A stretch of DNA of 64,000 nt, from positions 1,143,001 to 1,207,000 of the forward strand of contig NZ_CP030126.1 of the NCBI RefSeq assembly GCF_003568845.1, given 5' to 3'. This DNA comes from Indioceanicola profundi. GTDB lineage: Bacteria > Pseudomonadota > Alphaproteobacteria > Azospirillales > Azospirillaceae. The notes beneath the pieces are model-generated. The model was not told the origin of the DNA, searched no databases, and saw nothing but the letters and a program-made list of their open reading frames with translations. Within the stretch, counting starts at the first letter, position 1. Each line of letters opens with the position of its first letter. Below are positions 1 to 64,000 of the stretch, one piece after another. The position numbers and the translations under genes are program-made.

Positions 1-20
1 TGAGACGGCAGATACGATCG

Positions 21-311
21 ATGCTGAGCTGGCTCGGCGTCGTCGTGTTTGGTGCAGGCGTCGCCGGGGTCTCGTCACCCCAGCCCGACATCCACCAGAG
101 CATACAATCCATCCTCCCTGAATCCATCAGGAAGCTGATCCCGACCGTTGCAGACCCGATTCGTGACCGCTTGGCCTGCGAGCGGGCGGTGGAGTTGCTG
201 TTCAAAGCGGATTCCAGGTCTGAGCGGGCAGAGGCCGCAGCCATCGTGGATCATCTCGACTGCCATCTGGCAGAGCATGTCGCGCAGATGGGCAACGCCA
301 ACTCCCGATAA
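21..311 (+). CDS. Small hypothetical protein (doubtful)
   Basis: An open frame of 96 codons starts with ATG and has a hydrophobic N-terminus (LSWLGVVVFGAGVAG) that could be a signal peptide or membrane anchor, followed by a polar helical stretch. I recognise no family. Third-position GC is only moderate, weaker than in the clear genes to the right, and other frames are also open on both strands here, so the coding call is uncertain. No strong ribosome binding site precedes it. It lies on the 3' side of tRNA-Gln, where integrated elements often end, but no integrase is visible. Confidence 0.3.
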   Translation: MLSWLGVVVFGAGVAGVSSPQPDIHQSIQSILPESIRKLIPTVADPIRDRLACERAVELLFKADSRSERAEAAAIVDHLDCHLAEHVAQMGNANSR

Positions 312-396
312 AAGCGGTCTGACAAACCGGACGCGTGAGTCGGGATTGATAAAGGCAGAAACCAAACGAGCAACAATGGGCAGCCATGGGTCCACA

Positions 397-412
397 TGGT
401 GCCATGGCACCA
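397..412. repeat. Perfect 16-bp palindrome
   Basis: TGGTGCCATGGCACCA is identical to its reverse complement. It lies in a non-coding stretch between the doubtful small ORF and tRNA-Gln. It could be an operator-like dyad or chance; nothing else identifies it. Confidence 0.5.
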
Positions 413-482
413 AATCGGTGCGCGCCTGCCGAGCCGCGCCGTGCCGACTCTGATCCGATGTATAAGCTATCCAGGAAGAGAT

Positions 483-556
483 TGGCTGGGGGACTAGGAT
501 TCGAACCTAGACTGGCGGAGTCAGAGTCCGCTGTCCTACCGTTAGACGATCCCCCA
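483..556 (-). tRNA. tRNA-Gln (anticodon CUG)
   Basis: Read on the minus strand the 74 nt fold as a cloverleaf. The acceptor arm TGGGGGA pairs with TCCCCCA, the anticodon stem GCGGA/TCCGC encloses the loop CTCTGAC with anticodon CTG, and the T arm contains GGTTCGAATCC. The discriminator base is G and the CCA end is encoded. CTG reads the glutamine codon CAG. Confidence 0.97.
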
Positions 557-850
557 ACCGGGTCGATGACTGTCAAAACTCCGCCGCTTGGGCTCGGTTC
601 CGGCTGGTGCGGTGTTGGCCGCGCCGTTTGCCGTCGGTCATCGTGTGGGGCGGGCTTCTAGCACAGGGTTTCAGGCTTGTGAACCCCTTCTGTTCAGAAA
701 TTTTTTTGTCATGAACCGGCGCGGTGCCGCAGTTTGGCGGCCGGGGTCCTTGCACATGGCGGGCCATGCGCTACCATGAGGGATAGGCATGGCTGCATGC
801 CTGCGGCGATCCGGTGAATGGGGCGGCGAGTCCGCCCCGGCGGAGGACAA
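557..850. other. Intergenic region between tRNA-Gln and ppx
   Basis: About 290 bases without a supportable gene. At 680-708 there is a short dyad (TTCTG/CAGAA) followed by a run of seven T, which could be a weak plus-strand terminator or a promoter-proximal AT-rich patch. I see no convincing -35/-10 pair for the tRNA or for ppx. Confidence 0.4.
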
Positions 851-1915
851 GTGGACGCGGCGGTCGCATCAGAGTCGTTCCAGCCCCAGAGCGCTGAGTC
901 GAGCGCGTGCGGCGGCTGGCAGTCCGAGCCAGGGGAAGCGCCCTGGCGCCGACGCGCGCCCGTACTGGCGGCGCTCGACCTGGGGACCAACAACTGCCGC
1001 CTGCTGATCGCAAGGCCCCAGCGCGACGGATTCAGGATCATCGATGCTTTCTCCCGCGTCGTGCGGCTCGGCGAAGGGCTGACGCGCAGCGATCATCTTT
1101 CCGATGAAGCCATGGGGCGCACGGTTTCCGCCCTGAAGGTCTGCCGGTCAAAGATGGATCGGCGCGGTGTCACACTGGCGCGCGCCGTGGCGACCGAAGC
1201 CTGCCGGCGGGCGGGGAATTGCCGGGAGTTCCTTGAGCGGGTCCAGAGCGAGGCCGGGCTGGATCTGGAGATCATTTCCACCCGGGAGGAGGCGCGGCTG
1301 GCGTTGAACGGCTGCGCGCCGCTGCTGAATCCGTTCCTGCAGCACGCCATCGTCTTCGATATCGGCGGCGGCTCCACCGAGCTGATGTGGATTCGCATCC
1401 AGCGGGGGCGGCCTAAACTGATCGACCAGGTCTCCATCCCGCTGGGCGTGGTGAACCTGACTGAGCTGCATGGCGGCGACCGGGTCACCCAGGCCGATTA
1501 TCAGGCCATGGTCGGCCGGGTCGCCGCGGCGATCGCGCCGTTCGAGCAACGCAATCACATCTCGGACATGGTGCGCGCCGGGCGGGTCCAGATGCTGGGA
1601 GCGTCCGGAACCGTCACGACCTTGGCCGGCATCCGCATCGGGTTGCAGCGCTACGACCGGTCCAAGGTGGATGGGACCTGGCTGCCGCGCACAGACGCCC
1701 GGGATATCAGCCGCAAGCTGTTGGAGCTCGATTATCTGGGTCGGGCCGAATATGCCTGTGTCGGACGCGACCGGGCCGATCTGGTCATTGCCGGCTGCGC
1801 CGTGCTGGAAGCGATCTGGGACCTCTGGCCGGTGTCGCAACTCCGCATCGCGGACCGCGGGGTACGTGAGGGTATCCTGTTCGATCTCGCCGCGTCCGCC
1901 CGCCATCGGGATTGA
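851..1915 (+). CDS. ppx: Exopolyphosphatase / guanosine pentaphosphatase (Ppx/GppA family)
   Basis: Ppx/GppA enzymes release phosphate from polyphosphate or convert pppGpp to ppGpp, using an actin-like ATPase fold in the cytoplasm. The N-terminal phosphate loop (LAALDLGTNNCRLLIARP) and second phosphate motif (FDIGGGSTELMW) are present, as is the later LGASGTVTTLAGI segment. I place the start at GTG 851, four bases after GGAGG (842-846), giving 354 residues. An in-frame ATG at 818 lacks a good site and would only add 11 residues. About 40 residues precede the conserved core. The protein is short, lacking the HD-like C-terminal region of long Ppx proteins, as in the alphaproteobacterial form. 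rlmE follows after about 120 bp. Confidence 0.9.
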   Translation: MDAAVASESFQPQSAESSACGGWQSEPGEAPWRRRAPVLAALDLGTNNCRLLIARPQRDGFRIIDAFSRVVRLGEGLTRSDHLSDEAMGRTVSALKVCRSKMDRRGVTLARAVATEACRRAGNCREFLERVQSEAGLDLEIISTREEARLALNGCAPLLNPFLQHAIVFDIGGGSTELMWIRIQRGRPKLIDQVSIPLGVVNLTELHGGDRVTQADYQAMVGRVAAAIAPFEQRNHISDMVRAGRVQMLGASGTVTTLAGIRIGLQRYDRSKVDGTWLPRTDARDISRKLLELDYLGRAEYACVGRDRADLVIAGCAVLEAIWDLWPVSQLRIADRGVREGILFDLAASARHRD

Positions 1916-2039
1916 GACTGAGCGGCCCGGCGGCGCGGGACGGGCATGCCGCGTCAGTGCTTGCCTTTGGGCGCGTCTCCGCCGATATGGCAGAGCCAGT
2001 TAAAAGCCCTCCGCCCGCACCGGATCAAGCAGAAGTCCC

Positions 2040-2747
2040 ATGAATAAGAAATCCTCCGGCAGTGGCACGGTCCCGACCGGCCGCCAGACCGCCGTCCGGG
2101 TGAAGACCGCCAAGCGCCGCTCGGTCTCCTCCGCCCGCTGGCTTGAGCGGCAGTTGAACGATCCCTATGTGGCCGAGGCCAAGAAGCGCGGCTATCGCAG
2201 CCGGGCGGCGTTCAAGCTGCTTCAACTCGATGAGAAGTTCGGGTTCCTGAAGCGCGGTCAGCGCGTGGTCGACCTGGGCGCCGCGCCCGGCGGCTGGGCC
2301 CAGGTGGCGGTGGAGAAGGGGGCGGCGAAGGTCATCGGCATCGACCTGCTGGAGGTGGAGCCGGTTCCGGGCGCCACCATCATCCAGATGGATTTTCTGG
2401 CCCCGGACGCGCCGGACCGGCTGAAGGAGCTGCTGGGCGGCGAGGCGGACATCGTCATGTCCGACATGGCTGCCAACACCACCGGCCATCCGCCGACAGA
2501 CCATCTGCGTATCATGGGCTTGGCGGAGGCGGCCTATGCCTATGCGGAGGAGGTGCTGGCGCCCGGCGGGGTCTTCATCTGCAAGCTGTTCAAGGGCGGG
2601 GCCGAGAAGGAACTGTCCGACGCGCTGAAGCGCAACTTCGCCACGGTGCGTAATGCCAAGCCGGCCGCCAGCCGCGCGGACAGCGCCGAGAGCTATATCG
2701 TCGCCATCGGTTTCCGCGGTGGGGAGCAGGCGGCGGACAAGGCGTAA
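2040..2747 (+). CDS. rlmE: 23S rRNA (uridine-2'-O-)methyltransferase RlmE (RrmJ/FtsJ)
   Basis: RlmE methylates the 2'-OH of a uridine in the 23S rRNA A loop (U2552 in E. coli) on the assembled 50S subunit. The 235 residues match the family. The SAM-binding motif VVDLGAAPGGWAQVA lies near residue 78, and the K-D-K-E catalytic set is traceable: Lys in SRAAFKLLQLDEKF, Asp in DIVMSDMAANTTGH, Lys in GVFICKLFKG and Glu near SAESYIVAIGF. The N-terminus carries about 40 basic, disordered residues typical of the alphaproteobacterial form. It sits between ppx and guaB, all on the same strand. Confidence 0.95.
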   Translation: MNKKSSGSGTVPTGRQTAVRVKTAKRRSVSSARWLERQLNDPYVAEAKKRGYRSRAAFKLLQLDEKFGFLKRGQRVVDLGAAPGGWAQVAVEKGAAKVIGIDLLEVEPVPGATIIQMDFLAPDAPDRLKELLGGEADIVMSDMAANTTGHPPTDHLRIMGLAEAAYAYAEEVLAPGGVFICKLFKGGAEKELSDALKRNFATVRNAKPAASRADSAESYIVAIGFRGGEQAADKA

Positions 2748-2876
2748 ACCGCAACCCTTCCCCCCATATCTGGTGTCTTCACTTCCCGCCGCCCGTGTGT
2801 ATAGTGCGGCGAACCTTGTGATCCGGGACGTTGGCAGCTGTTGGGCGTGAGTGCCCTGCGGGGCCGCGGCCCATAG

Positions 2877-4412
<1,536 letters not shown>

Positions 4413-4421
4413 GGATCGATG

Positions 4422-4497
4422 CGTAGGTCGGTCGCGCCCAGGCGCGGCCGACAGCGCCCGGTAAGTGTCGGCCACGCTTGCGCGTGACCGACCTACG
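4422..4497. repeat. Extended palindromic repeat downstream of guaB
   Basis: The outer arms CGTAGGTCGGTC (4422-4433) and GACCGACCTACG (4486-4497) are perfect 12-bp complements. The inner arms GGCCGACA (4446-4453) and TGTCGGCC (4466-4473) are perfect 8-bp complements, so the whole 76 nt forms a two-tier hairpin. The right end and flank (CGACCTACGGGA) recur at the end of a second hairpin at 41274-41353. This suggests a dispersed REP/MITE-like element rather than a simple terminator, and there is no T-run. Confidence 0.65.
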
Positions 4498-4649
4498 GGA
4501 AATTTTGTCATAGGCGGATGGTTCGGAGCGTGGCATCGCCGTTTGCCAAGCTCAGGGAGAAGCCATTTCGCGAGTTGCGCAGGTTTATGGGCGGCCTCAC
4601 CCCGAGCTTGTCGTAGGGGCACGGCTGCTCCAGCCGGCAAGGGTTATTC

Positions 4650-5396
4650 ATGCTCCAGATCGACTCCCCCCAGAACCCGCGCTACCGCACTTGGCTTTCC
4701 CTGCTGGAGGGTCGCGGCATCCGCAAGGCGCGGCGGTTCCTGCTGGCGGGGCTGAAGACGGTGCCGGAGGCCCTGGCGCGCTGGCCGGAGCGGTTCGGGG
4801 AGCTGCTGACGGACGATCCGGCAAGGATCGAGGGCTGGAGCCTGCCGGCCAACGTCCAGCCGGTGCTGCTGGCGAAACCGCTGTTCCGGGAGCTGGATGT
4901 GTCCGGCACACACGCGCCGCTGCTGGTGGGCACGGTGCCGGAAATGCCTTCAGCAAACCTGTCCGCCGCCCCGAAGGGGCTGGAGCTGGTCTGCGCCCTG
5001 TCCGATCCCAGCAATCTCGGGGCCCTGCTGCGCAGCGCCGCCAGCTTCGGCGCGAGCCGGGTGGTCCTGCTGGAGGAGGCGGCGAACCCGTTCCATCCGC
5101 GGGCGACCCGTGCCGCCAGCAACGCCCTCTTCGAGTTGGAACTGGCGCGCGGCCCCCGCTTCGCGGAGCTGGGCGACATCGCCGGGCCGGTCTTCGCATT
5201 GGATGCTGGCGGCGAGGATCTGTCCCGGCTGGACTGGCCCTCCGACCTGCGCCTGATATTGGGGGAGGAGGGGCAGGGCGTGCCGGCAAATCTTTCTGCC
5301 CGCCGCCTGACCATCCCGACTACCGGCAGCGTCGAAAGCCTGAACGCCACGGTGGCCGCCAGCATCGCGCTGTTCTCCTGGTACAGCCGTCGTTGA
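4650..5396 (+). CDS. SpoU/TrmH-family RNA 2'-O-methyltransferase
   Basis: SPOUT-fold enzymes methylate ribose 2'-OH groups in tRNA or rRNA using SAM bound in a trefoil knot. The 248 residues include an N-terminal substrate-binding domain (RFLLAGLKTVPEAL) and the three SpoU motifs: ALSDPSNLGALLRSAASFGA with the catalytic Asn/Arg, LILGEEGQGVP, and SLNATVAASIALF. The exact RNA target cannot be read from the sequence; RlmB-like or TsnR-like roles are possible. It lies about 240 bp after guaB, beyond the repeat element, and about 90 bp before rsmB. Confidence 0.88.
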   Translation: MLQIDSPQNPRYRTWLSLLEGRGIRKARRFLLAGLKTVPEALARWPERFGELLTDDPARIEGWSLPANVQPVLLAKPLFRELDVSGTHAPLLVGTVPEMPSANLSAAPKGLELVCALSDPSNLGALLRSAASFGASRVVLLEEAANPFHPRATRAASNALFELELARGPRFAELGDIAGPVFALDAGGEDLSRLDWPSDLRLILGEEGQGVPANLSARRLTIPTTGSVESLNATVAASIALFSWYSRR

Positions 5397-5487
5397 GACG
5401 CAGGTTCAGATTATTCGTCTGCCTCCCGCGCCGCTCATCTGTTAAACCCCTGCTTTTTTCCGCATCGCCCGAAGTGAGTATCCGTCC

Positions 5488-6849
5488 ATGACCCCTGCTG
5501 CGCGCTTCCAGGCGGCCGTCGAGCTGCTGTCCGAGATCGAGGCCACGGCGCGTCCGGCCGATGCCGTCACCAGCTTCTACTTCAAGAACCGCCGCTTCAT
5601 CGGGTCCAAGGATCGGCAGGAGGTCTCCTCCCTGGTCTACTCCGTGATCCGCCACTGGGCGCGGCTGCACTGGTGGCTGGAGCGGGTGGACGGGCTGCCG
5701 AAGAGTGCGGTGAAGACGGATGCCGATTCCCGCGCGCTGCTGCTGGCCGAGGCGCTACTGATCCAGGGGCGGCGGGCGGACAGCGTGTCGGGCCTGTTCA
5801 ATTCCGTGAAGTTCGGGCCTGCCCCGCTGACCGATGCGGAGCGGAAGCTGCTGCGCGACCTCGACAACCACACCGTCGACCATCCGCAGCAGCCGGAGCG
5901 CGTGCGCGCCGAGGTGCCGGAATGGGCGGAGGAGCCGCTGCGCGCCACCTTCGGCGAAAGATTCGTTACCGAGATGTCGGCGATGCTGGGGGAGGCGCCG
6001 CTGGATCTGCGCGTGAACCCGGTCAAGGCAACGCGCGAACAGGTGATCCAGGCGCTGACGGATGCCGGGCTGAAGGCAGCGCCGACCTCACTGTCGCCCT
6101 GGGGCGTGCGCTTGCGCTCCCGCTTCCCGGTCGCCACCTTGCCGGCCTTCAAGGAGGGCTGGTTCGAAATCCAGGATGAGGGGTCCCAGCTCGTTTCCCT
6201 GATCGCCGATGCGCAGCCCGGCATGCAGGTCGTGGATTTCTGCGCTGGTGCCGGGGGCAAGACTCTGGCCATGGCTGCGATGATGGACAATCGCGGCCGG
6301 GTCATGGCGACCGACGTGCTGGCGAACCGCCTGGAGCGGGCGAAGGAGCGGTTCCGCCGGGCCGGCCTGCACAATATCGAGACCCGCGGCCTCTCCAGCG
6401 AGCGGGACCCCTGGGTGAAGCGGCACAAGCGCAAGTTCGACCGGGTGGTGGTGGATGCGCCCTGCACCGGGACCGGCACCTGGCGGCGCAATCCGGACAG
6501 CCGCTGGCGTACGCTGGGGCCGGGGTTCGAGGAAATCCTGCCGCTCCAGGCCAATATCCTGGACAGCGCGGCCCGGCTGACGCGGCCCGGCGGACGGCTG
6601 GTCTATGCCACCTGCTCCCTTCTGCCGGAGGAGAATGAGCGGCAGGTGGAGGCGTTCCTGGCCGGACATCCGGATTTCGAGCTTCTGCCGATGGAGAAGG
6701 CCTGGCCGGAGCGGCTGGGGCCTGTGCCGGCCAGCGGCGATCATCTGCGCCTCACCCCCGCCCGGCACGACACGGACGGCTTCTTTGCCGCCGTGATGGT
6801 GCGCAAGGAGGAGGTGGTTGAGGCGGATGAGGATGCTGCGGCGGAGTGA
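5488..6849 (+). CDS. rsmB: 16S rRNA (cytosine-C5)-methyltransferase, RsmB/Sun family
   Basis: RsmB-type enzymes form m5C in 16S rRNA (C967 in E. coli). The 453 residues comprise an N-terminal NusB-like helical region (about 1-150) and a C-terminal Rossmann methyltransferase. The SAM motif VVDFCAGAGGKTLAMAA is present, as are both cysteines of the family: the catalytic-release pair in DAPCTGTGTWRRNPDSRW and in LVYATCSLLPEENERQVE. The C-terminus ends in an acidic tail (EEVVEADEDAAAE). The ribosome binding site is weak. A hairpin lies between it and the next gene. Confidence 0.92.
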   Translation: MTPAARFQAAVELLSEIEATARPADAVTSFYFKNRRFIGSKDRQEVSSLVYSVIRHWARLHWWLERVDGLPKSAVKTDADSRALLLAEALLIQGRRADSVSGLFNSVKFGPAPLTDAERKLLRDLDNHTVDHPQQPERVRAEVPEWAEEPLRATFGERFVTEMSAMLGEAPLDLRVNPVKATREQVIQALTDAGLKAAPTSLSPWGVRLRSRFPVATLPAFKEGWFEIQDEGSQLVSLIADAQPGMQVVDFCAGAGGKTLAMAAMMDNRGRVMATDVLANRLERAKERFRRAGLHNIETRGLSSERDPWVKRHKRKFDRVVVDAPCTGTGTWRRNPDSRWRTLGPGFEEILPLQANILDSAARLTRPGGRLVYATCSLLPEENERQVEAFLAGHPDFELLPMEKAWPERLGPVPASGDHLRLTPARHDTDGFFAAVMVRKEEVVEADEDAAAE

Positions 6850-6903
6850 CCCGGCACTGCCGAAGGCCACTCGCCCACAGTACCGTTCCCTGGCATTCTG
6901 AAT

Positions 6904-6927
6904 GCGGCGGGTCTGCGGGCCCGCCGC
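6904..6927 (+). terminator. Hairpin downstream of rsmB
   Basis: GCGGCGGG (6904-6911) and CCCGCCGC (6920-6927) form a perfect 8-bp stem with an 8-nt loop. It lies about 55 bp after the rsmB stop and just before the next ribosome binding site. There is no T-run, so it may be a weak terminator or an mRNA-stabilising hairpin. Confidence 0.4.
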
Positions 6928-6948
6928 CCCGGACCAGGGAGAACGGCC

Positions 6949-7524
6949 ATGGGCGGAGATGTCATGGGCCCCGCGGGGGCATATATCCGGCAAGCCACGC
7001 CCGCGGATGCGGGCGGCATTGCCTCCGTTCATGTGGAAAGCTGGCGATCCACCTATGCCGGCATCCTTCCTGACGACTTCCTGGTGCGTCTGTCGGTTCC
7101 GGCCTACACTGCGCGCTGGCGGCGGCTGCTGGGTGAACGGGAGGGCGGGCGGCGCACCCTTATCGGCTTGACGGCAGAGGGCATCCCTGTCGGTTTCGCC
7201 TCCTGCGGGCCGCAACGCACCTCGATCCATGGCTATGCGGGTGAGTTCTACGCCATCTATCTGGCCGACCATGTCCATGGCGCGGGTTGGGGGCGTTACA
7301 TGCTGGGAAGCATGGCGCAGGAGCTGCTGAAGGAAGGCATGCGGTCCGCCGTGGTCTGGGTGCTGCGGGAGAATCCCTCCCGCTGGTTCTATGAACGGAT
7401 GGGCGGTCAGCTCCTGGCCGAACAGCCGATCAGCTTCGCCGGAGCCCGCCTCACCGAGGTCGCCTATGGGTGGGAGGATCTGGTTCCGCTCTCCCGCTGT
7501 GGCGCCGGCCCGCGGGTCTGGTGA
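6949..7524 (+). CDS. GNAT-family N-acetyltransferase
   Basis: GNAT enzymes transfer an acetyl group from acetyl-CoA to an amine on a small molecule or protein. The 191-residue protein begins with a typical beta-alpha opening (YIRQATPADAGGIASVHVESW). It contains the acetyl-CoA pyrophosphate-binding region around HGAGWGRYMLGSMAQELL and the late motif VVWVLRENPSRWFYERMGG. The start ATG at 6949 follows AGGGAGA with suitable spacing; a second ATG five codons later is less well placed. Substrate unknown. The neighbours (rsmB, TRAP transporter) give no firm link. Confidence 0.85.
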   Translation: MGGDVMGPAGAYIRQATPADAGGIASVHVESWRSTYAGILPDDFLVRLSVPAYTARWRRLLGEREGGRRTLIGLTAEGIPVGFASCGPQRTSIHGYAGEFYAIYLADHVHGAGWGRYMLGSMAQELLKEGMRSAVVWVLRENPSRWFYERMGGQLLAEQPISFAGARLTEVAYGWEDLVPLSRCGAGPRVW

Positions 7525-7665
7525 GTGGCGGGCATCCATCGTCCTTGATCTGCATGCCCCATAGGCATGACGCAGCGGCACCCGTCTGGCGCGCGTCCTG
7601 GCCTTGCGCCATAGTGGCGGCCGGTCCGTTCTGCCGGACCCAAGGTTTGGACGGGAGGACGCCGG

Positions 7666-8199
7666 ATGGGTGCGTTGCGCGGCTTCATCGCCGTGGTGGA
7701 CGGGCTGAATGAGTGGATCGGGCGCGCTGCCGCCTGGCTGACGCTTGGAACCGTTCTGGTCTGCTTCGCCGTTGTGGTGCTGCGCTACGGATTCGGCAGC
7801 GGCTATATCTGGCTTCAGGACCTCTATGTCTGGCAGCACGCGGCCGTGTTCATGCTGGGGGCCGGCTATACCTTCATCCATGGCGGCCATGTGCGCGTGG
7901 ACGTGCTGTATGGCCGTGCAGGCCCGCGCCGCCAGGCATGGCTGGATATCGTCGGAACGGTGGTTTTCCTGCTGCCCTGGCTGGTGGTGCTGGCCTGGAT
8001 GAGCGGACCGTTCATCCTGTCGAGCTGGCATATCCGGGAGGCGTCGGGCCAGACCGGCGGGCTGCCGGGCGCCTATCTGATGAAGACCCTGATCTGGGTG
8101 TTCTGCGGGCTGGTCGGGCTGCAGGGGCTGGCCCTGATCGCGCGGCGCGTGCTGTTCCTGGCGGGCGATGAAAGCCACGCCCCCGCAGCCGGGCATTAG
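7666..8199 (+). CDS. TRAP transporter small permease (DctQ-type)
   Basis: DctQ subunits are four-helix membrane proteins that pair with DctM in sodium-driven, binding-protein-dependent uptake. The 177 residues contain four hydrophobic segments, beginning near residues 20, 55, 95 and 130, and family motifs such as VVVLRYGFGSGYIWLQDLYV and HGGHVRVDVLYG. The latter resemble the mannitol/chloroaromatic subgroup. A GGGAGGA site precedes ATG 7666. The large permease starts 15 bp downstream, so the two are co-transcribed. No DctP-type binding protein lies on either side. Confidence 0.9.
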   Translation: MGALRGFIAVVDGLNEWIGRAAAWLTLGTVLVCFAVVVLRYGFGSGYIWLQDLYVWQHAAVFMLGAGYTFIHGGHVRVDVLYGRAGPRRQAWLDIVGTVVFLLPWLVVLAWMSGPFILSSWHIREASGQTGGLPGAYLMKTLIWVFCGLVGLQGLALIARRVLFLAGDESHAPAAGH

Positions 8200-8214
8200 G
8201 GGCGGGCGCGCATC

Positions 8215-9786
8215 ATGGACCCGGCTCTGATCGGTGAAATTCTCGCCATCCTCATGTTCCTCGGCACCATCGGGGCGGTGCTGCTGGGATATCCGGTCGC
8301 CTTCACCCTGGCCGGGACGGGATTGATCTTCGCCCTGCTGGGCCAATGGCTGGACGTGTTCGATCCCGCCCTGCTCACAGGCCTCGCCAATCGCTACTTC
8401 GGCACCATGATGAATGAGGTGCTGGTGGCGGTGCCGCTCTTCGTCTTCATGGGCGTGATGCTGGAACGGTCCCGGCTGGCGGAGGACCTGCTGACCACGA
8501 TGGGGGAGCTGTTCGGGAACCTGCGCGGCGGGCTCGGCATCTCCGTGGTGCTGGTGGGCACGCTGCTGGCGGCCAGCACCGGCATCGTTGGGGCCACGGT
8601 GGTGACCATGGGGCTGCTGTCGCTGCCGGCCATGGTGCGGGCCGGCTACGACCCCAGGCTGGCAGCGGGCGTGATCTGTGCCTCGGGCACGCTGGGGCAG
8701 ATCATTCCGCCCTCCACCGTGCTGATCTTCATGGGCGACATGCTCCAGGGCGCTAACCAGCAGGCGCAACTCGCCATGGGAAATTTTGCGCCGGCCCCCA
8801 TCAGCGTGGGGCAGCTTTTCGCTGGAGCCCTGATACCCGGCGTGGTCCTATCGTTGATGTATATGGGCTGGGTGGTGCTGAAGGCGGTATTGGACCCGCA
8901 GAGCTGCCCGGCGCTGCCGCTGGACCCGGCGGCACGGGCGGCGCTGCCGCGCAAGGTGCTGGTCTCGCTGGTTCCGCCGCTTCTGCTGATCGTGGCGGTG
9001 CTGGGATCGATCCTGACCGGCATCGCCTCGCCAACCGAATCCGCCAGCGTGGGCGCCGTCGGGGCCATGCTGCTGGCGGCGACGCGGCGGCAGCTCACCC
9101 TCCCGATCCTGCGGGAGGTGATGCGCAGCACGCTCACCATCTCCTCCATGGTGTTCGTCATCCTGCTCGGGGCCTCGGTCTTCAGCCTGGTCTTCCGCGG
9201 GCTGGGCGGGGAGGAGCTGGTGCACGACGCGCTCACGGCCATGCCGGCCGGCAAGTGGGGCGCGCTGATCGCGGTCATGCTGCTGATGTTCGTGCTGGGC
9301 TTCTTCCTGGATACGTTCGAGATCATCTTCATCGTCGTGCCGATCACCGCACCCGTGCTGATCCGGCTGGGGGTGGACCCGCTGTGGCTCGGGGTGATGA
9401 TGGGCATCAATCTGCAGACCAGCTTCCTGACCCCGCCCTTCGGGTTCGCCCTGTTCTATCTGCGCGGCGTTGCGGGAAAGCTTGTCAGCACGGTCCAGAT
9501 CTACCGCGGGGCGGTGCCCTTCATCGGCATCCAGCTTCTGGCCGTCGGCTTGGTTCTGGCCGTCCCGCAGACGACCCTCTGGCTGCCGAACCGGCTGTTC
9601 GAAGCGCCCGTCCGGACGGCGACGGTTCCGGTCGCTGTGCAGGCCCCGCGGGAATCCGCCGCTCCATCTGGCGGAGCAGGTTTCGAGGAGGAAACCAGCT
9701 TCGATAACCTATTCGGGGAGCCCGAGCCGGGAACCCGGCCGCCGCCGGATTGGGGCGACCGGTTCGACAATCTGTTCGAGGATTGA
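8215..9786 (+). CDS. TRAP transporter large permease (DctM-type) with C-terminal cytoplasmic-type tail
   Basis: DctM subunits carry the substrate pathway of TRAP transporters. The 523-residue protein shows about 12 hydrophobic segments, family motifs (VPLFVFMGVMLERS, ICASGTLGQIIPPST, NLQTSFLTPPFGFALFY), and ends its membrane domain near residue 455. The last 65 residues form a Pro/acidic-rich tail that contains FDNLF twice (near TSFDNLFGEPEPG and DRFDNLFED at the extreme C-terminus). That tail is unusual for the family and could be a docking peptide. The gene converges on fliP with a 9-bp gap. The substrate cannot be inferred because the binding protein is absent. Confidence 0.92.
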   Translation: MDPALIGEILAILMFLGTIGAVLLGYPVAFTLAGTGLIFALLGQWLDVFDPALLTGLANRYFGTMMNEVLVAVPLFVFMGVMLERSRLAEDLLTTMGELFGNLRGGLGISVVLVGTLLAASTGIVGATVVTMGLLSLPAMVRAGYDPRLAAGVICASGTLGQIIPPSTVLIFMGDMLQGANQQAQLAMGNFAPAPISVGQLFAGALIPGVVLSLMYMGWVVLKAVLDPQSCPALPLDPAARAALPRKVLVSLVPPLLLIVAVLGSILTGIASPTESASVGAVGAMLLAATRRQLTLPILREVMRSTLTISSMVFVILLGASVFSLVFRGLGGEELVHDALTAMPAGKWGALIAVMLLMFVLGFFLDTFEIIFIVVPITAPVLIRLGVDPLWLGVMMGINLQTSFLTPPFGFALFYLRGVAGKLVSTVQIYRGAVPFIGIQLLAVGLVLAVPQTTLWLPNRLFEAPVRTATVPVAVQAPRESAAPSGGAGFEEETSFDNLFGEPEPGTRPPPDWGDRFDNLFED

Positions 9787-9795
9787 GCAGCCGGC

Positions 9796-10581
9796 CTATG
9801 TGCCGAAGCTCTGCACCAGGCTGCCCACCACCAGATACCAGCCATCCACGAGCACGAAGAAGATCAGCTTGAAAGGCAGGGCAACCATGGTGGGCGGAAG
9901 CATCATCATGCCCATGGCCATCAGCACGCTGGACACCACCATGTCGATGACCAGGAAGGGCACGAAGATCAGGAAGCCGATCTCGAAGGACCGCTTCAGC
10001 TCCGACAGCATGAAGGCGGGGATGACGACCTGAAGCGGGACATCCTTCGGGTCCGCGACCGGCGGCGTCCTCGAGATGTTCATGAACAGCTCCAGGTCCC
10101 GCTCCCGCACATGGGTCATCATGAAGCCGTGGAACGGCTCCACAGCGCGGGAGAACGCGGTCATCTCGTCGATGTCCTCGTTGATCAGCGGCTGGATGCC
10201 GTTCTGCCAGCTCTGCTGCAGGACCGGCGCCATGATGAAGAAGGTCAGGAACAGGGCAAGGCTGACCAGAACCTGGTTCGGCGGCACCTGCATCGTGCCC
10301 ATGGCGCTGCGCAGGAAGCTCAGCACGATGGTGATCCGCACGAAGCAGGTCATCATCACCAGGATGCTGGGCGCCAGCGACAGCACCGTCAGCAGCGCCA
10401 CGAACTGGATGATGCGGCCGGTGGTGCTGCCGGTCTGGTCGCCGAGATCGATGGACAGGCTCTGCGCCGCGGCCGGACCCGCCCAGACCGCGAAGCCGGC
10501 CAGAAGCAGGACGAGCGCCGCCGGCAGCAGGCGGCGCAGAGAGGCCGGCAGATCGTGGGCGAGGCGGGTCAGCATGGTCAT
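9796..10581 (-). CDS. fliP: Flagellar biosynthesis protein FliP
   Basis: FliP forms the core of the flagellar type III export gate with FliQ and FliR in the inner membrane. The 261-residue protein has a cleavable signal peptide (LPAALVLLLAGFAVWAG, then AAAQ). The conserved segments follow: LAPSILVMMTCFVRITIVLS, LRSAMGTMQVPPNQVLVSLA and the C-terminal block IPAFMLSELKRSFEIGFLIF. The start codon overlaps the stop of fliO by 4 bp (ATGA), indicating translational coupling. Confidence 0.97.
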   Translation of the reverse strand: MTMLTRLAHDLPASLRRLLPAALVLLLAGFAVWAGPAAAQSLSIDLGDQTGSTTGRIIQFVALLTVLSLAPSILVMMTCFVRITIVLSFLRSAMGTMQVPPNQVLVSLALFLTFFIMAPVLQQSWQNGIQPLINEDIDEMTAFSRAVEPFHGFMMTHVRERDLELFMNISRTPPVADPKDVPLQVVIPAFMLSELKRSFEIGFLIFVPFLVIDMVVSSVLMAMGMMMLPPTMVALPFKLIFFVLVDGWYLVVGSLVQSFGT

Positions 10582-10952
10582 GGCCGTTCAGGTCCCCGCG
10601 CCGAGGCGTCGGATTTCAAGGCGTCGGGGGCAGCGGTTTCCTGCCCGGCGCGCACCAAGGCATCGTCGAAGCTCTCCGCCGCCTTGGCAGGGATTCCGGA
10701 TTCCACCACAAGGTCCTTGTCGATGCCCAGCAGCAGCAGATGCTCCACCCCGTCCCGGCGCACCAGGACGAGACGCCGCCGCGCATCAAGGCCAAGCACT
10801 TCGACCACGGAAAGGCGGCGAACGCCCTTCGCCCGGCTGATCGCCAGCCCCGCGCTGGGACCATAACGGCGTAGAAGCAGGGCGAACACGCCCACCAGCC
10901 CAAGCACAAAGGCCAGGGCCATCACGAACCGCAGATAGTCGGCGATGTTCAT
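10578..10952 (-). CDS. fliO: Flagellar biosynthetic protein FliO
   Basis: FliO assists assembly of the FliP ring of the flagellar export apparatus. The 124-residue protein has one N-terminal transmembrane segment (LRFVMALAFVLGLVGVFALL). A small basic soluble domain follows with the family pattern around VRRLSVVEVLGLDARRRLVL and HLLLLGIDKDLVVESG. The length and placement immediately before fliP, with a 4-bp overlap, fit FliO. Confidence 0.9.
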   Translation of the reverse strand: MNIADYLRFVMALAFVLGLVGVFALLLRRYGPSAGLAISRAKGVRRLSVVEVLGLDARRRLVLVRRDGVEHLLLLGIDKDLVVESGIPAKAAESFDDALVRAGQETAAPDALKSDASARGPERP

Positions 10953-11004
10953 CGGCTTCCCCGCGGCGCGGCGGGACCGGTCATGGCAGTGGTCAGAGCC
11001 GGAT

Positions 11005-11349
11005 TCACGTTTCCTCCGTCCTGCGGTAGGCCGCGGCGGCGCGCTTGCGGGCTTCCGGCGTCTCCTGCTGGGGCAGGGCCGCGCCGTGAACGGAGGTCAG
11101 TTCGCCGGCGATGGCGTCCAACTGCTCGACCAGCATGTCAAGGGCAGGCAGGAGCATCCGGGCTTCCGGGGCAGGAAGAGCGACCACCGCCTCCAGCGTC
11201 TGCTGGACCTCCCGGTCCAGTCCGGCAAGGTCCACCATCCGGCCAGCGCGGACCAGATCGGCGCTGTTGGCCAGAACCTGCCGGAGCCTGTCCAGGGCGC
11301 GGGCAACATCCTCGGCTCCGCCCGGCGCGGCTGTCTCACTGCTCATCAA
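11005..11349 (-). CDS. Small helical flagellar-operon protein (FliT/FlgN-like candidate)
   Basis: The 114-residue protein is predicted almost wholly alpha-helical (ALDRLRQVLANSADLVRAG, then LDREVQQTLEAVVALP) and ends in a basic tail (ARKRAAAAYRRTEE). Size and helical-hairpin character resemble flagellar type III chaperones such as FlgN or FliT, but I see no diagnostic motif, so this is inference from composition and position. Its ATG overlaps the stop of the upstream FhlB-like gene by 4 bp, and fliO follows after about 50 bp, placing it firmly in the flagellar operon. Confidence 0.6.
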   Translation of the reverse strand: MMSSETAAPGGAEDVARALDRLRQVLANSADLVRAGRMVDLAGLDREVQQTLEAVVALPAPEARMLLPALDMLVEQLDAIAGELTSVHGAALPQQETPEARKRAAAAYRRTEET

Positions 11350-11678
11350 GCGCTCTCCGAATTGGCGGACGGGGCGGTGCCATTGGCGCGGTAGAGATAG
11401 GCAAGGATTTCCGCCACGGCGGCGATTGCTTCCACTGGAATCTCGCTGTCCACATCGATCACGGACAGGATTTCCGCAAGATCCGCATCCTCGCGCACCT
11501 TCACTCCGCTGGCGAAGGCCAGTTCCAGAATCTGTTCCGCCATGGCCCCGCGGCCGGTCGCCACGATGCGAGGAAGGCCGCCATTGGCGGGGTCGTGGCG
11601 CAACGCCACGGCGACCTGCCGCCGCGCGGACGGCCCCTGGCCGCCCTGCTGTTCCTCAATGGGTTTTTCGGCGGTCAC
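11346..11678 (-). CDS. FhlB-like protein (homologue of the FlhB cytoplasmic domain)
   Basis: The 110-residue soluble protein resembles the C-terminal cytoplasmic domain of FlhB: RRQVAVALRHDPANGGLPRI and VATGRGAMAEQILELAFASG parallel HYAVALKYD and VVAMGQDHIALRIRELAKEH of the full FlhB encoded at 14169. It lacks the membrane part and the NPTH autocleavage motif. Stand-alone proteins of this kind (FhlB, YlqH in Bacillus) are known and may partly substitute for the FlhB C-domain. It heads the minus-strand flagellar operon, divergent from flgB. Confidence 0.82.
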   Translation of the reverse strand: MTAEKPIEEQQGGQGPSARRQVAVALRHDPANGGLPRIVATGRGAMAEQILELAFASGVKVREDADLAEILSVIDVDSEIPVEAIAAVAEILAYLYRANGTAPSANSESA

Positions 11679-11845
11679 GTTCGAACGTTCCTGGGGCGCT
11701 TCGCGGAAAACTCGGCCAGATGGTGTCGCCGATGCTGTCCAATTCAGCTTAACAAATCCTCTCCAGCCGTAAACCCCGGCAGTAGTACCGTTTTCCGTTT
11801 ATTAACCGTGCGGAAGGAGTATGATTTCAAGTGGAGGCTGGGCGG

Positions 11846-11861
11846 TGGCCCGTCCGTTGCA
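11846..11861 (+). promoter_or_regulatory. Candidate sigma-54 (RpoN) promoter upstream of flgB
   Basis: TGGCCCGTCCGTTGCA fits the -24/-12 consensus TGGCAC-N5-TTGCA with a single mismatch, and the GG and GC pairs are at the required spacing. Transcription would begin near 11872, about 25-35 bp before flgB. Sigma-54 control of rod and hook genes is established in Caulobacter and several other alphaproteobacteria. No enhancer site was identified. Confidence 0.6.
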
Positions 11862-11905
11862 TGGTGTTCCGCCTGAAGCGGCGGCGGACATAGGGGATGA
11901 ATGCC

Positions 11906-12313
11906 ATGGACCTGAGAAATCTGGGTCTGTTCCGGGTGATGACGGATAAAATGGCTTGGCATAACCAGCGGCAGGAAATTCTTGCCCGGAACGTGGCCAA
12001 TGCGGACACGCCGGAGTACCGGCCCCACGACATCGTCCCCTTCGACTTCAAGCGGGAACTCCGACAGGCGAAAGGGCTGCCGCTCTCGGGGCAGAAGCCC
12101 GGCCACCTTTCCGTCTCGATGGACGGGGACGCCTACCGGGAGGGCAAGACCCGGACGAGCTATGAGACGGCGCCGGCCGGAAACGCGGTGGTGCTGGAGG
12201 AGCAGATGATGCTGGTCGGCCGCAACGCCGCCGATTACCAGACCCTGCTGAACATCTACCGCAAGCAGGTGGGCATGCTGCGCACGGCCATTGGCCGTAG
12301 CGGCACCCAGTAA
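11906..12313 (+). CDS. flgB: Flagellar basal-body rod protein FlgB
   Basis: FlgB is a proximal rod subunit exported by the flagellar type III system. The protein has the N-terminal rod signature QEILARNVANADTPEYRPHD and the C-terminal helix found in axial proteins (ADYQTLLNIYRKQVGMLRTA). I prefer ATG 11906, nine bases after AGGGG (11892-11896), giving 135 residues; ATG 11897 in the same frame would place the site against the start codon. It opens the plus-strand flagellar operon, behind the sigma-54-type promoter. Confidence 0.95.
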   Translation: MDLRNLGLFRVMTDKMAWHNQRQEILARNVANADTPEYRPHDIVPFDFKRELRQAKGLPLSGQKPGHLSVSMDGDAYREGKTRTSYETAPAGNAVVLEEQMMLVGRNAADYQTLLNIYRKQVGMLRTAIGRSGTQ

Positions 12314-12335
12314 GCGCCGGGAGGAGGGGTAAGGA

Positions 12336-12752
12336 ATGTCTACGGACCTGATGAAGAGCCTCGCGATCTCCGCCTCCGGCATGAAGGCGCAGGGTACGCG
12401 GTTGCGCATCATTTCGGAAAATCTGGCGAACGCCAACTCGACCGCGCCTTCGCCGGGTGATCTGCCCTACCGCCGCAAGGTGGTCCTGTTCCAGAACGCG
12501 CTAGACCGCGAACTCGGCCTCGACACGGTGCAGGTGAAAAAGATCGATGTCGACCGCAGCGATTTCCAACGCCGCTACGATCCCGGACATCCCAGCGCCG
12601 ATGCCGACGGCTATGTGCTGATGCCCAATGTCAGCACGCTCGTGGAATCCATGGACATGCGCGAGGCGCAGCGGAGCTACGAGGCGAACCTGAACGTGAT
12701 CGAAAGCACGCGCCAGATGATCATGCGCACCGTCGATCTGCTGCGGAACTGA
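12336..12752 (+). CDS. flgC: Flagellar basal-body rod protein FlgC
   Basis: FlgC is the second proximal rod subunit. The 138 residues carry the rod N-terminal motif SASGMKAQGTRLRIISENLA and the C-terminal axial motif AQRSYEANLNVIESTRQMI. The gene lies 22 bp after flgB, preceded by GGGAGGAGGGGTAAGG, a strong ribosome binding site. Length and order (flgB-flgC-fliE) are as usual. Confidence 0.96.
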   Translation: MSTDLMKSLAISASGMKAQGTRLRIISENLANANSTAPSPGDLPYRRKVVLFQNALDRELGLDTVQVKKIDVDRSDFQRRYDPGHPSADADGYVLMPNVSTLVESMDMREAQRSYEANLNVIESTRQMIMRTVDLLRN

Positions 12753-12784
12753 TGTCCGTGTCTGCGGACAAGGAGTGAGCGAAC

Positions 12785-13093
12785 ATGGCGATACCTTTTT
12801 CCAATGCCGCGGCGGCCTATGCGAACGCTGCCTCCCGTGCGGTCAAGCCGGGCGGCGGGTCCGAAGCCGCGGACGGCCCGTCCTTCGGCGAGATGCTGCG
12901 GAGCGCTACGGAGCAGGCGGTCGAGGTGATGCATACGGGTGAGCAGAAGTCGCTGGAAGGCGCCATCGGCAAGGCCGACCTGACGGATGTGGTGAATGCC
13001 GTCACGAACGCGGAGACAACGATGCAGGCGGTCGTTTCCGTCCGCGACCGCGTCATCAGCGCGTATCAGGAAATCCTTCGCATGCCCATGTGA
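12785..13093 (+). CDS. fliE: Flagellar hook-basal body complex protein FliE
   Basis: FliE joins the MS ring to the rod. The 102-residue protein shows the family pattern: a variable N-terminus, FGEMLRSATEQAVEVMHTGE in the middle, and the conserved end VVNAVTNAETTMQAVVSVRD followed by RVISAYQEILRMPM. The site AAGGAG lies just before ATG 12785. Its stop codon region overlaps a possible GTG start of fliQ. Confidence 0.95.
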   Translation: MAIPFSNAAAAYANAASRAVKPGGGSEAADGPSFGEMLRSATEQAVEVMHTGEQKSLEGAIGKADLTDVVNAVTNAETTMQAVVSVRDRVISAYQEILRMPM

Positions 13094-13110
13094 CGGCCAG
13101 CCGGGTTCGC

Positions 13111-13386
13111 ATGACCGACGCCGAAGCAATCGATGTGGCGCGCGAAGCGCTTTACATCTCCCTGATCGTATCCGGGCCGCTGCTGATGATCGCGCTGGTC
13201 ATCGGCCTGTCCGTGTCGCTGTTCCAGGCACTCACCCAGATTCAAGAACAGACGCTGACCTTCATCCCGAAGATCGTGGCCCTGTTCGTCTCGCTCGTCT
13301 TTCTGCTGCCTTTCATGCTGGCGCAGCTCCGCGGGTTGATGGACGGCCTCATGGACAAGATCATCGCCATCGGCGTGGGCGGATAG
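13111..13386 (+). CDS. fliQ: Flagellar biosynthesis protein FliQ
   Basis: FliQ is a two-helix subunit of the export gate. The motifs ISLIVSGPLLMIALVIGLSV, SLFQALTQIQEQTLTFIPKI and VALFVSLVFLLPFML match the family. ATG 13111 gives 91 residues, the usual length. A GTG at 13090 in the same frame overlaps the fliE stop by 4 bp (GTGA) and would give 98 residues; neither has a clear ribosome binding site, so coupling to fliE is possible and the start is not settled. Confidence 0.93.
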   Translation: MTDAEAIDVAREALYISLIVSGPLLMIALVIGLSVSLFQALTQIQEQTLTFIPKIVALFVSLVFLLPFMLAQLRGLMDGLMDKIIAIGVGG

Positions 13387-13387
13387 C

Positions 13388-14152
13388 ATGGATCTGGCGG
13401 CATTCGTCGGCGGGTCCGCCTTCGCTTTCATGCTGGTATTCGTCCGCCTGGGCAGCGCCTTCCTCATCATGCCGACGGTGGGGGAGCAGTTCGTCAATCC
13501 TCGCATCCGGCTGCTGTTCAGCCTTGCCACCACGCTGCTGGTAACGCCGGTGGTGACGCCGCAGCTTCCGCCGGCTCCGTCGGCGCCGGCCGATCTGGTG
13601 GCGCTGATCCTGGCCGAGGTGCTGGTGGGCCTGTTCATCGGAACAATCGCACGGGTGATGATGTCGGCGCTCGAGGTGGCAGGACACTTCATCGCCTCCC
13701 AACTCGGGCTTTCCGCAGCACAGGCCTTCAATCCCGCCCTGGCCAGCCCCAGCACGCCCGTTGGGGCATTGCTTGGCATTCTGGCCCTGTTGCTGATCTT
13801 CGCCACCGACCTGCACCACATGCTGATCCTGGCAGTGGTGGACAGCTACACGCTGTTCCAGCCCGGCGTCTGGATGCCGCTGGGCGATGTTGCGCAGCAC
13901 ATGACCCGGGTGGTGTCGCAGAGCTTTCTGGTCGGCATGCAGATGGCCGCACCCTTCGTCGTCATCGGGCTGATGTTCTATCTGGGGCTCGGGCTAGTAT
14001 CCCGGCTGGTTCCGACCATCCAGGTCTTCTTCGTCGGCCTGCCGATCCAGACGATGCTGGGCACGCTGCTGCTGAGCCTCAGCCTCTCCGCCCTGATGCT
14101 GTTCTGGCTGGCTGCGTTCGAGGCCCAGCTTATTCCGTTGCTGACGCCCTAG
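13388..14152 (+). CDS. fliR: Flagellar biosynthesis protein FliR
   Basis: FliR completes the FliPQR export gate. The 254-residue protein is very hydrophobic, with about six membrane segments. Typical features include VFVRLGSAFLIMPTVGEQFV near the N-terminus, ILAEVLVGLFIGTIARVMMS, and GLPIQTMLGTLLLSLSLSAL near the end. It starts 1 bp after the fliQ stop and is followed 16 bp later by flhB. Confidence 0.96.
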   Translation: MDLAAFVGGSAFAFMLVFVRLGSAFLIMPTVGEQFVNPRIRLLFSLATTLLVTPVVTPQLPPAPSAPADLVALILAEVLVGLFIGTIARVMMSALEVAGHFIASQLGLSAAQAFNPALASPSTPVGALLGILALLLIFATDLHHMLILAVVDSYTLFQPGVWMPLGDVAQHMTRVVSQSFLVGMQMAAPFVVIGLMFYLGLGLVSRLVPTIQVFFVGLPIQTMLGTLLLSLSLSALMLFWLAAFEAQLIPLLTP

Positions 14153-14168
14153 ACGGGAGGACGGGCCG

Positions 14169-15257
14169 ATGGCGGAAGATCAGGACGAAGCCTCAAAAAC
14201 AGAAGACGCATCTGCGAAGAAGCTGGCCGACGCCAGACAGAAGGGGCAGGTCCCGAAATCGCAGGAGTTCAACCATCTGTTCATCATCGGCGCCAGTCTG
14301 GTGCTGACGATGACGGTGCTGCCCTGGTCGTTCGGCCAGATGGCCGAGAGCATCCGGCCCTTTCTTGAACGCCCCCATACCATCCCCATGGACCCGGGGG
14401 GATTGGCGCCCATCCTGCTGAACGTGCTGTTCAAGAGCGGCATCGGCTTTCTGCCGCCGCTCCTTCTGCTTCTGCTGGCCGGCGTGATGGCGTCCGTCGT
14501 GCAGGTCGGCTGGCTTGTCAGTACCGAAAACTTCCTGAGCTTCAAGTTGAGCCGGCTGAATCCACTGACCAATCTGAAGCAGAAATTCTCGGTCAAGAAC
14601 CTGGTGGAGTTCGGAAAGTCGCTGGCGAAGCTGGCCCTTGTCGGTACGGTCGTCTTCTTCGTGCTGCTGCCGCTCTGGGGTGGGGTGGAGCATCTGATCG
14701 CCCTACCTGTCACGGCGTTGGTGGATGAGGCAATGGGCATCGCGGCGAAGGTCATGTTCGCCGTCGTGATGGTGCTTCTGGTGCTGGCGCTTGCCGACTA
14801 CACGTACCAGCGCTTCGCCTTCATGAAGCAGATGCGCATGACCAAGCAGGAGATGAAGGACGAGTTCAAGCAGATGGAGGGCGATCCGCTGATCAAGGCG
14901 AAGATCCGCCAACTGCGTATGGAGCGGTCCCGGGGCCGCATGATGGCGGCCGTGCCGGAGGCGGATGTGGTGGTCACGAACCCGACCCACTATGCCGTCG
15001 CCCTGAAGTACGACCAGCTGAACATGGCCGCGCCTAAGGTCGTCGCCATGGGGCAGGACCATATCGCGTTGCGCATCCGCGAGCTCGCCAAGGAGCACGA
15101 CGTGCCTATCGTGGAGAACCCCCCGTTGGCCCGTGCGCTCTATGCCACGGCGGAAATCGATGAGGAAATCCCGGCGGAGCATTATAAAGCAGTGGCGCAG
15201 GTCATTTCATACGTGTTCAAACTGCGCCAGCGCCCAGTGGGCGGCCGTCCGGACTGA
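14169..15257 (+). CDS. flhB: Flagellar biosynthesis protein FlhB
   Basis: FlhB controls substrate specificity switching of the flagellar export apparatus. The 362 residues show the hydrophilic N-terminus (KTEDASAKKLADARQKGQVP), four membrane segments, and the cytoplasmic domain with the autocleavage motif NPTH in VVVTNPTHYAVALKYD. The end of that domain (VPIVENPPLARALYATAEID) is typical. GGGAGGACGGGCCG precedes the start. cckA begins 59 bp after the stop, so readthrough is plausible. Confidence 0.97.
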   Translation: MAEDQDEASKTEDASAKKLADARQKGQVPKSQEFNHLFIIGASLVLTMTVLPWSFGQMAESIRPFLERPHTIPMDPGGLAPILLNVLFKSGIGFLPPLLLLLLAGVMASVVQVGWLVSTENFLSFKLSRLNPLTNLKQKFSVKNLVEFGKSLAKLALVGTVVFFVLLPLWGGVEHLIALPVTALVDEAMGIAAKVMFAVVMVLLVLALADYTYQRFAFMKQMRMTKQEMKDEFKQMEGDPLIKAKIRQLRMERSRGRMMAAVPEADVVVTNPTHYAVALKYDQLNMAAPKVVAMGQDHIALRIRELAKEHDVPIVENPPLARALYATAEIDEEIPAEHYKAVAQVISYVFKLRQRPVGGRPD

Positions 15258-15316
15258 CGGACATATCCGCAGACCCCTGGAGGGCGGCAGACGCGCAGAG
15301 TCCGGGAAAACCCAGA

Positions 15317-17545
15317 TTGCACCAGAACAGCCCGTTCCATCCCCGCAATTCCACCGGACAGACCGCGCCCAATCTTCCGGTCCTCATCCTTGTGCTGGGG
15401 CTGCTGGCAGTCGCGCTGTCGGTCTTCGCACTGGTCGGAATGCTCAGCTCTTCTGTCGCGTTTGCGGGGCTGCTCGTCCTGTCCGTCGGTGTGACCGCAT
15501 CGGCCTTGTTGATGCGGAAGCGGGCGGTCCGGCCGGCTCCGGACAGCTTACTCCCGGACCTGCGGCCGGAACCGGATGAGCCGGCCTGGAAGGCAGAGGC
15601 TGCGGCGGGAGAGACGCCGCCGGAACAGCTGGCCCCTGCGCCGTCGGTCGGACGGGCGCCGGGCATCGCCGATGCCGTCGCCATTCTGGCGGAGCATTTC
15701 CCCATCGGCATGGTCATAACTGCCGGGGACGGGCGCATTCTGTCCGTGAACGGGCGGCTGGCCGAGTGGTTGGGCCGGGAGGAGGCGGACCTGGTGGGCA
15801 GGCCGCTACATGATCTGATCGCCGGCCGTCCAGGGAACCTGCCGACCCACGCTTTGACCCCGCGCCCCGAACGGGAGGCGGAGCTACTGCTGAGCAGGGC
15901 AGATGGAACCACCCTGCTTGCCATGCTGATGGAGATCGACCTACCGGAGGATGGAGGGCAGCGCACGGTGACGCTGATCCGTCAGGCCGGCGACACTGCC
16001 GAACTGCGGATGCAGTTGGCGCGGGAGCAGCACCGCTTCTCCCGCTTCTTCGAGTTCGCCCCAATCGGCATCGCCCTGGTCGACCCCGACCTGAAGCTGG
16101 TGGATTGTAATCAGACCTTCCAGTCCTTTGCCGCCAAGTCCCTGGACGAGATACGCGGCAAGTCCGTGGCCTTGCTGGTGCCGCGCGACCAGCGGGCGGA
16201 TTTTGTGGCCAGACTTTCGGCCGTTGGCGGGGGCGGGGACGTTACTCCGGACCAGCCGCTGGAAGTACGGATCGGCGGGGCTGGCGGGCCGGTGGTCAAC
16301 ATCTATGTCCGCCGGTTCGATGCGGAGGGCGATCTTGGCGTCCCGGGCCTCATCCTGCACGTCGTCGACATGACGGGGCAGAAGAACTTGGAAGCCCAGT
16401 TCGCCCAGTCGCAGAAGATGCAGGCCATTGGCCAGCTCGCCGGCGGCGTGGCGCACGACTTCAACAATCTGCTGACCGCGATGATCGGGTTCTGCGACCT
16501 GCTGCTGCTGCGGCACAAGCCGGGCGACCATTCCTTCATCGACATCATGCAGATCAAACAGAATGCCAACCGGGCCGCGAACCTGGTCCGGCAGCTTCTG
16601 GCCTTCTCCCGGCAGCAGACGCTTCAGCCCAGAGTGCTGAACATCACCGATGTGCTGGGAGAGCTGTCAAATCTGCTGCGCCGCCTGATCGGTGAGAACA
16701 TCGAGCTGCGGATGGTCCACGGGCGCGATCTCGGGCTTGTGAAGGTGGACCAGGGCCAGTTGGAGCAGGTGATCATCAATCTGGCGGTCAATGCCCGTGA
16801 CGCCATGGCCGGCGGCGGGCGCCTGACCATCACCACATCGAATTTCTCCGCCGAAAAGCCCGTGAACCGGCAGACGGAAGTGATGCCGCCCGGCGATTAT
16901 GTGGTGGTCGAGGTGCAGGATACAGGCTGCGGCATCCCGAAGGAGAATCTGCAGCGGATTTTCGAGCCCTTCTTCTCGACCAAGGAGATCGGGTCGGGCA
17001 CCGGCCTGGGGCTCTCTACCGTCTACGGCATCGTGCGACAGACGGGCGGATTCGTGTTCGTCGACTCCGTACCGGGCGAGGGCGCGACATTCTCCATCTT
17101 CCTTCCGCGCCATGTGGAAACGGTCCAGACCGCCGCCGCCGCGGAGGCGAAGGAGCGCACGCCGGCCGACTTGACCGGTATGGGAACGATCCTGCTGGTG
17201 GAGGATGAGGACGCGGTGCGGGTGTTCGGCGCCAGGGCGCTCCGCAACAAGGGCTATCACGTCATGGAAGCCCGGCATGCCGAGCAGGCGCTTGAATTGC
17301 TGCGCAAGGACGGGGTGCAGATCGATCTCATCATCACCGATGTGGTGATGCCGCAGATGGACGGACCGACCCTGATCAAGGAAGTCCGGAAGTTCCGGCC
17401 GGAGATAAAGGTGATCTTCATTTCCGGCTATACCGAGGACCGGTTCCGGAGCGCCATGGACGACGGTGAAACGCTGGAGTTCCTGCCCAAGCCGTTCAGC
17501 CTGAAGCAACTCGCCTCCAAGGTGAAGGAAGTCATGTCGGGCTGA
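15317..17545 (+). CDS. cckA: Hybrid sensor histidine kinase CckA
   Basis: CckA is the alphaproteobacterial hybrid kinase that phosphorylates, through ChpT, the cell-cycle and motility regulator CtrA. The 742 residues hold two N-terminal membrane helices (about 20-65), two PAS-like regions (about 115-230 and 235-350), a HisKA domain with His380 in GGVAHDFNNLL, an HATPase domain (QVIINLAVNARDAM, VQDTGCGIPKENL) and a C-terminal receiver with Asp675 in TDVVMPQMDG. The start appears to be TTG 15317: no ATG or GTG lies upstream in frame back to flhB, and the next ATG falls inside a membrane helix. Its placement after flhB fits a role in motility. Confidence 0.92.
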   Translation: MHQNSPFHPRNSTGQTAPNLPVLILVLGLLAVALSVFALVGMLSSSVAFAGLLVLSVGVTASALLMRKRAVRPAPDSLLPDLRPEPDEPAWKAEAAAGETPPEQLAPAPSVGRAPGIADAVAILAEHFPIGMVITAGDGRILSVNGRLAEWLGREEADLVGRPLHDLIAGRPGNLPTHALTPRPEREAELLLSRADGTTLLAMLMEIDLPEDGGQRTVTLIRQAGDTAELRMQLAREQHRFSRFFEFAPIGIALVDPDLKLVDCNQTFQSFAAKSLDEIRGKSVALLVPRDQRADFVARLSAVGGGGDVTPDQPLEVRIGGAGGPVVNIYVRRFDAEGDLGVPGLILHVVDMTGQKNLEAQFAQSQKMQAIGQLAGGVAHDFNNLLTAMIGFCDLLLLRHKPGDHSFIDIMQIKQNANRAANLVRQLLAFSRQQTLQPRVLNITDVLGELSNLLRRLIGENIELRMVHGRDLGLVKVDQGQLEQVIINLAVNARDAMAGGGRLTITTSNFSAEKPVNRQTEVMPPGDYVVVEVQDTGCGIPKENLQRIFEPFFSTKEIGSGTGLGLSTVYGIVRQTGGFVFVDSVPGEGATFSIFLPRHVETVQTAAAAEAKERTPADLTGMGTILLVEDEDAVRVFGARALRNKGYHVMEARHAEQALELLRKDGVQIDLIITDVVMPQMDGPTLIKEVRKFRPEIKVIFISGYTEDRFRSAMDDGETLEFLPKPFSLKQLASKVKEVMSG

Positions 17546-17561
17546 AGCGCGACCGCTTCCA

Positions 17562-18023
17562 TTATTCCCGTTCCACCCAGTCCCCCTCCGGCGTCAGGCA
17601 GAGCTGTGACGCGCCCGGCGTTGCGGCCGGCTGGCAGTAGCCCGGAACATCCGGGTCCGCCGCGCCCAGGTTCGGCGTGGTGATCGACCGGAGATCGGGG
17701 AAGGGGGCTCCCGGAATTCCTTGCACCGCATAGGGGTCGCCGCCCAGCAGCGGCGAGTCCAGACCGGTGATGAGGCCGGCGGGGGGCGTTCCCAGAGCGA
17801 CTTCCGGCTCCCGCTCCCGACCGTAGAGCCTTTCATAAGGGTCGGTCGGCATCGAACCCGCTGCCGTGCCGCTCCAACTCGGACCGCGCGGCTCCAGGCC
17901 CCGGCCGGCAGGGGCGTACCAGCCGCGGTCGTCGAGCGCGCTCTGGGCGAGCGCGCTTGCGCCAGGCGTGGTCAGCAGGACGGCAAGGGCGGCCAGCCCT
18001 GTGGTCCGGAGCAATGGTAGCAT
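17562..18023 (-). CDS. Secreted protein of unknown function
   Basis: The 153-residue product starts at ATG 18023, directly after a strong GAGGAGG site. It opens with a signal peptide (LPLLRTTGLAALAVLLTTPG, then ASALAQ). The mature part is rich in Pro, Gly and Asp, with DPYERLYGRE and a C-terminal segment containing two cysteines (GYCQPAATPG, SQLCLTPEGDW) that could form a disulphide. I recognise no family. Longer in-frame starts upstream have no ribosome binding site and would bury the signal peptide. It converges on cckA. Confidence 0.75.
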   Translation of the reverse strand: MLPLLRTTGLAALAVLLTTPGASALAQSALDDRGWYAPAGRGLEPRGPSWSGTAAGSMPTDPYERLYGREREPEVALGTPPAGLITGLDSPLLGGDPYAVQGIPGAPFPDLRSITTPNLGAADPDVPGYCQPAATPGASQLCLTPEGDWVERE

Positions 18024-18315
18024 CCCGGCCTCCTCACATTTCGTGACTATCCAGGTGGTAACAATCTGGCAGCCTTCAGGGTCCCTGGCAGCGGGCGGGA
18101 TAGGCGTTTCGTACTGTCGAGAATCCCCGGCCAAATCGACTCGGCTGGGGTGTTCGCGCCTTGTTCAGGCTGGTCGGACACCCATATCAAGGGTCCCCCG
18201 CCGGCGGGCCTCAGGACGGTGATCCCCCCTCCGCCGTCCACCCCAGCCTTCCGGCGGGTCCCACCACCCATCTGTCGACTTCCATCACTGTCGCGTTCTG
18301 TGCAGCCACAGCCTC

Positions 18316-18345
18316 CGTTCCGTTCGCCTGAATGAGAACAGAACG
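18316..18345. repeat. Inverted repeat upstream of recA
   Basis: CGTTCCGTTC (18316-18325) and GAACAGAACG (18336-18345) are complementary at 9 of 10 positions, with a 10-bp spacer. Both arms are built of GTTC/GAAC words, the half-site of alphaproteobacterial LexA. The right arm also begins a GAAC-N7-AAAC array (18336-18350), a 7/8 match to the LexA direct repeat. Confidence 0.45.
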
Positions 18346-18358
18346 AAAACGAATTCGC

Positions 18359-18387
18359 TTGGCGGCGAAGAACAAACACGGTACATT
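18359..18387 (+). promoter_or_regulatory. Candidate recA promoter overlapped by an SOS-box-like site
   Basis: TTGGCG (18359-18364) and TACATT (18382-18387) are separated by 17 bp, a good sigma-70-type arrangement. Within the spacer and reaching the -10 lies GAAC-AAACACG-GTAC (18370-18384), matching the alphaproteobacterial LexA pattern GAAC-N7-GAAC at 7 of 8 defined bases. A repressor there would block RNA polymerase, as expected for an SOS gene. Transcription would start near 18394, about 50 bp before the recA ATG. Confidence 0.5.
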
Positions 18388-18442
18388 CCATGCGAGTTGA
18401 ACACCCGCATGGCTCGTGCGAGAAGGAAGGGGAGACAGTCAC

Positions 18443-19519
18443 ATGTCGGCAGCTCCACTGCGTCTGGTTGAAACACCCATGGACAAACAAAAAGCCCTCG
18501 ACGCCGCCCTCGGCCAGATCGAACGTGCCTTCGGCAAGGGTTCGATCATGAAACTCGGCACGCGCGAGCTGCCGACCGAGGCTGACGTTATTTCATCCGG
18601 CTCGCTGGGCCTTGATATCGCGCTCGGCATTGGCGGTTTCCCCCGTGGCCGCATTATCGAGATCTACGGTCCGGAAAGCTCGGGCAAGACCACCTTGGCC
18701 CTGCACGCCATCGCGCAGGCCCAGAAGACCGGGGGCGTCTGCGCCTTCGTGGACGCGGAGCATGCGCTCGACCCGTCCTACGCCCGCAAGCTGGGCGTGG
18801 ACATCGACGAGCTGCTGATCTCCCAGCCCGATGCCGGTGAGCAGGCGCTGGAAATCGCCGACACGCTGGTCCGCTCCGGTGCCATCGACGTGCTGGTGAT
18901 CGACTCCGTGGCCGCACTGGTTCCGCGGGCCGAGCTGGAAGGCGAGATGGGCGACAGCCATGTCGGCCTGCATGCCCGCCTGATGAGCCAGGCGCTCCGC
19001 AAGCTGACCAGCTCGATCAGCAAGTCGAAGTGCATGGTCATCTTCATCAACCAGATCCGCCTGAAGATCGGCGTGATGTTCGGCAATCCGGAGACGACCA
19101 CGGGCGGCAACGCCCTGAAGTTCTACGCCTCCGTCCGTCTGGACATCCGCCGTATCGGCGCGATCAAGGACCGCGACACGGTGGTTGGCAATCAGACCCG
19201 CGTGAAGGTGGTGAAGAACAAGATGGCCCCGCCGTTCCGGGTGGTGGAGTTCGACATCATGTATGGCGAGGGTGTCTCCAAAGTGGGCGAGCTGCTCGAC
19301 CTCGGCATCCAGGCCGGCGTGGTGGAGAAGTCCGGCGCCTGGTTCTCCTATGATGGCACCCGCATCGGCCAGGGCCGCGAGAACGCCAAGACGTTCCTGC
19401 GGAACAACCCGGAAATTTCCGGCGCCATCGAGCAGAAGGTCCGGGCCAATGCCGGCATCGTCGCCGGCGCCATGATGGGCACCCCGGAAGCCGACGCCGA
19501 CGCTTCCAGCCCGGATTGA
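18443..19519 (+). CDS. recA: Recombinase RecA
   Basis: RecA forms filaments on single-stranded DNA, drives strand exchange and triggers LexA self-cleavage. The 358 residues contain Walker A (GPESSGKTT), Walker B ([17 protein letters not shown]), the L2-adjacent block ([20 protein letters not shown]) and the usual variable C-terminus. ATG 18443 follows AAGGAAGGGGAG at good spacing; a GTG at 18416 in frame would add nine unconserved residues. An intrinsic terminator follows directly, so recA is probably monocistronic. alaS lies downstream, a common alphaproteobacterial order. Confidence 0.98.
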
Positions 19520-19531
19520 TCCGGCAGACCC

Positions 19532-19564
19532 AAACGCCCGGCCACATCGGCCGGGCGTTTTTCT
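19532..19564 (+). terminator. Intrinsic terminator of recA
   Basis: AAACGCCCGGCC (19532-19543) and GGCCGGGCGTTT (19549-19560) form a perfect 12-bp stem with the 5-nt loop ACATC, followed by TTCTTT. It begins 12 bp after the recA stop codon. Confidence 0.9.
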
Positions 19565-19726
19565 TTGCGCGGCGTGAGGATGGACGGCGCAGGCGCGCCC
19601 AGTCCGGTGCCGGTAATCATCATCCTCTGTCCCAGGGCGTGGACAGTCCCCATGTTGCCACGGTAGAACCTCCGTTCCTGCGACGCCCGTCGCATTTGCA
19701 TCAAGCTTCGGACCAGAGCCGGCATC

Positions 19727-22423
19727 ATGAGCAGCAAGAAGACCGCCAACGACATCCGCGCCACCTTCCTGGACTACTACAAGTCCCAAGGCCATGCCGT
19801 GGTGGACTCATCGCCGTTGGTGCCGCGCAACGACCCCACGCTGATGTTCACCAATGCCGGCATGGTGCAGTTCAAGAACGTCTTCACGGGGCAGGAGGTG
19901 CGGCCCTACAGCCGCGCCACGACTTCGCAGAAGTGCGTCCGCGCCGGCGGCAAGCATAACGACCTCGAAAATGTCGGCTACACCGCTCGGCACCACACCT
20001 TCTTCGAGATGCTGGGTAATTTCAGCTTCGGCGACTATTTCAAGGACGATGCGATCAAGTTCGCCTGGGACCTGATCACCAAGGAATTCGGCCTGCCGAA
20101 GGAGAAGCTGTGCGTCACCGTCTATCACACGGACGATGAGGCGGCGGCCATCTGGAAGAAAGTGGCCGGATTCGGCGACGACAAGATCATCCGCATTCCG
20201 ACCTCCGATAATTTCTGGATGATGGGCGACACCGGCCCCTGTGGCCCCTGTTCGGAGATCTTCTACGATCACGGCCCTCACATCGCCGGCGGCCCGCCGG
20301 GCAGCCCGGATGAGGATGGCGACCGTTTCGTCGAAATATGGAATCTCGTCTTCATGCAGTACGAGCAGGTGCCGGACGGGGAGGGCGGCTTCAAGCGCTT
20401 GAGCCTGCCGAAGCCCAGCATCGACACCGGCATGGGGCTGGAGCGGCTGACCGCCGTGCTCCAGGGGGTCCACGACAATTACGACACCGATCTTCTCCGT
20501 GCCCTGATTCTCGCCTCGGCCGATGCGACGGGCACGTCGCCGGACGGCCCGCATGCGGTGAGCCATCGGGTCATCGCCGACCACCTGCGCGCCTCCGCCT
20601 TCCTCATCGCAGACGGCGTCACGCCCTCCAAGGAGGGTCGCGGATACGTGCTGCGCCGGATCATGCGGCGCGCGATGCGCCATGCCCATATCCTGGGCGC
20701 CAAGGACCCGGTGATGCACCGGCTCGTTCCTGCCCTGGTGCGCGAGATGGGCGGTCACTATACCGAGCTGCAACGTGCCCAGCCGCTGATCACCGAGACC
20801 CTGCGGACGGAGGAAACCCGCTTCAAGGCTCTGCTGGACCGCGGGCTGAAGCTGCTGGCGGATGAGGAGGAGAAGCTCTCCCCCACCGACCCTCTGCCGG
20901 GCCAGGTGGCCTTCACGCTCTACGACACCTTCGGTTTCCCGCTGGACCTGACACAGGACGTGCTGCGCGCCAAGAAGCGCCCGGTGGATGTGGACGGCTT
21001 CAACGCCGCCATGGAGGAGCAGCGCCGCAAGGCGCGCGCCGCCTGGGCCGGTTCCGGCGAGGCCGCGACCGAAAAGGTGTGGTTCGAACTGAAGGAGGAG
21101 GTCGGCGCGACCGAGTTCCTGGGCTACGACACCGAGGTGGCGGAAGGTCAGGTCACGGCCATCCTGACGCCTGCTGGTGAGCGGCTGACCTCTGCCGCGG
21201 CTGGCACGGACGTGATCGTCGTCGTCAACCAGACCCCGTTCTACGGCGAATCGGGCGGGCAGGTCGGCGACAGCGGCGTCATGTTCTCGGGCGAGGGCAC
21301 CGAGGTCACTGTGCGCGACACCACCAAGAAGCTGGGGGCGGTCTTCGCCCATGCTGCAGCAGTGACCAAGGGTAACCTGTCCGTGGGCGACGTGGTGGAA
21401 ATGCGGGTGGACACCACCCGGCGCGCCGCCATCCGTGCCAACCACTCGGCCACGCACCTGTTGCATGAGGCGCTGCGCCGCCGCCTTGGCGAGCATGTGA
21501 CGCAGAAGGGCTCGCTCGTTGCGCCGGAGCGGCTGCGCTTCGACATCTCCCAGCCGAATCCATTGTCGGCCGAGGACATCCGCGCCGTGGAGGAGGCGGT
21601 GAACGCCCGTATCCTCGGCAATTCCGACGTGACGACCCGCCTGATGACCCCGGATGAAGCCATCGCGCTCGGCGCCATGGCGCTGTTCGGCGAGAAGTAC
21701 GGAGACGAAGTCCGCGTGGTCTCCATGGGCGGCATGGAGGAAGGCGCGAACAAGGAGTTCAGCGTCGAGCTCTGCGGCGGCACCCACGTTCGCCGTACCG
21801 GCGATATCGGCCTGTTCAAGATCGTGAACGAGGGCGCTGTCGCCGCCGGCATCCGCCGCATCGAGGCCCTGACCGGCCGCGGCGCGTTCGAATATCTGGA
21901 GGAGCAGGAAGCACGGCTGCAGCAGGCGGCGTCTGCCCTGAAGGTTCCGCCCGCCGAGGTTCCGGCCAAGGTAGCGAGCCTGGTGGAGGAGCGCCGCAAG
22001 CTGGAACGCGAGTTGGCCGACCTCCGCCGTCAGGTGGCGCTTGGCGGCGGCGGGACTGCTGCTGCTCCGGCTGCCAAGGATCTTGGCGGCGTGAAGTTCA
22101 TCGGACGAGTTGTTGCCGACCTGCCGGCCAAGGATCTGAAACCCTTCGCGGACGAGATGAAGAAGCAGGTCGGCTCCGGCGTGGTGACTGTGATCTCCGT
22201 CGCGGATGGAAAGGCGTCAATCGTCGTGGGGGTGACCGAGGACCTGACCAGCCGGATCAGCGCCGTCGATCTGGTCAAGGTCGGCGCTGCTGCCCTGGGC
22301 GGAAAGGGCGGCGGTGGCCGCCCTGACATGGCTCAGGCCGGCGGCCCGGATGGTGGCAAGGCCGACGACGCCGTGGCCGAGATCGAGACCGCTGTGAGTC
22401 AGGCCGTGGCAGCCGCGGCCTGA
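19727..22423 (+). CDS. alaS: Alanyl-tRNA synthetase
   Basis: AlaS charges tRNA-Ala and edits mischarged Ser and Gly. The 898 residues show the class II catalytic core with [20 protein letters not shown], the zinc-binding editing domain with [13 protein letters not shown] and [13 protein letters not shown], and a C-terminal oligomerisation/C-Ala domain ([33 protein letters not shown]). ATG 19727 opens [18 protein letters not shown], the usual start context. It is a full-length bacterial enzyme. Confidence 0.98.
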
Positions 22424-22516
22424 CGTGTTCCGCAGGTCGGGCCGAGCTTCAGGACGGCCCGGCATCCTCTCCGCAGGAACGTCGAGTTCTGCCCCACCCA
22501 CGACAAGGAAGTCAGC

Positions 22517-23365
22517 ATGGTTCGTTTCGAAGGCACCTCCTCCTACATCGCCACGGACGACCTGCGGGTAGCAGTGAATGCCGCGGTGACGTTGCAGCGG
22601 CCGCTGCTGGTAAAGGGGGAGCCGGGGACGGGCAAGACTGTGCTGGCGCAAGAGGTTGCGGCGGCGCTCGGCCGGCGACTGATCTCCTGGCACATCAAGT
22701 CCACCACCAAGGCCCAGCAGGGCCTGTACGAGTATGACGCCGTCTCCCGCCTACGCGACAGCCAGCTAGGGGATGAGCGGGTCAAGGACATCCGGAACTA
22801 CATCCGCAAAGGCAAGCTGTGGGAGGCGTTCGAGGCCGAGGATTCGCCTGTCCTGCTGATCGACGAGATCGATAAGGCCGATATCGAGTTCCCGAACGAC
22901 CTGCTGTTGGAACTCGACCGGATGGAGTTCTTCGTCTACGAGACGGGAGAGACTATCCGGGCGAAGCAGCGCCCGGTGGTCATCATCACCTCCAACAATG
23001 AGAAGGAGTTGCCGGACGCTTTCCTGCGCCGCTGCTTCTTCCACTATATCCGCTTCCCCGATGCCGACACGATGAGCCGCATCGTGAATGTGCATTTCCC
23101 CGACCTGAAGCAGGAGATGCTGCGCCAGGCGCTGACCATCTTCTATGAAGTCCGCGAGATACCGGGCTTGAAGAAGAAGCCCAGCACGTCGGAGCTGCTG
23201 GACTGGATCAAGCTGCTGCTGGTGGAGGATGTGGATGCCGCCACATTGCGCGACCGTGATCCCAAGAAGCTGATCCCGCCGCTGCACGGCGCCTTGCTGA
23301 AGAACGAGCAGGATGTGCATCTGTTCGAGCGTCTGGCGTTCCTGGCCCGGCGACAGGGCGGCTGA
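22517..23365 (+). CDS. MoxR-family AAA+ ATPase
   Basis: MoxR ATPases act as chaperones that mature metalloenzymes or assemble complexes, usually with a von Willebrand factor A (VWA) partner encoded next door. The 282-residue protein has Walker A (GEPGTGKTVL), Walker B (VLLIDEIDKAD), sensor 1 (VVIITSNNEKELPDAFLRRC) and the MoxR lid region (LKQEMLRQALTIFYEVREIP). It starts 93 bp after alaS. Here the next gene is a convergent DUF2243 gene and no VWA gene is in the vicinity, so the client is unknown. Confidence 0.88.
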   Translation: MVRFEGTSSYIATDDLRVAVNAAVTLQRPLLVKGEPGTGKTVLAQEVAAALGRRLISWHIKSTTKAQQGLYEYDAVSRLRDSQLGDERVKDIRNYIRKGKLWEAFEAEDSPVLLIDEIDKADIEFPNDLLLELDRMEFFVYETGETIRAKQRPVVIITSNNEKELPDAFLRRCFFHYIRFPDADTMSRIVNVHFPDLKQEMLRQALTIFYEVREIPGLKKKPSTSELLDWIKLLLVEDVDAATLRDRDPKKLIPPLHGALLKNEQDVHLFERLAFLARRQGG

Positions 23366-23371
23366 CCGTCC

Positions 23372-24178
23372 TCAGACGCGGGACCAGTTGAAGCAGCCGG
23401 CCGGCAGAATGCCGTTTCCGACCAGCAGCGCGCCGTGGCGGTAAAGGGTCAGTGGCGAGTGGTTTGGTCCCGGCTGAATCGCCCAGAGCTGACCCGACGG
23501 ATCATTCCAGACTACCCGACCATCCAGAGCGGCGGCGGCATGGAAGGCATCGGTGGGGCTGCTGCCCGGCCGGAACAGCACCATGACCGGGCCGCCATCG
23601 CCGGGCGGGAGTGCGGAAACGGCTCCGGCTCCGAGAATTATGGCGGCAATGACAGCAACTCTCGCCGCGTTCCGCCCCGGCCCGCCTTGACCATCCTCTT
23701 CGATGCCGCGAACACGGATCAGGATGCCGGCCGCAACCGCCGCCACACCGAACAGGAAGAACCAGATCAGATCCCACAGAAGGGGCGAGGAACTGTCCAT
23801 GCGGATGCGGTGGATGCCCAGCACCCAGTGGGACAGGATCGAATCCACGATATGCCAAGCCCCGAAGCCGATAAGGGCATTGGCGAACAGAAGCCGGTCG
23901 GTGCCGGGTACGGTTGTCAGTCGACGCGCCTGCCAGAGCAGCCAGAGGGCGGCTGCGACGATCACGTACATCAGCGCGTGGAAAAGCCCATCGGCCAGAA
24001 CCAGGGTACGCAGATCGCCGTTGGCTCCGTCCACGCCGCTCAACAGATGATGCCATTGCAGGATCTGGTGCAGCAGAATGCCGTCGAAGAATCCGCCGAG
24101 ACCGAAGCCCAGCATATAGCCCGCCCATTGGAAACGGCGAAGCTGGGAGGAAGCTGTACGGGATGGCGCGGTCGTCAT
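23372..24178 (-). CDS. DUF2243 multi-pass membrane protein
   Basis: The 268-residue protein has the DUF2243 signature (GFGLGGFFDGILLHQILQWH, then WHIVDSILSHWVLGIHRIR) with conserved histidines inside or beside predicted helices. About five membrane segments span residues 15-190. A C-terminal part of about 85 residues (VMVLFRPGSSPTDAFHAAAA, then VVWNDPSGQLWAIQPG) is soluble and extends past the typical domain end. The histidines suggest metal binding, but the family function is unknown. It converges on the MoxR gene with a 6-bp gap. Confidence 0.83.
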   Translation of the reverse strand: MTTAPSRTASSQLRRFQWAGYMLGFGLGGFFDGILLHQILQWHHLLSGVDGANGDLRTLVLADGLFHALMYVIVAAALWLLWQARRLTTVPGTDRLLFANALIGFGAWHIVDSILSHWVLGIHRIRMDSSSPLLWDLIWFFLFGVAAVAAGILIRVRGIEEDGQGGPGRNAARVAVIAAIILGAGAVSALPPGDGGPVMVLFRPGSSPTDAFHAAAALDGRVVWNDPSGQLWAIQPGPNHSPLTLYRHGALLVGNGILPAGCFNWSRV

Positions 24179-24246
24179 GCGGCTGCTCGTTCCTGCGGCC
24201 CGAAGGGCACCACAGGTTCAATGGCCGCGGGTTCAGCGAGGTTCCG

Positions 24247-25104
24247 TCAGACGGCAGTGCCGATAACCAGGGGCCAAGCGGCCCGGCAGCGCTCCGAGAA
24301 GACGCGCAGATGCCCGATGGCACGCACGCCGGCATCTGCCGGGGCGATTACCTGGTGCCGGACATCAGCATGGGGATAGAAGGCGGCAAGGTCGCGGACC
24401 ACGGGCGGCGGGATCATGGGATCGTCCAGCACGCCAATGAGCCGCACCTTGCAGGTGACCCGCGCCGGATCGGGATTCGGCAGGGTCTTGCCCCAGTCCA
24501 CCCGGTAGAAGCGCCGGGACGTGCACCAGCGACGCCATTGCCAATAGACATTGGCCGGCAGGTCAGTCCCCATGCCCAGCAGCCTGCCGGGCATGTACCC
24601 CATGATCCTGGTCAGAAGCGGGCCGGCCAGGAACCAGAAGGCCAGTACCTGAGGCAGAAATCCCCGCGGATGGCGGCGCCAATAGGCTGGGCCGGACCCG
24701 ACGGCAATCATTTCCCGCACCCTACCGGCCTGGCTGTGGAACGGCAGGAACATTCCGCCCAGCGAATGGCCGATCACTTCAACCGGGAGGTCCGGGAACT
24801 CATGGCAGATGAAGTCCAGGGCGGCATTCTGATCCACCACTCCCCAATCGCCCATTGTGGCGCGGGCAGCACGCACGGGTCCGCGGGCGGAGTGGCCGCT
24901 GTCGCGATAGTCGTAGATCAGCACAGCCGCCTGCTTAGTGTCCGCGACCCAACGGGCGAACCGGGCGTAATAGTCCCGCGGCACGCCTGTCGCCCCGTGC
25001 AGGACGATGGCAACCGCCGGCTCAGCATCCGGAAGAAGCAGCCGCCCGGCGAGCAGCCTTCCATCGGGGCAGGGGACATCTACAGGGCAGTCAGTCTCGG
25101 TCAT
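24247..25104 (-). CDS. Alpha/beta hydrolase
   Basis: The 285-residue protein follows the serine aminopeptidase/esterase type of alpha/beta hydrolase. It has the oxyanion region VAIVLHGATGVPRDYYARFA, the nucleophile elbow VIGHSLGGMFLPFHS, a likely acid residue in LIGVLDDPMIPP and a late His in AIGHLRVFS. No signal peptide is visible, so it is probably cytoplasmic. Substrate unknown. It lies 68 bp upstream of the DUF2243 gene on the same strand and may be co-transcribed with it. Confidence 0.82.
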   Translation of the reverse strand: MTETDCPVDVPCPDGRLLAGRLLLPDAEPAVAIVLHGATGVPRDYYARFARWVADTKQAAVLIYDYRDSGHSARGPVRAARATMGDWGVVDQNAALDFICHEFPDLPVEVIGHSLGGMFLPFHSQAGRVREMIAVGSGPAYWRRHPRGFLPQVLAFWFLAGPLLTRIMGYMPGRLLGMGTDLPANVYWQWRRWCTSRRFYRVDWGKTLPNPDPARVTCKVRLIGVLDDPMIPPPVVRDLAAFYPHADVRHQVIAPADAGVRAIGHLRVFSERCRAAWPLVIGTAV

Positions 25105-25196
25105 CGTCTTGGTCCAGCCATGGGCGGACCATTAAAACACGAACGGTCGTTCTATCAAGGTCCGCTTGGCAGGACGTGGAGGGGTACAGAGCTGCT

Positions 25197-26471
25197 CTAC
25201 AGCAGGTCGCGCAGTCGGTACCACATCATGGCCAGGACCAGGGCCGGAGTCTTCAGCGGGCCCGGACCGGGGAAAGGAGCATGGGGAATGCGGGCGAAGA
25301 CGTCGAAGCGTTCGGCCTGTCCGGCCACTGCTTCGGCCAGGATGCGTCCGCACACGGCTGTAAGCGCCACGCCATGACCGCTGTAGCCCTGGGCGAACAA
25401 TGTAGTGTCGCTGATCCGGCCAAGATGGGGCGTGCGGTTCATGGTGATGGCGACATGGCCACCCCAGCAGAAATCCACAGCGGCATCGCGGAGCTGCGGG
25501 AACACCTTTATCATGGTGCTGCGCAGGGACCGCTTCAGGTCCGGCCGGTCCAGGCCGGAATAGCTGACTCCGCCGCCGAACAGCATGCGATGATCCTTTG
25601 ACCGGCGGAAATAGTTCAGCACGAAATTCACATCGGCAACCGCATATCCGGGCGGGATCAATGAGGTGGCCAGATTCTCTCCCAGGACTTCCGTCGCGAT
25701 CATGTAGGTCGCGACGGGCATGATCCGTTGGCGGAGTTTCGGCACCAGCCCGCCGAGATAGGCGTTCCCGGCGAGCACCAGGAACTTCGCCCTGACCCGC
25801 CCGCGATCCGTCTGGGCCCAGGGCTCGGCTCCCGTATCAACGCGGGTGACCTTGGACTCCTCATGGATCACGACCCCCAGGCTCTCCGCCGCGCGGCCAA
25901 GACCGATGGCGTAGTTCAGGGGATGGAGCTGCCCGCTCCCCTCATCCACCAGCCCGCCGACATAGGTCGGGCTGTCCACCAGAGACCTGATTTCCTCCCG
26001 CGGGATCAGCCGGGTGCGATCGTAGCCGAGCCCCTGCAACTCCTCCTGCCATAGCCGCAACTCATCCATGTGACGCGGCTTGATGCCGGCCAGCAGATAG
26101 CCCCAACGCAGGTCGCAATCGATGTCGAAGCGGTCCACCAGCCCGGCGACGATGCCCTTGGCCTCTTCGCTCATTTCCCACAGGTGGCGGGCGTCATCCT
26201 CGCCGACCCACCGCTTCAGCGTGTCGACAGGCTTGTTGTACCCGGTGATGAGCTGTCCGCCATTACGTCCCGACGCTCCCCAGCCGACCCGTTCCGCCTC
26301 CAGCACCACGACCTTGTAGCCGCGTTCAGCCAGATGAATGGCGGTGATCAGCCCGGTATAGCCTGCGCCGACGATGCAGACATCCGCCTCCACATTCCCC
26401 GCCAGCGGAGGACGTGCAGGTGATTCGTTGGCCGTGGCGGCATACCAGGAGGGAGCATGGGGCTTAGGCAT
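25197..26471 (-). CDS. puuB: Gamma-glutamylputrescine oxidase-like FAD oxidoreductase
   Basis: PuuB oxidises gamma-glutamylputrescine to gamma-glutamyl-gamma-aminobutyraldehyde, releasing ammonia and H2O2. The 424-residue DAO-family protein has the N-terminal FAD motif ADVCIVGAGYTGLITAIHLA, then VGWGASGRNGGQLITGYNKP, and the C-terminal FAD-contact segment TLFAQGYSGHGVALTAVCGR. These match the PuuB/OrdL group. ATG 26471 opens MPKPHAPSWYAATAN, the typical start of this group; upstream in-frame codons are not conserved. It lies in the polyamine locus beside two PuuA-like genes, which supports the function over other amine oxidases. Confidence 0.85.
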   Translation of the reverse strand: MPKPHAPSWYAATANESPARPPLAGNVEADVCIVGAGYTGLITAIHLAERGYKVVVLEAERVGWGASGRNGGQLITGYNKPVDTLKRWVGEDDARHLWEMSEEAKGIVAGLVDRFDIDCDLRWGYLLAGIKPRHMDELRLWQEELQGLGYDRTRLIPREEIRSLVDSPTYVGGLVDEGSGQLHPLNYAIGLGRAAESLGVVIHEESKVTRVDTGAEPWAQTDRGRVRAKFLVLAGNAYLGGLVPKLRQRIMPVATYMIATEVLGENLATSLIPPGYAVADVNFVLNYFRRSKDHRMLFGGGVSYSGLDRPDLKRSLRSTMIKVFPQLRDAAVDFCWGGHVAITMNRTPHLGRISDTTLFAQGYSGHGVALTAVCGRILAEAVAGQAERFDVFARIPHAPFPGPGPLKTPALVLAMMWYRLRDLL

Positions 26472-26578
26472 GGGGCGGTTCCGTCGGTCGCAAGGAGCAA
26501 TGGGCGAACTGCGGCGGAGCGGGGTCCGGCATCCCGCCGCGATCCCGCGTCCAGTCAACGCCGGACGCGTCGAGCGGC

Positions 26579-27145
26579 CTAGGTTTTGCCTTGGCGCACG
26601 CGGGCGCGGCGGGTGGGGCTGTCCGTTGTGTCCTTGAGCATCCGCTCCGCCCGGCGGGCCTGGCTTGCGGCCAGGGTGAAGTCCTTCGCCATGCGGGCAT
26701 AGATCCGGCTGGTGTCCAGCCCTTCACGCCGCTGCGCCGGCTCCCAGTTCGGGTCCAGCATGCGGAACCGCAGGCTCTGGGCCTTGCGGGCAGCCAATGC
26801 GGCCAGCGGACCATAGGGCGGGGCGAGCTTCTCCAGCTTGCGGGTGTCGCCCTGGAACCGGAACGGCAGGTCGAAGTTCAACCGCTCAACCTCGAACGGC
26901 GCATCGGGCGTGCCGGAGGTCTGATCCTGGAGGGTGCGGGCGGTGGCGGACGCCGCTTCAAGGTTCACTGCCAGGGCATGGATGTCGGCCAGATGCCCCA
27001 GCGCCTCCGTATCCTCCAGCTTTCGGCCCTTGCCGCGTCGGGAAACGGTCCAGCGGAAGCTGACGAAGATGCGCAGCGCCAGATAGACGGCCGCGGCGAT
27101 GATCACACCGATGATAACGGTGTTGTTCGAGAAGAGGTCGAGCAT
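26579..27145 (-). CDS. Membrane-anchored hypothetical protein
   Basis: The 188-residue product has one N-terminal membrane helix (TVIIGVIIAAAVYLALRIFV) and a basic, helical soluble part (ALGHLADIHALAVNLEAASA, ARKAQSLRFRMLDPNWEPAQ) that ends in a strongly basic tail (RRARVRQGKT). I do not recognise a family. The inside-positive pattern after the helix places the bulk in the cytoplasm. It sits between puuB and a puuA paralogue on the same strand, so it may be co-transcribed, but no polyamine link is visible in the sequence. Start taken at ATG 27145. Confidence 0.7.
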   Translation of the reverse strand: MLDLFSNNTVIIGVIIAAAVYLALRIFVSFRWTVSRRGKGRKLEDTEALGHLADIHALAVNLEAASATARTLQDQTSGTPDAPFEVERLNFDLPFRFQGDTRKLEKLAPPYGPLAALAARKAQSLRFRMLDPNWEPAQRREGLDTSRIYARMAKDFTLAASQARRAERMLKDTTDSPTRRARVRQGKT

Positions 27146-27202
27146 GCGGGGCAGAGTGCCCCAGCCCGGCCGGCGGGGCAAGCCGGCCGGGCGGCATGGC
27201 CG

Positions 27203-28573
27203 TCAGGACGAACGGAGGTACCAGGCATATTCCAGCGGGGTCACCACCGCAGCGAACTTGTCCCGCTCCGCCAGCTTGGTGATCCGGTAGACATCCACGA
27301 ATTCGTCCCCGAACCACCGGCGCAGGACGCTGGATTGTCCGAATAGCTCCAAAGCCGATTCCCAGGTAGCGGGCAGCTTCGGCGCCGAGGCTGTATAGGC
27401 GTTCCCTTCCGTAGCCGGGCCGGGATCGGCCTTGCTGTCGAGGCCGTGCAGCAATCCAGCCAGTAGACCCGCGACGACCAGATAGGGATTCGCGTCGGCC
27501 CCGGCGATCCGGTACTCCACCCGCCGCGACTCCGGCGGGCCGGCGGGAATGCGGAGCGGGGCGGTGCGGTTGTTGACGCCCCAGGTGACCACCGTGGGGG
27601 CGTAGCTGCCGACCTGGAAACGCCGCCAGCTATTGGCCCCCGGTGCAGCAAGCGCCATGGAGGCGGGCAGGGTCTCCGCCAGTCCGCCGATGCAGTGTCG
27701 GAGCGCTTCGCTACCCTCCGGCGCCTCGGCGGCGAAGATGTTGCGGCCGTCGGAGTCCAGCACGCTCATATGCACATGCATGCCGCTGCTGGCCTGATCG
27801 GTATAGGGTTTGGCCATGAAGGTGGCCTCGAAGCCGTGGCGCTGCGCCACCGACTTTACCACCCGCTTGAAGAGCACGGCATCGTCCGTGGCCTTCAGCG
27901 CATCGGCCACATGGTGCAGTGTGATCTCGTACTGGCCGGGACCGTATTCAGCGATGGCCGTGCCGGCAGGGATGCCCTGGGCACGGGCCATCGCGGTGAT
28001 GTCGTCCAGCACCGCCTCGAAATCCTCGAGTTCGGCAAGGCCATAGACCTGCGTGCGATCCTGCGGCAGGCCGCTGCGCGGGCTCACCGGCGGGCGCGGC
28101 GGCTCATCCGATCCGCGGCCACCGGCCAGCAGATAGAATTCAAGTTCCACCGCGATAACCGGAGTGAGACCGCGATCCGCCAGCTCGCCGACCAGCCTCT
28201 CCACCAGCGAGCGTGGGGCGAGCGGGTAGGGGCTTCCGTCCGGGCTGCGCATGGTGAGCATCATCTGCCCCAGGGGCCGGGCTGCCCAGGGTACCGGCGC
28301 CAGCGTTCCGGGAACCGGCATGCAGGTCTGGTCCGGCACGCCCCGCTCGATGGACATGCCGGTCTCCTCGATCGTCTCGCCCGTGATGTCCACGGCGAAG
28401 GTGCAGCCGGGCAGGGCCACCCCGTCCGTCATGACCTTGCCCAGTTCATCCACGGGAACCCGTTTGCCCCTGAACACGCCGCACAGGTCAGGCAGCAGCA
28501 CATCCACCGCCGTGATGTCGGGGTGCCGGGTCAGGAAATCCTGGATTTCGCGGGATACAGGGTGTTCGGTCAT
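27203..28573 (-). CDS. puuA: Glutamine synthetase-family protein (gamma-glutamylpolyamine synthetase-like, paralogue 1)
   Basis: PuuA-type enzymes use ATP to join glutamate to putrescine or another polyamine. The 456 residues retain the glutamine synthetase active-site elements: VIAVELEFYLLAGG, EYGPGQYEITL, SGMHVHMSVLDSDGRN, then NSWRRFQVGSYAPT and RRVEYRIAGADANPYL. The adenylylation loop of GlnA is absent, as in the GlnA-type III/PuuA group. Start at ATG 28573. It diverges from a second paralogue at 28822, and the two differ considerably, suggesting distinct amine substrates. Confidence 0.85.
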   Translation of the reverse strand: MTEHPVSREIQDFLTRHPDITAVDVLLPDLCGVFRGKRVPVDELGKVMTDGVALPGCTFAVDITGETIEETGMSIERGVPDQTCMPVPGTLAPVPWAARPLGQMMLTMRSPDGSPYPLAPRSLVERLVGELADRGLTPVIAVELEFYLLAGGRGSDEPPRPPVSPRSGLPQDRTQVYGLAELEDFEAVLDDITAMARAQGIPAGTAIAEYGPGQYEITLHHVADALKATDDAVLFKRVVKSVAQRHGFEATFMAKPYTDQASSGMHVHMSVLDSDGRNIFAAEAPEGSEALRHCIGGLAETLPASMALAAPGANSWRRFQVGSYAPTVVTWGVNNRTAPLRIPAGPPESRRVEYRIAGADANPYLVVAGLLAGLLHGLDSKADPGPATEGNAYTASAPKLPATWESALELFGQSSVLRRWFGDEFVDVYRITKLAERDKFAAVVTPLEYAWYLRSS

Positions 28574-28821
28574 GGCCGGTCTATACAGGCTGAGGAGTGC
28601 CGCATGCTCGGCGCGCGATCCCGCCCCTGTCAATGGGCGTCTTCCCCCCGCCCGAAAGGAGAATGCGGGTGGAAGATGGCGTGAGACCCCTTGCCCGCCC
28701 CCCGGCTTCTGCCCCTATACTGGACTTCCCAGCAACAACGCGGAGGGCTGCGGGCGCACCCACGTAATCTTCAGTCCGTTCGCATGCTTTGCGGACAGGG
28801 CCGCCAACCCGCGGCGATTTC

Positions 28822-30165
28822 ATGAGTACCTTAGAAGACTTTATCCGTTCTCGGTCCATCACCGAGGTTGAATGTCTTGTGCCCGACATGTCGGGCATCG
28901 CCCGCGGGAAGATCCTGCCGGCGGAGAAATTCCTTCGCATTCTGCGCGACCGCGGTCTCCGGCTCCCGGAGTCCATCTTCGTGCAGACCGTGACCGGCGA
29001 ATATCCCGAGGAGGAGGACGTCACCAGCGCCGAGAACTGGGACGTCTACATGATCCCCGATCCAGAGACGATCCGCGCCGTGCCCTGGTACACGGAGCCG
29101 ACCGCCCAGGTGATCTGCGACTGCCTCTATGCGGACGGCAGCCCGGTCGACATCTCGCCGCGCTATGTGCTTCAGCGCGTGCTCGATCTATACGACGCCA
29201 AGGGCTGGCAGCCCATCGTGGCGCCGGAGCTGGAGTTCTTCCTTGTTTCAATGAACAAGGACCCGGACTATCCGCTCGTTCCGCCTGTCGGGCGTTCCGG
29301 TCGGCAGGAGAGCGGCCGGCAGGCCTACGGCATCGACGCGGTCAACGAGTTCGACCCGATCTTCGAGGATGTCTACGAGTTCTGCGACAAGCAGGACATC
29401 GACGTGGACACGATGAGCCATGAAGCCGGCGCCGCCCAGATCGAGATAAACTTCAATCATGGCGATGCCCTGGCCCTGGCCGACCAGGTGTTCCTGTTCA
29501 AGCGGACAGTCCGCGAGGCGGCAATCCGGCATAATGTCTATGCCACCTTCATGGCGAAGCCGATGCAGAACGAGCCCGGCAGCGCTATGCACGTCCACCA
29601 GTCCGTGGTGGACAAGGAGAGCGGCCGGAACCTGTTTGGCGGCGCCGATGGCAGCGACACCCCGATGTTCATGAGCTTCATCGCCGGGCTGCAGAAGTAT
29701 CTGCCCTATGCGATGCCGATGCTGGCGCCGAATGTGAACAGCTACCGGCGTCTGGTGCAAGGCTCCGACGCGCCGATCAACGTGCATTGGGGCCGCGACA
29801 ACCGCACTACCGGTTTCCGCGTGCCGGTCAGCCCGCCCGAGGCGCGGCGGGTTGAGAACCGGGTGGCGGGCGCCGACGCCAACCCGTATCTGGCCATCGC
29901 GGCCAGTCTGGCCTGCGGCTATCTGGGCGTGATGCAGCAGTTGGAGCCGTCCGACCCGGTAAAGGGCAGTGCCCACCGGCTGGCCTTCTCCCTGCCTCGC
30001 CATCAGGCGGATGCGCTGAACAAGTTCAACGCCTGCAAGCCGCTGAAGGAGGTTCTCGGCGAACGCTTCGTGGATGCCGTCAGCTATGTGAAGCAGGCGG
30101 AGTACGAGGCGTACCAGCGGGTCATCAGCTCCTGGGAGCGTGAGAACCTGCTGCTGAACGTCTGA
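28822..30165 (+). CDS. puuA: Glutamine synthetase-family protein (gamma-glutamylpolyamine synthetase-like, paralogue 2)
   Basis: The 447-residue protein carries the same fold and active-site blocks: IVAPELEFFLVSMNKDPDYP, EAGAAQIEINFNHGDAL, GSAMHVHQSVVDKESGRN, NSYRRLVQGSDAPINVHWGR and RRVENRVAGADANPYLAIAA. It is closer to the classic PuuA pattern than the divergent gene. ATG 28822 begins MSTLEDFIRSRSITEVECLV. The 248-bp gap between the two start codons presumably holds both promoters. An enoyl-CoA hydratase-like gene converges 3 bp after its stop. Confidence 0.88.
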   Translation: MSTLEDFIRSRSITEVECLVPDMSGIARGKILPAEKFLRILRDRGLRLPESIFVQTVTGEYPEEEDVTSAENWDVYMIPDPETIRAVPWYTEPTAQVICDCLYADGSPVDISPRYVLQRVLDLYDAKGWQPIVAPELEFFLVSMNKDPDYPLVPPVGRSGRQESGRQAYGIDAVNEFDPIFEDVYEFCDKQDIDVDTMSHEAGAAQIEINFNHGDALALADQVFLFKRTVREAAIRHNVYATFMAKPMQNEPGSAMHVHQSVVDKESGRNLFGGADGSDTPMFMSFIAGLQKYLPYAMPMLAPNVNSYRRLVQGSDAPINVHWGRDNRTTGFRVPVSPPEARRVENRVAGADANPYLAIAASLACGYLGVMQQLEPSDPVKGSAHRLAFSLPRHQADALNKFNACKPLKEVLGERFVDAVSYVKQAEYEAYQRVISSWERENLLLNV

Positions 30166-30168
30166 GCG

Positions 30169-30972
30169 TCACTCGAAGCTGCCGCCACGGCCGGCGCCGT
30201 CCTTGAACCGGACGGCGCCGGTTCCGCTTTCACCGCTGTTCAGGATATCCAGGCCGCGGGCGAACTCGTTGGCCATGGCCTGCTGCGTATCCAGACTCCA
30301 TTGTTCCATCGCGCTCATCCTGTCGGAGCGCAGGCAGCCCTGCGGAAATGCGGCAATCGCTTCCGCAAGTTCCTCGGCCGCCGCACGGGCACGTCCTGGC
30401 GGAACGAGCCGGTTCGCCAGCCCCATGGACAGGGCTTCGGCCGCCCCGACCGGCCGTCCCGTCAGAATCATGTCCATGGCGCGGCTGTGCCCGATCAGCC
30501 GCGGCAGGCGTACCGTGCCGCCATCGATCAGGGGAACGCCCCAGCGTCGGCAGAAGACGCCGAAAACGGAATCCTCTGCAGCGATCCGCAGATCGGCCCA
30601 GCATGCAAGCTCCAACCCGCCGGCAACGGCGTGGCCTTCCACAGCGGCAATGACCGGCTTCGACAGCCGCAGGCGCGTCGGCCCCATCGGCGCGTCGGGA
30701 GCAAGCGGGGCGTCATCGATTCCCGTTCCGGGGGGAACCAGCGGATTTGGGCGTCCCTCGGCAATAGCTTTGAGGTCGGCGCCGGCACAGAATGTACCGC
30801 CTTCGCCCCAGAGCACGGCCACTCGCGCCGTCTCATCCCGCTCGAACGCCAGGAAGGCATCCGCCAGCAGCTTTGCGGTCGGACCGTCCACGGCATTGCG
30901 GACTTCCGGTCGGGACAGGACGACGGTGGTGACAGGACCCTTGCGGTCGATCCGGACGGGTGTCGGCGGCAT
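30169..30972 (-). CDS. Enoyl-CoA hydratase/isomerase-family (crotonase) protein
   Basis: The 267-residue crotonase-fold protein has the oxyanion-hole segments (GGTFCAGADLKAIAEGR and VEGHAVAGGLELACWADLRI) and the downstream region FCRRWGVPLIDGGTVRLPRL. In place of the two glutamates of classical enoyl-CoA hydratases the second motif reads RWGVPLIDGG, so the reaction cannot be assigned. Start at ATG 30972; a GTG four codons upstream is also possible. It lies inside the polyamine locus but may simply be a neighbour. Confidence 0.85.
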   Translation of the reverse strand: MPPTPVRIDRKGPVTTVVLSRPEVRNAVDGPTAKLLADAFLAFERDETARVAVLWGEGGTFCAGADLKAIAEGRPNPLVPPGTGIDDAPLAPDAPMGPTRLRLSKPVIAAVEGHAVAGGLELACWADLRIAAEDSVFGVFCRRWGVPLIDGGTVRLPRLIGHSRAMDMILTGRPVGAAEALSMGLANRLVPPGRARAAAEELAEAIAAFPQGCLRSDRMSAMEQWSLDTQQAMANEFARGLDILNSGESGTGAVRFKDGAGRGGSFE

Positions 30973-31280
30973 GCTTCGCCCCACGGTTGGCGTGCGGGGA
31001 AGCGTAACCCGTCAGACACAGGCGGTCACGGTCCTGAACGGGGTGCCGAAGGCCCGCCCACCTGGTTGCGGGGGCGAGGGTTCACGGGAGGGGCGGGCCA
31101 TGATATGCCCTGTATGGACAAGCAGGCTTGAGCAACGGTTTGGCTGGGGATGCTGTACCACGCCCGCACGCGCAAGGAGGAGATGCTGCTGCTCTGCGCC
31201 AGGATCGGATTCAATCCGCCGGTCTGAGGCCTGACGCACGCCCGCATTGAACTATCCCTTTCCGCGACGGACGCAAAGCC
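30973..31280. other. Intergenic region upstream of the omega-aminotransferase gene
   Basis: About 310 bases without a firm gene. A short frame (31132-31227) reads through KEEMLLLCARIGFNPPV, reminiscent of the C-terminus of a GNAT acetyltransferase. It has no upstream part and may be a decayed fragment or chance. No clear promoter was found. Confidence 0.3.
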
Positions 31281-32657
31281 ATGACCGCTACGCTGACGAA
31301 TCTCGACCTCAAGAAACTCGATGACGCCCATCACCTGCACCCCTTCACAGACTTCAAGGAACTGTCGGCTGCAGGCGGTTCCCGCCTGATCACGAAGGGC
31401 GAGGGAAGCTGGATTTGGGATTCGGAAGGCAACCGAATCCTGGACGCCATGGCCGGCCTCTGGTGCGTGAATGTCGGCTATGGCCGCAAGGAGCTGGCCG
31501 ATGCCGCCTATCGGCAGATGATGGAGCTCGGCTTCTACAACGCCTTTTTCAAGACCACGACGCCGCCCGCGGCTGAGCTGTCCGCGAAACTGGCGGAGAT
31601 CACGCCGGACGGGCTGTCCAAGGTGTTCTTCGCCAATTCCGGGTCGGAGGCGAACGACACCATTGTCCGCATGGTCCGGCACTACTGGAACCTGAAGGGC
31701 AAGCCCACCAAGAAGGCGTTCATCAGCCGGGTCCACGGCTATCACGGCACCACCATGGCCAGCACCTCGCTGGGCGGGATGCCGGTGATGCACAGCCAGG
31801 GAGACCTGCCGCTCTCGGGCTTCCACCATGTAATGCCGCCCTACACCTATGAGCTGGCGAACGGCATGGACCCGGAAGCGTTCGGCCGCCTCGCCGCGCG
31901 GGCAGTCGAGCAGAAGATCCTGGAGCTGGGGGCTGAGAATGTCGGCGCTTTTATCGGCGAACCCATCCAGGGGGCCGGCGGCGTGCTCATCCCGCCGGAC
32001 AGCTACTGGCCGGAAATTCAGCGCATCTGCGCCGAACACGACGTCCTGCTGATCGCGGACGAGGTAATCTGCGGGTTCGGACGGCTGGGACAGTGGTTCG
32101 GGAGCCAGCGCTACGGCATCAAGCCGGATTTCATGACGCTGGCGAAGGGCATCACGTCCGGTTACGTGCCGCTGTCCGCGGTGATGGTGGGCGACCGTGT
32201 GGCGGAGACGCTGATTGAGGAAGGCGGCGAGTTCTATCACGGCTTCACCTATTCAGGTCATCCGGTTGCCTGCGCCGTGGCGCTCGCCAACATCGCCGTG
32301 ATCGAGCGGGAAGGGCTGGTCGACCGTGCCCGGGACGATATCGGGCCCTATCTCCGCGGACGGCTGGAGGAGGAACTGGCCGATCACCCGATTGTTGGCG
32401 AGATCAGGAGCGAAGGTCTGATCGGCGCGATCGAGATCGTGAAAGACAAGCGGACGCGGGAACGGTTCCCCGGCGACGGAAAGGTCGGACTGGTCGCCCG
32501 CGATCACTGCTTCCGCAACAATGTCATCCTGCGCGGCATCCGCGACAGCCTCGTGTTCTCGCCGCCCCTGACATTGAGCCATGAGGAGGCGGATGAGATG
32601 GCGAGACTCGCCCGGCGGTCGCTGGATGAGACGGCCCGGGATCTTGGTGTTCTGTAG
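31281..32657 (+). CDS. Omega-amino acid / putrescine-pyruvate aminotransferase (class III, PLP)
   Basis: Class III aminotransferases of the SpuC/omega-amino acid:pyruvate group move the terminal amino group of putrescine, beta-alanine or GABA to pyruvate. The 458 residues contain SWIWDSEGNRILDAMAGLWC near the N-terminus, the PLP phosphate-binding FFANSGSEANDTIVRMVRHY, LLIADEVICGFGRLGQWFGS and the Schiff-base Lys in FMTLAKGITSGYVPLSAVMV. Placement upstream of potFGHI points to polyamine or GABA breakdown. The exact donor is not decided by sequence. Confidence 0.9.
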   Translation: MTATLTNLDLKKLDDAHHLHPFTDFKELSAAGGSRLITKGEGSWIWDSEGNRILDAMAGLWCVNVGYGRKELADAAYRQMMELGFYNAFFKTTTPPAAELSAKLAEITPDGLSKVFFANSGSEANDTIVRMVRHYWNLKGKPTKKAFISRVHGYHGTTMASTSLGGMPVMHSQGDLPLSGFHHVMPPYTYELANGMDPEAFGRLAARAVEQKILELGAENVGAFIGEPIQGAGGVLIPPDSYWPEIQRICAEHDVLLIADEVICGFGRLGQWFGSQRYGIKPDFMTLAKGITSGYVPLSAVMVGDRVAETLIEEGGEFYHGFTYSGHPVACAVALANIAVIEREGLVDRARDDIGPYLRGRLEEELADHPIVGEIRSEGLIGAIEIVKDKRTRERFPGDGKVGLVARDHCFRNNVILRGIRDSLVFSPPLTLSHEEADEMARLARRSLDETARDLGVL

Positions 32658-32717
32658 TCCTATGCGGCCGGAAGAGGGGATGCGACCGGATGGGTAGAGC
32701 CGACTGTCCCCTTTTCG

Positions 32718-32746
32718 TTGACATCCTGCATGTTTACGGATGCTAT
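32718..32746 (+). promoter_or_regulatory. Candidate sigma-70 promoter of the pot operon
   Basis: A perfect -35 TTGACA (32718-32723) is followed after 17 bp by TGCTAT (32741-32746), a weak -10 with 3 of 6 matches. Transcription would start near 32753, about 65 bp before the potF ATG. Confidence 0.5.
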
Positions 32747-32817
32747 TTCGCCAATGCGGGACGCCGGGGTGGTAAGCGCCGCCCGCGGCCTGACTGACCA
32801 ATCTCTTGGGGGTGCGG

Positions 32818-34071
32818 ATGAAGAAGAATGCGCTTGGTGTCGTGAGCTTTGTTGCCCTGCTGGCGCTGGCTGGCTGTGGCGAGGACAATTCGCAGAGTCA
32901 GCAGGCGCAGGCTCCCCAGCCGCAGGCCGAGACGACCCCGGCTCCGCAGGCGGAACCGGCCCCGGCTGCTGAAGCTCCCGCCCCCGAGGCGCCCGCAGCC
33001 GGCACCCAGACCGCGGAAGCGCCTGCGGCGGCTCCGGCCGGCGGCTCCGGCGGGCAGGTCAATGTCTACAACTGGTCGGACTACATCGGTGAGAACACGG
33101 TGGCCGAGTTCCAGAAGGCGACCGGCATCACCGTTCAGTACGATGTCTTTACCGATCTGGAGACGCTGGAATCCAAGCTGTTGGTCGGCAATTCCGGCTA
33201 TGACGTGATCGTGCCGACGGCGGAGCCGACCCTGGCGAAGCTGATCCAGGCCGGTGCCGTCCAGAAGCTGGACAAGTCCAAAATTCCGAACCTGTCCAAC
33301 CTGGACCCGGTTCTGATGAAGCTGGTCGCCGATACCGATCCGGGCAACGAATACGCGGCCATCTATCAGTGGGGCACCATCGGTCTCGGCGTGAATGTCG
33401 ACCGGGTCAAGGAGGTCGCGCCCGACATCCCGATGGACAGCTGGCAGATGCTGTTCAATCCGGAGAACGCGGCCAAGCTTGCGCAGTGCGGGATCGTGCT
33501 GCTGGACAGCGCCACCGATGTTCTGCCCACCGTCTATCATTATCTCGGTCTCGACCCGAATTCGGAATCCCCGGAGGATCTGGCCAAGGTGGAGGAGACG
33601 CTGCTGGCGATCCGCCCCCACATCAAGGCCTTCGTTCCGTCCGTGATCGACCCCCTGGCGACGGGCGATGCCTGCGTGGCGCTCGGCTATTCGGGTGACG
33701 TGTTCCAGGCCCAGGCCCGTGCCGAGGAGGCCGGTTCCGGCGCCAACATCGACTACCTCATCCCGAATGAAGGCGTGCAGATCTGGTTCGACGTGATGGC
33801 CATCCCGGCTGGTGCGCCGAACCTGGACAATGCCCATGCCTGGATCAATTACGTGCTCCAGCCGGAGGTGATGGCGGGCATCAGCGACTATGTCGCCTAC
33901 GCCAATGCCGTTCCGGCCTCGAAGCCGCTGATGGATCAGGAGATCGCGAACAACGAGAAGATCTTCCCCACGCCGGAGCAGCAGGAGAAGATGTTCACGG
34001 TGCAGCAGGTCAGCCAGTCGGCCGACCGCGACCGCACCCGTACCTGGACAAGGGTCGAAACCGGCCGCTGA
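32818..34071 (+). CDS. potF: Polyamine ABC transporter substrate-binding lipoprotein (PotF/PotD-like)
   Basis: This family binds putrescine or spermidine and delivers it to the membrane permeases. ATG 32818 follows a GGGGG-rich site and begins a lipoprotein signal (VVSFVALLALAGC), so the mature protein starts at Cys20 and is membrane-tethered, although Gram-negative PotF is usually free periplasmic. About 55 residues of Pro/Ala/Gln/Glu-rich linker follow. The binding domain runs from VNVYNWSDYIGENTVAEFQK to the end, with NWSDYI, YDVIVPT and AIYQWGTIGLGVNVDRV typical of PotF. 417 residues in all. Confidence 0.93.
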   Translation: MKKNALGVVSFVALLALAGCGEDNSQSQQAQAPQPQAETTPAPQAEPAPAAEAPAPEAPAAGTQTAEAPAAAPAGGSGGQVNVYNWSDYIGENTVAEFQKATGITVQYDVFTDLETLESKLLVGNSGYDVIVPTAEPTLAKLIQAGAVQKLDKSKIPNLSNLDPVLMKLVADTDPGNEYAAIYQWGTIGLGVNVDRVKEVAPDIPMDSWQMLFNPENAAKLAQCGIVLLDSATDVLPTVYHYLGLDPNSESPEDLAKVEETLLAIRPHIKAFVPSVIDPLATGDACVALGYSGDVFQAQARAEEAGSGANIDYLIPNEGVQIWFDVMAIPAGAPNLDNAHAWINYVLQPEVMAGISDYVAYANAVPASKPLMDQEIANNEKIFPTPEQQEKMFTVQQVSQSADRDRTRTWTRVETGR

Positions 34072-34099
34072 TCCAGAGCGGATCGGAAAATTTTGGTGG

Positions 34100-34130
34100 A
34101 ACGCCCTGGCAATGGATTTGCCGGGGCGTT
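34100..34130 (+). terminator. Intercistronic hairpin between potF and potG
   Basis: AACGCCCTGGCAA (34100-34112) pairs with TTGCCGGGGCGTT (34118-34130), 13 bp including one G-U pair, loop TGGAT. It is followed only by TCAGTTTCATT, so termination would be partial. Such a hairpin after a binding-protein gene commonly stabilises that message and lowers expression of the downstream ABC genes. Confidence 0.6.
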
Positions 34131-34204
34131 TCAGTTTCATTCGAGGGCCGGTGTCCGCACCTGTGGCCGGGGCCACGGGGAAGGGCGGCAGGGAACCAGC
34201 GCGC

Positions 34205-35368
34205 ATGTCACAGAACCAGTCCAGCCGGACGCAGTCCCAACTCAAGACCGAACCGTGGAAGAGTGCGGCCGAGAAGCCCTATGTCCGGATTGAGAAGGTC
34301 ACGAAGAAGTTCGGCGATTTCGTCGCCGTCGACGACGTGTCGCTGTCCATCTACCGGGGCGAATTCTTCTCGCTTCTGGGCGGCTCCGGTTCGGGCAAGA
34401 CCACGCTGCTTCGAATGCTGGCGGGCTTTGAGACCCCGACCGAGGGCAAGATCTACATCGACGGCGTGGACATGACGGGCGTGCCGCCCTACCGCCGGCC
34501 GGTGAACATGATGTTCCAGTCCTACGCGCTGTTCCCCCACATGACGGTGGAGGGGAACATTGCCTTCGGCCTGCATCAGGATCGCCTGCCGAAGGCGGAG
34601 ATCCGAGAGCGAGTGGCTGAGGTGCTGAATCTTGTCCAGCTCGGTCAGTTTGGGAAGCGCAAGCCCCACCAACTGTCCGGCGGCCAGCGGCAGCGCGTCG
34701 CCTTGGCCCGCGCCCTGGTCAAACGCCCGAAGCTTTTGTTGCTGGACGAGCCGCTGGGCGCCCTGGACAAGAAGTTGCGGGAGCAGACGCAGTTCGAACT
34801 GGTGAACATCCAGGAGAAGGTTGGCATTACCTTCATCATCGTCACCCACGACCAGGAGGAGGCGATGACCATGTCCTCCCGCATCGCGGTGATGAACAAG
34901 GGCTATATCGCCCAGGTGGGCACGCCTACCGAAATCTATGAATGGCCGAACAACCGCCTCGTCTCCGAATTCATCGGCTCGGTGAACATCTTCGAGGGCC
35001 GGGTGATGGAGAACGAGCCCGACCACTGCTTGGTCCGCTCGGACGAGGCGGGCTGCGACCTCTACATCAACCACCCGGCCCATATCGGGGCAGGAACAGC
35101 CTGCTGGGTAGCGATCAGACCGGAGAAGATCGTGATCTCCAAGGAGCCGCCGCCCATGACCCAAGGCGGCCGGAACCAGACCAGCGGCATCGTGCGGGAG
35201 ATCGCCTATCTGGGCGACGTCTCGATTTATGACGTCGATCTGGATACCGGCAAGCGCGTGCGTGTAACCGCTCCCAATGTGACGCGCCGCACGGAGCTGC
35301 CCATCGCCTGGGAGGACCGGGTGTATCTGAGCTGGCGCCCCTTCGCGGGCAGCGTTCTCACGGAATAG
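34205..35368 (+). CDS. potG: Polyamine ABC transporter ATP-binding protein
   Basis: The ATPase powers polyamine import with PotF, PotH and PotI. The 387 residues include Walker A (LLGGSGSGKTTLLRMLAG), the Q-loop in NMMFQSYALFPHMTV, signature LSGGQRQRVALARAL, Walker B (LLLLDEPLGALDKKLREQ), and a C-terminal TOBE domain beginning near residue 265. ATG 34205 begins MSQNQSSRTQ; a longer frame from 34112 lacks conservation. It follows potF after the hairpin and precedes potH by 16 bp. Confidence 0.94.
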   Translation: MSQNQSSRTQSQLKTEPWKSAAEKPYVRIEKVTKKFGDFVAVDDVSLSIYRGEFFSLLGGSGSGKTTLLRMLAGFETPTEGKIYIDGVDMTGVPPYRRPVNMMFQSYALFPHMTVEGNIAFGLHQDRLPKAEIRERVAEVLNLVQLGQFGKRKPHQLSGGQRQRVALARALVKRPKLLLLDEPLGALDKKLREQTQFELVNIQEKVGITFIIVTHDQEEAMTMSSRIAVMNKGYIAQVGTPTEIYEWPNNRLVSEFIGSVNIFEGRVMENEPDHCLVRSDEAGCDLYINHPAHIGAGTACWVAIRPEKIVISKEPPPMTQGGRNQTSGIVREIAYLGDVSIYDVDLDTGKRVRVTAPNVTRRTELPIAWEDRVYLSWRPFAGSVLTE

Positions 35369-35384
35369 GCGGGGACCAGCACGA

Positions 35385-36365
35385 ATGCCGGACCGGAGCA
35401 CTGGTACTTCCCGCAGCAATGAAAGCCGCTTCGGCGACCGCCTGTCGGCCCTGCTCGGCCGGGTCGGATTGCGCGGCAGGGGAGCCGTGATCGGCATCCC
35501 CTATTTCTGGCTGCTGCTCTTCTTCCTGATCCCGTTTCTGATCGTGGCGAAGATCGCCCTCTCGGAGTCGGTGATCCGCATCCCGCCCTATGCGCCGATG
35601 TTCGAGTGGTCGGCGCAGGAGTTGATGCTGAACATCAAGCTCAGCTTCCGGAACTTCAGCTACCTGTTCCGGGACGATCTCTATTTCATCGCCTATCTCA
35701 GCTCGCTGAAGATCGCCTTCTTTTCCACGCTGATCTGCCTGCTGATCGGCTATCCGGTGGCCTATGCCATGGCGCGGGCGGATGCCAGCTGGCGGGCATC
35801 GCTTCTGATGCTGATCATCCTGCCGTTCTGGACGAGCTTCCTGATCCGCGTCTATGCGTGGGTGGTGTTGCTGCGTGACGACGGGCTGGTGACCGCGAAC
35901 CTGAACGCAATTCTTCTCTCGGTAGGGATCATCGACCAGCCGCTGCAGCTGCTGTACACGCCGACGGCCGCCTATATCGGCATCGTCTATTCCTATCTGC
36001 CCTTCATGATCCTTCCGCTCTACGCGACGCTGGAGAAGATGGACAACACGTTGCTGGAAGCGGCGGCCGACCTGGGCTGCCCGCCCTGGAAGGCGTTCCT
36101 GACCATCACGCTGCCGCTGTCCGTTCCCGGCATCCTTGCAGGTTCGCTGCTGGTGTTCATTCCGGCGACCGGCGAGTTCGTCATCCCGGAACTGCTGGGC
36201 GGGCCGGACACGCTGATGATCGGCAAGGTACTGTGGGCCGAGTTTTTCAATAACCGGGACTGGCCGGTGGCAAGCGCCGTCGCCATTGCCCTGCTGCTGT
36301 TCCTGGTCATCCCGATCATGCTGTTCCAGAACCTTCAGGGCCGTCAGGCCGAAGAGGGGAAATAA
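35385..36365 (+). CDS. potH: Polyamine ABC transporter permease PotH
   Basis: The 326-residue inner-membrane protein shows six hydrophobic segments and the EAA loop EAAADLGCPPWKAFLTITLP that contacts the ATPase. Family-typical parts include FWTSFLIRVYAWVVLLRDDG and TGEFVIPELLGGPDTLMIGK. The N-terminus carries about 35 polar residues before the first helix. potI starts 3 bp after its stop, so both permeases are translated together. Confidence 0.93.
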   Translation: MPDRSTGTSRSNESRFGDRLSALLGRVGLRGRGAVIGIPYFWLLLFFLIPFLIVAKIALSESVIRIPPYAPMFEWSAQELMLNIKLSFRNFSYLFRDDLYFIAYLSSLKIAFFSTLICLLIGYPVAYAMARADASWRASLLMLIILPFWTSFLIRVYAWVVLLRDDGLVTANLNAILLSVGIIDQPLQLLYTPTAAYIGIVYSYLPFMILPLYATLEKMDNTLLEAAADLGCPPWKAFLTITLPLSVPGILAGSLLVFIPATGEFVIPELLGGPDTLMIGKVLWAEFFNNRDWPVASAVAIALLLFLVIPIMLFQNLQGRQAEEGK

Positions 36366-36368
36366 CCC

Positions 36369-37205
36369 ATGCCCCGCTCCTGGTTCCTGCGCATCTCCCT
36401 GCTGATCGGCCTTCTGTTCCTTTATGCGCCGATCGTTCTGCTGGTCGTGTTCAGCTTCAACTCCGCCCGGTCCGTCTCGGTGTGGGGCGGCTTTTCGACC
36501 CGCTGGTATGCGGAGCTGATGAACAACGCCCAACTCCTGAACGCAGCCTGGCTGTCGCTGGAGATCGGCGTGATCGTTGCCACGGGCGCCGTGATCCTGG
36601 GCACCATGGCGGGCATGCTTCTGGCCCGCTTCGGTCATTTCAAAGGGCGCGCCCTGTTCGCCGGCATGATCTCCGCACCGCTGGTGATGCCGGAGGTGAT
36701 TCTGGGCCTGTCCATGCTTCTGCTGTTCGTGAGCCTGGAGCAGTTGATCGGATGGCCGCAGGGGCGGGGCGCCACCACCATCGTCATCGCCCACATCACC
36801 TTCACGATGGCCTTCGTGGCGGTGGTGGTGCAGTCGCGGCTGGTCAGCCTGGATGCCAGCCTGGAGGAGGCGGCCATGGACCTGGGGGCGCGGCCGGCCA
36901 AGGTGTTCTTCGTCATCACCTTGCCGATCATCGCTCCCGCCATCGTCTCTGGCTGGCTGTTGGCCTTTACGCTTTCGCTGGACGATCTGGTCATAGCCAG
37001 CTTCGTCTCCGGCCCTGGCAGCACGACCTTGCCGATGGTCGTTTTCTCAAAGGTGCGTCTCGGCCTCGACCCGCAGGTGAATGCGCTTGCGACGATCATC
37101 GTGGGCATTGTCGCCGTGGGCATCCTCATCGCCGGAATCCTGAACGCCCGGGCGGAAAGGGCACGGCAGCGGGATGAACGTATGGCGCAATCGCAGGGGA
37201 GCTGA
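36369..37205 (+). CDS. potI: Polyamine ABC transporter permease PotI
   Basis: The 278-residue second permease has six membrane segments, the N-terminal motif FLYAPIVLLVVFSFNSARSV typical of PotC/PotI, and the EAA loop EEAAMDLGARPAKVFF. The region LDDLVIASFVSGPGSTTLPM is also characteristic of the family. It completes potFGHI. No gene follows on this strand for about 410 bp, so the operon probably ends here. Confidence 0.93.
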   Translation: MPRSWFLRISLLIGLLFLYAPIVLLVVFSFNSARSVSVWGGFSTRWYAELMNNAQLLNAAWLSLEIGVIVATGAVILGTMAGMLLARFGHFKGRALFAGMISAPLVMPEVILGLSMLLLFVSLEQLIGWPQGRGATTIVIAHITFTMAFVAVVVQSRLVSLDASLEEAAMDLGARPAKVFFVITLPIIAPAIVSGWLLAFTLSLDDLVIASFVSGPGSTTLPMVVFSKVRLGLDPQVNALATIIVGIVAVGILIAGILNARAERARQRDERMAQSQGS

Positions 37206-37618
37206 CGCGCCGACCGCCGTTCCGGCTGCCGTTATGCGGTGGAACAACCGGAACGGCTGTAGCTATGCATGACGCGCAGACCGGGGCAGGCGTTGCCCCG
37301 GCTGGCTCAGGTCAAACCGCGCAATTATATTACGGCCACCTGCAACAACTCATAGGCCGTATCGTGCGGTTCTTCCTTATGCTTCCCATGCTGCGGCTCG
37401 GCGCTCTTCTGCCGACGCCCGCTACTGCTAACAGTGCAAAGGCCGCCCGCCGCGATTGAGGCGAATCGGCCGGATTTGTTTTTCAGTCAGCTTTAACGAC
37501 CATTGGCCGGTTGCCATTTTTCGGGCCGGCAGGTTGTCAGATGCACGCCTCGGCGATTACCTTCGCCGGGGCGTTCTTCATTGAGCGCCAAACAATTCTC
37601 AGACAGGGATCGCCTGCC
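37206..37618. other. Intergenic region between potI and aguA
   Basis: About 410 bases with no convincing gene. It includes a hairpin just after potI (given separately) and an AT-richer patch around 37320-37500 that could hold the aguA promoter. A 64-codon open frame at 37265-37459 has poor codon bias and no ribosome binding site. Confidence 0.5.
37281..37301 (+). terminator. Hairpin downstream of potI
   Basis: CCGGGGCA (37281-37288) and TGCCCCGG (37294-37301) form a perfect 8-bp stem with the loop GGCGT, 75 bp after the potI stop. There is no T-run, so termination would be weak or factor-dependent. Confidence 0.5.
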
Positions 37619-38632
37619 ATGCCTACCCCCGCCACCGACGGCTTCCATATGCCCGCCGAATGGGCGCCGCATGATCGTTGCTGGATGGCTTGGCCCGTCC
37701 GGGCGGAGACGTTCCTGAACGGGCTGGATGCCGCTCGCGCCGCCTACGCGGATGTGGCGAAGACGATTGCGCAGTTCGAGCCCGTCACCATGATCTGTCC
37801 CGAGGGGGAGGTGGCAGATGCCAGCCTGTCCTGCGGCAAGGGTGTCGAGATACTGCCCATGCCGCTCAGCGACAGTTGGGTGCGCGACAACGGGCCGACC
37901 TTCGTCGTTGACGGCAAGGGCGGTGTCGCCGGCGTCGACTGGGGCTTCAACGCCTGGGGCGGGAACTATGCCGATTTCCAGCCCGATACGGATGTTGCAC
38001 GGCGGGTGATGGAACGGCTGGGACTGCCCCGGTACGAGGCCCCTCTGATCATGGAGGGCGGGAGCTTCCATGTGGATGGCGAGGGAACGCTGCTGACGAC
38101 GGAGCAGTGCCTGCTGAACCCGAACCGCAACCCGCATCTATCCAAGTCGGAGATCGAGCAGCACCTGCGCGACTATCTCGGCGTCAGTCAGATCATCTGG
38201 CTGGGGCAAGGCTATGAGCAGGATGAGACCGACGGGCATATCGACGAGATCGCATGCTTCGTCCGCCCCGGCGTGGTGCTGACCCTCACGACCGACGACA
38301 CCAGCGATCCGAACTACAAGATATTCCAGGACAATCTGGAGCGGCTCTCCATGGCCCGGGACGCTGCCGGTCGGGAGCTTGAGATCGTAACGGTACGCCC
38401 GCCCGCCCGGCAGGAGTACAATGGCGTGCGGCTGACCCTGTCCTATACGAACTTCTACCTAGCGAATGGCGGCGTCGTCATGCCCGCCTTCGAGGACCCC
38501 GCCGATGACGAGGCGTACCGGATTTTCCGAAAGCTCTGGCCGGAACGGCAGGTGGTCCAGGTTCCAGCGCTGGACATCGTCCGCGGCGGCGGCGGCATCC
38601 ACTGTATCACCCAGCAGCAGCCTGCGCCCTGA
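37619..38632 (+). CDS. aguA: Agmatine deiminase
   Basis: AguA hydrolyses agmatine to N-carbamoylputrescine and ammonia, one route from arginine to putrescine. The 337 residues show the family motifs: HMPAEWAPHDRCWMAWP at the N-terminus, SDSWVRDNGPTFVVD, GGNYADFQPD, EGGSFHVDGEGTLLTTEQC and the catalytic Cys329 in GGGGIHCITQQQP, with DETDGHIDEI contributing acid and His. ATG 37619 starts the conserved part. The next enzyme, N-carbamoylputrescine amidase (AguB), is not in the window. It adjoins the pot operon. Confidence 0.95.
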   Translation: MPTPATDGFHMPAEWAPHDRCWMAWPVRAETFLNGLDAARAAYADVAKTIAQFEPVTMICPEGEVADASLSCGKGVEILPMPLSDSWVRDNGPTFVVDGKGGVAGVDWGFNAWGGNYADFQPDTDVARRVMERLGLPRYEAPLIMEGGSFHVDGEGTLLTTEQCLLNPNRNPHLSKSEIEQHLRDYLGVSQIIWLGQGYEQDETDGHIDEIACFVRPGVVLTLTTDDTSDPNYKIFQDNLERLSMARDAAGRELEIVTVRPPARQEYNGVRLTLSYTNFYLANGGVVMPAFEDPADDEAYRIFRKLWPERQVVQVPALDIVRGGGGIHCITQQQPAP

Positions 38633-38796
38633 GCACCGGCACTGCTTCCTAAAATCATTCTAATCATCCGGGTTGCCGACTGGCGCATTTGGTGGAGTAT
38701 GCCGCCATTGCGCAGCTGCGAGCAGTGACATCCCATCGTGCAACTCCTGTTGTGGTCCCAGGGCAAGCGCCCATGGTCCAGAACAGGAGACGTTCG

Positions 38797-39717
38797 ATGT
38801 TCCTGCGCATGAAGGAATACCAGTACAACGCCCGGCCGGAGAAGCCCGACCCGATCTACGCCAAGCAGCTCCAGGAAATCCTAGGCGGCCAGTGGGGCGA
38901 GATTTCGGTCATGATGACCTATCTGTTCCAGGGTTGGAACTGCCGTGCCCCGGGCAAGTACAAGGACATGATCTTCGACATCGGCACGGAGGAGATCAAC
39001 CACGTCGAAATGATCGCCACCATGATCGCCCGGTTGCTTGAGAAGTCGCCGGTCGATGCCGAGGAGATGGCGAACAAGGACAGCATGATCGGCGCCGTCC
39101 TTGGCGGTGCGCGTGTCGAGGACGCGATCCTGGCCGGCATGAACCCCCAGCATGCCATCGTGACCGGCAGCGGCTCGCAGGCCGCGGACTCCGTCGGCGT
39201 GCCGTGGAACGGCCGTTACGTGGTGGCGTCCGGCAATCTGCTGGCGGACTTCCGCTACAATGTGACGGCAGAGAGTCAGGGCCGGCTGCAGGTTTCCCGC
39301 CTCTATGCCCTGACCGATGATCCGGGCGTGCGCGACATGCTGAGCTTCCTGTTGGCGCGCGACACCATGCACCAGAACCAGTGGCTGGCCGCCATGCGCG
39401 AGCTTGAGGAAGAGGGGCTGGAGATGACTCCGGTTCCGCACAGCTTCCCGCAGGACCTGGAGAAGAAGGAAGTCTCCTACCAGTTCTGGAACTCCAGCCA
39501 GGGCACCGAGAGCCAGCAGGGTCGCTGGGCGTCCGGCCCGACGCCGGACGGCAAGGGCGAATTCCAGTATGTCGGCAATCCGAAGCCGATGACCGACGAC
39601 ATCGGGGAGTTGGGCATGGCCGATCCGCGCCTACACGGCACGGCGAAGATGCCGCGTCCGACCATGACCAGCTTCACGGGCGGCGGTCTGTCCCGCACCA
39701 TGGGCAACGCCGAGTAA
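38797..39717 (+). CDS. Manganese catalase
   Basis: Manganese catalases dismutate H2O2 at a dimanganese site in a ferritin-like four-helix bundle. The 306-residue protein begins MFLRMKEYQYNARPEKPDPI. It contains the ligand helices around LGGQWGEISVMMTYLFQGW, DIGTEEINHVEMIATMIA and LLARDTMHQNQWLAAMREL, and has the long C-terminal loop region of the family (SSQGTESQQGRWASGPTPDG). AGGAGA six bases before ATG 38797 fixes the start. Placed beside a polyamine locus whose PuuB-like oxidase would release H2O2, it may protect against that product, though this is inference. Confidence 0.93.
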   Translation: MFLRMKEYQYNARPEKPDPIYAKQLQEILGGQWGEISVMMTYLFQGWNCRAPGKYKDMIFDIGTEEINHVEMIATMIARLLEKSPVDAEEMANKDSMIGAVLGGARVEDAILAGMNPQHAIVTGSGSQAADSVGVPWNGRYVVASGNLLADFRYNVTAESQGRLQVSRLYALTDDPGVRDMLSFLLARDTMHQNQWLAAMRELEEEGLEMTPVPHSFPQDLEKKEVSYQFWNSSQGTESQQGRWASGPTPDGKGEFQYVGNPKPMTDDIGELGMADPRLHGTAKMPRPTMTSFTGGGLSRTMGNAE

Positions 39718-39735
39718 GCATCGCCAGCCAGGGCA

Positions 39736-39759
39736 GGGCGGCTTCCAACGAAGCCGCCC
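39736..39759. terminator. Bidirectional hairpin between convergent genes
   Basis: GGGCGGCTTC (39736-39745) and GAAGCCGCCC (39750-39759) form a perfect 10-bp stem with the loop CAAC. It lies between the catalase and MOSC stop codons, so it can serve both strands. T-runs are weak. Confidence 0.75.
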
Positions 39760-39773
39760 CGTCCCAACCTCTT

Positions 39774-40421
39774 TCAGACCGGCAGCCTTTCCAGCAGCTC
39801 CCGGAGATCGGCTTTGAAGCGATCGGCCAACTCGGGCAGGGCGAGGGCCGCATCCACATCGGCGCGTACCGCCGGCTTGGCGTAGTAGACGGCGTTCACG
39901 GCCGCGACGGTCCAGTCCGCCGGCCCGCGACTGACGATTTCCAGCACATCGCCAGCCTGTACGACGCCTTCCTGCACAACATCCAGATAGAAGCCGGTCA
40001 GCCCCTCCTGCGTGGCCCATCTGGTCAGGCGCGGTTCGCCCGACTGCACGGTCGGCCAGGAGCAGCGGATCACCGGCTGGTTCACCCGCAGCAACGCCGT
40101 GCCAACGCGGATCACGTCGCCGACGCAGGCCTCCCGCTCCGTATAGCCCTCCACCGTCAGATTCTCCCCGAAGCTGGGGACCGGCAGTTCGCGGCCGGCC
40201 AGTTCGCGGAACCGGGCATAGCTCTCCACACAGAAGATATGCACGGCGGTGTCGCCGAGCTCGCGCGAGCGGTAGGCGCTCTCATCCCCCTCCAGCCCGA
40301 AACGCCCGATCCGCACCGGTCCGTCCACCGGCCGGTTGCCAATGCCGGTGCGGCCCTCATTGCCCTTGCGGGTAAGCCGCGGTTCGACCCGGCCGGTACT
40401 GACGGAGAGGATGCGGGGCAT
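39774..40421 (-). CDS. MOSC domain-containing protein
   Basis: MOSC domains bind molybdenum cofactor or carry sulfur for metal-sulfur cluster chemistry. The 215-residue protein fits the YiiM-like stand-alone type: GPVRIGRFGLEGDESAYRSR, SFGENLTVEGYTEREACVGD, the conserved Cys in NQPVIRCSWPTVQ, and GFYLDVVQEGVVQAGDVLEI. The last 40 residues form a helical tail. No molybdenum enzyme gene lies nearby, so the acceptor is unknown; YiiM in E. coli reduces 6-N-hydroxylaminopurine. Confidence 0.85.
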   Translation of the reverse strand: MPRILSVSTGRVEPRLTRKGNEGRTGIGNRPVDGPVRIGRFGLEGDESAYRSRELGDTAVHIFCVESYARFRELAGRELPVPSFGENLTVEGYTEREACVGDVIRVGTALLRVNQPVIRCSWPTVQSGEPRLTRWATQEGLTGFYLDVVQEGVVQAGDVLEIVSRGPADWTVAAVNAVYYAKPAVRADVDAALALPELADRFKADLRELLERLPV

Positions 40422-40444
40422 GGTTGCGGGCTCCGGATATGGGA

Positions 40445-40468
40445 AGGGCCGCCCCGAAGGACGGCCCT
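40445..40468 (-). terminator. Hairpin downstream of the clpP-like gene
   Basis: AGGGCCG (40445-40451) and CGGCCCT (40462-40468) form a 7-bp stem with a 10-nt loop just after the clpP-like stop on the minus strand and before the MOSC start. It has no T-run, so efficiency is doubtful. Confidence 0.4.
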
Positions 40469-40490
40469 GGCCGATGCGATGTGCCTTGGA

Positions 40491-41132
40491 TCAGACGAAC
40501 TCGGCCTGGGTGCCGACGATGTGGGTGACCAGGCCGTAGACCTTGGCCTCCTCGGCGCTCATCCAGTAGTTCCGGTCGGTGTCCTGCTCCACCCGCTCCA
40601 GCGGCTGGCCGGTCTCGCGGGCGATGATGGTGTTGATGCGCTTGCGCATCTTCACGATCTCCTGCGCCTCGATGGCGATGTCGCTGGCGCGGCCGCCGGC
40701 GCCGCCCATGGGCTGGTGGATCAGGAAGCGGGTGTTGGGCAGGCAGAAGCGGTTCTCACGCTTCGCACCCAGGAAGATGTGCGCGCCGGCGGAGGCCACC
40801 CAGCCGGTGCCCAGGATTTTCACCCGCGGCTTGATGAAGCGGATGGTGTCGTGGATGCTGTCGCCCGACTCCACATGGCCGCCGGGGGAGTTGATGACGA
40901 TGTTGATGTCGTCGTCGCCCACCGCCGCATAGGCCAGGAGCTGCGCCACCGTGTCCTGCGCGACCTTCTGGTTGATTTCCCCGAAGATCAGGATGGTGCG
41001 GCTCTTGAACAGGGCCTGCTGGATGGCCTGGAAGGGACCCGGCTGGGTCTCGGCCTTCTTGCCGCCGTTGTCCGGGGTATCCGGGGTCTCCGGCTGTTCT
41101 TCGTCGTCGAGGCGGAAGGGGGAATTGAGCAC
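40491..41132 (-). CDS. ClpP-family serine protease subunit
   Basis: ClpP forms a barrel protease fed by AAA+ unfoldases. The 213 residues align with ClpP, and the triad is present: Ser in [15 protein letters not shown], His in [12 protein letters not shown], and Asp in [14 protein letters not shown]. The nucleophile motif reads ASAGA where the canonical form is ASMGA, and the N-terminal 30 residues ([18 protein letters not shown]) are acidic and unlike the axial loop of housekeeping ClpP. No clpX or clpA is adjacent, so this is probably an accessory ClpP. The GTG start 41132 follows AAGGAG by nine bases. Confidence 0.88.
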
Positions 41133-41273
41133 GGGAAACGGCTCCTTCAGGCAATCGGGAATGTCCGGCTAGAGACGTAGCGGGAATTGGGGCTCTGTTC
41201 AACCCGGCAAGGGGCCGGTTCCGGTTGGAATGGCCGTGCGGACGGGGCCGACTATCCAACCGGATGGGCAGGG

Positions 41274-41353
41274 GTAGGAGCAGGAGCCGGGGTGGGAGGC
41301 GGAATGCGGCGGGGCGGGCCACGTCGCATTCCGCTTTGCTCCTCGCGACCTAC
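41274..41353. repeat. Second palindromic repeat related to the one at 4422-4497
   Basis: Inner arms GCGGAATGCGGCG (41299-41311) and CGTCGCATTCCGC (41322-41334) are complementary at 12 of 13 positions. The outer arms begin GTAGGAG (41274) and end GACCTAC (41353), partly complementary with mismatches. The right end and flank CGACCTACGGGA is identical to that of the repeat at 4422-4497. It lies between the clpP-like and aldehyde dehydrogenase genes, outside any ORF. Confidence 0.6.
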
Positions 41354-41367
41354 GGGAGGAGGCTGGC

Positions 41368-42858
41368 TCAGAGTTCGATCCAGACGCTCTTCAGGTCGGT
41401 GTACTTGTCCAGCGCGTGCAGGCTCTTGTCGCGGCCGAAGCCGGACTGCTTGAAGCCGCCGAACGGCGTCGTGATGTCGCCGGCATCGAAGCAGTTGATC
41501 CAGACGCTGCCGGCCTTGATGGTCTTCGCCGCCTTCATGGCGACCGACAGGTCCTTGGTCCAGATCGCGGCGGCGAGACCGTAGATCGTGTCGTTGGCGA
41601 TCCGGAACGCCTCTTCTGTCGTCCTGAAGGTCAGGGTGGAGAGGACGGGGCCGAAAATCTCCTCCCGCGCGATGGTCATGCCGCTGTCCACGCCATCGAA
41701 CACGGTGGGCTCGATATAGAAGCCGCCGGTCTCCGTGCGCGCGGCGTTGCCGCCGGACTTCAGCACGGCGCCCTCGGCCTTGCCCTTCTCGATATAGGAC
41801 AGCACGCGCCCGTGCTGGCGGTCGTCCACCATGGCGCCGGTCCTGCTGTTCCAGTCCAGCGGATCGCCGGGGGTCCAGGACTTGCCGTATTCCACCACCT
41901 TGGCCAGGAACTCGTCCTTGATGCTCTCATGCACCAGCAGGCGGGAGCCGGCGTTGCAGACCTCACCCTGGTTGAAGAAGATGCCGCCGGCGGCGTTCTT
42001 CGCGGCCAGATCCAGGTCGGCGGCATCGGGCATGACGATGTGCGGAGTCTTGCCGCCGCACTCCAGCGACACGCGCTTCAGGTTGCTCTCCCCCGAATAG
42101 CGCATGAAGTACTTGCCGACCTCCGTGGAGCCGGTGAAGGCGATCATGTCCACGTCCATATGGCGGCCCAGCGCCTGGCCCGCCGTCTCCCCGAAGCCGG
42201 GCAGCACGTTCAGCACGCCGGGCGGCAGGCCGGCCTCCACCGCCAGCTCGGCCAGCCGGATGGCGGTCAGCGGCGACTGCTCCGCCGGCTTCAGCACCAC
42301 GGAGTTGCCGGTGGCGAGCGCCGGGGCCAGTTTCCACACCGCCATCATCAGCGGGAAGTTCCACGGCACCACCGCCGCGATGACGCCCAGCGGTTCCCGC
42401 AGGATCAGGGACATGGAGTTGGGGCCGGAGGGGCCGACCTCGTCATAGAGCTTGTCGATGGCCTCTCCGTAATACTGCATGCAGCGGGCGGAGAGGGGGA
42501 TGTCGATGCTGCGGCTGTCGCGGATGGGCTTGCCCATGTCCAGCGTTTCCAGCAGCGCCAGCTCATCCGCGTTCTGCTCGATCAACTGGGCCAGCTTCAG
42601 CAGCACCCTCTTGCGGTCGCGCGGATGCTGGTCGCGCCAGACGCCGGATTCGAAGGCCTTGCGGGCCGAGGCGACGGCGCGGTCCACATCCTCCGCATCG
42701 CATTCGGCAACCCGGGCCAGCACCTTGCCGTCGCGCGGGCTCACATCCTCGAAGGTCTTGCCGGAGGCGGCGTCCACATACCGGCCGTCGATGAAGGCCT
42801 TGGTGCGGATGTCCAGCCGGGCGGCGCGGTCATGCCAGTTGGTGGCGAGCGCGTCCAT
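41368..42858 (-). CDS. puuC: Aldehyde dehydrogenase (PuuC-like)
   Basis: PuuC-type enzymes oxidise gamma-glutamyl-gamma-aminobutyraldehyde and related aminoaldehydes with NAD(P)+. The 496 residues have the NAD-binding VVPWNFPLMMAVWKLAPALA, FTGSTEVGKYFMRYSGES, the Glu motif LECGGKTPHIV, and the catalytic Cys in FFNQGEVCNAGSRLLV. GGGAGGATAGA before ATG 42858 fixes the start; the longer open frame upstream is an artefact. Similarity to PuuC is clear, but betaine or other aldehydes are not excluded. It lies about 15 kb from puuB, behind a pterin-like gene pair. Confidence 0.85.
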   Translation of the reverse strand: MDALATNWHDRAARLDIRTKAFIDGRYVDAASGKTFEDVSPRDGKVLARVAECDAEDVDRAVASARKAFESGVWRDQHPRDRKRVLLKLAQLIEQNADELALLETLDMGKPIRDSRSIDIPLSARCMQYYGEAIDKLYDEVGPSGPNSMSLILREPLGVIAAVVPWNFPLMMAVWKLAPALATGNSVVLKPAEQSPLTAIRLAELAVEAGLPPGVLNVLPGFGETAGQALGRHMDVDMIAFTGSTEVGKYFMRYSGESNLKRVSLECGGKTPHIVMPDAADLDLAAKNAAGGIFFNQGEVCNAGSRLLVHESIKDEFLAKVVEYGKSWTPGDPLDWNSRTGAMVDDRQHGRVLSYIEKGKAEGAVLKSGGNAARTETGGFYIEPTVFDGVDSGMTIAREEIFGPVLSTLTFRTTEEAFRIANDTIYGLAAAIWTKDLSVAMKAAKTIKAGSVWINCFDAGDITTPFGGFKQSGFGRDKSLHALDKYTDLKSVWIEL

Positions 42859-42952
42859 TCTATCCTCCCATGATCGATATGGGCGGAGAGTGCATTGGCG
42901 AGGGGGCGGAGGGCAACCCCCGTCGGAATGGGGCCGGACCCGGCCAGCCATC

Positions 42953-43741
42953 TCACCGGAACGGCGTCGGCGGGAAGTCTCCGATGGGCGCCACATGGTT
43001 GCGCAGACCGTGGGCCGGGTCCCAGAGATGCATGGCCATGGCCGGCGGCTCCCGAGTCCAGGCGAGCGGCAGGTCGCCCAGCGTGAGCGCCAGTTGGAAG
43101 GCCGCGCTGGGGGCGCAGAAGGCGGTGGTTCCGGCGAAGGGGGCCGTAATGGCCCGGTGCACATGGCCGCAGAGGATACCCGCGATGGGCCGTCCGCGTA
43201 GGAGTTCCGCCAGCCGATCGGCCCCGCCGCACATGATCCGGTCCATGCCGACGATGCCGCTGACGAAGGGCGGATGGTGCATCAGGACCAGGGTAGGGGT
43301 GTCGCCGGCCTCCTCCAGCCGCCGCGCGATCCAGGCCAGCCGCTCTTCGCAGAGGCCGCCTTCGGTACGGCCGGGAAGGTGCGTGTCCAGGGCCAGCAGG
43401 TGCAAAGGGCCGAGGCGGCGGGACTGGTGCAGGAACTGCCCCTCCGCGGGAACGGCGCCCGTGGCGGCGAAGGCGCTGCGCATGCCGTCGCGGCTGTCAT
43501 GGTTGCCGGGAATCATCAGGCAGGGGAGCGCGAGGTCGGCCAGCAGTTCCGCCGCCATCTCGTACTCGCCCGGCTGCGGGCCGTTGATCAGGTCGCCGGT
43601 GATGACGACCAGGTCGGGCCGAGGCGTCAGCGCGTTCAGGAAGGCCACCGTCCGGCGCAGGGCGGCGGGTGTGTCGATCTCCCCCATGGCGAGCCTGCCC
43701 CTGGCGGTGACATGGCAGTCGGTGATCTGCGCGATCAGCAT
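42953..43741 (-). CDS. Metallophosphoesterase, CpdA-like (cyclic-nucleotide phosphodiesterase)
   Basis: Class III phosphodiesterases hydrolyse cAMP or similar phosphodiesters at a two-metal site. The 262 residues display all metal motifs in order: ITDCHV (DxH), VVITGDLINGP, IPGNHDSRDG, LMHHPPF and ILCGHVHRAI. This matches CpdA/Icc. The enzyme is cytoplasmic (no signal peptide). It lies 24 bp downstream of the FolM-like gene and 94 bp upstream of the aldehyde dehydrogenase gene on the same strand. Substrate not proven; other phosphodiesters are possible. Confidence 0.88.
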   Translation of the reverse strand: MLIAQITDCHVTARGRLAMGEIDTPAALRRTVAFLNALTPRPDLVVITGDLINGPQPGEYEMAAELLADLALPCLMIPGNHDSRDGMRSAFAATGAVPAEGQFLHQSRRLGPLHLLALDTHLPGRTEGGLCEERLAWIARRLEEAGDTPTLVLMHHPPFVSGIVGMDRIMCGGADRLAELLRGRPIAGILCGHVHRAITAPFAGTTAFCAPSAAFQLALTLGDLPLAWTREPPAMAMHLWDPAHGLRNHVAPIGDFPPTPFR

Positions 43742-43765
43742 CCGGCACCCCTCCCGTGGCTCGAC

Positions 43766-44518
43766 CTAATCGAAATAGACGTCCCGCTGGCGGTGGCTGA
43801 AGCGCATGCCGGCATCCACATAGATGGTCTGTCCGGTGATGCTGCCGGACTGGAGCAGATAGCAGACGGCGCCCGCCACCTCCTCCGCCGTGGGGCCGTG
43901 GCCCAGCGGGGTCTGGCTGTGCAGCCGCTCGTAATCCGCCTGGGACTGGCCGGGTGCGGGCAAGGTGTAGCCGGGCGCAACGGCATTGACCCGCAGGCGC
44001 GGCGCGCAGGAGCGGGCCAGCGTCTCGGTCGCGCCCTGCAAGGCGAACTTGGACAGGGTGTAGGCCAGGTGGTCGCCATAGGGGGCGGCCAGCTTCTGGT
44101 CCAGGATGTTGACCACGCAGCCCGCCATGCCCTCCGGCAGGCCGGCCAGCAGATGCTTGGTCAACAGCACGGGGGCCAGGGCGTTGGGCATCATGTGGCG
44201 GGTGAAGGCTTCCGCGCTGATCGTTGATATATCGTCCCATTCGAAGATCGAGGCGCTGTTGACCAGGGCGGTCAGGGGCTGGCCGAGAGCCTCGGCCGCG
44301 GCAGGGACGATGGATTCGGCGGCGGCGGGGTCGGAGAGGTCGCCGGCGACCGTGGCGGCGTGGATGCCGTGGCGGCGGAGGTCATGGGCCAGGGAGTCTG
44401 CCTCATCCCCGCTGGAGCGGTAATGGATTACGACGTTCCAGCCATCGGCGGCGGCGCGCTCGGCCACCTTGCGGCCGATGCGCTTGGCCCCGCCGGTGAC
44501 CAGTACGGCATTGCTCAT
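43766..44518 (-). CDS. SDR oxidoreductase, FolM / pteridine reductase-like
   Basis: The 250-residue short-chain dehydrogenase has the nucleotide motif LVTGGAKRIGRKVAERAAAD. The TGGxxRIG form with Arg instead of Gly is characteristic of FolM (dihydromonapterin reductase) and PTR1 pteridine reductases. The catalytic Tyr-Lys pair is in YTLSKFALQGATETLA, with NSASIFEWDD and GQTIYVDAGMRF typical of this subgroup. GGGAGGACGGA precedes ATG 44518. A FolB-like gene lies 23 bp upstream on the same strand, supporting a pterin role; some other SDR substrate remains possible. Confidence 0.82.
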   Translation of the reverse strand: MSNAVLVTGGAKRIGRKVAERAAADGWNVVIHYRSSGDEADSLAHDLRRHGIHAATVAGDLSDPAAAESIVPAAAEALGQPLTALVNSASIFEWDDISTISAEAFTRHMMPNALAPVLLTKHLLAGLPEGMAGCVVNILDQKLAAPYGDHLAYTLSKFALQGATETLARSCAPRLRVNAVAPGYTLPAPGQSQADYERLHSQTPLGHGPTAEEVAGAVCYLLQSGSITGQTIYVDAGMRFSHRQRDVYFD

Positions 44519-44541
44519 TCCGTCCTCCCGGATATGTCGGC

Positions 44542-44907
44542 TCATCTCTGCGGTTCCGGCCGCTCGGCCACGGCCGTCTCCGATGGCCCGTCGCCATGTG
44601 GCTGGCCGGCGACCTCCACCCGCACATGGCGGACCCGCGGGTCCAGCGCCATGCAGCGATCCGCGACCAGTCCGGCAACATCCTCCAGCCCGGCGAACTC
44701 GGCATCCCCGCCGATTTCGGCGCCGATCAGGCGGACGATCCGGCCATAATCCAGGGTCTCGTGGATCACGCTCTCCTCCGTGAAGCGCTCCGGCCCCTGG
44801 AAGGCCATGACCACGCTGACGAGCAGGGGCACCGGACCTGACCGGGCATCCCGAAGCCGGGCCGCGACCCGCACGCCCGTGACGTGGATGTGGAACAGGC
44901 TGGACAC
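44542..44907 (-). CDS. FolB-like dihydroneopterin aldolase-family protein
   Basis: FolB/FolX proteins cleave or epimerise dihydroneopterin derivatives in folate and monapterin synthesis. The 121 residues fit the tunnelling fold: VMAFQGPERFTEESVIHETL, then LDYGRIVRLIGAEI with the conserved Tyr, FAGLEDVAGLVADRC and the closing strand RHVRVEVAGQP. In typical FolB the last strand ends in a catalytic Lys followed by Pro; here the corresponding position reads GQP, so that Lys seems missing. The gene starts with GTG 44907 and is the first of four minus-strand genes. Activity is therefore uncertain. Confidence 0.75.
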   Translation of the reverse strand: MSSLFHIHVTGVRVAARLRDARSGPVPLLVSVVMAFQGPERFTEESVIHETLDYGRIVRLIGAEIGGDAEFAGLEDVAGLVADRCMALDPRVRHVRVEVAGQPHGDGPSETAVAERPEPQR

Positions 44908-45036
44908 GTATCGGCACCCCGATGGCTGCGGTGGGCTGATAGCAGTCTAACCCGGCTTCGCAGCAGGTCCACCACTTGCCATCGGGACATGCTATCCATT
45001 TTCCCAGGCATGTGGTTCGGCAAGGGTATGGCGGAG

Positions 45037-46029
45037 ATGCGGATCAGGGCTTTTCTGGCCGGCGCAGTCCTGGCGTTGGCGGCGGTTTTGCCGGCGGGAG
45101 CCAAGGAGCGGCTGGTGTTCATGACCGACTGGATGCCCCAGGCGGAGCATGGCGGCTTCTATCAGGCGCTGGCCACCGGGCTCTACGAGGAACGGGGACT
45201 GGAGGTGGTGCTGCGGCCCGGCGGGGTGGGCATGGACCCCCAGACGCTGCTGGCGGCCGGGGCGGTGGACGGGGCCATGGGCTCCTCCGGCTTCTTCGTG
45301 CTGAACCTGGCGGAGGTGGGGGCGCCGGTGGTGACCGTGGCGGCCCTGTTCCAGAAGGACCCCACCATCCTGATGAGCCACCCGCGCGACGATGTGAAGA
45401 GCCTGGCCGACATGAAGGGCAAGCCGATCATGATCGGCGATCCCAGCGTGAACACCGTCTGGCGCTGGCTGAAATCCCGCTACGGGTTCGAGGACCGGCA
45501 GATCCGGAAGTACAGCTTCAACATCGCTCCCTTCCTCATTGATAAGTCAGCGATCCAGCAGGGCTATGCCACGTCGGAGCCATATACGGCGACCAAGGCC
45601 GGGGTGACGCCGCAGGTGTTCCTGCTGGCCGATAACGGGTTCCTCAGCTACTCCGCAATGATCATGCTCCGCCGCGACATCGTGGAAAAGCGGCCCGAGG
45701 TGGCGAGGGCCTTCGTCGAGGCCAGCATCGAGGGCTGGTACAGCTATCTCCATGGTGATCCTTCGCCGGCCAATGATCTGATCCGGAGGGCGAATCCGGA
45801 GATGGACCAAGCCACGCTGGATTATGCCCGCGCCAGGATGGTCGAATACGGGATCGTGGACAGCGGCGATGCCGACAGGCTCGGCATCGGTGCGATGACC
45901 GAGGCGCGCTGGCAGGCCTTCACGGATGAGATGAAGGGCCTCGGCCTCTACCCGGCCGGGCTGGACTGGCGCCAAGCGGTCGACTTCCGCTTCGTCAACC
46001 AGGCGCATGGCAAGGAGATCCGGCCCTGA
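45037..46029 (+). CDS. ABC transporter substrate-binding protein, NMT1/THI5-like
   Basis: NMT1/THI5-like proteins bind thiamine precursors (ThiY), flavins (RibY) or other small molecules for NitT/TauT-type importers. The 330 residues begin with a signal peptide (IRAFLAGAVLALAAVLPAGA) and continue with the family opening LVFMTDWMPQAEHGGFYQAL. They also contain GAMGSSGFFVLNLAEVGAPV and ADMKGKPIMIGDPSVNTVWR. I chose ATG 45037, ten bases after AAGGG; ATG 45028 is also in frame. The ATPase gene follows after 14 bp. There is no TPP riboswitch upstream, so the ligand is open. Confidence 0.87.
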   Translation: MRIRAFLAGAVLALAAVLPAGAKERLVFMTDWMPQAEHGGFYQALATGLYEERGLEVVLRPGGVGMDPQTLLAAGAVDGAMGSSGFFVLNLAEVGAPVVTVAALFQKDPTILMSHPRDDVKSLADMKGKPIMIGDPSVNTVWRWLKSRYGFEDRQIRKYSFNIAPFLIDKSAIQQGYATSEPYTATKAGVTPQVFLLADNGFLSYSAMIMLRRDIVEKRPEVARAFVEASIEGWYSYLHGDPSPANDLIRRANPEMDQATLDYARARMVEYGIVDSGDADRLGIGAMTEARWQAFTDEMKGLGLYPAGLDWRQAVDFRFVNQAHGKEIRP

Positions 46030-46043
46030 GCGGAACCGACGAC

Positions 46044-46781
46044 ATGCTGCTGCGGCTGAGCGGGGTGGGACTATCCTACCCCGGCGGCACCCGCGCGCTC
46101 GAGGGCGTGGATCTGGCCGTGCGGCGCGGCGAGTTCCTGAGCCTGCTGGGATCATCGGGATGCGGCAAGAGCACGCTGCTGCGGATCGTGGCAGGGCTGA
46201 TGCAACCCACGGACGGACGGGTCGAGTGGGCGGAGCAGCCGGGGCCGGGCGGCATCGGCTTCGTGTTCCAGGAGCCGACGCTGATGCCCTGGGCGACGGT
46301 GGCCGCCAATGTGCGCCTGCCGCTGGACCTTGCCAAGGTGGACCGGCGGGCGGCGGACAGCCGGGTCGCCGGATTGCTGGAACAGGTCGGCCTGCAAGAG
46401 TTTTCAGTGGCTTACCCGCGGGAGCTGTCGGGTGGGATGAGGATGCGGGCGGCGCTGGCGCGTGCCTTGGTGACGGGGCCGAGGGTGCTGCTGCTGGACG
46501 AACCCTTCGCGGCGCTCGATGAGATCACGCGCTTCAGGCTCAACGACGATCTTCTCGATCTCTGGCAAACCACCGGGATCACGGCGATTTTCGTGACCCA
46601 CAGCGTGTTCGAGAGCGCCTATCTCTCCGGCCGCGTCGCGGTGATGGCTCCCAGACCGGGGCGGGTGGCGGCGGAAATGGCGGTGGAACTGCCTTATCCG
46701 CGGACGCCTGGGATGCGGACCGGGGCGGCATTCGGGGCGGCCTGCCGGGAAATCTCGGCGGTGCTGGAGGGGGCGGCGTGA
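46044..46781 (+). CDS. ABC transporter ATP-binding protein, NitT/TauT family
   Basis: The 245-residue ATPase has Walker A (LGSSGCGKSTLLRIVAG), the Q-loop in GFVFQEPTLMPWATV, signature LSGGMRMRAALARALV, Walker B (VLLLDEPFAALDEITRF) and the H-loop FVTHSVFESAY. These match the TauB/SsuB/ThiZ type. The last residues overlap the permease start by 4 bp (ATGA at 46778-46781), indicating coupled translation. Confidence 0.92.
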   Translation: MLLRLSGVGLSYPGGTRALEGVDLAVRRGEFLSLLGSSGCGKSTLLRIVAGLMQPTDGRVEWAEQPGPGGIGFVFQEPTLMPWATVAANVRLPLDLAKVDRRAADSRVAGLLEQVGLQEFSVAYPRELSGGMRMRAALARALVTGPRVLLLDEPFAALDEITRFRLNDDLLDLWQTTGITAIFVTHSVFESAYLSGRVAVMAPRPGRVAAEMAVELPYPRTPGMRTGAAFGAACREISAVLEGAA

Positions 46782-47566
46782 TGACGGGGCGGATGCCGGG
46801 ATTTCTTCTGCCGCTGCTCGTGGCCGTCCTGGTGCTGGGTGCGTGGGAACTACTGGTCCGGATGCGGGAGGTGCCGGTTTTCGTGCTGCCGCCGCCCTCC
46901 GCCATCTGGGCGGCGCTGGTGGCGGATGCCCCGGTGCTGGGCGCGTCGCTGTGGCTGACGCTGACGGTGACCCTGCAGGCCTTCGCCCTGGCGGTGGTCA
47001 GCGGGATGGCGCTGGCGGTGCTGTTCAGTCAGAGCCGGACGGTGGCGGCGGCGCTGTATCCCTATGCCGTGGCGTTGCAGGTGACGCCCGTGGTGGCCAT
47101 CGCCCCCCTGGTCGTCATCTGGGTGGGGTACGAGCGGGTGGACATCGCCCTGCTCATCCTGGCCTGGTTGGTGGCGTTCTTTCCGATCCTGTCCAACACC
47201 ACGCTGGGATTGACCTCCGTCGATCCGAACCTGCGGGACCTGTTCCGGCTGTACGGCGCCAGCCGGTGGCAGGTGCTGTGGCGGCTACAGCTTCCTGCGG
47301 CGCTGCCCTACCTGCTGGCCGGGATGAAGGTGTCGGGCGGGCTGGCGCTGATCGGGGCGGTGGTGGCGGAGTTCGTGGCCGGGTCGGGGACCGCGTCCGG
47401 GCTGGCCTGGAGGATCGTGGAATCGGGCCACCGGCTGAACATCCCGCGCATGTTCGCCGCCCTGCTGCTGCTGTCGCTCACCGGCATCGCGATCTTCGCC
47501 GTGTTGGCCTGGGTGCAGCGGATGCTGCTCCGCCGCTGGCATGAGAGCGAGCAGGGGCGGAGTTGA
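46778..47566 (+). CDS. ABC transporter permease, NitT/TauT family
   Basis: The 262-residue inner-membrane protein has six hydrophobic segments and the EAA loop around RDLFRLYGASRWQVLWRLQL. The region FVLPPPSAIWAALVADAPVL near the N-terminus is typical of this family. With the preceding two genes it forms a complete importer. It converges on apt. Confidence 0.92.
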   Translation: MMTGRMPGFLLPLLVAVLVLGAWELLVRMREVPVFVLPPPSAIWAALVADAPVLGASLWLTLTVTLQAFALAVVSGMALAVLFSQSRTVAAALYPYAVALQVTPVVAIAPLVVIWVGYERVDIALLILAWLVAFFPILSNTTLGLTSVDPNLRDLFRLYGASRWQVLWRLQLPAALPYLLAGMKVSGGLALIGAVVAEFVAGSGTASGLAWRIVESGHRLNIPRMFAALLLLSLTGIAIFAVLAWVQRMLLRRWHESEQGRS

Positions 47567-47626
47567 GTTGCCGGAGGCCGCGAAACCGCGCGTCGGGTGC
47601 AGGGGCGCGCAAACTCGGGCGCGGGT

Positions 47627-48142
47627 TCAATCCTCGTACCGGGCGAGGCTGATGGACGGCACGTCCAGCTTGCCGCGCCCGTTCAGGAAGGACAGTTCGA
47701 TGATGAAGGCGGCGGCGCGCACATCGGCGCCCATCTTGCGGAGAAGGGCGATGGAGGCGGCCATTGTCCCGCCGGTGGCGAGCAGATCGTCCAGCACCAC
47801 GACGCGCTGGCCGGGGCGGACGATATCCTCCTGCACCTCGACCGTGTCGGTGCCGTACTCCAGCTCGTAGGTGTAGCTGACGGTGCGGCCGGGCAGCTTG
47901 CCCTTCTTGCGCACCATGGCGAAGCCCACCCCGAGTTCCAGCGCCAGGGGCGCTGCGGCCAGGAAGCCGCGGGATTCGATCCCCACCAGCATGTCCGGCT
48001 TGTGCGGGGCCACGGCCTCCGCCAACTGGTGGACGGTGTGCTTCCAGGCGTCGGCATGGGCCAGCAGGGTGGAGATATCGTAGAACAGGATGCCCGGCTT
48101 CGGAAAGTCAGGCACGGTGCGGATGTGCTGGCGGATATCCAT
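47627..48142 (-). CDS. apt: Adenine phosphoribosyltransferase
   Basis: Apt salvages adenine to AMP using PRPP. The 171-residue protein has the N-terminal [20 protein letters not shown], the central [20 protein letters not shown] and the PRPP-binding loop [20 protein letters not shown]. The length is standard. Start at ATG 48142, in a weak ribosome-binding context. It diverges from the Mla operon. Confidence 0.95.
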
Positions 48143-48289
48143 CGTCTGGAACCGATCCTGGTTTGTCTTGAGGCGGACATGCCGACCTCCGGTCTAAACA
48201 GGGAGTGGCGGCAAAAAGCCCCCGGCTGTTGACCGGTCTTGTCCCTTCCTGTCAAGTGAACGCTGATCAGCAATCATAGCGGATGGGGC

Positions 48290-49426
48290 ATGCGCGCGGA
48301 AAAAGCCTGGGTCGAGACCGCCTGGGACGGCGACCAATGGGTGCTCACGGCCGGCGGCCGGTGGGACCTTGCCGCTGTACAGGCGCTTCAGGAGCGGCTG
48401 CGCGCTACGGGACCCGAACGCCGCGCCGCGCCGGTCTGCATCGACGTGTCCGGGCTTTCGGCGCTGGACACTGCCGGCGCGCTGCTGATCGAGGACACGG
48501 CGGAGCGGCTGCGGGGACAGGGCCACGACGTCGAGATCGCCGGGGCACGCCCGGATCTGGAAACCCTGCTGACGGAGGTACGGCGCGCCGCCCAACGTCC
48601 CGTGGTCGAGGCATCGGGGCGTCAGCCCGGAATGGACCTGCTGGAAAGGGTGGGGAAGGCCACCTACGGCATCGGGCGCGAAGCCGCGAGCATGTTGAAC
48701 TTCCTCGGCCTCGTCTCGGCAACGACGGCCCGGCTTGCCGTTCGACCACTGCGGTTTCGTTTGACACCCTTCGTCTTCCACCTGGAGCAGGTGGGGTTGA
48801 ACGCGATGCCCATTGTTGGGCTTCTGTCCTTCCTGATCGGGGTGGTGTTGGCGTTCCAGGGGGCCGACCAACTCCGCCAGTTCGGGGCGGAGATCTTCGT
48901 GGTCAACCTGCTGGGCATCTCCATCCTGCGGGAGATCGGGGTCTTGATGACCTCGATCATCGTCGCCGGACGCTCCGGCTCCGCCTTTACGGCGCAGATT
49001 GGCACGATGAAGGTCAATCAGGAGGTGGATGCGATCCAGACGCTGGGGCTGGACCCGGTCGAGTTGCTGGTCATTCCGCGCCTGCTGGCCTTGATGCTGG
49101 CGCTTCCTCTTCTATCCTTCTTCGCCAGCGCCATGGGGCTGCTTGGCGGGGCGCTGATGTCCTATTTCGCCTTGGGCATTAACCTCGGCCAATTCCTGAC
49201 CCAGCTCCAACTGGCCGTGGAAGCCAAGGAACTCTTTGTCGGGCTGGTCAAGGCGCCGGTTTTCGCGGTCGTCATTGCGCTTGTCGGCTGTTACGAGGGT
49301 CTGCGCGTGTCCGGCAGCGCGGAAAGCGTCGGCCTGCTCACCACCCGCTCGGTGGTCGTGTCCATTTTCCTGGTGATTGTCCTTGATGCCCTCTTCTCCA
49401 TCCTTTTCTCCTATCTCGGCGTCTGA
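48290..49426 (+). CDS. mlaE: STAS-MlaE fusion: phospholipid ABC transporter permease
   Basis: MlaE is the membrane subunit of the Mla phospholipid transporter between inner and outer membranes. The first 105 residues form an STAS domain (DVSGLSALDTAGALLIEDTA), which in E. coli is the separate protein MlaB. The rest is MlaE: GLLSFLIGVVLAFQGADQLR, REIGVLMTSIIVAGRSGSAF and AQIGTMKVNQEVDAIQTLGL. The whole is 378 residues. Such STAS-MlaE fusions occur in alphaproteobacteria and elsewhere. mlaF overlaps its 3' end by 41 bp. Confidence 0.92.
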   Translation: MRAEKAWVETAWDGDQWVLTAGGRWDLAAVQALQERLRATGPERRAAPVCIDVSGLSALDTAGALLIEDTAERLRGQGHDVEIAGARPDLETLLTEVRRAAQRPVVEASGRQPGMDLLERVGKATYGIGREAASMLNFLGLVSATTARLAVRPLRFRLTPFVFHLEQVGLNAMPIVGLLSFLIGVVLAFQGADQLRQFGAEIFVVNLLGISILREIGVLMTSIIVAGRSGSAFTAQIGTMKVNQEVDAIQTLGLDPVELLVIPRLLALMLALPLLSFFASAMGLLGGALMSYFALGINLGQFLTQLQLAVEAKELFVGLVKAPVFAVVIALVGCYEGLRVSGSAESVGLLTTRSVVVSIFLVIVLDALFSILFSYLGV

Positions 49427-50207
49427 CGCGCCGGACCCCGCGGCGGGCGCGTCCGCTCCGGTGATCCGGGTGCGGGGGCTGCATACCCGATTCGGGCCGC
49501 AGACCGTGCATGCCGGGGTGGACCTTGATGTCCATAAGGGGGAAGTTCTGGGCCTTGTCGGCGGTTCGGGCACCGGCAAGTCGGTGCTGCTGCGGGAGAT
49601 TGTGGGCCTGATCCGCCCGACCGCTGGCAACATCGAGGTGCTGGGCCGCGGGACGCAGAAACTGTCCGCCCGCGGCTGGGTGGAGCTTCAGTCCCGGTGG
49701 GGGGTGCTGTTCCAGGACGGGGCGCTGTTCAGCTCGCTGACTGTCCTCGAGAACGTGATGGTTCCGTTGCGGGAGCATACGAAGCTTCCACCCGACATGA
49801 TGCGTCGGATCGCGGAGGTGAAAGTGGCCATGACGGGCCTTCCGCCGGACGCGGGTTCGAAATTTCCAAGCCAGCTTTCCGGCGGCATGCGGAAGCGAGC
49901 GGGCCTCGCGCGGGCACTCGCCCTGGACCCCGAAATCCTGTTCCTGGACGAACCCACCGCCGGGCTGGACCCGATCGGAGCGGCGGCCTTCGACGATTTG
50001 ATTGGGAACCTCAAGGCGAGTCTGGGACTTACCGTGTTCATGGTGACCCATGACCTCGACAGCCTGTACGCAATCTGCGACCGTGTCGCCGTCCTCATCG
50101 ACAAAAGACTAATCGTGGGCACCATAGACAGCCTTCTCCAGGAAGAGCACCCGTGGATCCAGGACTACTTCCTGGGCCCGCGCGGCCGTGCCGCGGCGAA
50201 AGGGTGA
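49386..50207 (+). CDS. mlaF: Mla-type ABC transporter ATP-binding protein
   Basis: MlaF powers lipid movement through MlaE. The 273 residues show Walker A (VGGSGTGKSVLLREIVG), the Q-loop in GVLFQDGALFSSLTVLENVM, signature LSGGMRKRAGLARALA, Walker B (ILFLDEPTAGLDPI) and the H-loop MVTHDLDSLYAICDR. ATG 49386 lies within the mlaE 3' end; a TTG three codons upstream is also open. About 25 residues of variable sequence precede the first strand. Confidence 0.92.
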   Translation: MPSSPSFSPISASDAPDPAAGASAPVIRVRGLHTRFGPQTVHAGVDLDVHKGEVLGLVGGSGTGKSVLLREIVGLIRPTAGNIEVLGRGTQKLSARGWVELQSRWGVLFQDGALFSSLTVLENVMVPLREHTKLPPDMMRRIAEVKVAMTGLPPDAGSKFPSQLSGGMRKRAGLARALALDPEILFLDEPTAGLDPIGAAAFDDLIGNLKASLGLTVFMVTHDLDSLYAICDRVAVLIDKRLIVGTIDSLLQEEHPWIQDYFLGPRGRAAAKG

Positions 50208-50215
50208 ATCCGGGT

Positions 50216-51178
50216 ATGGAGACCAAGGCCAGCTATACGATTGTCGGCGCCTTCGTCCTGGCGCTGTTCGCGGCGCTGTTCGTTTTCGTGGTCTGGCTGG
50301 CGCGGGTCCAGCTGACCGAAACGACGCAGCCCTACAACATCTACTTCACCGGAACCGTGACGGGACTGGTGGAAGGCAGCCCGGTGCGCTACCGCGGCGT
50401 TGCCGTCGGCACCGTGACCGACATCCGGATCGACCCGGACAATGTGGAACGGGTGCAGGTGACGGTGGAAGTGCCGGAGGACACGCCGATCAAGACCGAT
50501 GCTGTCGCCACGCTGGAGCCGGTCGGCGTAACCGGCGGCGTCTATGTGGAAATCCAGGGCGGCACCCGTGGCGCTCCTCTTCTTGCCGAGGTCGCGGACG
50601 GGACTCCCGTGATCGCCTCTCGCCCCAGCTCCATCGCCGAAGTGCTGGAGGGGGCGCCGGTGCTGCTGACCAATCTCACGGAGATTTCCGAGAGGCTGTC
50701 CAATCTGCTCAACGAGCAGAACCAACAGGCGGTGGGCCAGATCCTGGGCAATCTCGCATCGGCAAGCGGCGAGGTGACCTCCACCGCCCGCAACGCCAGC
50801 GAGATGGTCTCCGAGCTGCGGCTGGAGATCGCTCGGCTCAGCAAGCAGGCGAACACATTGCTCGCCAATGCCAACGGGGCGGTGGAGGTGGTCGGGGGCA
50901 ATGTGGAGCAGGTCACCACCGATCTCGCGGCGACCACGGAGGAGCTGCGGTCGCTGATGTCCTCGCTGCAGGACACGTCCGCCGAGATCAACGCCATACT
51001 GGCTGAGAACCGGGAGCCGATCCGGGATTTCACCGGAACCGCCCTCTACGATTTCGGACAGTTGCTGGTGAACATGCAGGATCTGGTGAACAATCTCGCC
51101 CGCGTGACCACGCGACTGGAGCGGGACCCGTCCGAGCTGCTGTTCGGGACGAATCAGAAAGGCGTGAGGGTGGAATGA
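50216..51178 (+). CDS. mlaD: MlaD-family MCE domain protein
   Basis: MCE proteins form periplasmic lipid-binding rings anchored in the inner membrane. The 320 residues contain one N-terminal helix (YTIVGAFVLALFAALFVFVV), the MCE domain (about 40-115; GLVEGSPVRYRGVAVGTVTD, VGVTGGVYVEIQGG), and a long helical, coiled-coil-prone C-terminus (from ITEISERLSNLL-like repeats to ARVTTRLERDPSELLFG). This is longer than E. coli MlaD (about 183 residues). Start ATG 50216 lies 8 bp after mlaF. The next frame overlaps its stop. Confidence 0.92.
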   Translation: METKASYTIVGAFVLALFAALFVFVVWLARVQLTETTQPYNIYFTGTVTGLVEGSPVRYRGVAVGTVTDIRIDPDNVERVQVTVEVPEDTPIKTDAVATLEPVGVTGGVYVEIQGGTRGAPLLAEVADGTPVIASRPSSIAEVLEGAPVLLTNLTEISERLSNLLNEQNQQAVGQILGNLASASGEVTSTARNASEMVSELRLEIARLSKQANTLLANANGAVEVVGGNVEQVTTDLAATTEELRSLMSSLQDTSAEINAILAENREPIRDFTGTALYDFGQLLVNMQDLVNNLARVTTRLERDPSELLFGTNQKGVRVE

Positions 51179-51225
51179 CCGGAAAACGAGCCGGAACGCC
51201 GGCCGGGGTGCCGGAAGGAACGCGC

Positions 51226-51894
51226 ATGCTCAGTCGGCGGAACCTCCTGGCCGCGACCGCCTCAACCCCTTTGATGCTGACGGGGTGTGCCGGCCGCCTG
51301 CTGAACTCGGGCGAAGCTCCGCGCCTGTTCAGCCTGAGCCCGGCTACAGAGTTCACGGCCGGGCTGCCGCGGGTCGAGTGGCAGTTGCTGGTGGAGACGC
51401 CGCTAGCCCACTCCGGGATCGATTCGACGCGGATCGCGCTGCTCCAGGCCAGTAACGAACTGAACTACTATTCGAACGCCAACTGGATCGATACCGCGCC
51501 GGAGATGGTGCAGCAGTTCCTGGTGGAGAGCTTCGAGAACACGAACCGAATCGTCTCCGTCGGGCGTGAGGCGACGGGGCTCCGCTCTGACTTCGTGCTG
51601 AAGACCGATCTGCGCGACTTTCAGGCGGAGTATGGCAGCGGGGACATATCCTCCACCGCGCCAACAGTGCATGTGCGTCTGGCCTGCAAGCTGGTGCGCA
51701 TGCCACGCCGCAACATTGTCGCCAGCGATACCTTCACCGCGCGGGTTCGGGCCGACAGTTCCCGTCTGGTGGACATCATCGCCGCGTTCGACAATGCGCT
51801 GGAGGCCGCGATGCGGCGTGCTGTGGAGTGGACTTTGCGGCAGGGCGCAAGCAATGTGCAGACGGACCCGCTGCCCCAGCAGCCCGCCGTCTGA
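51226..51894 (+). CDS. ABC-type transport auxiliary lipoprotein (PqiC/DUF330-like)
   Basis: Auxiliary lipoproteins of this type accompany MCE transporters and probably sit in the outer membrane. ATG 51226 has AAGGAA five bases upstream and gives 222 residues. An in-frame ATG at 51175 overlaps the mlaD stop by 4 bp but would put 17 residues before the signal peptide. The N-terminus reads MLSRRNLLAATAS, a twin-arginine-like signal, followed by the lipobox LMLTGC. The later part contains RTALLQASNELNYYSN-like and VRADSSRLVDIIAAFDNALE segments typical of the family. No MlaC gene is in the cluster. Confidence 0.82.
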   Translation: MLSRRNLLAATASTPLMLTGCAGRLLNSGEAPRLFSLSPATEFTAGLPRVEWQLLVETPLAHSGIDSTRIALLQASNELNYYSNANWIDTAPEMVQQFLVESFENTNRIVSVGREATGLRSDFVLKTDLRDFQAEYGSGDISSTAPTVHVRLACKLVRMPRRNIVASDTFTARVRADSSRLVDIIAAFDNALEAAMRRAVEWTLRQGASNVQTDPLPQQPAV

Positions 51895-51912
51895 CCTACA
51901 GGTTCGAGAAGA

Positions 51913-52956
51913 ATGGTTTCCCGCCGCAGTTTCCTCAGCGGTGCCGCCGCCGCATACGCCTCCCTGGCCGGCGTCGCAGCCGCGCAGCCCGCCCCCAAGC
52001 CACCCATTGCACAGCCCGCGCCGGAACTGCCTGCGGAAGCGGCTGCTCCAGCCGACGCTCCGCGAATGCTGGTCATCGGGACGGGACGGGTCACCGGCGT
52101 CTATTTCCCCACGGGGGGAGCGATCTGCCGTGTGTTGAACCGCCAGACTGCAAGCCATGGCCTTCGGTGCGTGGTCGAGCCGACCGACGGGTCGATGGAG
52201 AACATCGCAGCGTTGAGGGCCGGCCGGCTTGATCTGGCGCTTGTACAGTCCGACTGGCAGCAGGCCGCTGTGGCGGGGACCGGCATATATGAGAGCGCTG
52301 GGCCTTTCGGGAACCTGCGCGCGGTTGCCAGCCTGCACAGCGACACCGTCACCGTACTGGTGCGGCCGGATCAGGCGGTCGGGAGCTTCGCCGATCTGAA
52401 GGGTAAGCGGATCAATCTCGGCCCCACCGGGTCGGCCCTGCGCCAACTGGCCGAAAAGGTCGTAGCGGCGCATGGGTTCGGCATTGGAGATTTCAGCGCA
52501 GTGGGCGACATGGTGCCAGACCGCCAGGTTGAGGCGCTCTGCGACGGGAGCATCGACGCGGCAATGTTCGTCGTTGGGCATCCGAATGGCGCTGTGCGGG
52601 ACGCCATGGTGGGGTGTGGAGCCCGGCCGCTGGCACTGGATGCGGCGGCGATCGACAAGCTGGTAGCTGACGGATCGCCGCTGGTGCGCACGGTGGTGCC
52701 GGCGCGGCTCTACCCGACGATGGAGGAGGATATCGCAACGGTCGGAATGGCGGCAACCTTGGTCACGACCGCCGCGCTGTCGGAGGATACGGTATTTGCG
52801 CTCACCCAGGCCCTGTTCACGGGACTGGAAGAGTTGCGGGGCGAGCATCCGGCGCTCGAACCCTTGGAAGCCGCCCGCATGGTTGTGGATGGGCTCACCG
52901 CGCCGCTGCACCAGGGCGCTGAGCGCTATTTCCGGGAATCGGGGCTGCGGTCCTGA
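51913..52956 (+). CDS. TAXI-family TRAP transporter solute-binding protein
   Basis: TAXI proteins are periplasmic binding proteins of TRAP systems, usually with a fused DctQM permease. The 347 residues begin with a Tat-like signal (VSRRSFLSGAAAAYASLAGV), then a Pro/Ala-rich segment of about 35 residues. The binding domain follows (VIGTGRVTGVYFPTGGAICR, LDLALVQSDWQQAAVAG, LKGKRINLGPTGSALRQLAE). No TRAP permease adjoins it; the gene lies 18 bp after the Mla auxiliary lipoprotein gene, in the same direction. It might therefore belong to the Mla operon or serve a permease elsewhere. Confidence 0.88.
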   Translation: MVSRRSFLSGAAAAYASLAGVAAAQPAPKPPIAQPAPELPAEAAAPADAPRMLVIGTGRVTGVYFPTGGAICRVLNRQTASHGLRCVVEPTDGSMENIAALRAGRLDLALVQSDWQQAAVAGTGIYESAGPFGNLRAVASLHSDTVTVLVRPDQAVGSFADLKGKRINLGPTGSALRQLAEKVVAAHGFGIGDFSAVGDMVPDRQVEALCDGSIDAAMFVVGHPNGAVRDAMVGCGARPLALDAAAIDKLVADGSPLVRTVVPARLYPTMEEDIATVGMAATLVTTAALSEDTVFALTQALFTGLEELRGEHPALEPLEAARMVVDGLTAPLHQGAERYFRESGLRS

Positions 52957-53075
52957 TGTGACAAGAGGCTCCGGCGGATGGATTCCGCTGTTTCCTGGCT
53001 GGCGCGGCCTTTCCAACCTTCGGGGTCGCATCTACTTTCATGCCAAGGTGTTATTCCCTTGGGGCAGGACCCTGG

Positions 53076-53834
53076 ATGCTGAACGGCACGCTTGATCTGG
53101 AAGACCTGCCGCCGGAGGAGCTGGAGGCGTTGGCTGAGGCCGCGCGCGAGGTGATGCTGTGCACCCGCGTTCTGGCGAAGACCGGAGACAATGTGGTCGG
53201 CGAAGTCCTTCGGGACGCCGGACCCATGTCCGACTGGCAGCACTACCCGCCGGACGACATCTATGATTCGGAATATCACGCCCAGTACTACTACCATGCC
53301 CATCCGCCGGAGGAGCGGGTGGCAGGAGAGCATGGGCATTTCCACACCTTCCTGCGCCCGCTGGGCATGCCCGAAGGAATAAAGCCGGTCGCCCTGCCGG
53401 ACCTCCAGCCCGACACCAATGGAAACGATGCGCTCTCGCATCTGATCGGCATCTCGATGGACAGGTCAGGGCGTCCTATCCGGCTGTTCACCACCAACCG
53501 CTGGGTGACGGGAGAGACCTGGTACGCCGCGACCGATGTTGTTCGCATGCTGGACGGCTTCGTGGTCGACCATGCCCGGCCGAGCTGGCCGTTGAACCGC
53601 TGGATCACGGCCGTGGTGCGCATCTACCGTCCGGTGATCCTGGATTTGCTGCGTCTGCGGGATGAGCGGATCGCGGCATGGCAGACCGCCCATCCCGACG
53701 TCTATGTGTACGAGGATCGCCGCCTGGAGGTGACGTCGGAGGCGGACATCTCCTTGGACGAGCAGGTCCAGCGCGTGGAGCTGGCGCTCCGCCGGCAGCG
53801 CCGCCGGCTACGCGAGTCGCGTGCAGCCGACTAG
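53076..53834 (+). CDS. Conserved protein of unknown function (possibly DUF6969)
   Basis: The 252-residue soluble protein has no signal peptide or membrane helix. The most striking segment is DDIYDSEYHAQYYYHAHPPE followed by EHGHFHTFLRPLGMP, dense in His, Tyr and Asp, which could form a metal site. The middle reads HLIGISMDRSGRPIRLFTTN and WVTGETWYAATDVVRMLDGF, and the C-terminus is a charged helix (LALRRQRRRLRESR). I believe it matches the uncharacterised DUF6969, without certainty. ATG 53076 follows AGGA by six bases; ATG 53040 in the same frame is an alternative. Confidence 0.72.
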   Translation: MLNGTLDLEDLPPEELEALAEAAREVMLCTRVLAKTGDNVVGEVLRDAGPMSDWQHYPPDDIYDSEYHAQYYYHAHPPEERVAGEHGHFHTFLRPLGMPEGIKPVALPDLQPDTNGNDALSHLIGISMDRSGRPIRLFTTNRWVTGETWYAATDVVRMLDGFVVDHARPSWPLNRWITAVVRIYRPVILDLLRLRDERIAAWQTAHPDVYVYEDRRLEVTSEADISLDEQVQRVELALRRQRRRLRESRAAD

Positions 53835-53969
53835 TTCGCGCGTACGGTGTACCAATTTTGGCTTTCGGAAATTCGCGCACTCTGTCCTAAATAAGGGGGG
53901 AGTGCCGATACGGCCGGTGGAATAGTGCCACCAGCGGGTGTCGCGCAAAGGTAGGCAGGCGTCCATCCC

Positions 53970-55076
53970 ATGGCCGATACACTGACACAGCAGGATGTTC
54001 AGAACCTGCTGCTGGACCCATCGCCGGAGAACCGGGCGGCAATGGCGGCGAAGCTGGGAAAAAGCTTCGACGGGCAGGAGCTGTCCACATCCGAACGGGT
54101 GCTGGCGGAGGACATCGTCCGCATCATGGCTAAGGATGTCGCGGCGAAGGTGCGCGCTGCCCTGGCCGAAAGCCTGAAGGCGAGCGCGACCTTGCCTCGC
54201 GATGTGGCTCTGATGCTGGCGCGCGACGTGGAATCCGTCTCGCTGCCATTCATCGAGGTGTCCTCCGTCCTGACGGAGGAGGACCTGATCGAAATCATTC
54301 GGAGCGGATCGTCCCAGAAGCAGACGGCCGTCGCCAGACGTCCCGATGTGACGGAAGGCGTGGCGGAGGAGTTGGCCGAGCGCGGTGACGAAGCGGCGGT
54401 CGCCGCACTGATGTCCAATGAGGCGGCGCCGGTGACTGCCAGGGCCATGGGCCGGGCGCTGGACCGCTTTCCCGCATCCGAATCGGTTCAAGCTCCGCTG
54501 GTCAACCGTGCCAAGCTCCCGGTAACTGTCGCGGAGCGTCTGGTGGCGCTGGTATCCGAGCAGCTGCGGGAGCGGTTGGTCGCGAAACACGAGCTTCCCT
54601 CGGACATCGCTGCGGACCTGGTGCTTCAGACCCGCGAGCGGGCAACCTACGGCCTGGTCGGCGGGGCGGGGGAGCGGGATCTGGAACGGCTGGTGGAGCA
54701 ACTCCGCGTCAGCGGCAGGCTGTCGCCGTCTCTGCTGCTGCGGGCCTTGTGTATGGGCGACCTTCCATTCTTCGAGGTGGCGCTGGCGCAACTTGGCCGC
54801 ATCCCAATCGTGAATGCACGGATGCTGATCCATGATGCCGGGCAGCTCGGACTGAAAAGCTTGAGCGAGAGAGCGGGTATCCCTGCGAAGCTCTATCCGG
54901 CGATCCGCATTGCGGTGGATGTCGCGCGGGAAACGGAGTTCGATGGCGGGGATCACGACTTGGAGCGGCATAGGCGACGGATGCTGGAACGCATCCTGAC
55001 CCAGGTCGAAGAGATGGCCGGCGAAGATCTGGACTATCTGCTGAACAAGTTGAGCGACCTGACCCTCGCAGCCTGA
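53970..55076 (+). CDS. DUF2336 domain-containing protein
   Basis: The 368-residue cytoplasmic protein has the alphaproteobacterial DUF2336 architecture: an all-helical, HEAT-like repeat array. Repeats such as VSLPFIEVSSVLTEEDLIEI, QTAVARRPDVTEGVAEELAE and AAVAALMSNEAAPVTARAMG recur through the first 230 residues. The C-terminal part (LLLRALCMGDLPFFEVALAQ, LYPAIRIAVDVARETEFDGG) is typical of the family. The function of DUF2336 is not established. The gene appears monocistronic. Confidence 0.87.
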   Translation: MADTLTQQDVQNLLLDPSPENRAAMAAKLGKSFDGQELSTSERVLAEDIVRIMAKDVAAKVRAALAESLKASATLPRDVALMLARDVESVSLPFIEVSSVLTEEDLIEIIRSGSSQKQTAVARRPDVTEGVAEELAERGDEAAVAALMSNEAAPVTARAMGRALDRFPASESVQAPLVNRAKLPVTVAERLVALVSEQLRERLVAKHELPSDIAADLVLQTRERATYGLVGGAGERDLERLVEQLRVSGRLSPSLLLRALCMGDLPFFEVALAQLGRIPIVNARMLIHDAGQLGLKSLSERAGIPAKLYPAIRIAVDVARETEFDGGDHDLERHRRRMLERILTQVEEMAGEDLDYLLNKLSDLTLAA

Positions 55077-55106
55077 GGGCTTACTCCATTTCACATGGTT
55101 GAGTGA

Positions 55107-55128
55107 AACGGCCCCGTCCGGGGCCGTT
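55107..55128 (+). terminator. Hairpin downstream of the DUF2336 gene
   Basis: AACGGCCCC (55107-55115) and GGGGCCGTT (55120-55128) form a perfect 9-bp stem with a 4-nt loop, 30 bp after the stop codon. The following GTCATTT is only weakly T-rich. Confidence 0.6.
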
Positions 55129-55211
55129 GTCATTTCCGGCTTCCGGAACCTTCGCGTGGGGTGCGGGGTTTTTCGCACCAGGATCACGTGACAATAACGG
55201 GGGCATGAGGA

Positions 55212-55991
55212 ATGGCCGACGCGCGCACCGACAACAGCAATGAAGCGAACCGTCGGCCGGAGGAGATAGAGGAGGAGATCGGCGCCATCCGCGAGCGGCT
55301 GGGCCAGACGATCTCGGAGATCGAACGCCGGTTCCGGTCAGGCGATTCCCAAGGCGCCACTGCCGGCGTTTCGGCCGTTGCCCGGGAATTCACCAAATTC
55401 GACGCCAACGGGGAAATCCGGGCCTATGCGGAAGCGGCGCTGGATGCGACGCGGCGCAATCCGCTTCCCGCGCTGCTGATCGGTATCGGCGTCGCCTGGA
55501 TCGCCTTCGACATGTTCCGCATGCGGCGGGAGCGGCAGGAGAACATGCTGTCCCGTGCCGATGCCCTTCTGCTGCTGGAGGATTTGACGGGCGTGGCGCG
55601 CCAGGGCGCCAAGGCGCTTCGGCAAGCCGCCATGGCGGTGGAGGATGGACCGCTGAGGGAAGCGCTGCGCCTTGCGTCCATGGACCGGGGCCACAGTGCC
55701 GCGCAGTTGCAGGACCAAGTGCAGGCCATGGGCTTGAATGCGGTCCACGGGAACACGCCGACCGGCGACCGGGTACATGCCTGGCAGCGGGTGGAAGACC
55801 TGTTGGGCGAAGGCAACGAGCTGGCCATCATGGAGGCGATAGAGATCGCCGAATTCGAGACGCTCGCCCGCTTCCATGACGCTCTTCAGCTTCCTCTGCC
55901 GGATGAGTTGCGGGTTGTGATCGGAAGCTGCTTCCACGAGGTGGAGGGAACGCACGCTCGTCTGTTGTCGATGCTCAATGCAGTGAGATGA
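55212..55991 (+). CDS. DUF3618 membrane protein with ferritin-like (DUF2383-type) C-terminus
   Basis: The 259-residue protein opens with the DUF3618 pattern (RPEEIEEEIGAIRERLGQTI, then SEIERRF) and one membrane helix (NPLPALLIGIGVAWIAFDMF). The second half is a helical bundle (LLLLEDLTGVARQGAKALRQ, LREALRLASMDRGHSAAQLQ, VVIGSCFHEVEGTHARLLSM) resembling DUF2383/YciE-like ferritin folds. I see conserved His and Glu spread over the helices, consistent with a metal-free or metal-binding bundle. The YihY/BrkB gene follows 15 bp downstream, so the two are probably co-expressed at the envelope. Confidence 0.75.
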   Translation: MADARTDNSNEANRRPEEIEEEIGAIRERLGQTISEIERRFRSGDSQGATAGVSAVAREFTKFDANGEIRAYAEAALDATRRNPLPALLIGIGVAWIAFDMFRMRRERQENMLSRADALLLLEDLTGVARQGAKALRQAAMAVEDGPLREALRLASMDRGHSAAQLQDQVQAMGLNAVHGNTPTGDRVHAWQRVEDLLGEGNELAIMEAIEIAEFETLARFHDALQLPLPDELRVVIGSCFHEVEGTHARLLSMLNAVR

Positions 55992-56006
55992 CAACAGGAC
56001 GGGAAC

Positions 56007-56999
56007 ATGGCAGATCAGACCAACAGGCGGCCGGGCGGTCACCCGGCCGGCCATGAGCCGGGACGCGGTCGCTCCGCGGAACGTCCCAGCGACATCCCCA
56101 AGGCGGGATGGAAGGACATCCTGAAGCGGACCTGGTCGGAACAGTCGAAGGACAATGTATCCATCGTCGCCGCAGGCGTCGCCTTTCTGACCCTGCTGGC
56201 CCTTTTTCCAGCGATGTCCGCCATCGTCTCCATCTATGGCCTGGTCTCCGATCCACAGCACATCGAGCAGCAGGTCCAGTCCATGCAAGGGGTGCTGCCG
56301 CAACAGGCCCTGGACGTACTCCAGAGTCAGCTGCATTCGCTCGCAAGCCAAGCCGGCGGCGCGTTGAGCGTCGGCCTTATCGTCAGCCTGCTGATCGCAC
56401 TCTGGTCGGCGGCGGGCGGCGTGCGGTCGCTGATGACTGCGCTCAACATCGTCTATGATGAGCAGGAAACCCGCGGGATGATCGCCTTCTACGGCACCGC
56501 GCTGGCTCTTACCCTCGGGCTGATCCTGCTGCTTTTCGTCATTATTGCCGTTGTCGTCATCGTACCGGCCATCCTCGGCTTCATAGGATTGGGTCAGGCG
56601 GCGGAGTGGTTGGTGCGCATTCTGCGCTGGCCGATCCTGGCGGTAGCCGTGGCGCTGGCCCTGGCCGTGCTTTACCGCTACGGGCCAAGCCGGGCCCGGC
56701 CGAAATGGCGCTGGGTGACGTGGGGAGCCGCCATCGCCACGGGGCTCTGGCTGCTTGGCTCCATCGCCTTCTCGATCTACATCACGAACTTCGCCGACTA
56801 CAACGCCACCTACGGCTCATTGGGGGCCGGCATCGTGCTGCTGCTCTGGCTCTATCTCGGGGCGTACGCAGTGCTGCTGGGCGCGGAGATCGATGCGGAG
56901 ATCGAGCACCAGACAAAGCGCGATACGACGACCCAACCTGAGAAGCCGATGGGAAGCCGGGGTGCCAAGATGGCCGATACGGTCGGTGAAAGCACCTGA
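56007..56999 (+). CDS. YihY/BrkB-family inner membrane protein
   Basis: The 330-residue multi-pass protein has the family opening DNVSIVAAGVAFLTLLALFP, followed by AALWSAAGGVRSL-like and ALNIVYDEQETRGMIAFYGT segments, and YATYGSLGAGIVLLLWLYLG-like sequence before the closing GAEIDAEIEHQTKRD. About six helices lie between residues 50 and 295. The N-terminal 50 residues are polar and Pro/Arg-rich. Earlier descriptions as RNase BN or a virulence factor are not reliable; function unknown. Confidence 0.88.
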   Translation: MADQTNRRPGGHPAGHEPGRGRSAERPSDIPKAGWKDILKRTWSEQSKDNVSIVAAGVAFLTLLALFPAMSAIVSIYGLVSDPQHIEQQVQSMQGVLPQQALDVLQSQLHSLASQAGGALSVGLIVSLLIALWSAAGGVRSLMTALNIVYDEQETRGMIAFYGTALALTLGLILLLFVIIAVVVIVPAILGFIGLGQAAEWLVRILRWPILAVAVALALAVLYRYGPSRARPKWRWVTWGAAIATGLWLLGSIAFSIYITNFADYNATYGSLGAGIVLLLWLYLGAYAVLLGAEIDAEIEHQTKRDTTTQPEKPMGSRGAKMADTVGEST

Positions 57000-57009
57000 C
57001 CAAGTCCGG

Positions 57010-57031
57010 GCCGGGGCGGTACCGCCCCGGC
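57010..57031. terminator. Perfect palindrome between convergent genes
   Basis: GCCGGGGCGG-TA-CCGCCCCGGC is a perfect 22-nt palindrome between the stop codons of the YihY/BrkB and phaC genes. It can fold as a hairpin in transcripts from either strand. Confidence 0.7.
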
Positions 57032-57043
57032 TCGAAACGTGCA

Positions 57044-58849
57044 TCAGGACGTCGTGATAGCCTGCGCTTTCACATAGGAGCCGGGGGCGTCCTCGATCGG
57101 CGTCAGCTTGCCGCTGCCGGGCACGCGGGCGGGAACCTTGTCGCCCGCGAACTTCTGAACCCACTTCGCATATTCCGGCCACCAGGAGCCCGGAACCTCC
57201 TTCGCTCCCTTCAGCCACTCCTCCGGGTCCTTGGGGCACTTCGTATTCAAGAAATGGCTATACTTGTTCGCCGAGGGTGGGTTCACCACACCGGCGATGT
57301 GGCCTGACGCCGCCAGCACGAACTTGACCGGTCCGCCATAGACCTGGGTGGCGGCATAGGTGGATTTCCACGGGGTGATGTGATCCTCCCGCGTCGACAG
57401 CATGAAGGTCGGAATTCTGATCGTGCGCAGGTCGATGGGCACGCCCTTGAGCGTGATACCACCGGGCTGCACCAGCAGGTTCTTCTGGTACATGTTGCGT
57501 AGATAGAAACTGTGCATGGCCGCTGGCATGCGGGTGCTGTCGCTGTTCCAGTACAGAAGGTCGAAGGGGAAGGGGTCTTTGCCCAGCAGGTAGTTGTTGA
57601 CCACGAATGACCAGATCAGGTCGTTGGCGCGCAGCATGTTGAAGGTGGTCGCCATGGTCTGCCCCTCTAGATAGCCATGACAGCGCATCTTCCCCTCAAT
57701 CGCGCCCAACTGCTCCTCGTCGATGAAGACCGACAGTTCGCCCGGTTCCGAGAAGTCGGTCAGGGTGACCAGATACATGGCGCTCTTGACCCGATCGTCG
57801 CCCTTGGCGCTCATGTAGGCGAGCGTGCTGGCCAGCAGGGTGCCGCCCAGGCAATAGCCGATGACGTTCGCCTCCCGCTCGCCCGTCGCGGCCTCCATGG
57901 CGTCGAGGGCGGCCAGCGGGCCCTCCACCATGTAGTCCTCAAAGGATTTATCGGACAGTTCCTCCCCAGGGTTCACCCAGGAGATGATGAAGACGGTGTG
58001 GCCCTGGTCGGTCAGCCACTTCACCAGACTGTTCTGCGGGCGCAGATCCAGGATGTAGAACTTGTTGATCCAGGGCGGGATGATGAGAAGCGGTCGCCGG
58101 TACTGCTGCTCCGTTGTCGGGTTGTACTGGATGAGCTGCATGAGGTCGTTCTGGAAAACGACCTTGCCCGGGGTGACGGCGATGTTCTCCCCGATCTTGA
58201 ACTTCTTGTAGTCGGTCATGGAGATCGCGAGCTGGCCCTTGCCGCGCTCGAGGTCCTTCAACAGGTTCTCAAGACCCTTGACCAGATTCTCCCCGCCTGT
58301 TTCCAGCGTAGCGCGGAGGACCTGGGGATTGGTCATGACGAAGTTGCTGGGCGCCATCGCGTCCACGAACTGGCGGGTATAGAAATCCACCTTCCTGGCC
58401 GTCTTCTGGTCAAGCCCGTCCACCTCCTTGACCGTATGCTGCATCCAGCGGGCGGTCAGCAGGTAGGACTGTTTGATGAAGTCGAACAGCGTGTTCTCGT
58501 CCCAGGCCTGATCCTTGAATCGGCGGTCTTCCTTGGAGGGCCGGATCACCGGCTCGGCCTCGCCGCCCAACAGGCGCTGGGTGGTCCGCTGCCAGAGGGT
58601 CAGGTAGTCCTGCCACAGCGTGAACTGGGCCTGCATCAGCTTGGCCGGATCGGCCATCATGCGCGCCGTCATCTCCAGGAAGGCATTGCCGATGTTCAGG
58701 GGATCGGGCGATCCTGCCTCCCCATCCGCCGCTTGGCGTGACAGGAACTCGGTAACCAGCCGCTGGCTCTGCTCGGCAATGCGCGTCATGGCGCGCGACA
58801 TTTCCACGGGGTCGGGGATCTTGAGGTCTGTTCCTGGCGTCTGGGACAT
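57044..58849 (-). CDS. phaC: Poly(3-hydroxyalkanoate) synthase (PhaC)
   Basis: PhaC polymerises 3-hydroxyacyl-CoA into storage granules. The 601-residue protein matches class I enzymes in length. The lipase-like box contains the catalytic Cys333 in VIGYCLGGTLLASTLAY, with the Asp in STREDHITPW and the His in LAASGHIAGVVNPPSANKYS. The preceding FIISWVNPGEELSDKSFEDY is also characteristic. No phaA, phaB or phasin gene is nearby. It ends against the palindrome shared with the convergent gene. Confidence 0.95.
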   Translation of the reverse strand: MSQTPGTDLKIPDPVEMSRAMTRIAEQSQRLVTEFLSRQAADGEAGSPDPLNIGNAFLEMTARMMADPAKLMQAQFTLWQDYLTLWQRTTQRLLGGEAEPVIRPSKEDRRFKDQAWDENTLFDFIKQSYLLTARWMQHTVKEVDGLDQKTARKVDFYTRQFVDAMAPSNFVMTNPQVLRATLETGGENLVKGLENLLKDLERGKGQLAISMTDYKKFKIGENIAVTPGKVVFQNDLMQLIQYNPTTEQQYRRPLLIIPPWINKFYILDLRPQNSLVKWLTDQGHTVFIISWVNPGEELSDKSFEDYMVEGPLAALDAMEAATGEREANVIGYCLGGTLLASTLAYMSAKGDDRVKSAMYLVTLTDFSEPGELSVFIDEEQLGAIEGKMRCHGYLEGQTMATTFNMLRANDLIWSFVVNNYLLGKDPFPFDLLYWNSDSTRMPAAMHSFYLRNMYQKNLLVQPGGITLKGVPIDLRTIRIPTFMLSTREDHITPWKSTYAATQVYGGPVKFVLAASGHIAGVVNPPSANKYSHFLNTKCPKDPEEWLKGAKEVPGSWWPEYAKWVQKFAGDKVPARVPGSGKLTPIEDAPGSYVKAQAITTS

Positions 58850-58995
58850 GGACGTTTCCTCACAGCCTTGGTTCTATACGCTCGGAACCGGACCGCGCCG
58901 TCGGGGCGGTGCCATCTCCGTGCGCCGCCCGGTACTGCCACTGCGGCATGGCCCGGCGTCTTGCGGCCTTTCTTCTTTTAATACACGATCCGGCC

Positions 58996-59460
58996 ATGCT
59001 TTACGATGAGACCTTGATCACCTTTCGGCGTAGGAGTACCCCCCTTTCTATCGTTAGGGGTGGTATTCTCCTTCTGGGACTCACGCTGTCCGGATGCGCC
59101 AACGTGCCGCTACCCGATATCGTCTTTGACGATGGGCCTTCGCCCGGCCGCGCGCCGGCTGCGGAGCTGGCGAACGCGGATGCTGTGCTGACGGGGCAGC
59201 GTCCTGTCCGCCGGGCCGATCCCAAAGGAACGGAAATTCCCAATCTCGCCAGCGTCCCGCCGCGCCCCACCGAGTTCTCCACGCCGGTGGAGCGCCAAGC
59301 TCTGCTCGACCGGCTGCGGGGAGAGCGGGACGAAGGAAGGTCGGTGGCCGAGACCCTGCGCGGGGATACGCCCGTACAATCTCCGCCCGCATCGCAGGCG
59401 CCTGCCGCACCAGCGGTGCCGAGTGGTCCGCCTCCCGTGCCCCAGCCGGTGACCCGCTGA
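58996..59460 (+). CDS. Small Pro-rich lipoprotein
   Basis: The 154-residue product has a lipoprotein signal (IVRGGILLLGLTLSGC), giving a mature N-terminal Cys. The mature part is polar, with VPLPDIVFDDGPSPGRAPAA and a conserved-looking ASVPPRPTEFSTPVERQALL followed by a helical segment, and it ends in a Pro/Ala-rich tail. I recognise no named family; similar short lipoproteins with the P-RPTEFST-like motif occur in related bacteria. Start taken at ATG 58996; the ribosome binding site is weak. It diverges from phaC. Confidence 0.68.
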   Translation: MLYDETLITFRRRSTPLSIVRGGILLLGLTLSGCANVPLPDIVFDDGPSPGRAPAAELANADAVLTGQRPVRRADPKGTEIPNLASVPPRPTEFSTPVERQALLDRLRGERDEGRSVAETLRGDTPVQSPPASQAPAAPAVPSGPPPVPQPVTR

Positions 59461-59566
59461 TCTTGCAGACCCTGGCGGCGTTGATGCAGGGCAAAATACT
59501 GTCGCCTGGGAGGCTTATGGGCGTTACATATTTCAACTCCATCCCCCTGGCTGAAATGTTCGTACC

Positions 59567-60784
59567 ATGAGCGAGACAGAGTTCCACCGGATCAAGCGTC
59601 TGCCGACCTATGTTTTCGCGGAAGTGAACGCGATGAAGGCACGAGCCCGCGCCGCCGGTGAGGACATCATCGATCTGGGCATGGGCAACCCGGACCAGCC
59701 GCCGCCCAAGCACATCACCGACAAGCTGGTCGAAGCGGTGCAGAACCCGCGCACCCACCGCTACAGCCAGAGCCGGGGCATCCCCGGCCTGCGCAAGGCG
59801 ATCAGCGCCTATTACAAGCGCCGCTTCGACGTGGACATCGATCCGGAGACGGAGGCTATCGTCACCATCGGGTCCAAAGAGGGGCTGGCCAACCTGGCGC
59901 AGGCCATCACCAGCCCGGGCGACGTGATCCTGGTCCCGAATCCCAGCTATCCCATCCACCCCTTCGGCTTCATGCTGGCCGGAGCGGCCTTGCGGCACAT
60001 TCCGGTGGTGGACGGGCTGGACAATTTCGTGCGCGACCTGGAGCGGGCGATCCGCCATAGCGTGCCGAAGCCGACGGCGCTGATCGTCAGCTTCCCGGCC
60101 AACCCGACGACCCAGACGGTCACGCTGGATTTCTACCGGCCAATCGTCGAACTGTGCCTGCAGCACGGCATCTACATCCTGTCCGACATCGCCTATGCCG
60201 AGATTTATTTCGACGGCAATCCGCCGCCGTCGGTGCTCCAGATCCCGGAGGCGCGGGACATCACGGTTGAATTCAACAGCTTGTCCAAGACCTACAACAT
60301 GCCGGGCTGGCGGGTCGGCTTCGGAGTCGGGTCCAAGAAGCTGATCGGCGCGTTGGCCAAGTTCAAAAGCTATGTGGATTACGGCGCCTTCACGCCCATC
60401 CAGGTGGCGGCGACCGCGGCGCTGAACGGGCCGCAGGACTGCGTGGTCGAAATCCGGAAGCTGTACAAGAATCGCCGCGACGTGCTGATCGAAGGGTTGG
60501 CTGCCGCCGGGTGGGACGTGCCGGCGCCGGCCGCGAGCATGTTCGTCTGGGCGCAGATTCCGGAGCGGTACCGGGACTTGGGCTCCCTGGAATTCGCCAA
60601 GCTGCTGATGCGGGAAGCCAAGGTCGCCGTCTCGCCGGGCATCGGGTTTGGCGAATATGGCGACGGACATGTCCGCTTTGCGTTGGTGGAAAATTCGCAG
60701 CGCATCCGGCAGGCTTGCCGTAACATCAAGGCTTTCCTCCAGGGTGCCCCCGCCGGGCAGCCGGTTCAGGTCAAGGCGGGGTAA
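59567..60784 (+). CDS. alaC: Alanine/aspartate aminotransferase-family enzyme AlaC
   Basis: AlaC-type class I aminotransferases transaminate glutamate and pyruvate to form alanine. The 405 residues carry FHRIKRLPTYVFAEVNAMKA, DLGMGNPDQPPPKHITDKLV, PNPSYPIHPFGFMLAGAALR and the PLP-Lys motif SLSKTYNMPGWRVGFGVGS. The protein is full length and lies 10 bp before the homoserine dehydrogenase gene. Related sequences are sometimes called LL-diaminopimelate aminotransferase, so that role is an alternative. Confidence 0.9.
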   Translation: MSETEFHRIKRLPTYVFAEVNAMKARARAAGEDIIDLGMGNPDQPPPKHITDKLVEAVQNPRTHRYSQSRGIPGLRKAISAYYKRRFDVDIDPETEAIVTIGSKEGLANLAQAITSPGDVILVPNPSYPIHPFGFMLAGAALRHIPVVDGLDNFVRDLERAIRHSVPKPTALIVSFPANPTTQTVTLDFYRPIVELCLQHGIYILSDIAYAEIYFDGNPPPSVLQIPEARDITVEFNSLSKTYNMPGWRVGFGVGSKKLIGALAKFKSYVDYGAFTPIQVAATAALNGPQDCVVEIRKLYKNRRDVLIEGLAAAGWDVPAPAASMFVWAQIPERYRDLGSLEFAKLLMREAKVAVSPGIGFGEYGDGHVRFALVENSQRIRQACRNIKAFLQGAPAGQPVQVKAG

Positions 60785-60794
60785 GGACGAAGAC

Positions 60795-62102
60795 ATGGAT
60801 CACACGGATAAATCGGCGCCGGTGCGCATCGGCATTGCAGGCCTGGGCACCGTCGGCGGCGGGCTGCTGCGCCTGCTGGATACGCAGGCGGAGTTGCTGG
60901 CCGGTCGTTGCGGACGCCGGCTGATCGTCACCGCGGTCAGCGCCCGCGACCGGAGCAAGGACCGCGGCGTCGATCTTTCGGCCGTGCGCTGGTACGAGGA
61001 TGCGGCAGAACTGGCGACCGATCCCGATGTCGATGTGGTGGTCGAGCTGATCGGCGGCTCGGACGGCATCGCCAAGGCGACCGTCGAAGCAGCCCTTTCC
61101 AATGGCAAGCATGTGGTCACCGCCAACAAGGCGCTGATCGCCCATCATGGCACCGCGTTGGCCCGCATGGCGGAGGAGCGGGGGCTCTCTCTTGCCTATG
61201 AGGCGGCGGTGGCCGGCGGCATTCCGGCCATCAAGGGGCTGCGCGAAGGGCTGGCCGGCAACAGCATCCGTGAGGTTCACGGCATCCTGAACGGCACCTG
61301 CAACTACATCCTGACCGAGATGCGCACCACCGGCCGCGACTTCGCGGACGTTCTGGCCGATGCGCAGCGGCTTGGCTATGCCGAGGCGGACCCCAGCTTC
61401 GACATCGACGGGGTGGATGCCGCGCATAAGCTGGCGATCCTTACTGCCGTGGCTTTCGGCACGCAGGTGGACTTCCCCGCGATCCATGTGGAAGGCATCC
61501 GGCACGTTTCCGCCCTCGACATCGAATATGCGGACGAGCTGGGCTACCGCATCCGCCTGCTGGGTATCGCGCGGCGGACGGAACACGGGATCGAGCAGCG
61601 GGTGCATCCTTGCATGGTTCCGGTTGGAAGCCCCATCGGCGCAACCGATGGCGTGTTCAATGCCGTGGTCGCGGATGGCGACTTCGTGGACAAGGTCGTG
61701 CTGGTCGGCCGCGGCGCCGGCGCCGGGCCGACGGCATCCGCCGTTGCCGCCGATCTGGTCGATATCGCCCGCGGCCGACTCACCCCGACTTTCGCGGTTC
61801 CGGCCGACATGTTGACGGCCCCGACGCCGTCGCCGCTCGACCGGCGGCGCGGGCGCTACTATGTCCGGCTGATGGTGCTGGACCGGCCGGGCGTCATCGC
61901 CGATGTCGCCGCCGCGTTGCGCGACCAGAGCGTCTCCATGGAGGCCTTTCTTCAGCGCGGCCGCGCGCCTGGCGAGGCGGTGCCGGTCGTGCTGACCACC
62001 CATGAGACCGGCGAGGCCTCAATGCGCCGTGCGCTGGAGCGGATCGGCGCGCTTGACGCCGTGCTGGAGCCGCCGCGCATGATCCGCATCGAGGACTTCT
62101 GA
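60795..62102 (+). CDS. hom: Homoserine dehydrogenase
   Basis: Hom reduces aspartate semialdehyde to homoserine on the path to threonine and methionine. The 435 residues have the NAD(P) motif IGIAGLGTVGGGLLRLLD, KHVVTANKALIAHHGTALAR, the catalytic-domain segment LNGTCNYILTEMRTTGRDF with AEADPSFDIDGVDAAHKLAI, and a C-terminal ACT domain (VRLMVLDRPGVIADVAAALR) for feedback control. ATG 60795 follows AAGGACGAAG. Any longer frame runs into alaC. Confidence 0.96.
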   Translation: MDHTDKSAPVRIGIAGLGTVGGGLLRLLDTQAELLAGRCGRRLIVTAVSARDRSKDRGVDLSAVRWYEDAAELATDPDVDVVVELIGGSDGIAKATVEAALSNGKHVVTANKALIAHHGTALARMAEERGLSLAYEAAVAGGIPAIKGLREGLAGNSIREVHGILNGTCNYILTEMRTTGRDFADVLADAQRLGYAEADPSFDIDGVDAAHKLAILTAVAFGTQVDFPAIHVEGIRHVSALDIEYADELGYRIRLLGIARRTEHGIEQRVHPCMVPVGSPIGATDGVFNAVVADGDFVDKVVLVGRGAGAGPTASAVAADLVDIARGRLTPTFAVPADMLTAPTPSPLDRRRGRYYVRLMVLDRPGVIADVAAALRDQSVSMEAFLQRGRAPGEAVPVVLTTHETGEASMRRALERIGALDAVLEPPRMIRIEDF

Positions 62103-62215
62103 TCTCAGGCCGAATGGCCGAGTAGGCCGGTCAATGTGGATAGTCCCGAAAAGTTAAATTCAAAACGCGCGCTGACCCGGCTAGAACAGCGCCATGCACA
62201 AGTTTGGGGGAAACA

Positions 62216-63256
62216 ATGGCTAATGACATGACCGGCATCGCCGCGGTACCCGACAGCGTCCGTGGCGACATCTCGCTGGTGATGGACCGCAACTTGGCCC
62301 TGGAGGTCGTCCGTGTCACCGAGGCGGCGGCGCTCAGCGCTTCGCTGCTGATGGGACGCGGCGACGAGAAAGCGGCGGATCAGGCGGCGGTCGACGCCAT
62401 GCGGCAGGCGCTGAACAGCCTGTCCATCGATGGCCGCGTGGTCATCGGCGAGGGCGAGCGCGACGAGGCCCCGATGCTCTATATCGGGGAAAAGGTCGGC
62501 ACCGGTCACGGCCCGAAGATCGACATCGCCCTGGACCCGCTGGAAGGCACCACGATCTGCGCCAAGGGCGGTCCAAACGCGCTGGCCGTGATCGCGATGG
62601 CGGAGCATGGCGGCTTCTTGAACGCGCCCGACGTCTACATGGACAAGATCGCCGTTGGCGGCGGCCTGCCGGAAGGCGTGGTCGATCTCGATGAGACGGT
62701 CGAGAACAATCTGAAGAACCTGGCCAAGGCCAAGGGCGCCGACGTGTCGGAGCTGGTGGTCTGCGTGCTGGACCGCCCGCGACATGCCGAGTTGATCGCC
62801 CGCATCCGCGCCGCAGGCGCGCGCATCATGCTGATCGGCGACGGCGACGTCTCCGGCGTCATCGCCACCAGCCAGCCGCACTCCGGCATCGATATGTACA
62901 TGGGCTCCGGCGGTGCGCCAGAGGGCGTGCTGGCCGCGGCGGCGCTGCGCTGCATCGGCGGCCAGTTCCAGGGCCGGCTGCTGTTCCGCAACGATGCGGA
63001 GCGGGAGCGGGCGCGCAAGTGGGGCGTCACCGATCTGGACCGCAAGTACGGTCTCTACGATCTGGCCAAGGGTGATGTCATGTTCGCCGCGACCGGCGTG
63101 ACCACCGGCGCCATGCTCCAGGGTGTCCGCCGCTATCCGGGCGGCGCGGTGACCCACTCCGTGGTCATGCGCTCCAAGAGCGGAACGGTGCGTTATGTCG
63201 AGGCGCACCACAACTTCCGCACCAAGCAGAGCATCATCCCCGAAGCGAAGACCTGA
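62216..63256 (+). CDS. glpX: Fructose-1,6-bisphosphatase class II (GlpX)
   Basis: GlpX removes the 1-phosphate from fructose-1,6-bisphosphate in gluconeogenesis. The 346-residue protein has the metal-binding motifs VIGEGERDEAPMLYIGE and IDIALDPLEGTTICAKGG and the substrate loop GSGGAPEGVLAAAALRCIGG. GGGGGAAAC precedes ATG 62216; a TTG four codons upstream is unlikely. A strong terminator follows. Confidence 0.96.
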   Translation: MANDMTGIAAVPDSVRGDISLVMDRNLALEVVRVTEAAALSASLLMGRGDEKAADQAAVDAMRQALNSLSIDGRVVIGEGERDEAPMLYIGEKVGTGHGPKIDIALDPLEGTTICAKGGPNALAVIAMAEHGGFLNAPDVYMDKIAVGGGLPEGVVDLDETVENNLKNLAKAKGADVSELVVCVLDRPRHAELIARIRAAGARIMLIGDGDVSGVIATSQPHSGIDMYMGSGGAPEGVLAAAALRCIGGQFQGRLLFRNDAERERARKWGVTDLDRKYGLYDLAKGDVMFAATGVTTGAMLQGVRRYPGGAVTHSVVMRSKSGTVRYVEAHHNFRTKQSIIPEAKT

Positions 63257-63281
63257 AGCTTCCGTTTCGGAGTTCAAGGGG

Positions 63282-63320
63282 AGGGCGGGTGTTGCCTGCG
63301 GGCAGCCCGCCCTTCTTTTT
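63282..63320 (+). terminator. Intrinsic terminator of glpX
   Basis: AGGGCGGG (63282-63289) pairs with CCCGCCCT (63306-63313), with an inner TGCC/GGCA stem, followed by TCTTTTTT. It begins 26 bp after the glpX stop. Confidence 0.85.
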
Positions 63321-63390
63321 TGCGTACCCGGCGCTGGCGGGTATGACTTAGGGTCTAGGCACCTGTTCGCCGCCTGACATCCGGACCCGC

Positions 63391-64000
63391 ATGCAAGACT
63401 CCGCATTCCTCGGCGTTTCCTCCTCCATCACCGGCCGGCGCTGGAAAGCGCGGGCGGTGGATGAGCGCTTGGCGCTTGCCCACGCCCAGAGCTTCGGCCT
63501 GCCGGAGATCGTGGGGCGGCTGCTGGCGGCGCGGGGAATCGGGCTGGAGGAGGCGGACCGGTTCCTGCAACCCACCCTGCGCGCCCTTTTACCGGACCCG
63601 TCCGTGTTGAAGGACATGGATGTCGCAGCGGATCGCATCGCGAAGGCCATCCGCGACGGAGAGAAAGTAGCCGCCTTCGGCGACTATGATGTTGACGGCG
63701 CGACCAGCACCGCCCTGCTGGCACGATTTTTCCGCGCCGTTGGCTCTGACCTGCGCGTCTATATTCCCGACCGCATCCAGGAGGGCTACGGCCCGAATCT
63801 GCCGGCGCTGCTGAAGCTGAAGGAGGAGGGCGTTCGCCTGATCCTCACGGTGGATTGCGGCGTCACCGCCTTCGACCCCATCGAGAAGGCCTGCGAGGCC
63901 GGGCTGGAAATCATCGTGGTCGACCACCACAAGGCGGAGCCGCGGCTGCCCCGCTGTGTCGCCGTGGTGAACCCGAACCGGATTGATGAGCCTGCAGCGG
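63391..64000 (+). CDS. recJ: Single-stranded-DNA exonuclease RecJ (N-terminal part, cut by window end)
   Basis: RecJ degrades ssDNA 5' to 3' in recombination and mismatch repair. From ATG 63391 the frame stays open to the last base, encoding 203 residues. It includes GLEEADRFLQPTLRALLPDP, the metal motif FGDYDVDGATSTALLARFF, the second motif TVDCGVTAFDPIEKA and the DHH motif VVDHHKAEPRLP. The remainder (about 370 residues in the family) lies beyond the window. Confidence 0.95.
   Translation, partial: MQDSAFLGVSSSITGRRWKARAVDERLALAHAQSFGLPEIVGRLLAARGIGLEEADRFLQPTLRALLPDPSVLKDMDVAADRIAKAIRDGEKVAAFGDYDVDGATSTALLARFFRAVGSDLRVYIPDRIQEGYGPNLPALLKLKEEGVRLILTVDCGVTAFDPIEKACEAGLEIIVVDHHKAEPRLPRCVAVVNPNRIDEPAA

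Follow-up and report, generated by a model that had tools for sequence, protein, structure and literature searches.

The window, a 64,000-nucleotide stretch of Indioceanicola profundi DNA, encodes a degenerate relative of the dihydroneopterin aldolase (DHNA) FolB. Comparison of this protein with its relatives, together with structural modeling, suggests that proteins of this kind quite probably join the other FolB of the same genome to form a hetero-oligomeric DHNA with an active site divided between two gene products. We use the name FolB* for the window protein and its orthologs, which keep Tyr54 and have lost Glu22 and Lys100. In the proposed enzyme, FolB* is called beta, and the other FolB of the same genome, which carries the Glu/Lys side, is called alpha. 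The proposal builds on residue losses, their reciprocity, co-occurrence in genomes, purifying selection, gene context, and the fold of the monomer, and from these observations we infer assembly, ring stoichiometry, and activity. The features discussed here are listed in Table 1.

The reading frame of the window FolB* starts with GTG and specifies 121 residues. Its sole Pfam match is FolB (PF02152; 30.4 bits, E = 6e-7), which lies under the gathering score of 31.8, and the TIGR00525 folB model gives 23.1 bits, short of its cutoff of 72.15. An AlphaFold2 model calculated from 40 aligned sequences (pLDDT 85.1, pTM 0.79) has the tunneling (T-) fold of DHNA. Rows 1 to 32 of a Foldseek search with this model are all DHNA or FolX, the dihydroneopterin triphosphate epimerase (best match 8evk, E = 2.9e-6; range to 3.9e-4). 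In VIA-align, rows 1 to 19 are likewise DHNA or FolX (Z of 15.0 to 13.2, with the FolX structure 1b9l at 14.4), and other tunneling-fold proteins come next at Z of 13.1 and lower. The predicted secondary structure includes the ring-edge strands 1 and 4 and a helix in the Tyr loop (residues 46 to 49), and the helix after strand 1 is absent. The first-pass annotation had described a 121-residue protein with the DHNA fold, the conserved Tyr, and no catalytic Lys, and all of this is borne out: the Tyr is residue 54, Gly101 occupies the position of Lys100, and Glu22 is missing too. Alignment revealed no active-site Lys and the model no departure from the tunneling fold, the two findings on which that annotation had staked its reading. 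It had also contrasted the closing VEVAGQP, which we find at residues 97 to 103, with a Lys-Pro in FolB and FolX; Lys-Pro is not a general feature of FolB, however, since the intact FolB of the host genome has Lys-Leu.

Thus, the window protein resembles FolB DHNA in its tunneling fold, its Tyr54 with the accompanying loop, its ring-edge strands 1 and 4, and its pterin-pathway context, whereas it differs in lacking the Glu22 loop and the catalytic Lys100 and in scoring under both curated cutoffs. By the catalytic features and cutoffs tested, it is a relative of FolB and not a FolB, and lacking Glu22 and Lys100, it should not be an aldolase alone. FolX has the same fold and is reportedly part of one pathway with the FolM reductase. 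Judged from the E. coli sequence, however, FolX keeps the Glu and the Lys that the window protein lacks, so that a FolX-type active site is absent as well.

Table 1. Coordinates of the features discussed (window positions unless a genome or locus is given)
Feature	Position	Strand	Remark
FolB* (DHNA-fold subunit, 121 aa)	44542..44907	minus	Tyr54 present, Glu22 and Lys100 absent; Pfam, AF2, Foldseek, VIA-align
Tyr54 codon	44746..44748	minus	only catalytic residue of the proposed composite site that is invariant across all 53 FolB*
Gly101 codon	44605..44607	minus	aligns with catalytic Lys100 of FolB
Glu75 codon	44683..44685	minus	aligns with pterin-anchoring Glu74; retained in the window, mostly Asp in Azospirillum FolB*
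SDR, FolM/PruA type (PRK09134-like)	43766..44518	minus	TGGAKRIG, YTLSK; 23 bp downstream of FolB*
CpdA-like metallophosphoesterase	42953..43741	minus	PF00149
NMT1/THI5-like ABC transporter genes	45028-47566	plus	divergent from FolB*/SDR
Second FolB of the window's genome	G000:C1:2333425-2333751		Glu22, Tyr54, Glu74, and Lys100 all present
SDR with lost residues	L118 9810-10511, L167 773-1489	minus	g13 genomes G012, G362
Window-like block in G032	L135 9182-10344	minus	mlaE, apt, transporter, cpdA, aldh, clpP
PTPS-like protein with LHGATF	L381-L386, 1501-1890		G000, G002, four g13 genomes

The window FolB* is too diverged for searches with a single sequence. A direct search for relatives with it yielded 292 pattern stretches, of which none was confirmed, and phmmer with the window protein against PDB sequences gave no match. 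A single-sequence search of 289 genomes of the class returned nine matches, namely, the window protein itself, a FolB of G148 (E = 2e-7) with all four catalytic residues, and seven proteins at E values of 0.004 to 0.009; the L039 protein of G121 also matches the FolB profile. Because of this divergence, orthologs were reached solely through the neighboring SDR gene and a profile. The SDR was searched in 59 near relatives and the 289 class genomes, and 39 neighborhoods were retrieved; degenerate FolBs were found directly upstream of the closest SDRs, and a second set adjoined folK. A profile made from nine degenerate FolBs was run over 82 genomes of the family, which is presumably the Azospirillaceae, and over 289 class and 398 phylum genomes. 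Intact FolBs of genus group g6 reach 77.7 bits with this profile, above the FolB* of G332 at 72.5 bits; the score alone therefore does not separate FolB* from FolB, and each row was allotted to whichever of two profiles scored it higher. The best matches outside the family (64.5 bits among the class genomes, 61.2 bits among the phylum genomes) lie in the range of ordinary FolB and were rejected as FolB*. A partial match occurs in an uncultured Gluconobacter MAG (L379; 42% over 51 residues). One record labeled Roseomonas genomospecies 6 ATCC 49961 (L361) carries an Azospirillum-type FolB* locus, and its name looks wrong.

To take a census of the family, the FolB-family matches listed for the 82 genomes were fetched and read, and the per-genome match counts agree. 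FolB* is encoded in 53 of the 82 genomes: 43 of 45 in Azospirillum (genus group g12), 8 of 11 in g13, and the one genome each of g1 and g3. Tyr54 is present in all 53 and Glu22 and Lys100 in none. At the Glu74 position FolB* is variable, with Asp in 34 of the 43 Azospirillum rows, and another alignment puts Asp in the Glu22 column of six FolB*, where it might act as a weak stand-in. The complementary half, a FolB that has lost Tyr54 and kept Glu22, Glu74, and Lys100, occurs in 50 genomes, 49 of which carry FolB*. Put the other way, it is present in 49 of the 53 FolB* genomes and in 1 of the 29 FolB*-less genomes (G346, in 1140 contigs; a further FolB fragment there, L304, is cut at a contig end and was counted as neither intact nor Tyr-less). 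FolB* stands beside an intact FolB in G000, the window's genome, and in G002, and beside an alpha with a shortened loop that still holds a Tyr in G365; in G364 (860 contigs), the other FolB was not found. Among the 28 genomes with neither half, 27 have an intact FolB, and none was found in G004. The association between FolB* and Tyr-less FolB is strong (Fisher p = 1e-16), a value that overstates the independent evidence because it counts genomes and not events, and Tyr-loss events are few.

The loss of Tyr54 extends to the loop before it, which measures 6 to 9 residues in Tyr-less FolB (12 in G335), compared with 13 to 17 in intact FolB and 16 to 18 in FolB*. The same pattern is seen within genus group g13. 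Alpha has a full Tyr loop in G027 and G032, the two FolB*-less g13 genomes in which alpha was found, versus a loop of 8 to 9 residues instead of 15 to 16 in all seven FolB*-bearing genomes with an alpha found. In the third FolB*-less genome, G361, an alpha-type FolB was not found, and the only FolB is of the kind that adjoins the SDR in G027 and G032. The Azospirillum genome G354 carries neither half, and its only FolB is intact and of a third kind, a pattern that mutual dependence of the halves would predict.

The residues lost from FolB* follow the division of the active site between subunits of E. coli DHNA; some losses lie elsewhere, and most lie at the first face. One subunit of that enzyme is described as contacting neopterin through Ile15 to Tyr18, Trp20, Glu21, Gln26, Ala70 to Glu73, Lys98, Gly100 to Val102, and Val108 to Val110, and the adjacent subunit through Val4', Val47', and Cys50' to Asp55', with the pteridine ring stacked on Tyr53' (PMC4176595). 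An intersubunit site is stated also for H. pylori DHNA (PMC9937910) and is predicted for FolX (PMC3405516). The contact columns conserved in intact FolB number 14 for the first face and 6 for the second, next to 35 other conserved columns. FolB* retains a fraction of 0.35 at the first face, 0.94 at the second, and 0.78 at the other columns, versus 0.99, 0.56, and 0.92, respectively, for 51 short-loop alpha sequences, and none of 20000 column shuffles was equally extreme. The monomer models are complementary in predicted secondary structure as well, in that the model of the G018 alpha (pLDDT 94.3) has a helix at residues 18 to 21 and lacks the Tyr-loop helix.

Given these reciprocal losses, and given that Tyr53 of E. 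coli DHNA sits on a different subunit from Glu21, Glu73, and Lys98, we propose a hetero-oligomeric DHNA. Each active site of a DHNA ring lies between neighboring subunits, with one contributing the Glu22 loop, Glu74, and Lys100 and the other contributing Tyr54 and its loop. FolB* would be the beta subunit, inactive by itself, which retains only the Tyr54 side, and alpha would supply the Glu/Lys side. In a mixed ring, Tyr54 of FolB* would enter the pocket of a neighboring alpha, so that alpha-to-beta interfaces would hold working sites and beta-to-alpha interfaces would be dead. As the alpha of Azospirillum and of most FolB*-bearing g13 genomes has lost Tyr54, only the alpha/beta interface can be complete there. 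The Tyr is reported to be needed to protonate the intermediate on the way to product and the Lys to be needed for bond cleavage (PMC4176595); thus, neither half alone should be an efficient aldolase.

Twelve genomes encode only the two halves (Azospirillum G011, G321, G332, G334, G343, G345, G356, and G358; g13 G018, G022, G363, and G366), and the per-genome match counts leave no further FolB-family protein in them. A dihydropteroate synthase scores above its cutoff in all 12, which should therefore make folate. Replacement of DHNA by PTPS-III was considered and rejected for seven of these genomes, all among the eight Azospirillum, where no PTPS-family match is present. The eighth (G332) and the four g13 genomes have PTPS-like proteins, read by eye, and in these five a PTPS-like protein might have replaced DHNA. 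PTPS-like proteins with LHGATF occur in G000, G002, and four g13 genomes (Table 1). The QueD/PTPS motif at that place is Cys-x3-His-Gly-His. An intact third FolB is present in 37 of the 49 genomes with both halves, so the pair of halves is not the sole possible aldolase there. Many Azospirillum genomes carry one to three more complete FolB paralogs of several kinds (L204, L205, L209, L211, L212, L252, and L296).

The partner of the window FolB* in its own genome is a complete FolB (Table 1), and alpha is intact in G002 too. FolB* in these two genomes may thus be an early, optional, or facultative ring member, and the split-site argument does not require the window's own FolB*. That protein may act as a facultative subunit, may shift the ratio between aldolase and epimerase activity in favor of the SDR, or may be drifting.

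The first-pass annotation had looked to the adjacent SDR for the meaning of the gene, and the SDR indeed has the TGX3RXG and YX3K motifs of PruA/FolM pteridine reductases (NF006597, NF006598). It reaches 277.3 bits with NF006597, a marginal miss, 3.7 bits under the cutoff of 281, and by these motifs it presumably functions as a FolM/PruA-type pteridine reductase. An alternative start of the SDR gene, an in-frame ATG, overlaps the stop codon of FolB*. The third member of the arrangement in that annotation, a CpdA-like phosphodiesterase, is present and possibly cotranscribed with FolB* and the SDR, but it is no fixed companion, being found in one of four other FolB*-SDR loci compared (G002). On the other side of FolB*, the window has divergent NMT1/THI5-like transporter genes. 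ATPase and permease genes of such a transporter flank the SDR also in G002, G018, G022, G012, and G032, three g2 loci have an NMT1-like gene, identified by eye, next to the SDR, and the transporter could carry a pterin or a pyrimidine precursor. G032 has a window-like block of genes in which the opposite strand encodes an intact FolB and another kind of SDR at the site where the window has FolB* and its SDR. This amounts to a replacement in situ, for which inversion alone would not account.

Across the relatives, FolB* adjoins the SDR in 10 genomes and folK in 42 of the 53. A degenerate FolB homolog paired with a FolM/PruA-like SDR, whose co-occurrence among relatives the annotation had asked about, is therefore real at 10 loci, but the SDR is not the key to FolB*: folK lies upstream instead in 42 of 43 Azospirillum loci (the exception, L179, lies close to the end of a contig), and two genomes have an SDR that lacks catalytic residues. 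In an HPPK search of five Azospirillum genomes, this folK was the only strong match (G026 has a second, weak one of 42 bits). A pyruvate kinase neighbor common to alpha loci was considered and rejected, since its C-terminal motif, sought by eye, was seen only in G000 among 20 loci.

Gene order of this kind would suit a different role, in which FolB*, as a pterin-binding pseudoenzyme or regulator, acts together with the product of the adjacent gene (the SDR or FolK), for instance as a scaffold, substrate carrier, or feedback sensor, outside FolB rings. All 10 SDR-linked loci have FolB* and the SDR on one strand, with the SDR domain only -1 to 23 bp away, and all 42 folK-linked loci share the strand and the order folK-FolB*. 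FolB* mostly retains the acidic pterin anchor, and T-fold proteins often bind pterins or purines. We nevertheless regard this role as unlikely. It gives no reason for the loss of Tyr54 from the other FolB, seen in 49 of 53 of the same genomes. The neighbor differs between genera, and the spacing to folK is looser (136 to 238 bp to the FolB* domain in 37 loci, 652 to 868 bp in four, and one negative value). The side of the pocket formed by Leu71/Val72 and Lys98 is gone in FolB*. Moreover, in the g13 genomes G012 and G362, the SDR beside FolB* has lost the Arg position of its motif, the catalytic Lys (YTLSR, YTLSQ), and part of the substrate loop, and FolB* is still constrained: among G012, G362, and G364, dN/dS is 0.08 to 0.10 for FolB* and 0.25 to 0.30 for the SDR, compared with 0.14 to 0.20 and 0.08 to 0.16, respectively, in the group of G018, G365, and G366, whose SDR is intact. 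What maintains FolB* thus seems to be something other than SDR catalysis, and the partner of FolB* is more likely a FolB than the SDR; judged from sequence, the decisive partner seems to be the genome's other FolB. The SDR of G012 and G362, being under moderate purifying selection, may have a structural role.

A mixed ring of alpha and FolB* could also be real and yet be tuned to epimerization, converting dihydroneopterin to dihydromonapterin and so feeding the FolM/PruA-like SDR toward tetrahydromonapterin. The pteridine reductase motifs of the SDR fit this idea, as do reports that PruA and FolM reduce dihydromonapterin (PMC13259868) and that DHNA epimerizes too (PMC4176595). We consider it quite improbable, because Azospirillum FolB* is encoded behind folK, whose substrate is the aldolase product, because the half-only genomes need an aldolase for folate, and because two of the SDR neighbors look dead.

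Selection and phylogeny bear on whether FolB* is functional at all. In pairwise comparisons, FolB* has a median dN/dS of 0.28 in Azospirillum (single pairs up to 0.81) and 0.20 in the other genomes (up to 1.12); for alpha the median is 0.17 for the Tyr-less Azospirillum set (pairs up to 0.76) and 0.35 for the short-loop g13 set (up to 0.72). A further set, labeled intact g12 extra, has a value of 0.62 that mixes paralogs and was left out of the argument. That FolB* is a decaying, functionless paralog and that the Tyr-less FolB works alone by means of another residue is very improbable: the family scores are low, the window copy is the most diverged and fastest evolving (end branch 2.54; dN/dS of 0.54 against G002, at a dS of 1.18), and its genome has an intact FolB, but Tyr54 and a full-length loop persist in 53 of 53 FolB*, the median dN/dS values are low even with such single pairs, and nearly every Azospirillum genome has kept the gene.

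A tree built from 71 representatives unites the family's alpha FolBs in one group (SH-aLRT 95). The best tree places two losses of the Tyr loop, one in Azospirillum and one in g13, the latter beside the intact g13 relatives without FolB* (G027 and G032); a single loss is not rejected (p-AU = 0.168). SDR-linked FolB* form one clade (99), as do folK-linked FolB* (95). Both groups unite in the best tree with a weak support of 75, which lends weak support to a single origin of FolB*. An intact FolB lies behind folK in g6 (L219, L220, and L223; three of three loci read), and this arrangement is a plausible ancestral state of FolB*, whose derivation from the g6 FolB is not rejected by the tree tests (p-AU of 0.35 to 0.62).

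Collectively, we favor on balance a scenario in which the halves of a DHNA reside on two unlinked bacterial genes, FolB* with Tyr54 and a Tyr-less FolB with Glu22, Glu74, and Lys100. In at least 12 half-only genomes of the sample, folate would depend on alternating alpha/beta rings, and G000 and G002 would represent an earlier stage, with a half-dead FolB* beside a complete FolB.

The nearest precedent is eukaryotic. Pneumocystis FasA and FasB are said to be two FolB domains that serve DHNA activity. Both fused FolB domains of Pneumocystis Fas are described as required for one DHNA activity (PMC4790348), and a folB-folB tandem is described within fungal folB-folB-folK-folP fusions (PMC4224340). 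The likeness lies in two FolB domains for one DHNA activity. In contrast to those domains, which are fused in one eukaryotic protein, the halves described here are encoded by distinct genes at unlinked bacterial loci, and each has lost identified catalytic residues that the other retains. Among the matches listed in searches of open-licence PMC papers, none described a bacterial DHNA split over two genes with reciprocal catalytic loss; by title, none of the open-licence PMC literature on Azospirillum folB concerns a split DHNA, and for dihydroneopterin aldolase in Rhodospirillum centenum, no open-licence PMC paper was found.

If the proposal is true, these proteins would offer a clear example from nature of a homomeric enzyme that became an obligate heteromer through reciprocal loss of active-site halves. 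Intact, halfway, and fully split states would exist in related living species, so that a stepwise ratchet could be followed within a single bacterial family. DHNA is an antibacterial target, and the split enzyme would offer a simple system for studying ring assembly and the chemistry of Tyr54. For Azospirillum itself, present folB annotations would mislead, because each gene alone would be expected to be inactive, and knockout and complementation data would need to take both genes into account.
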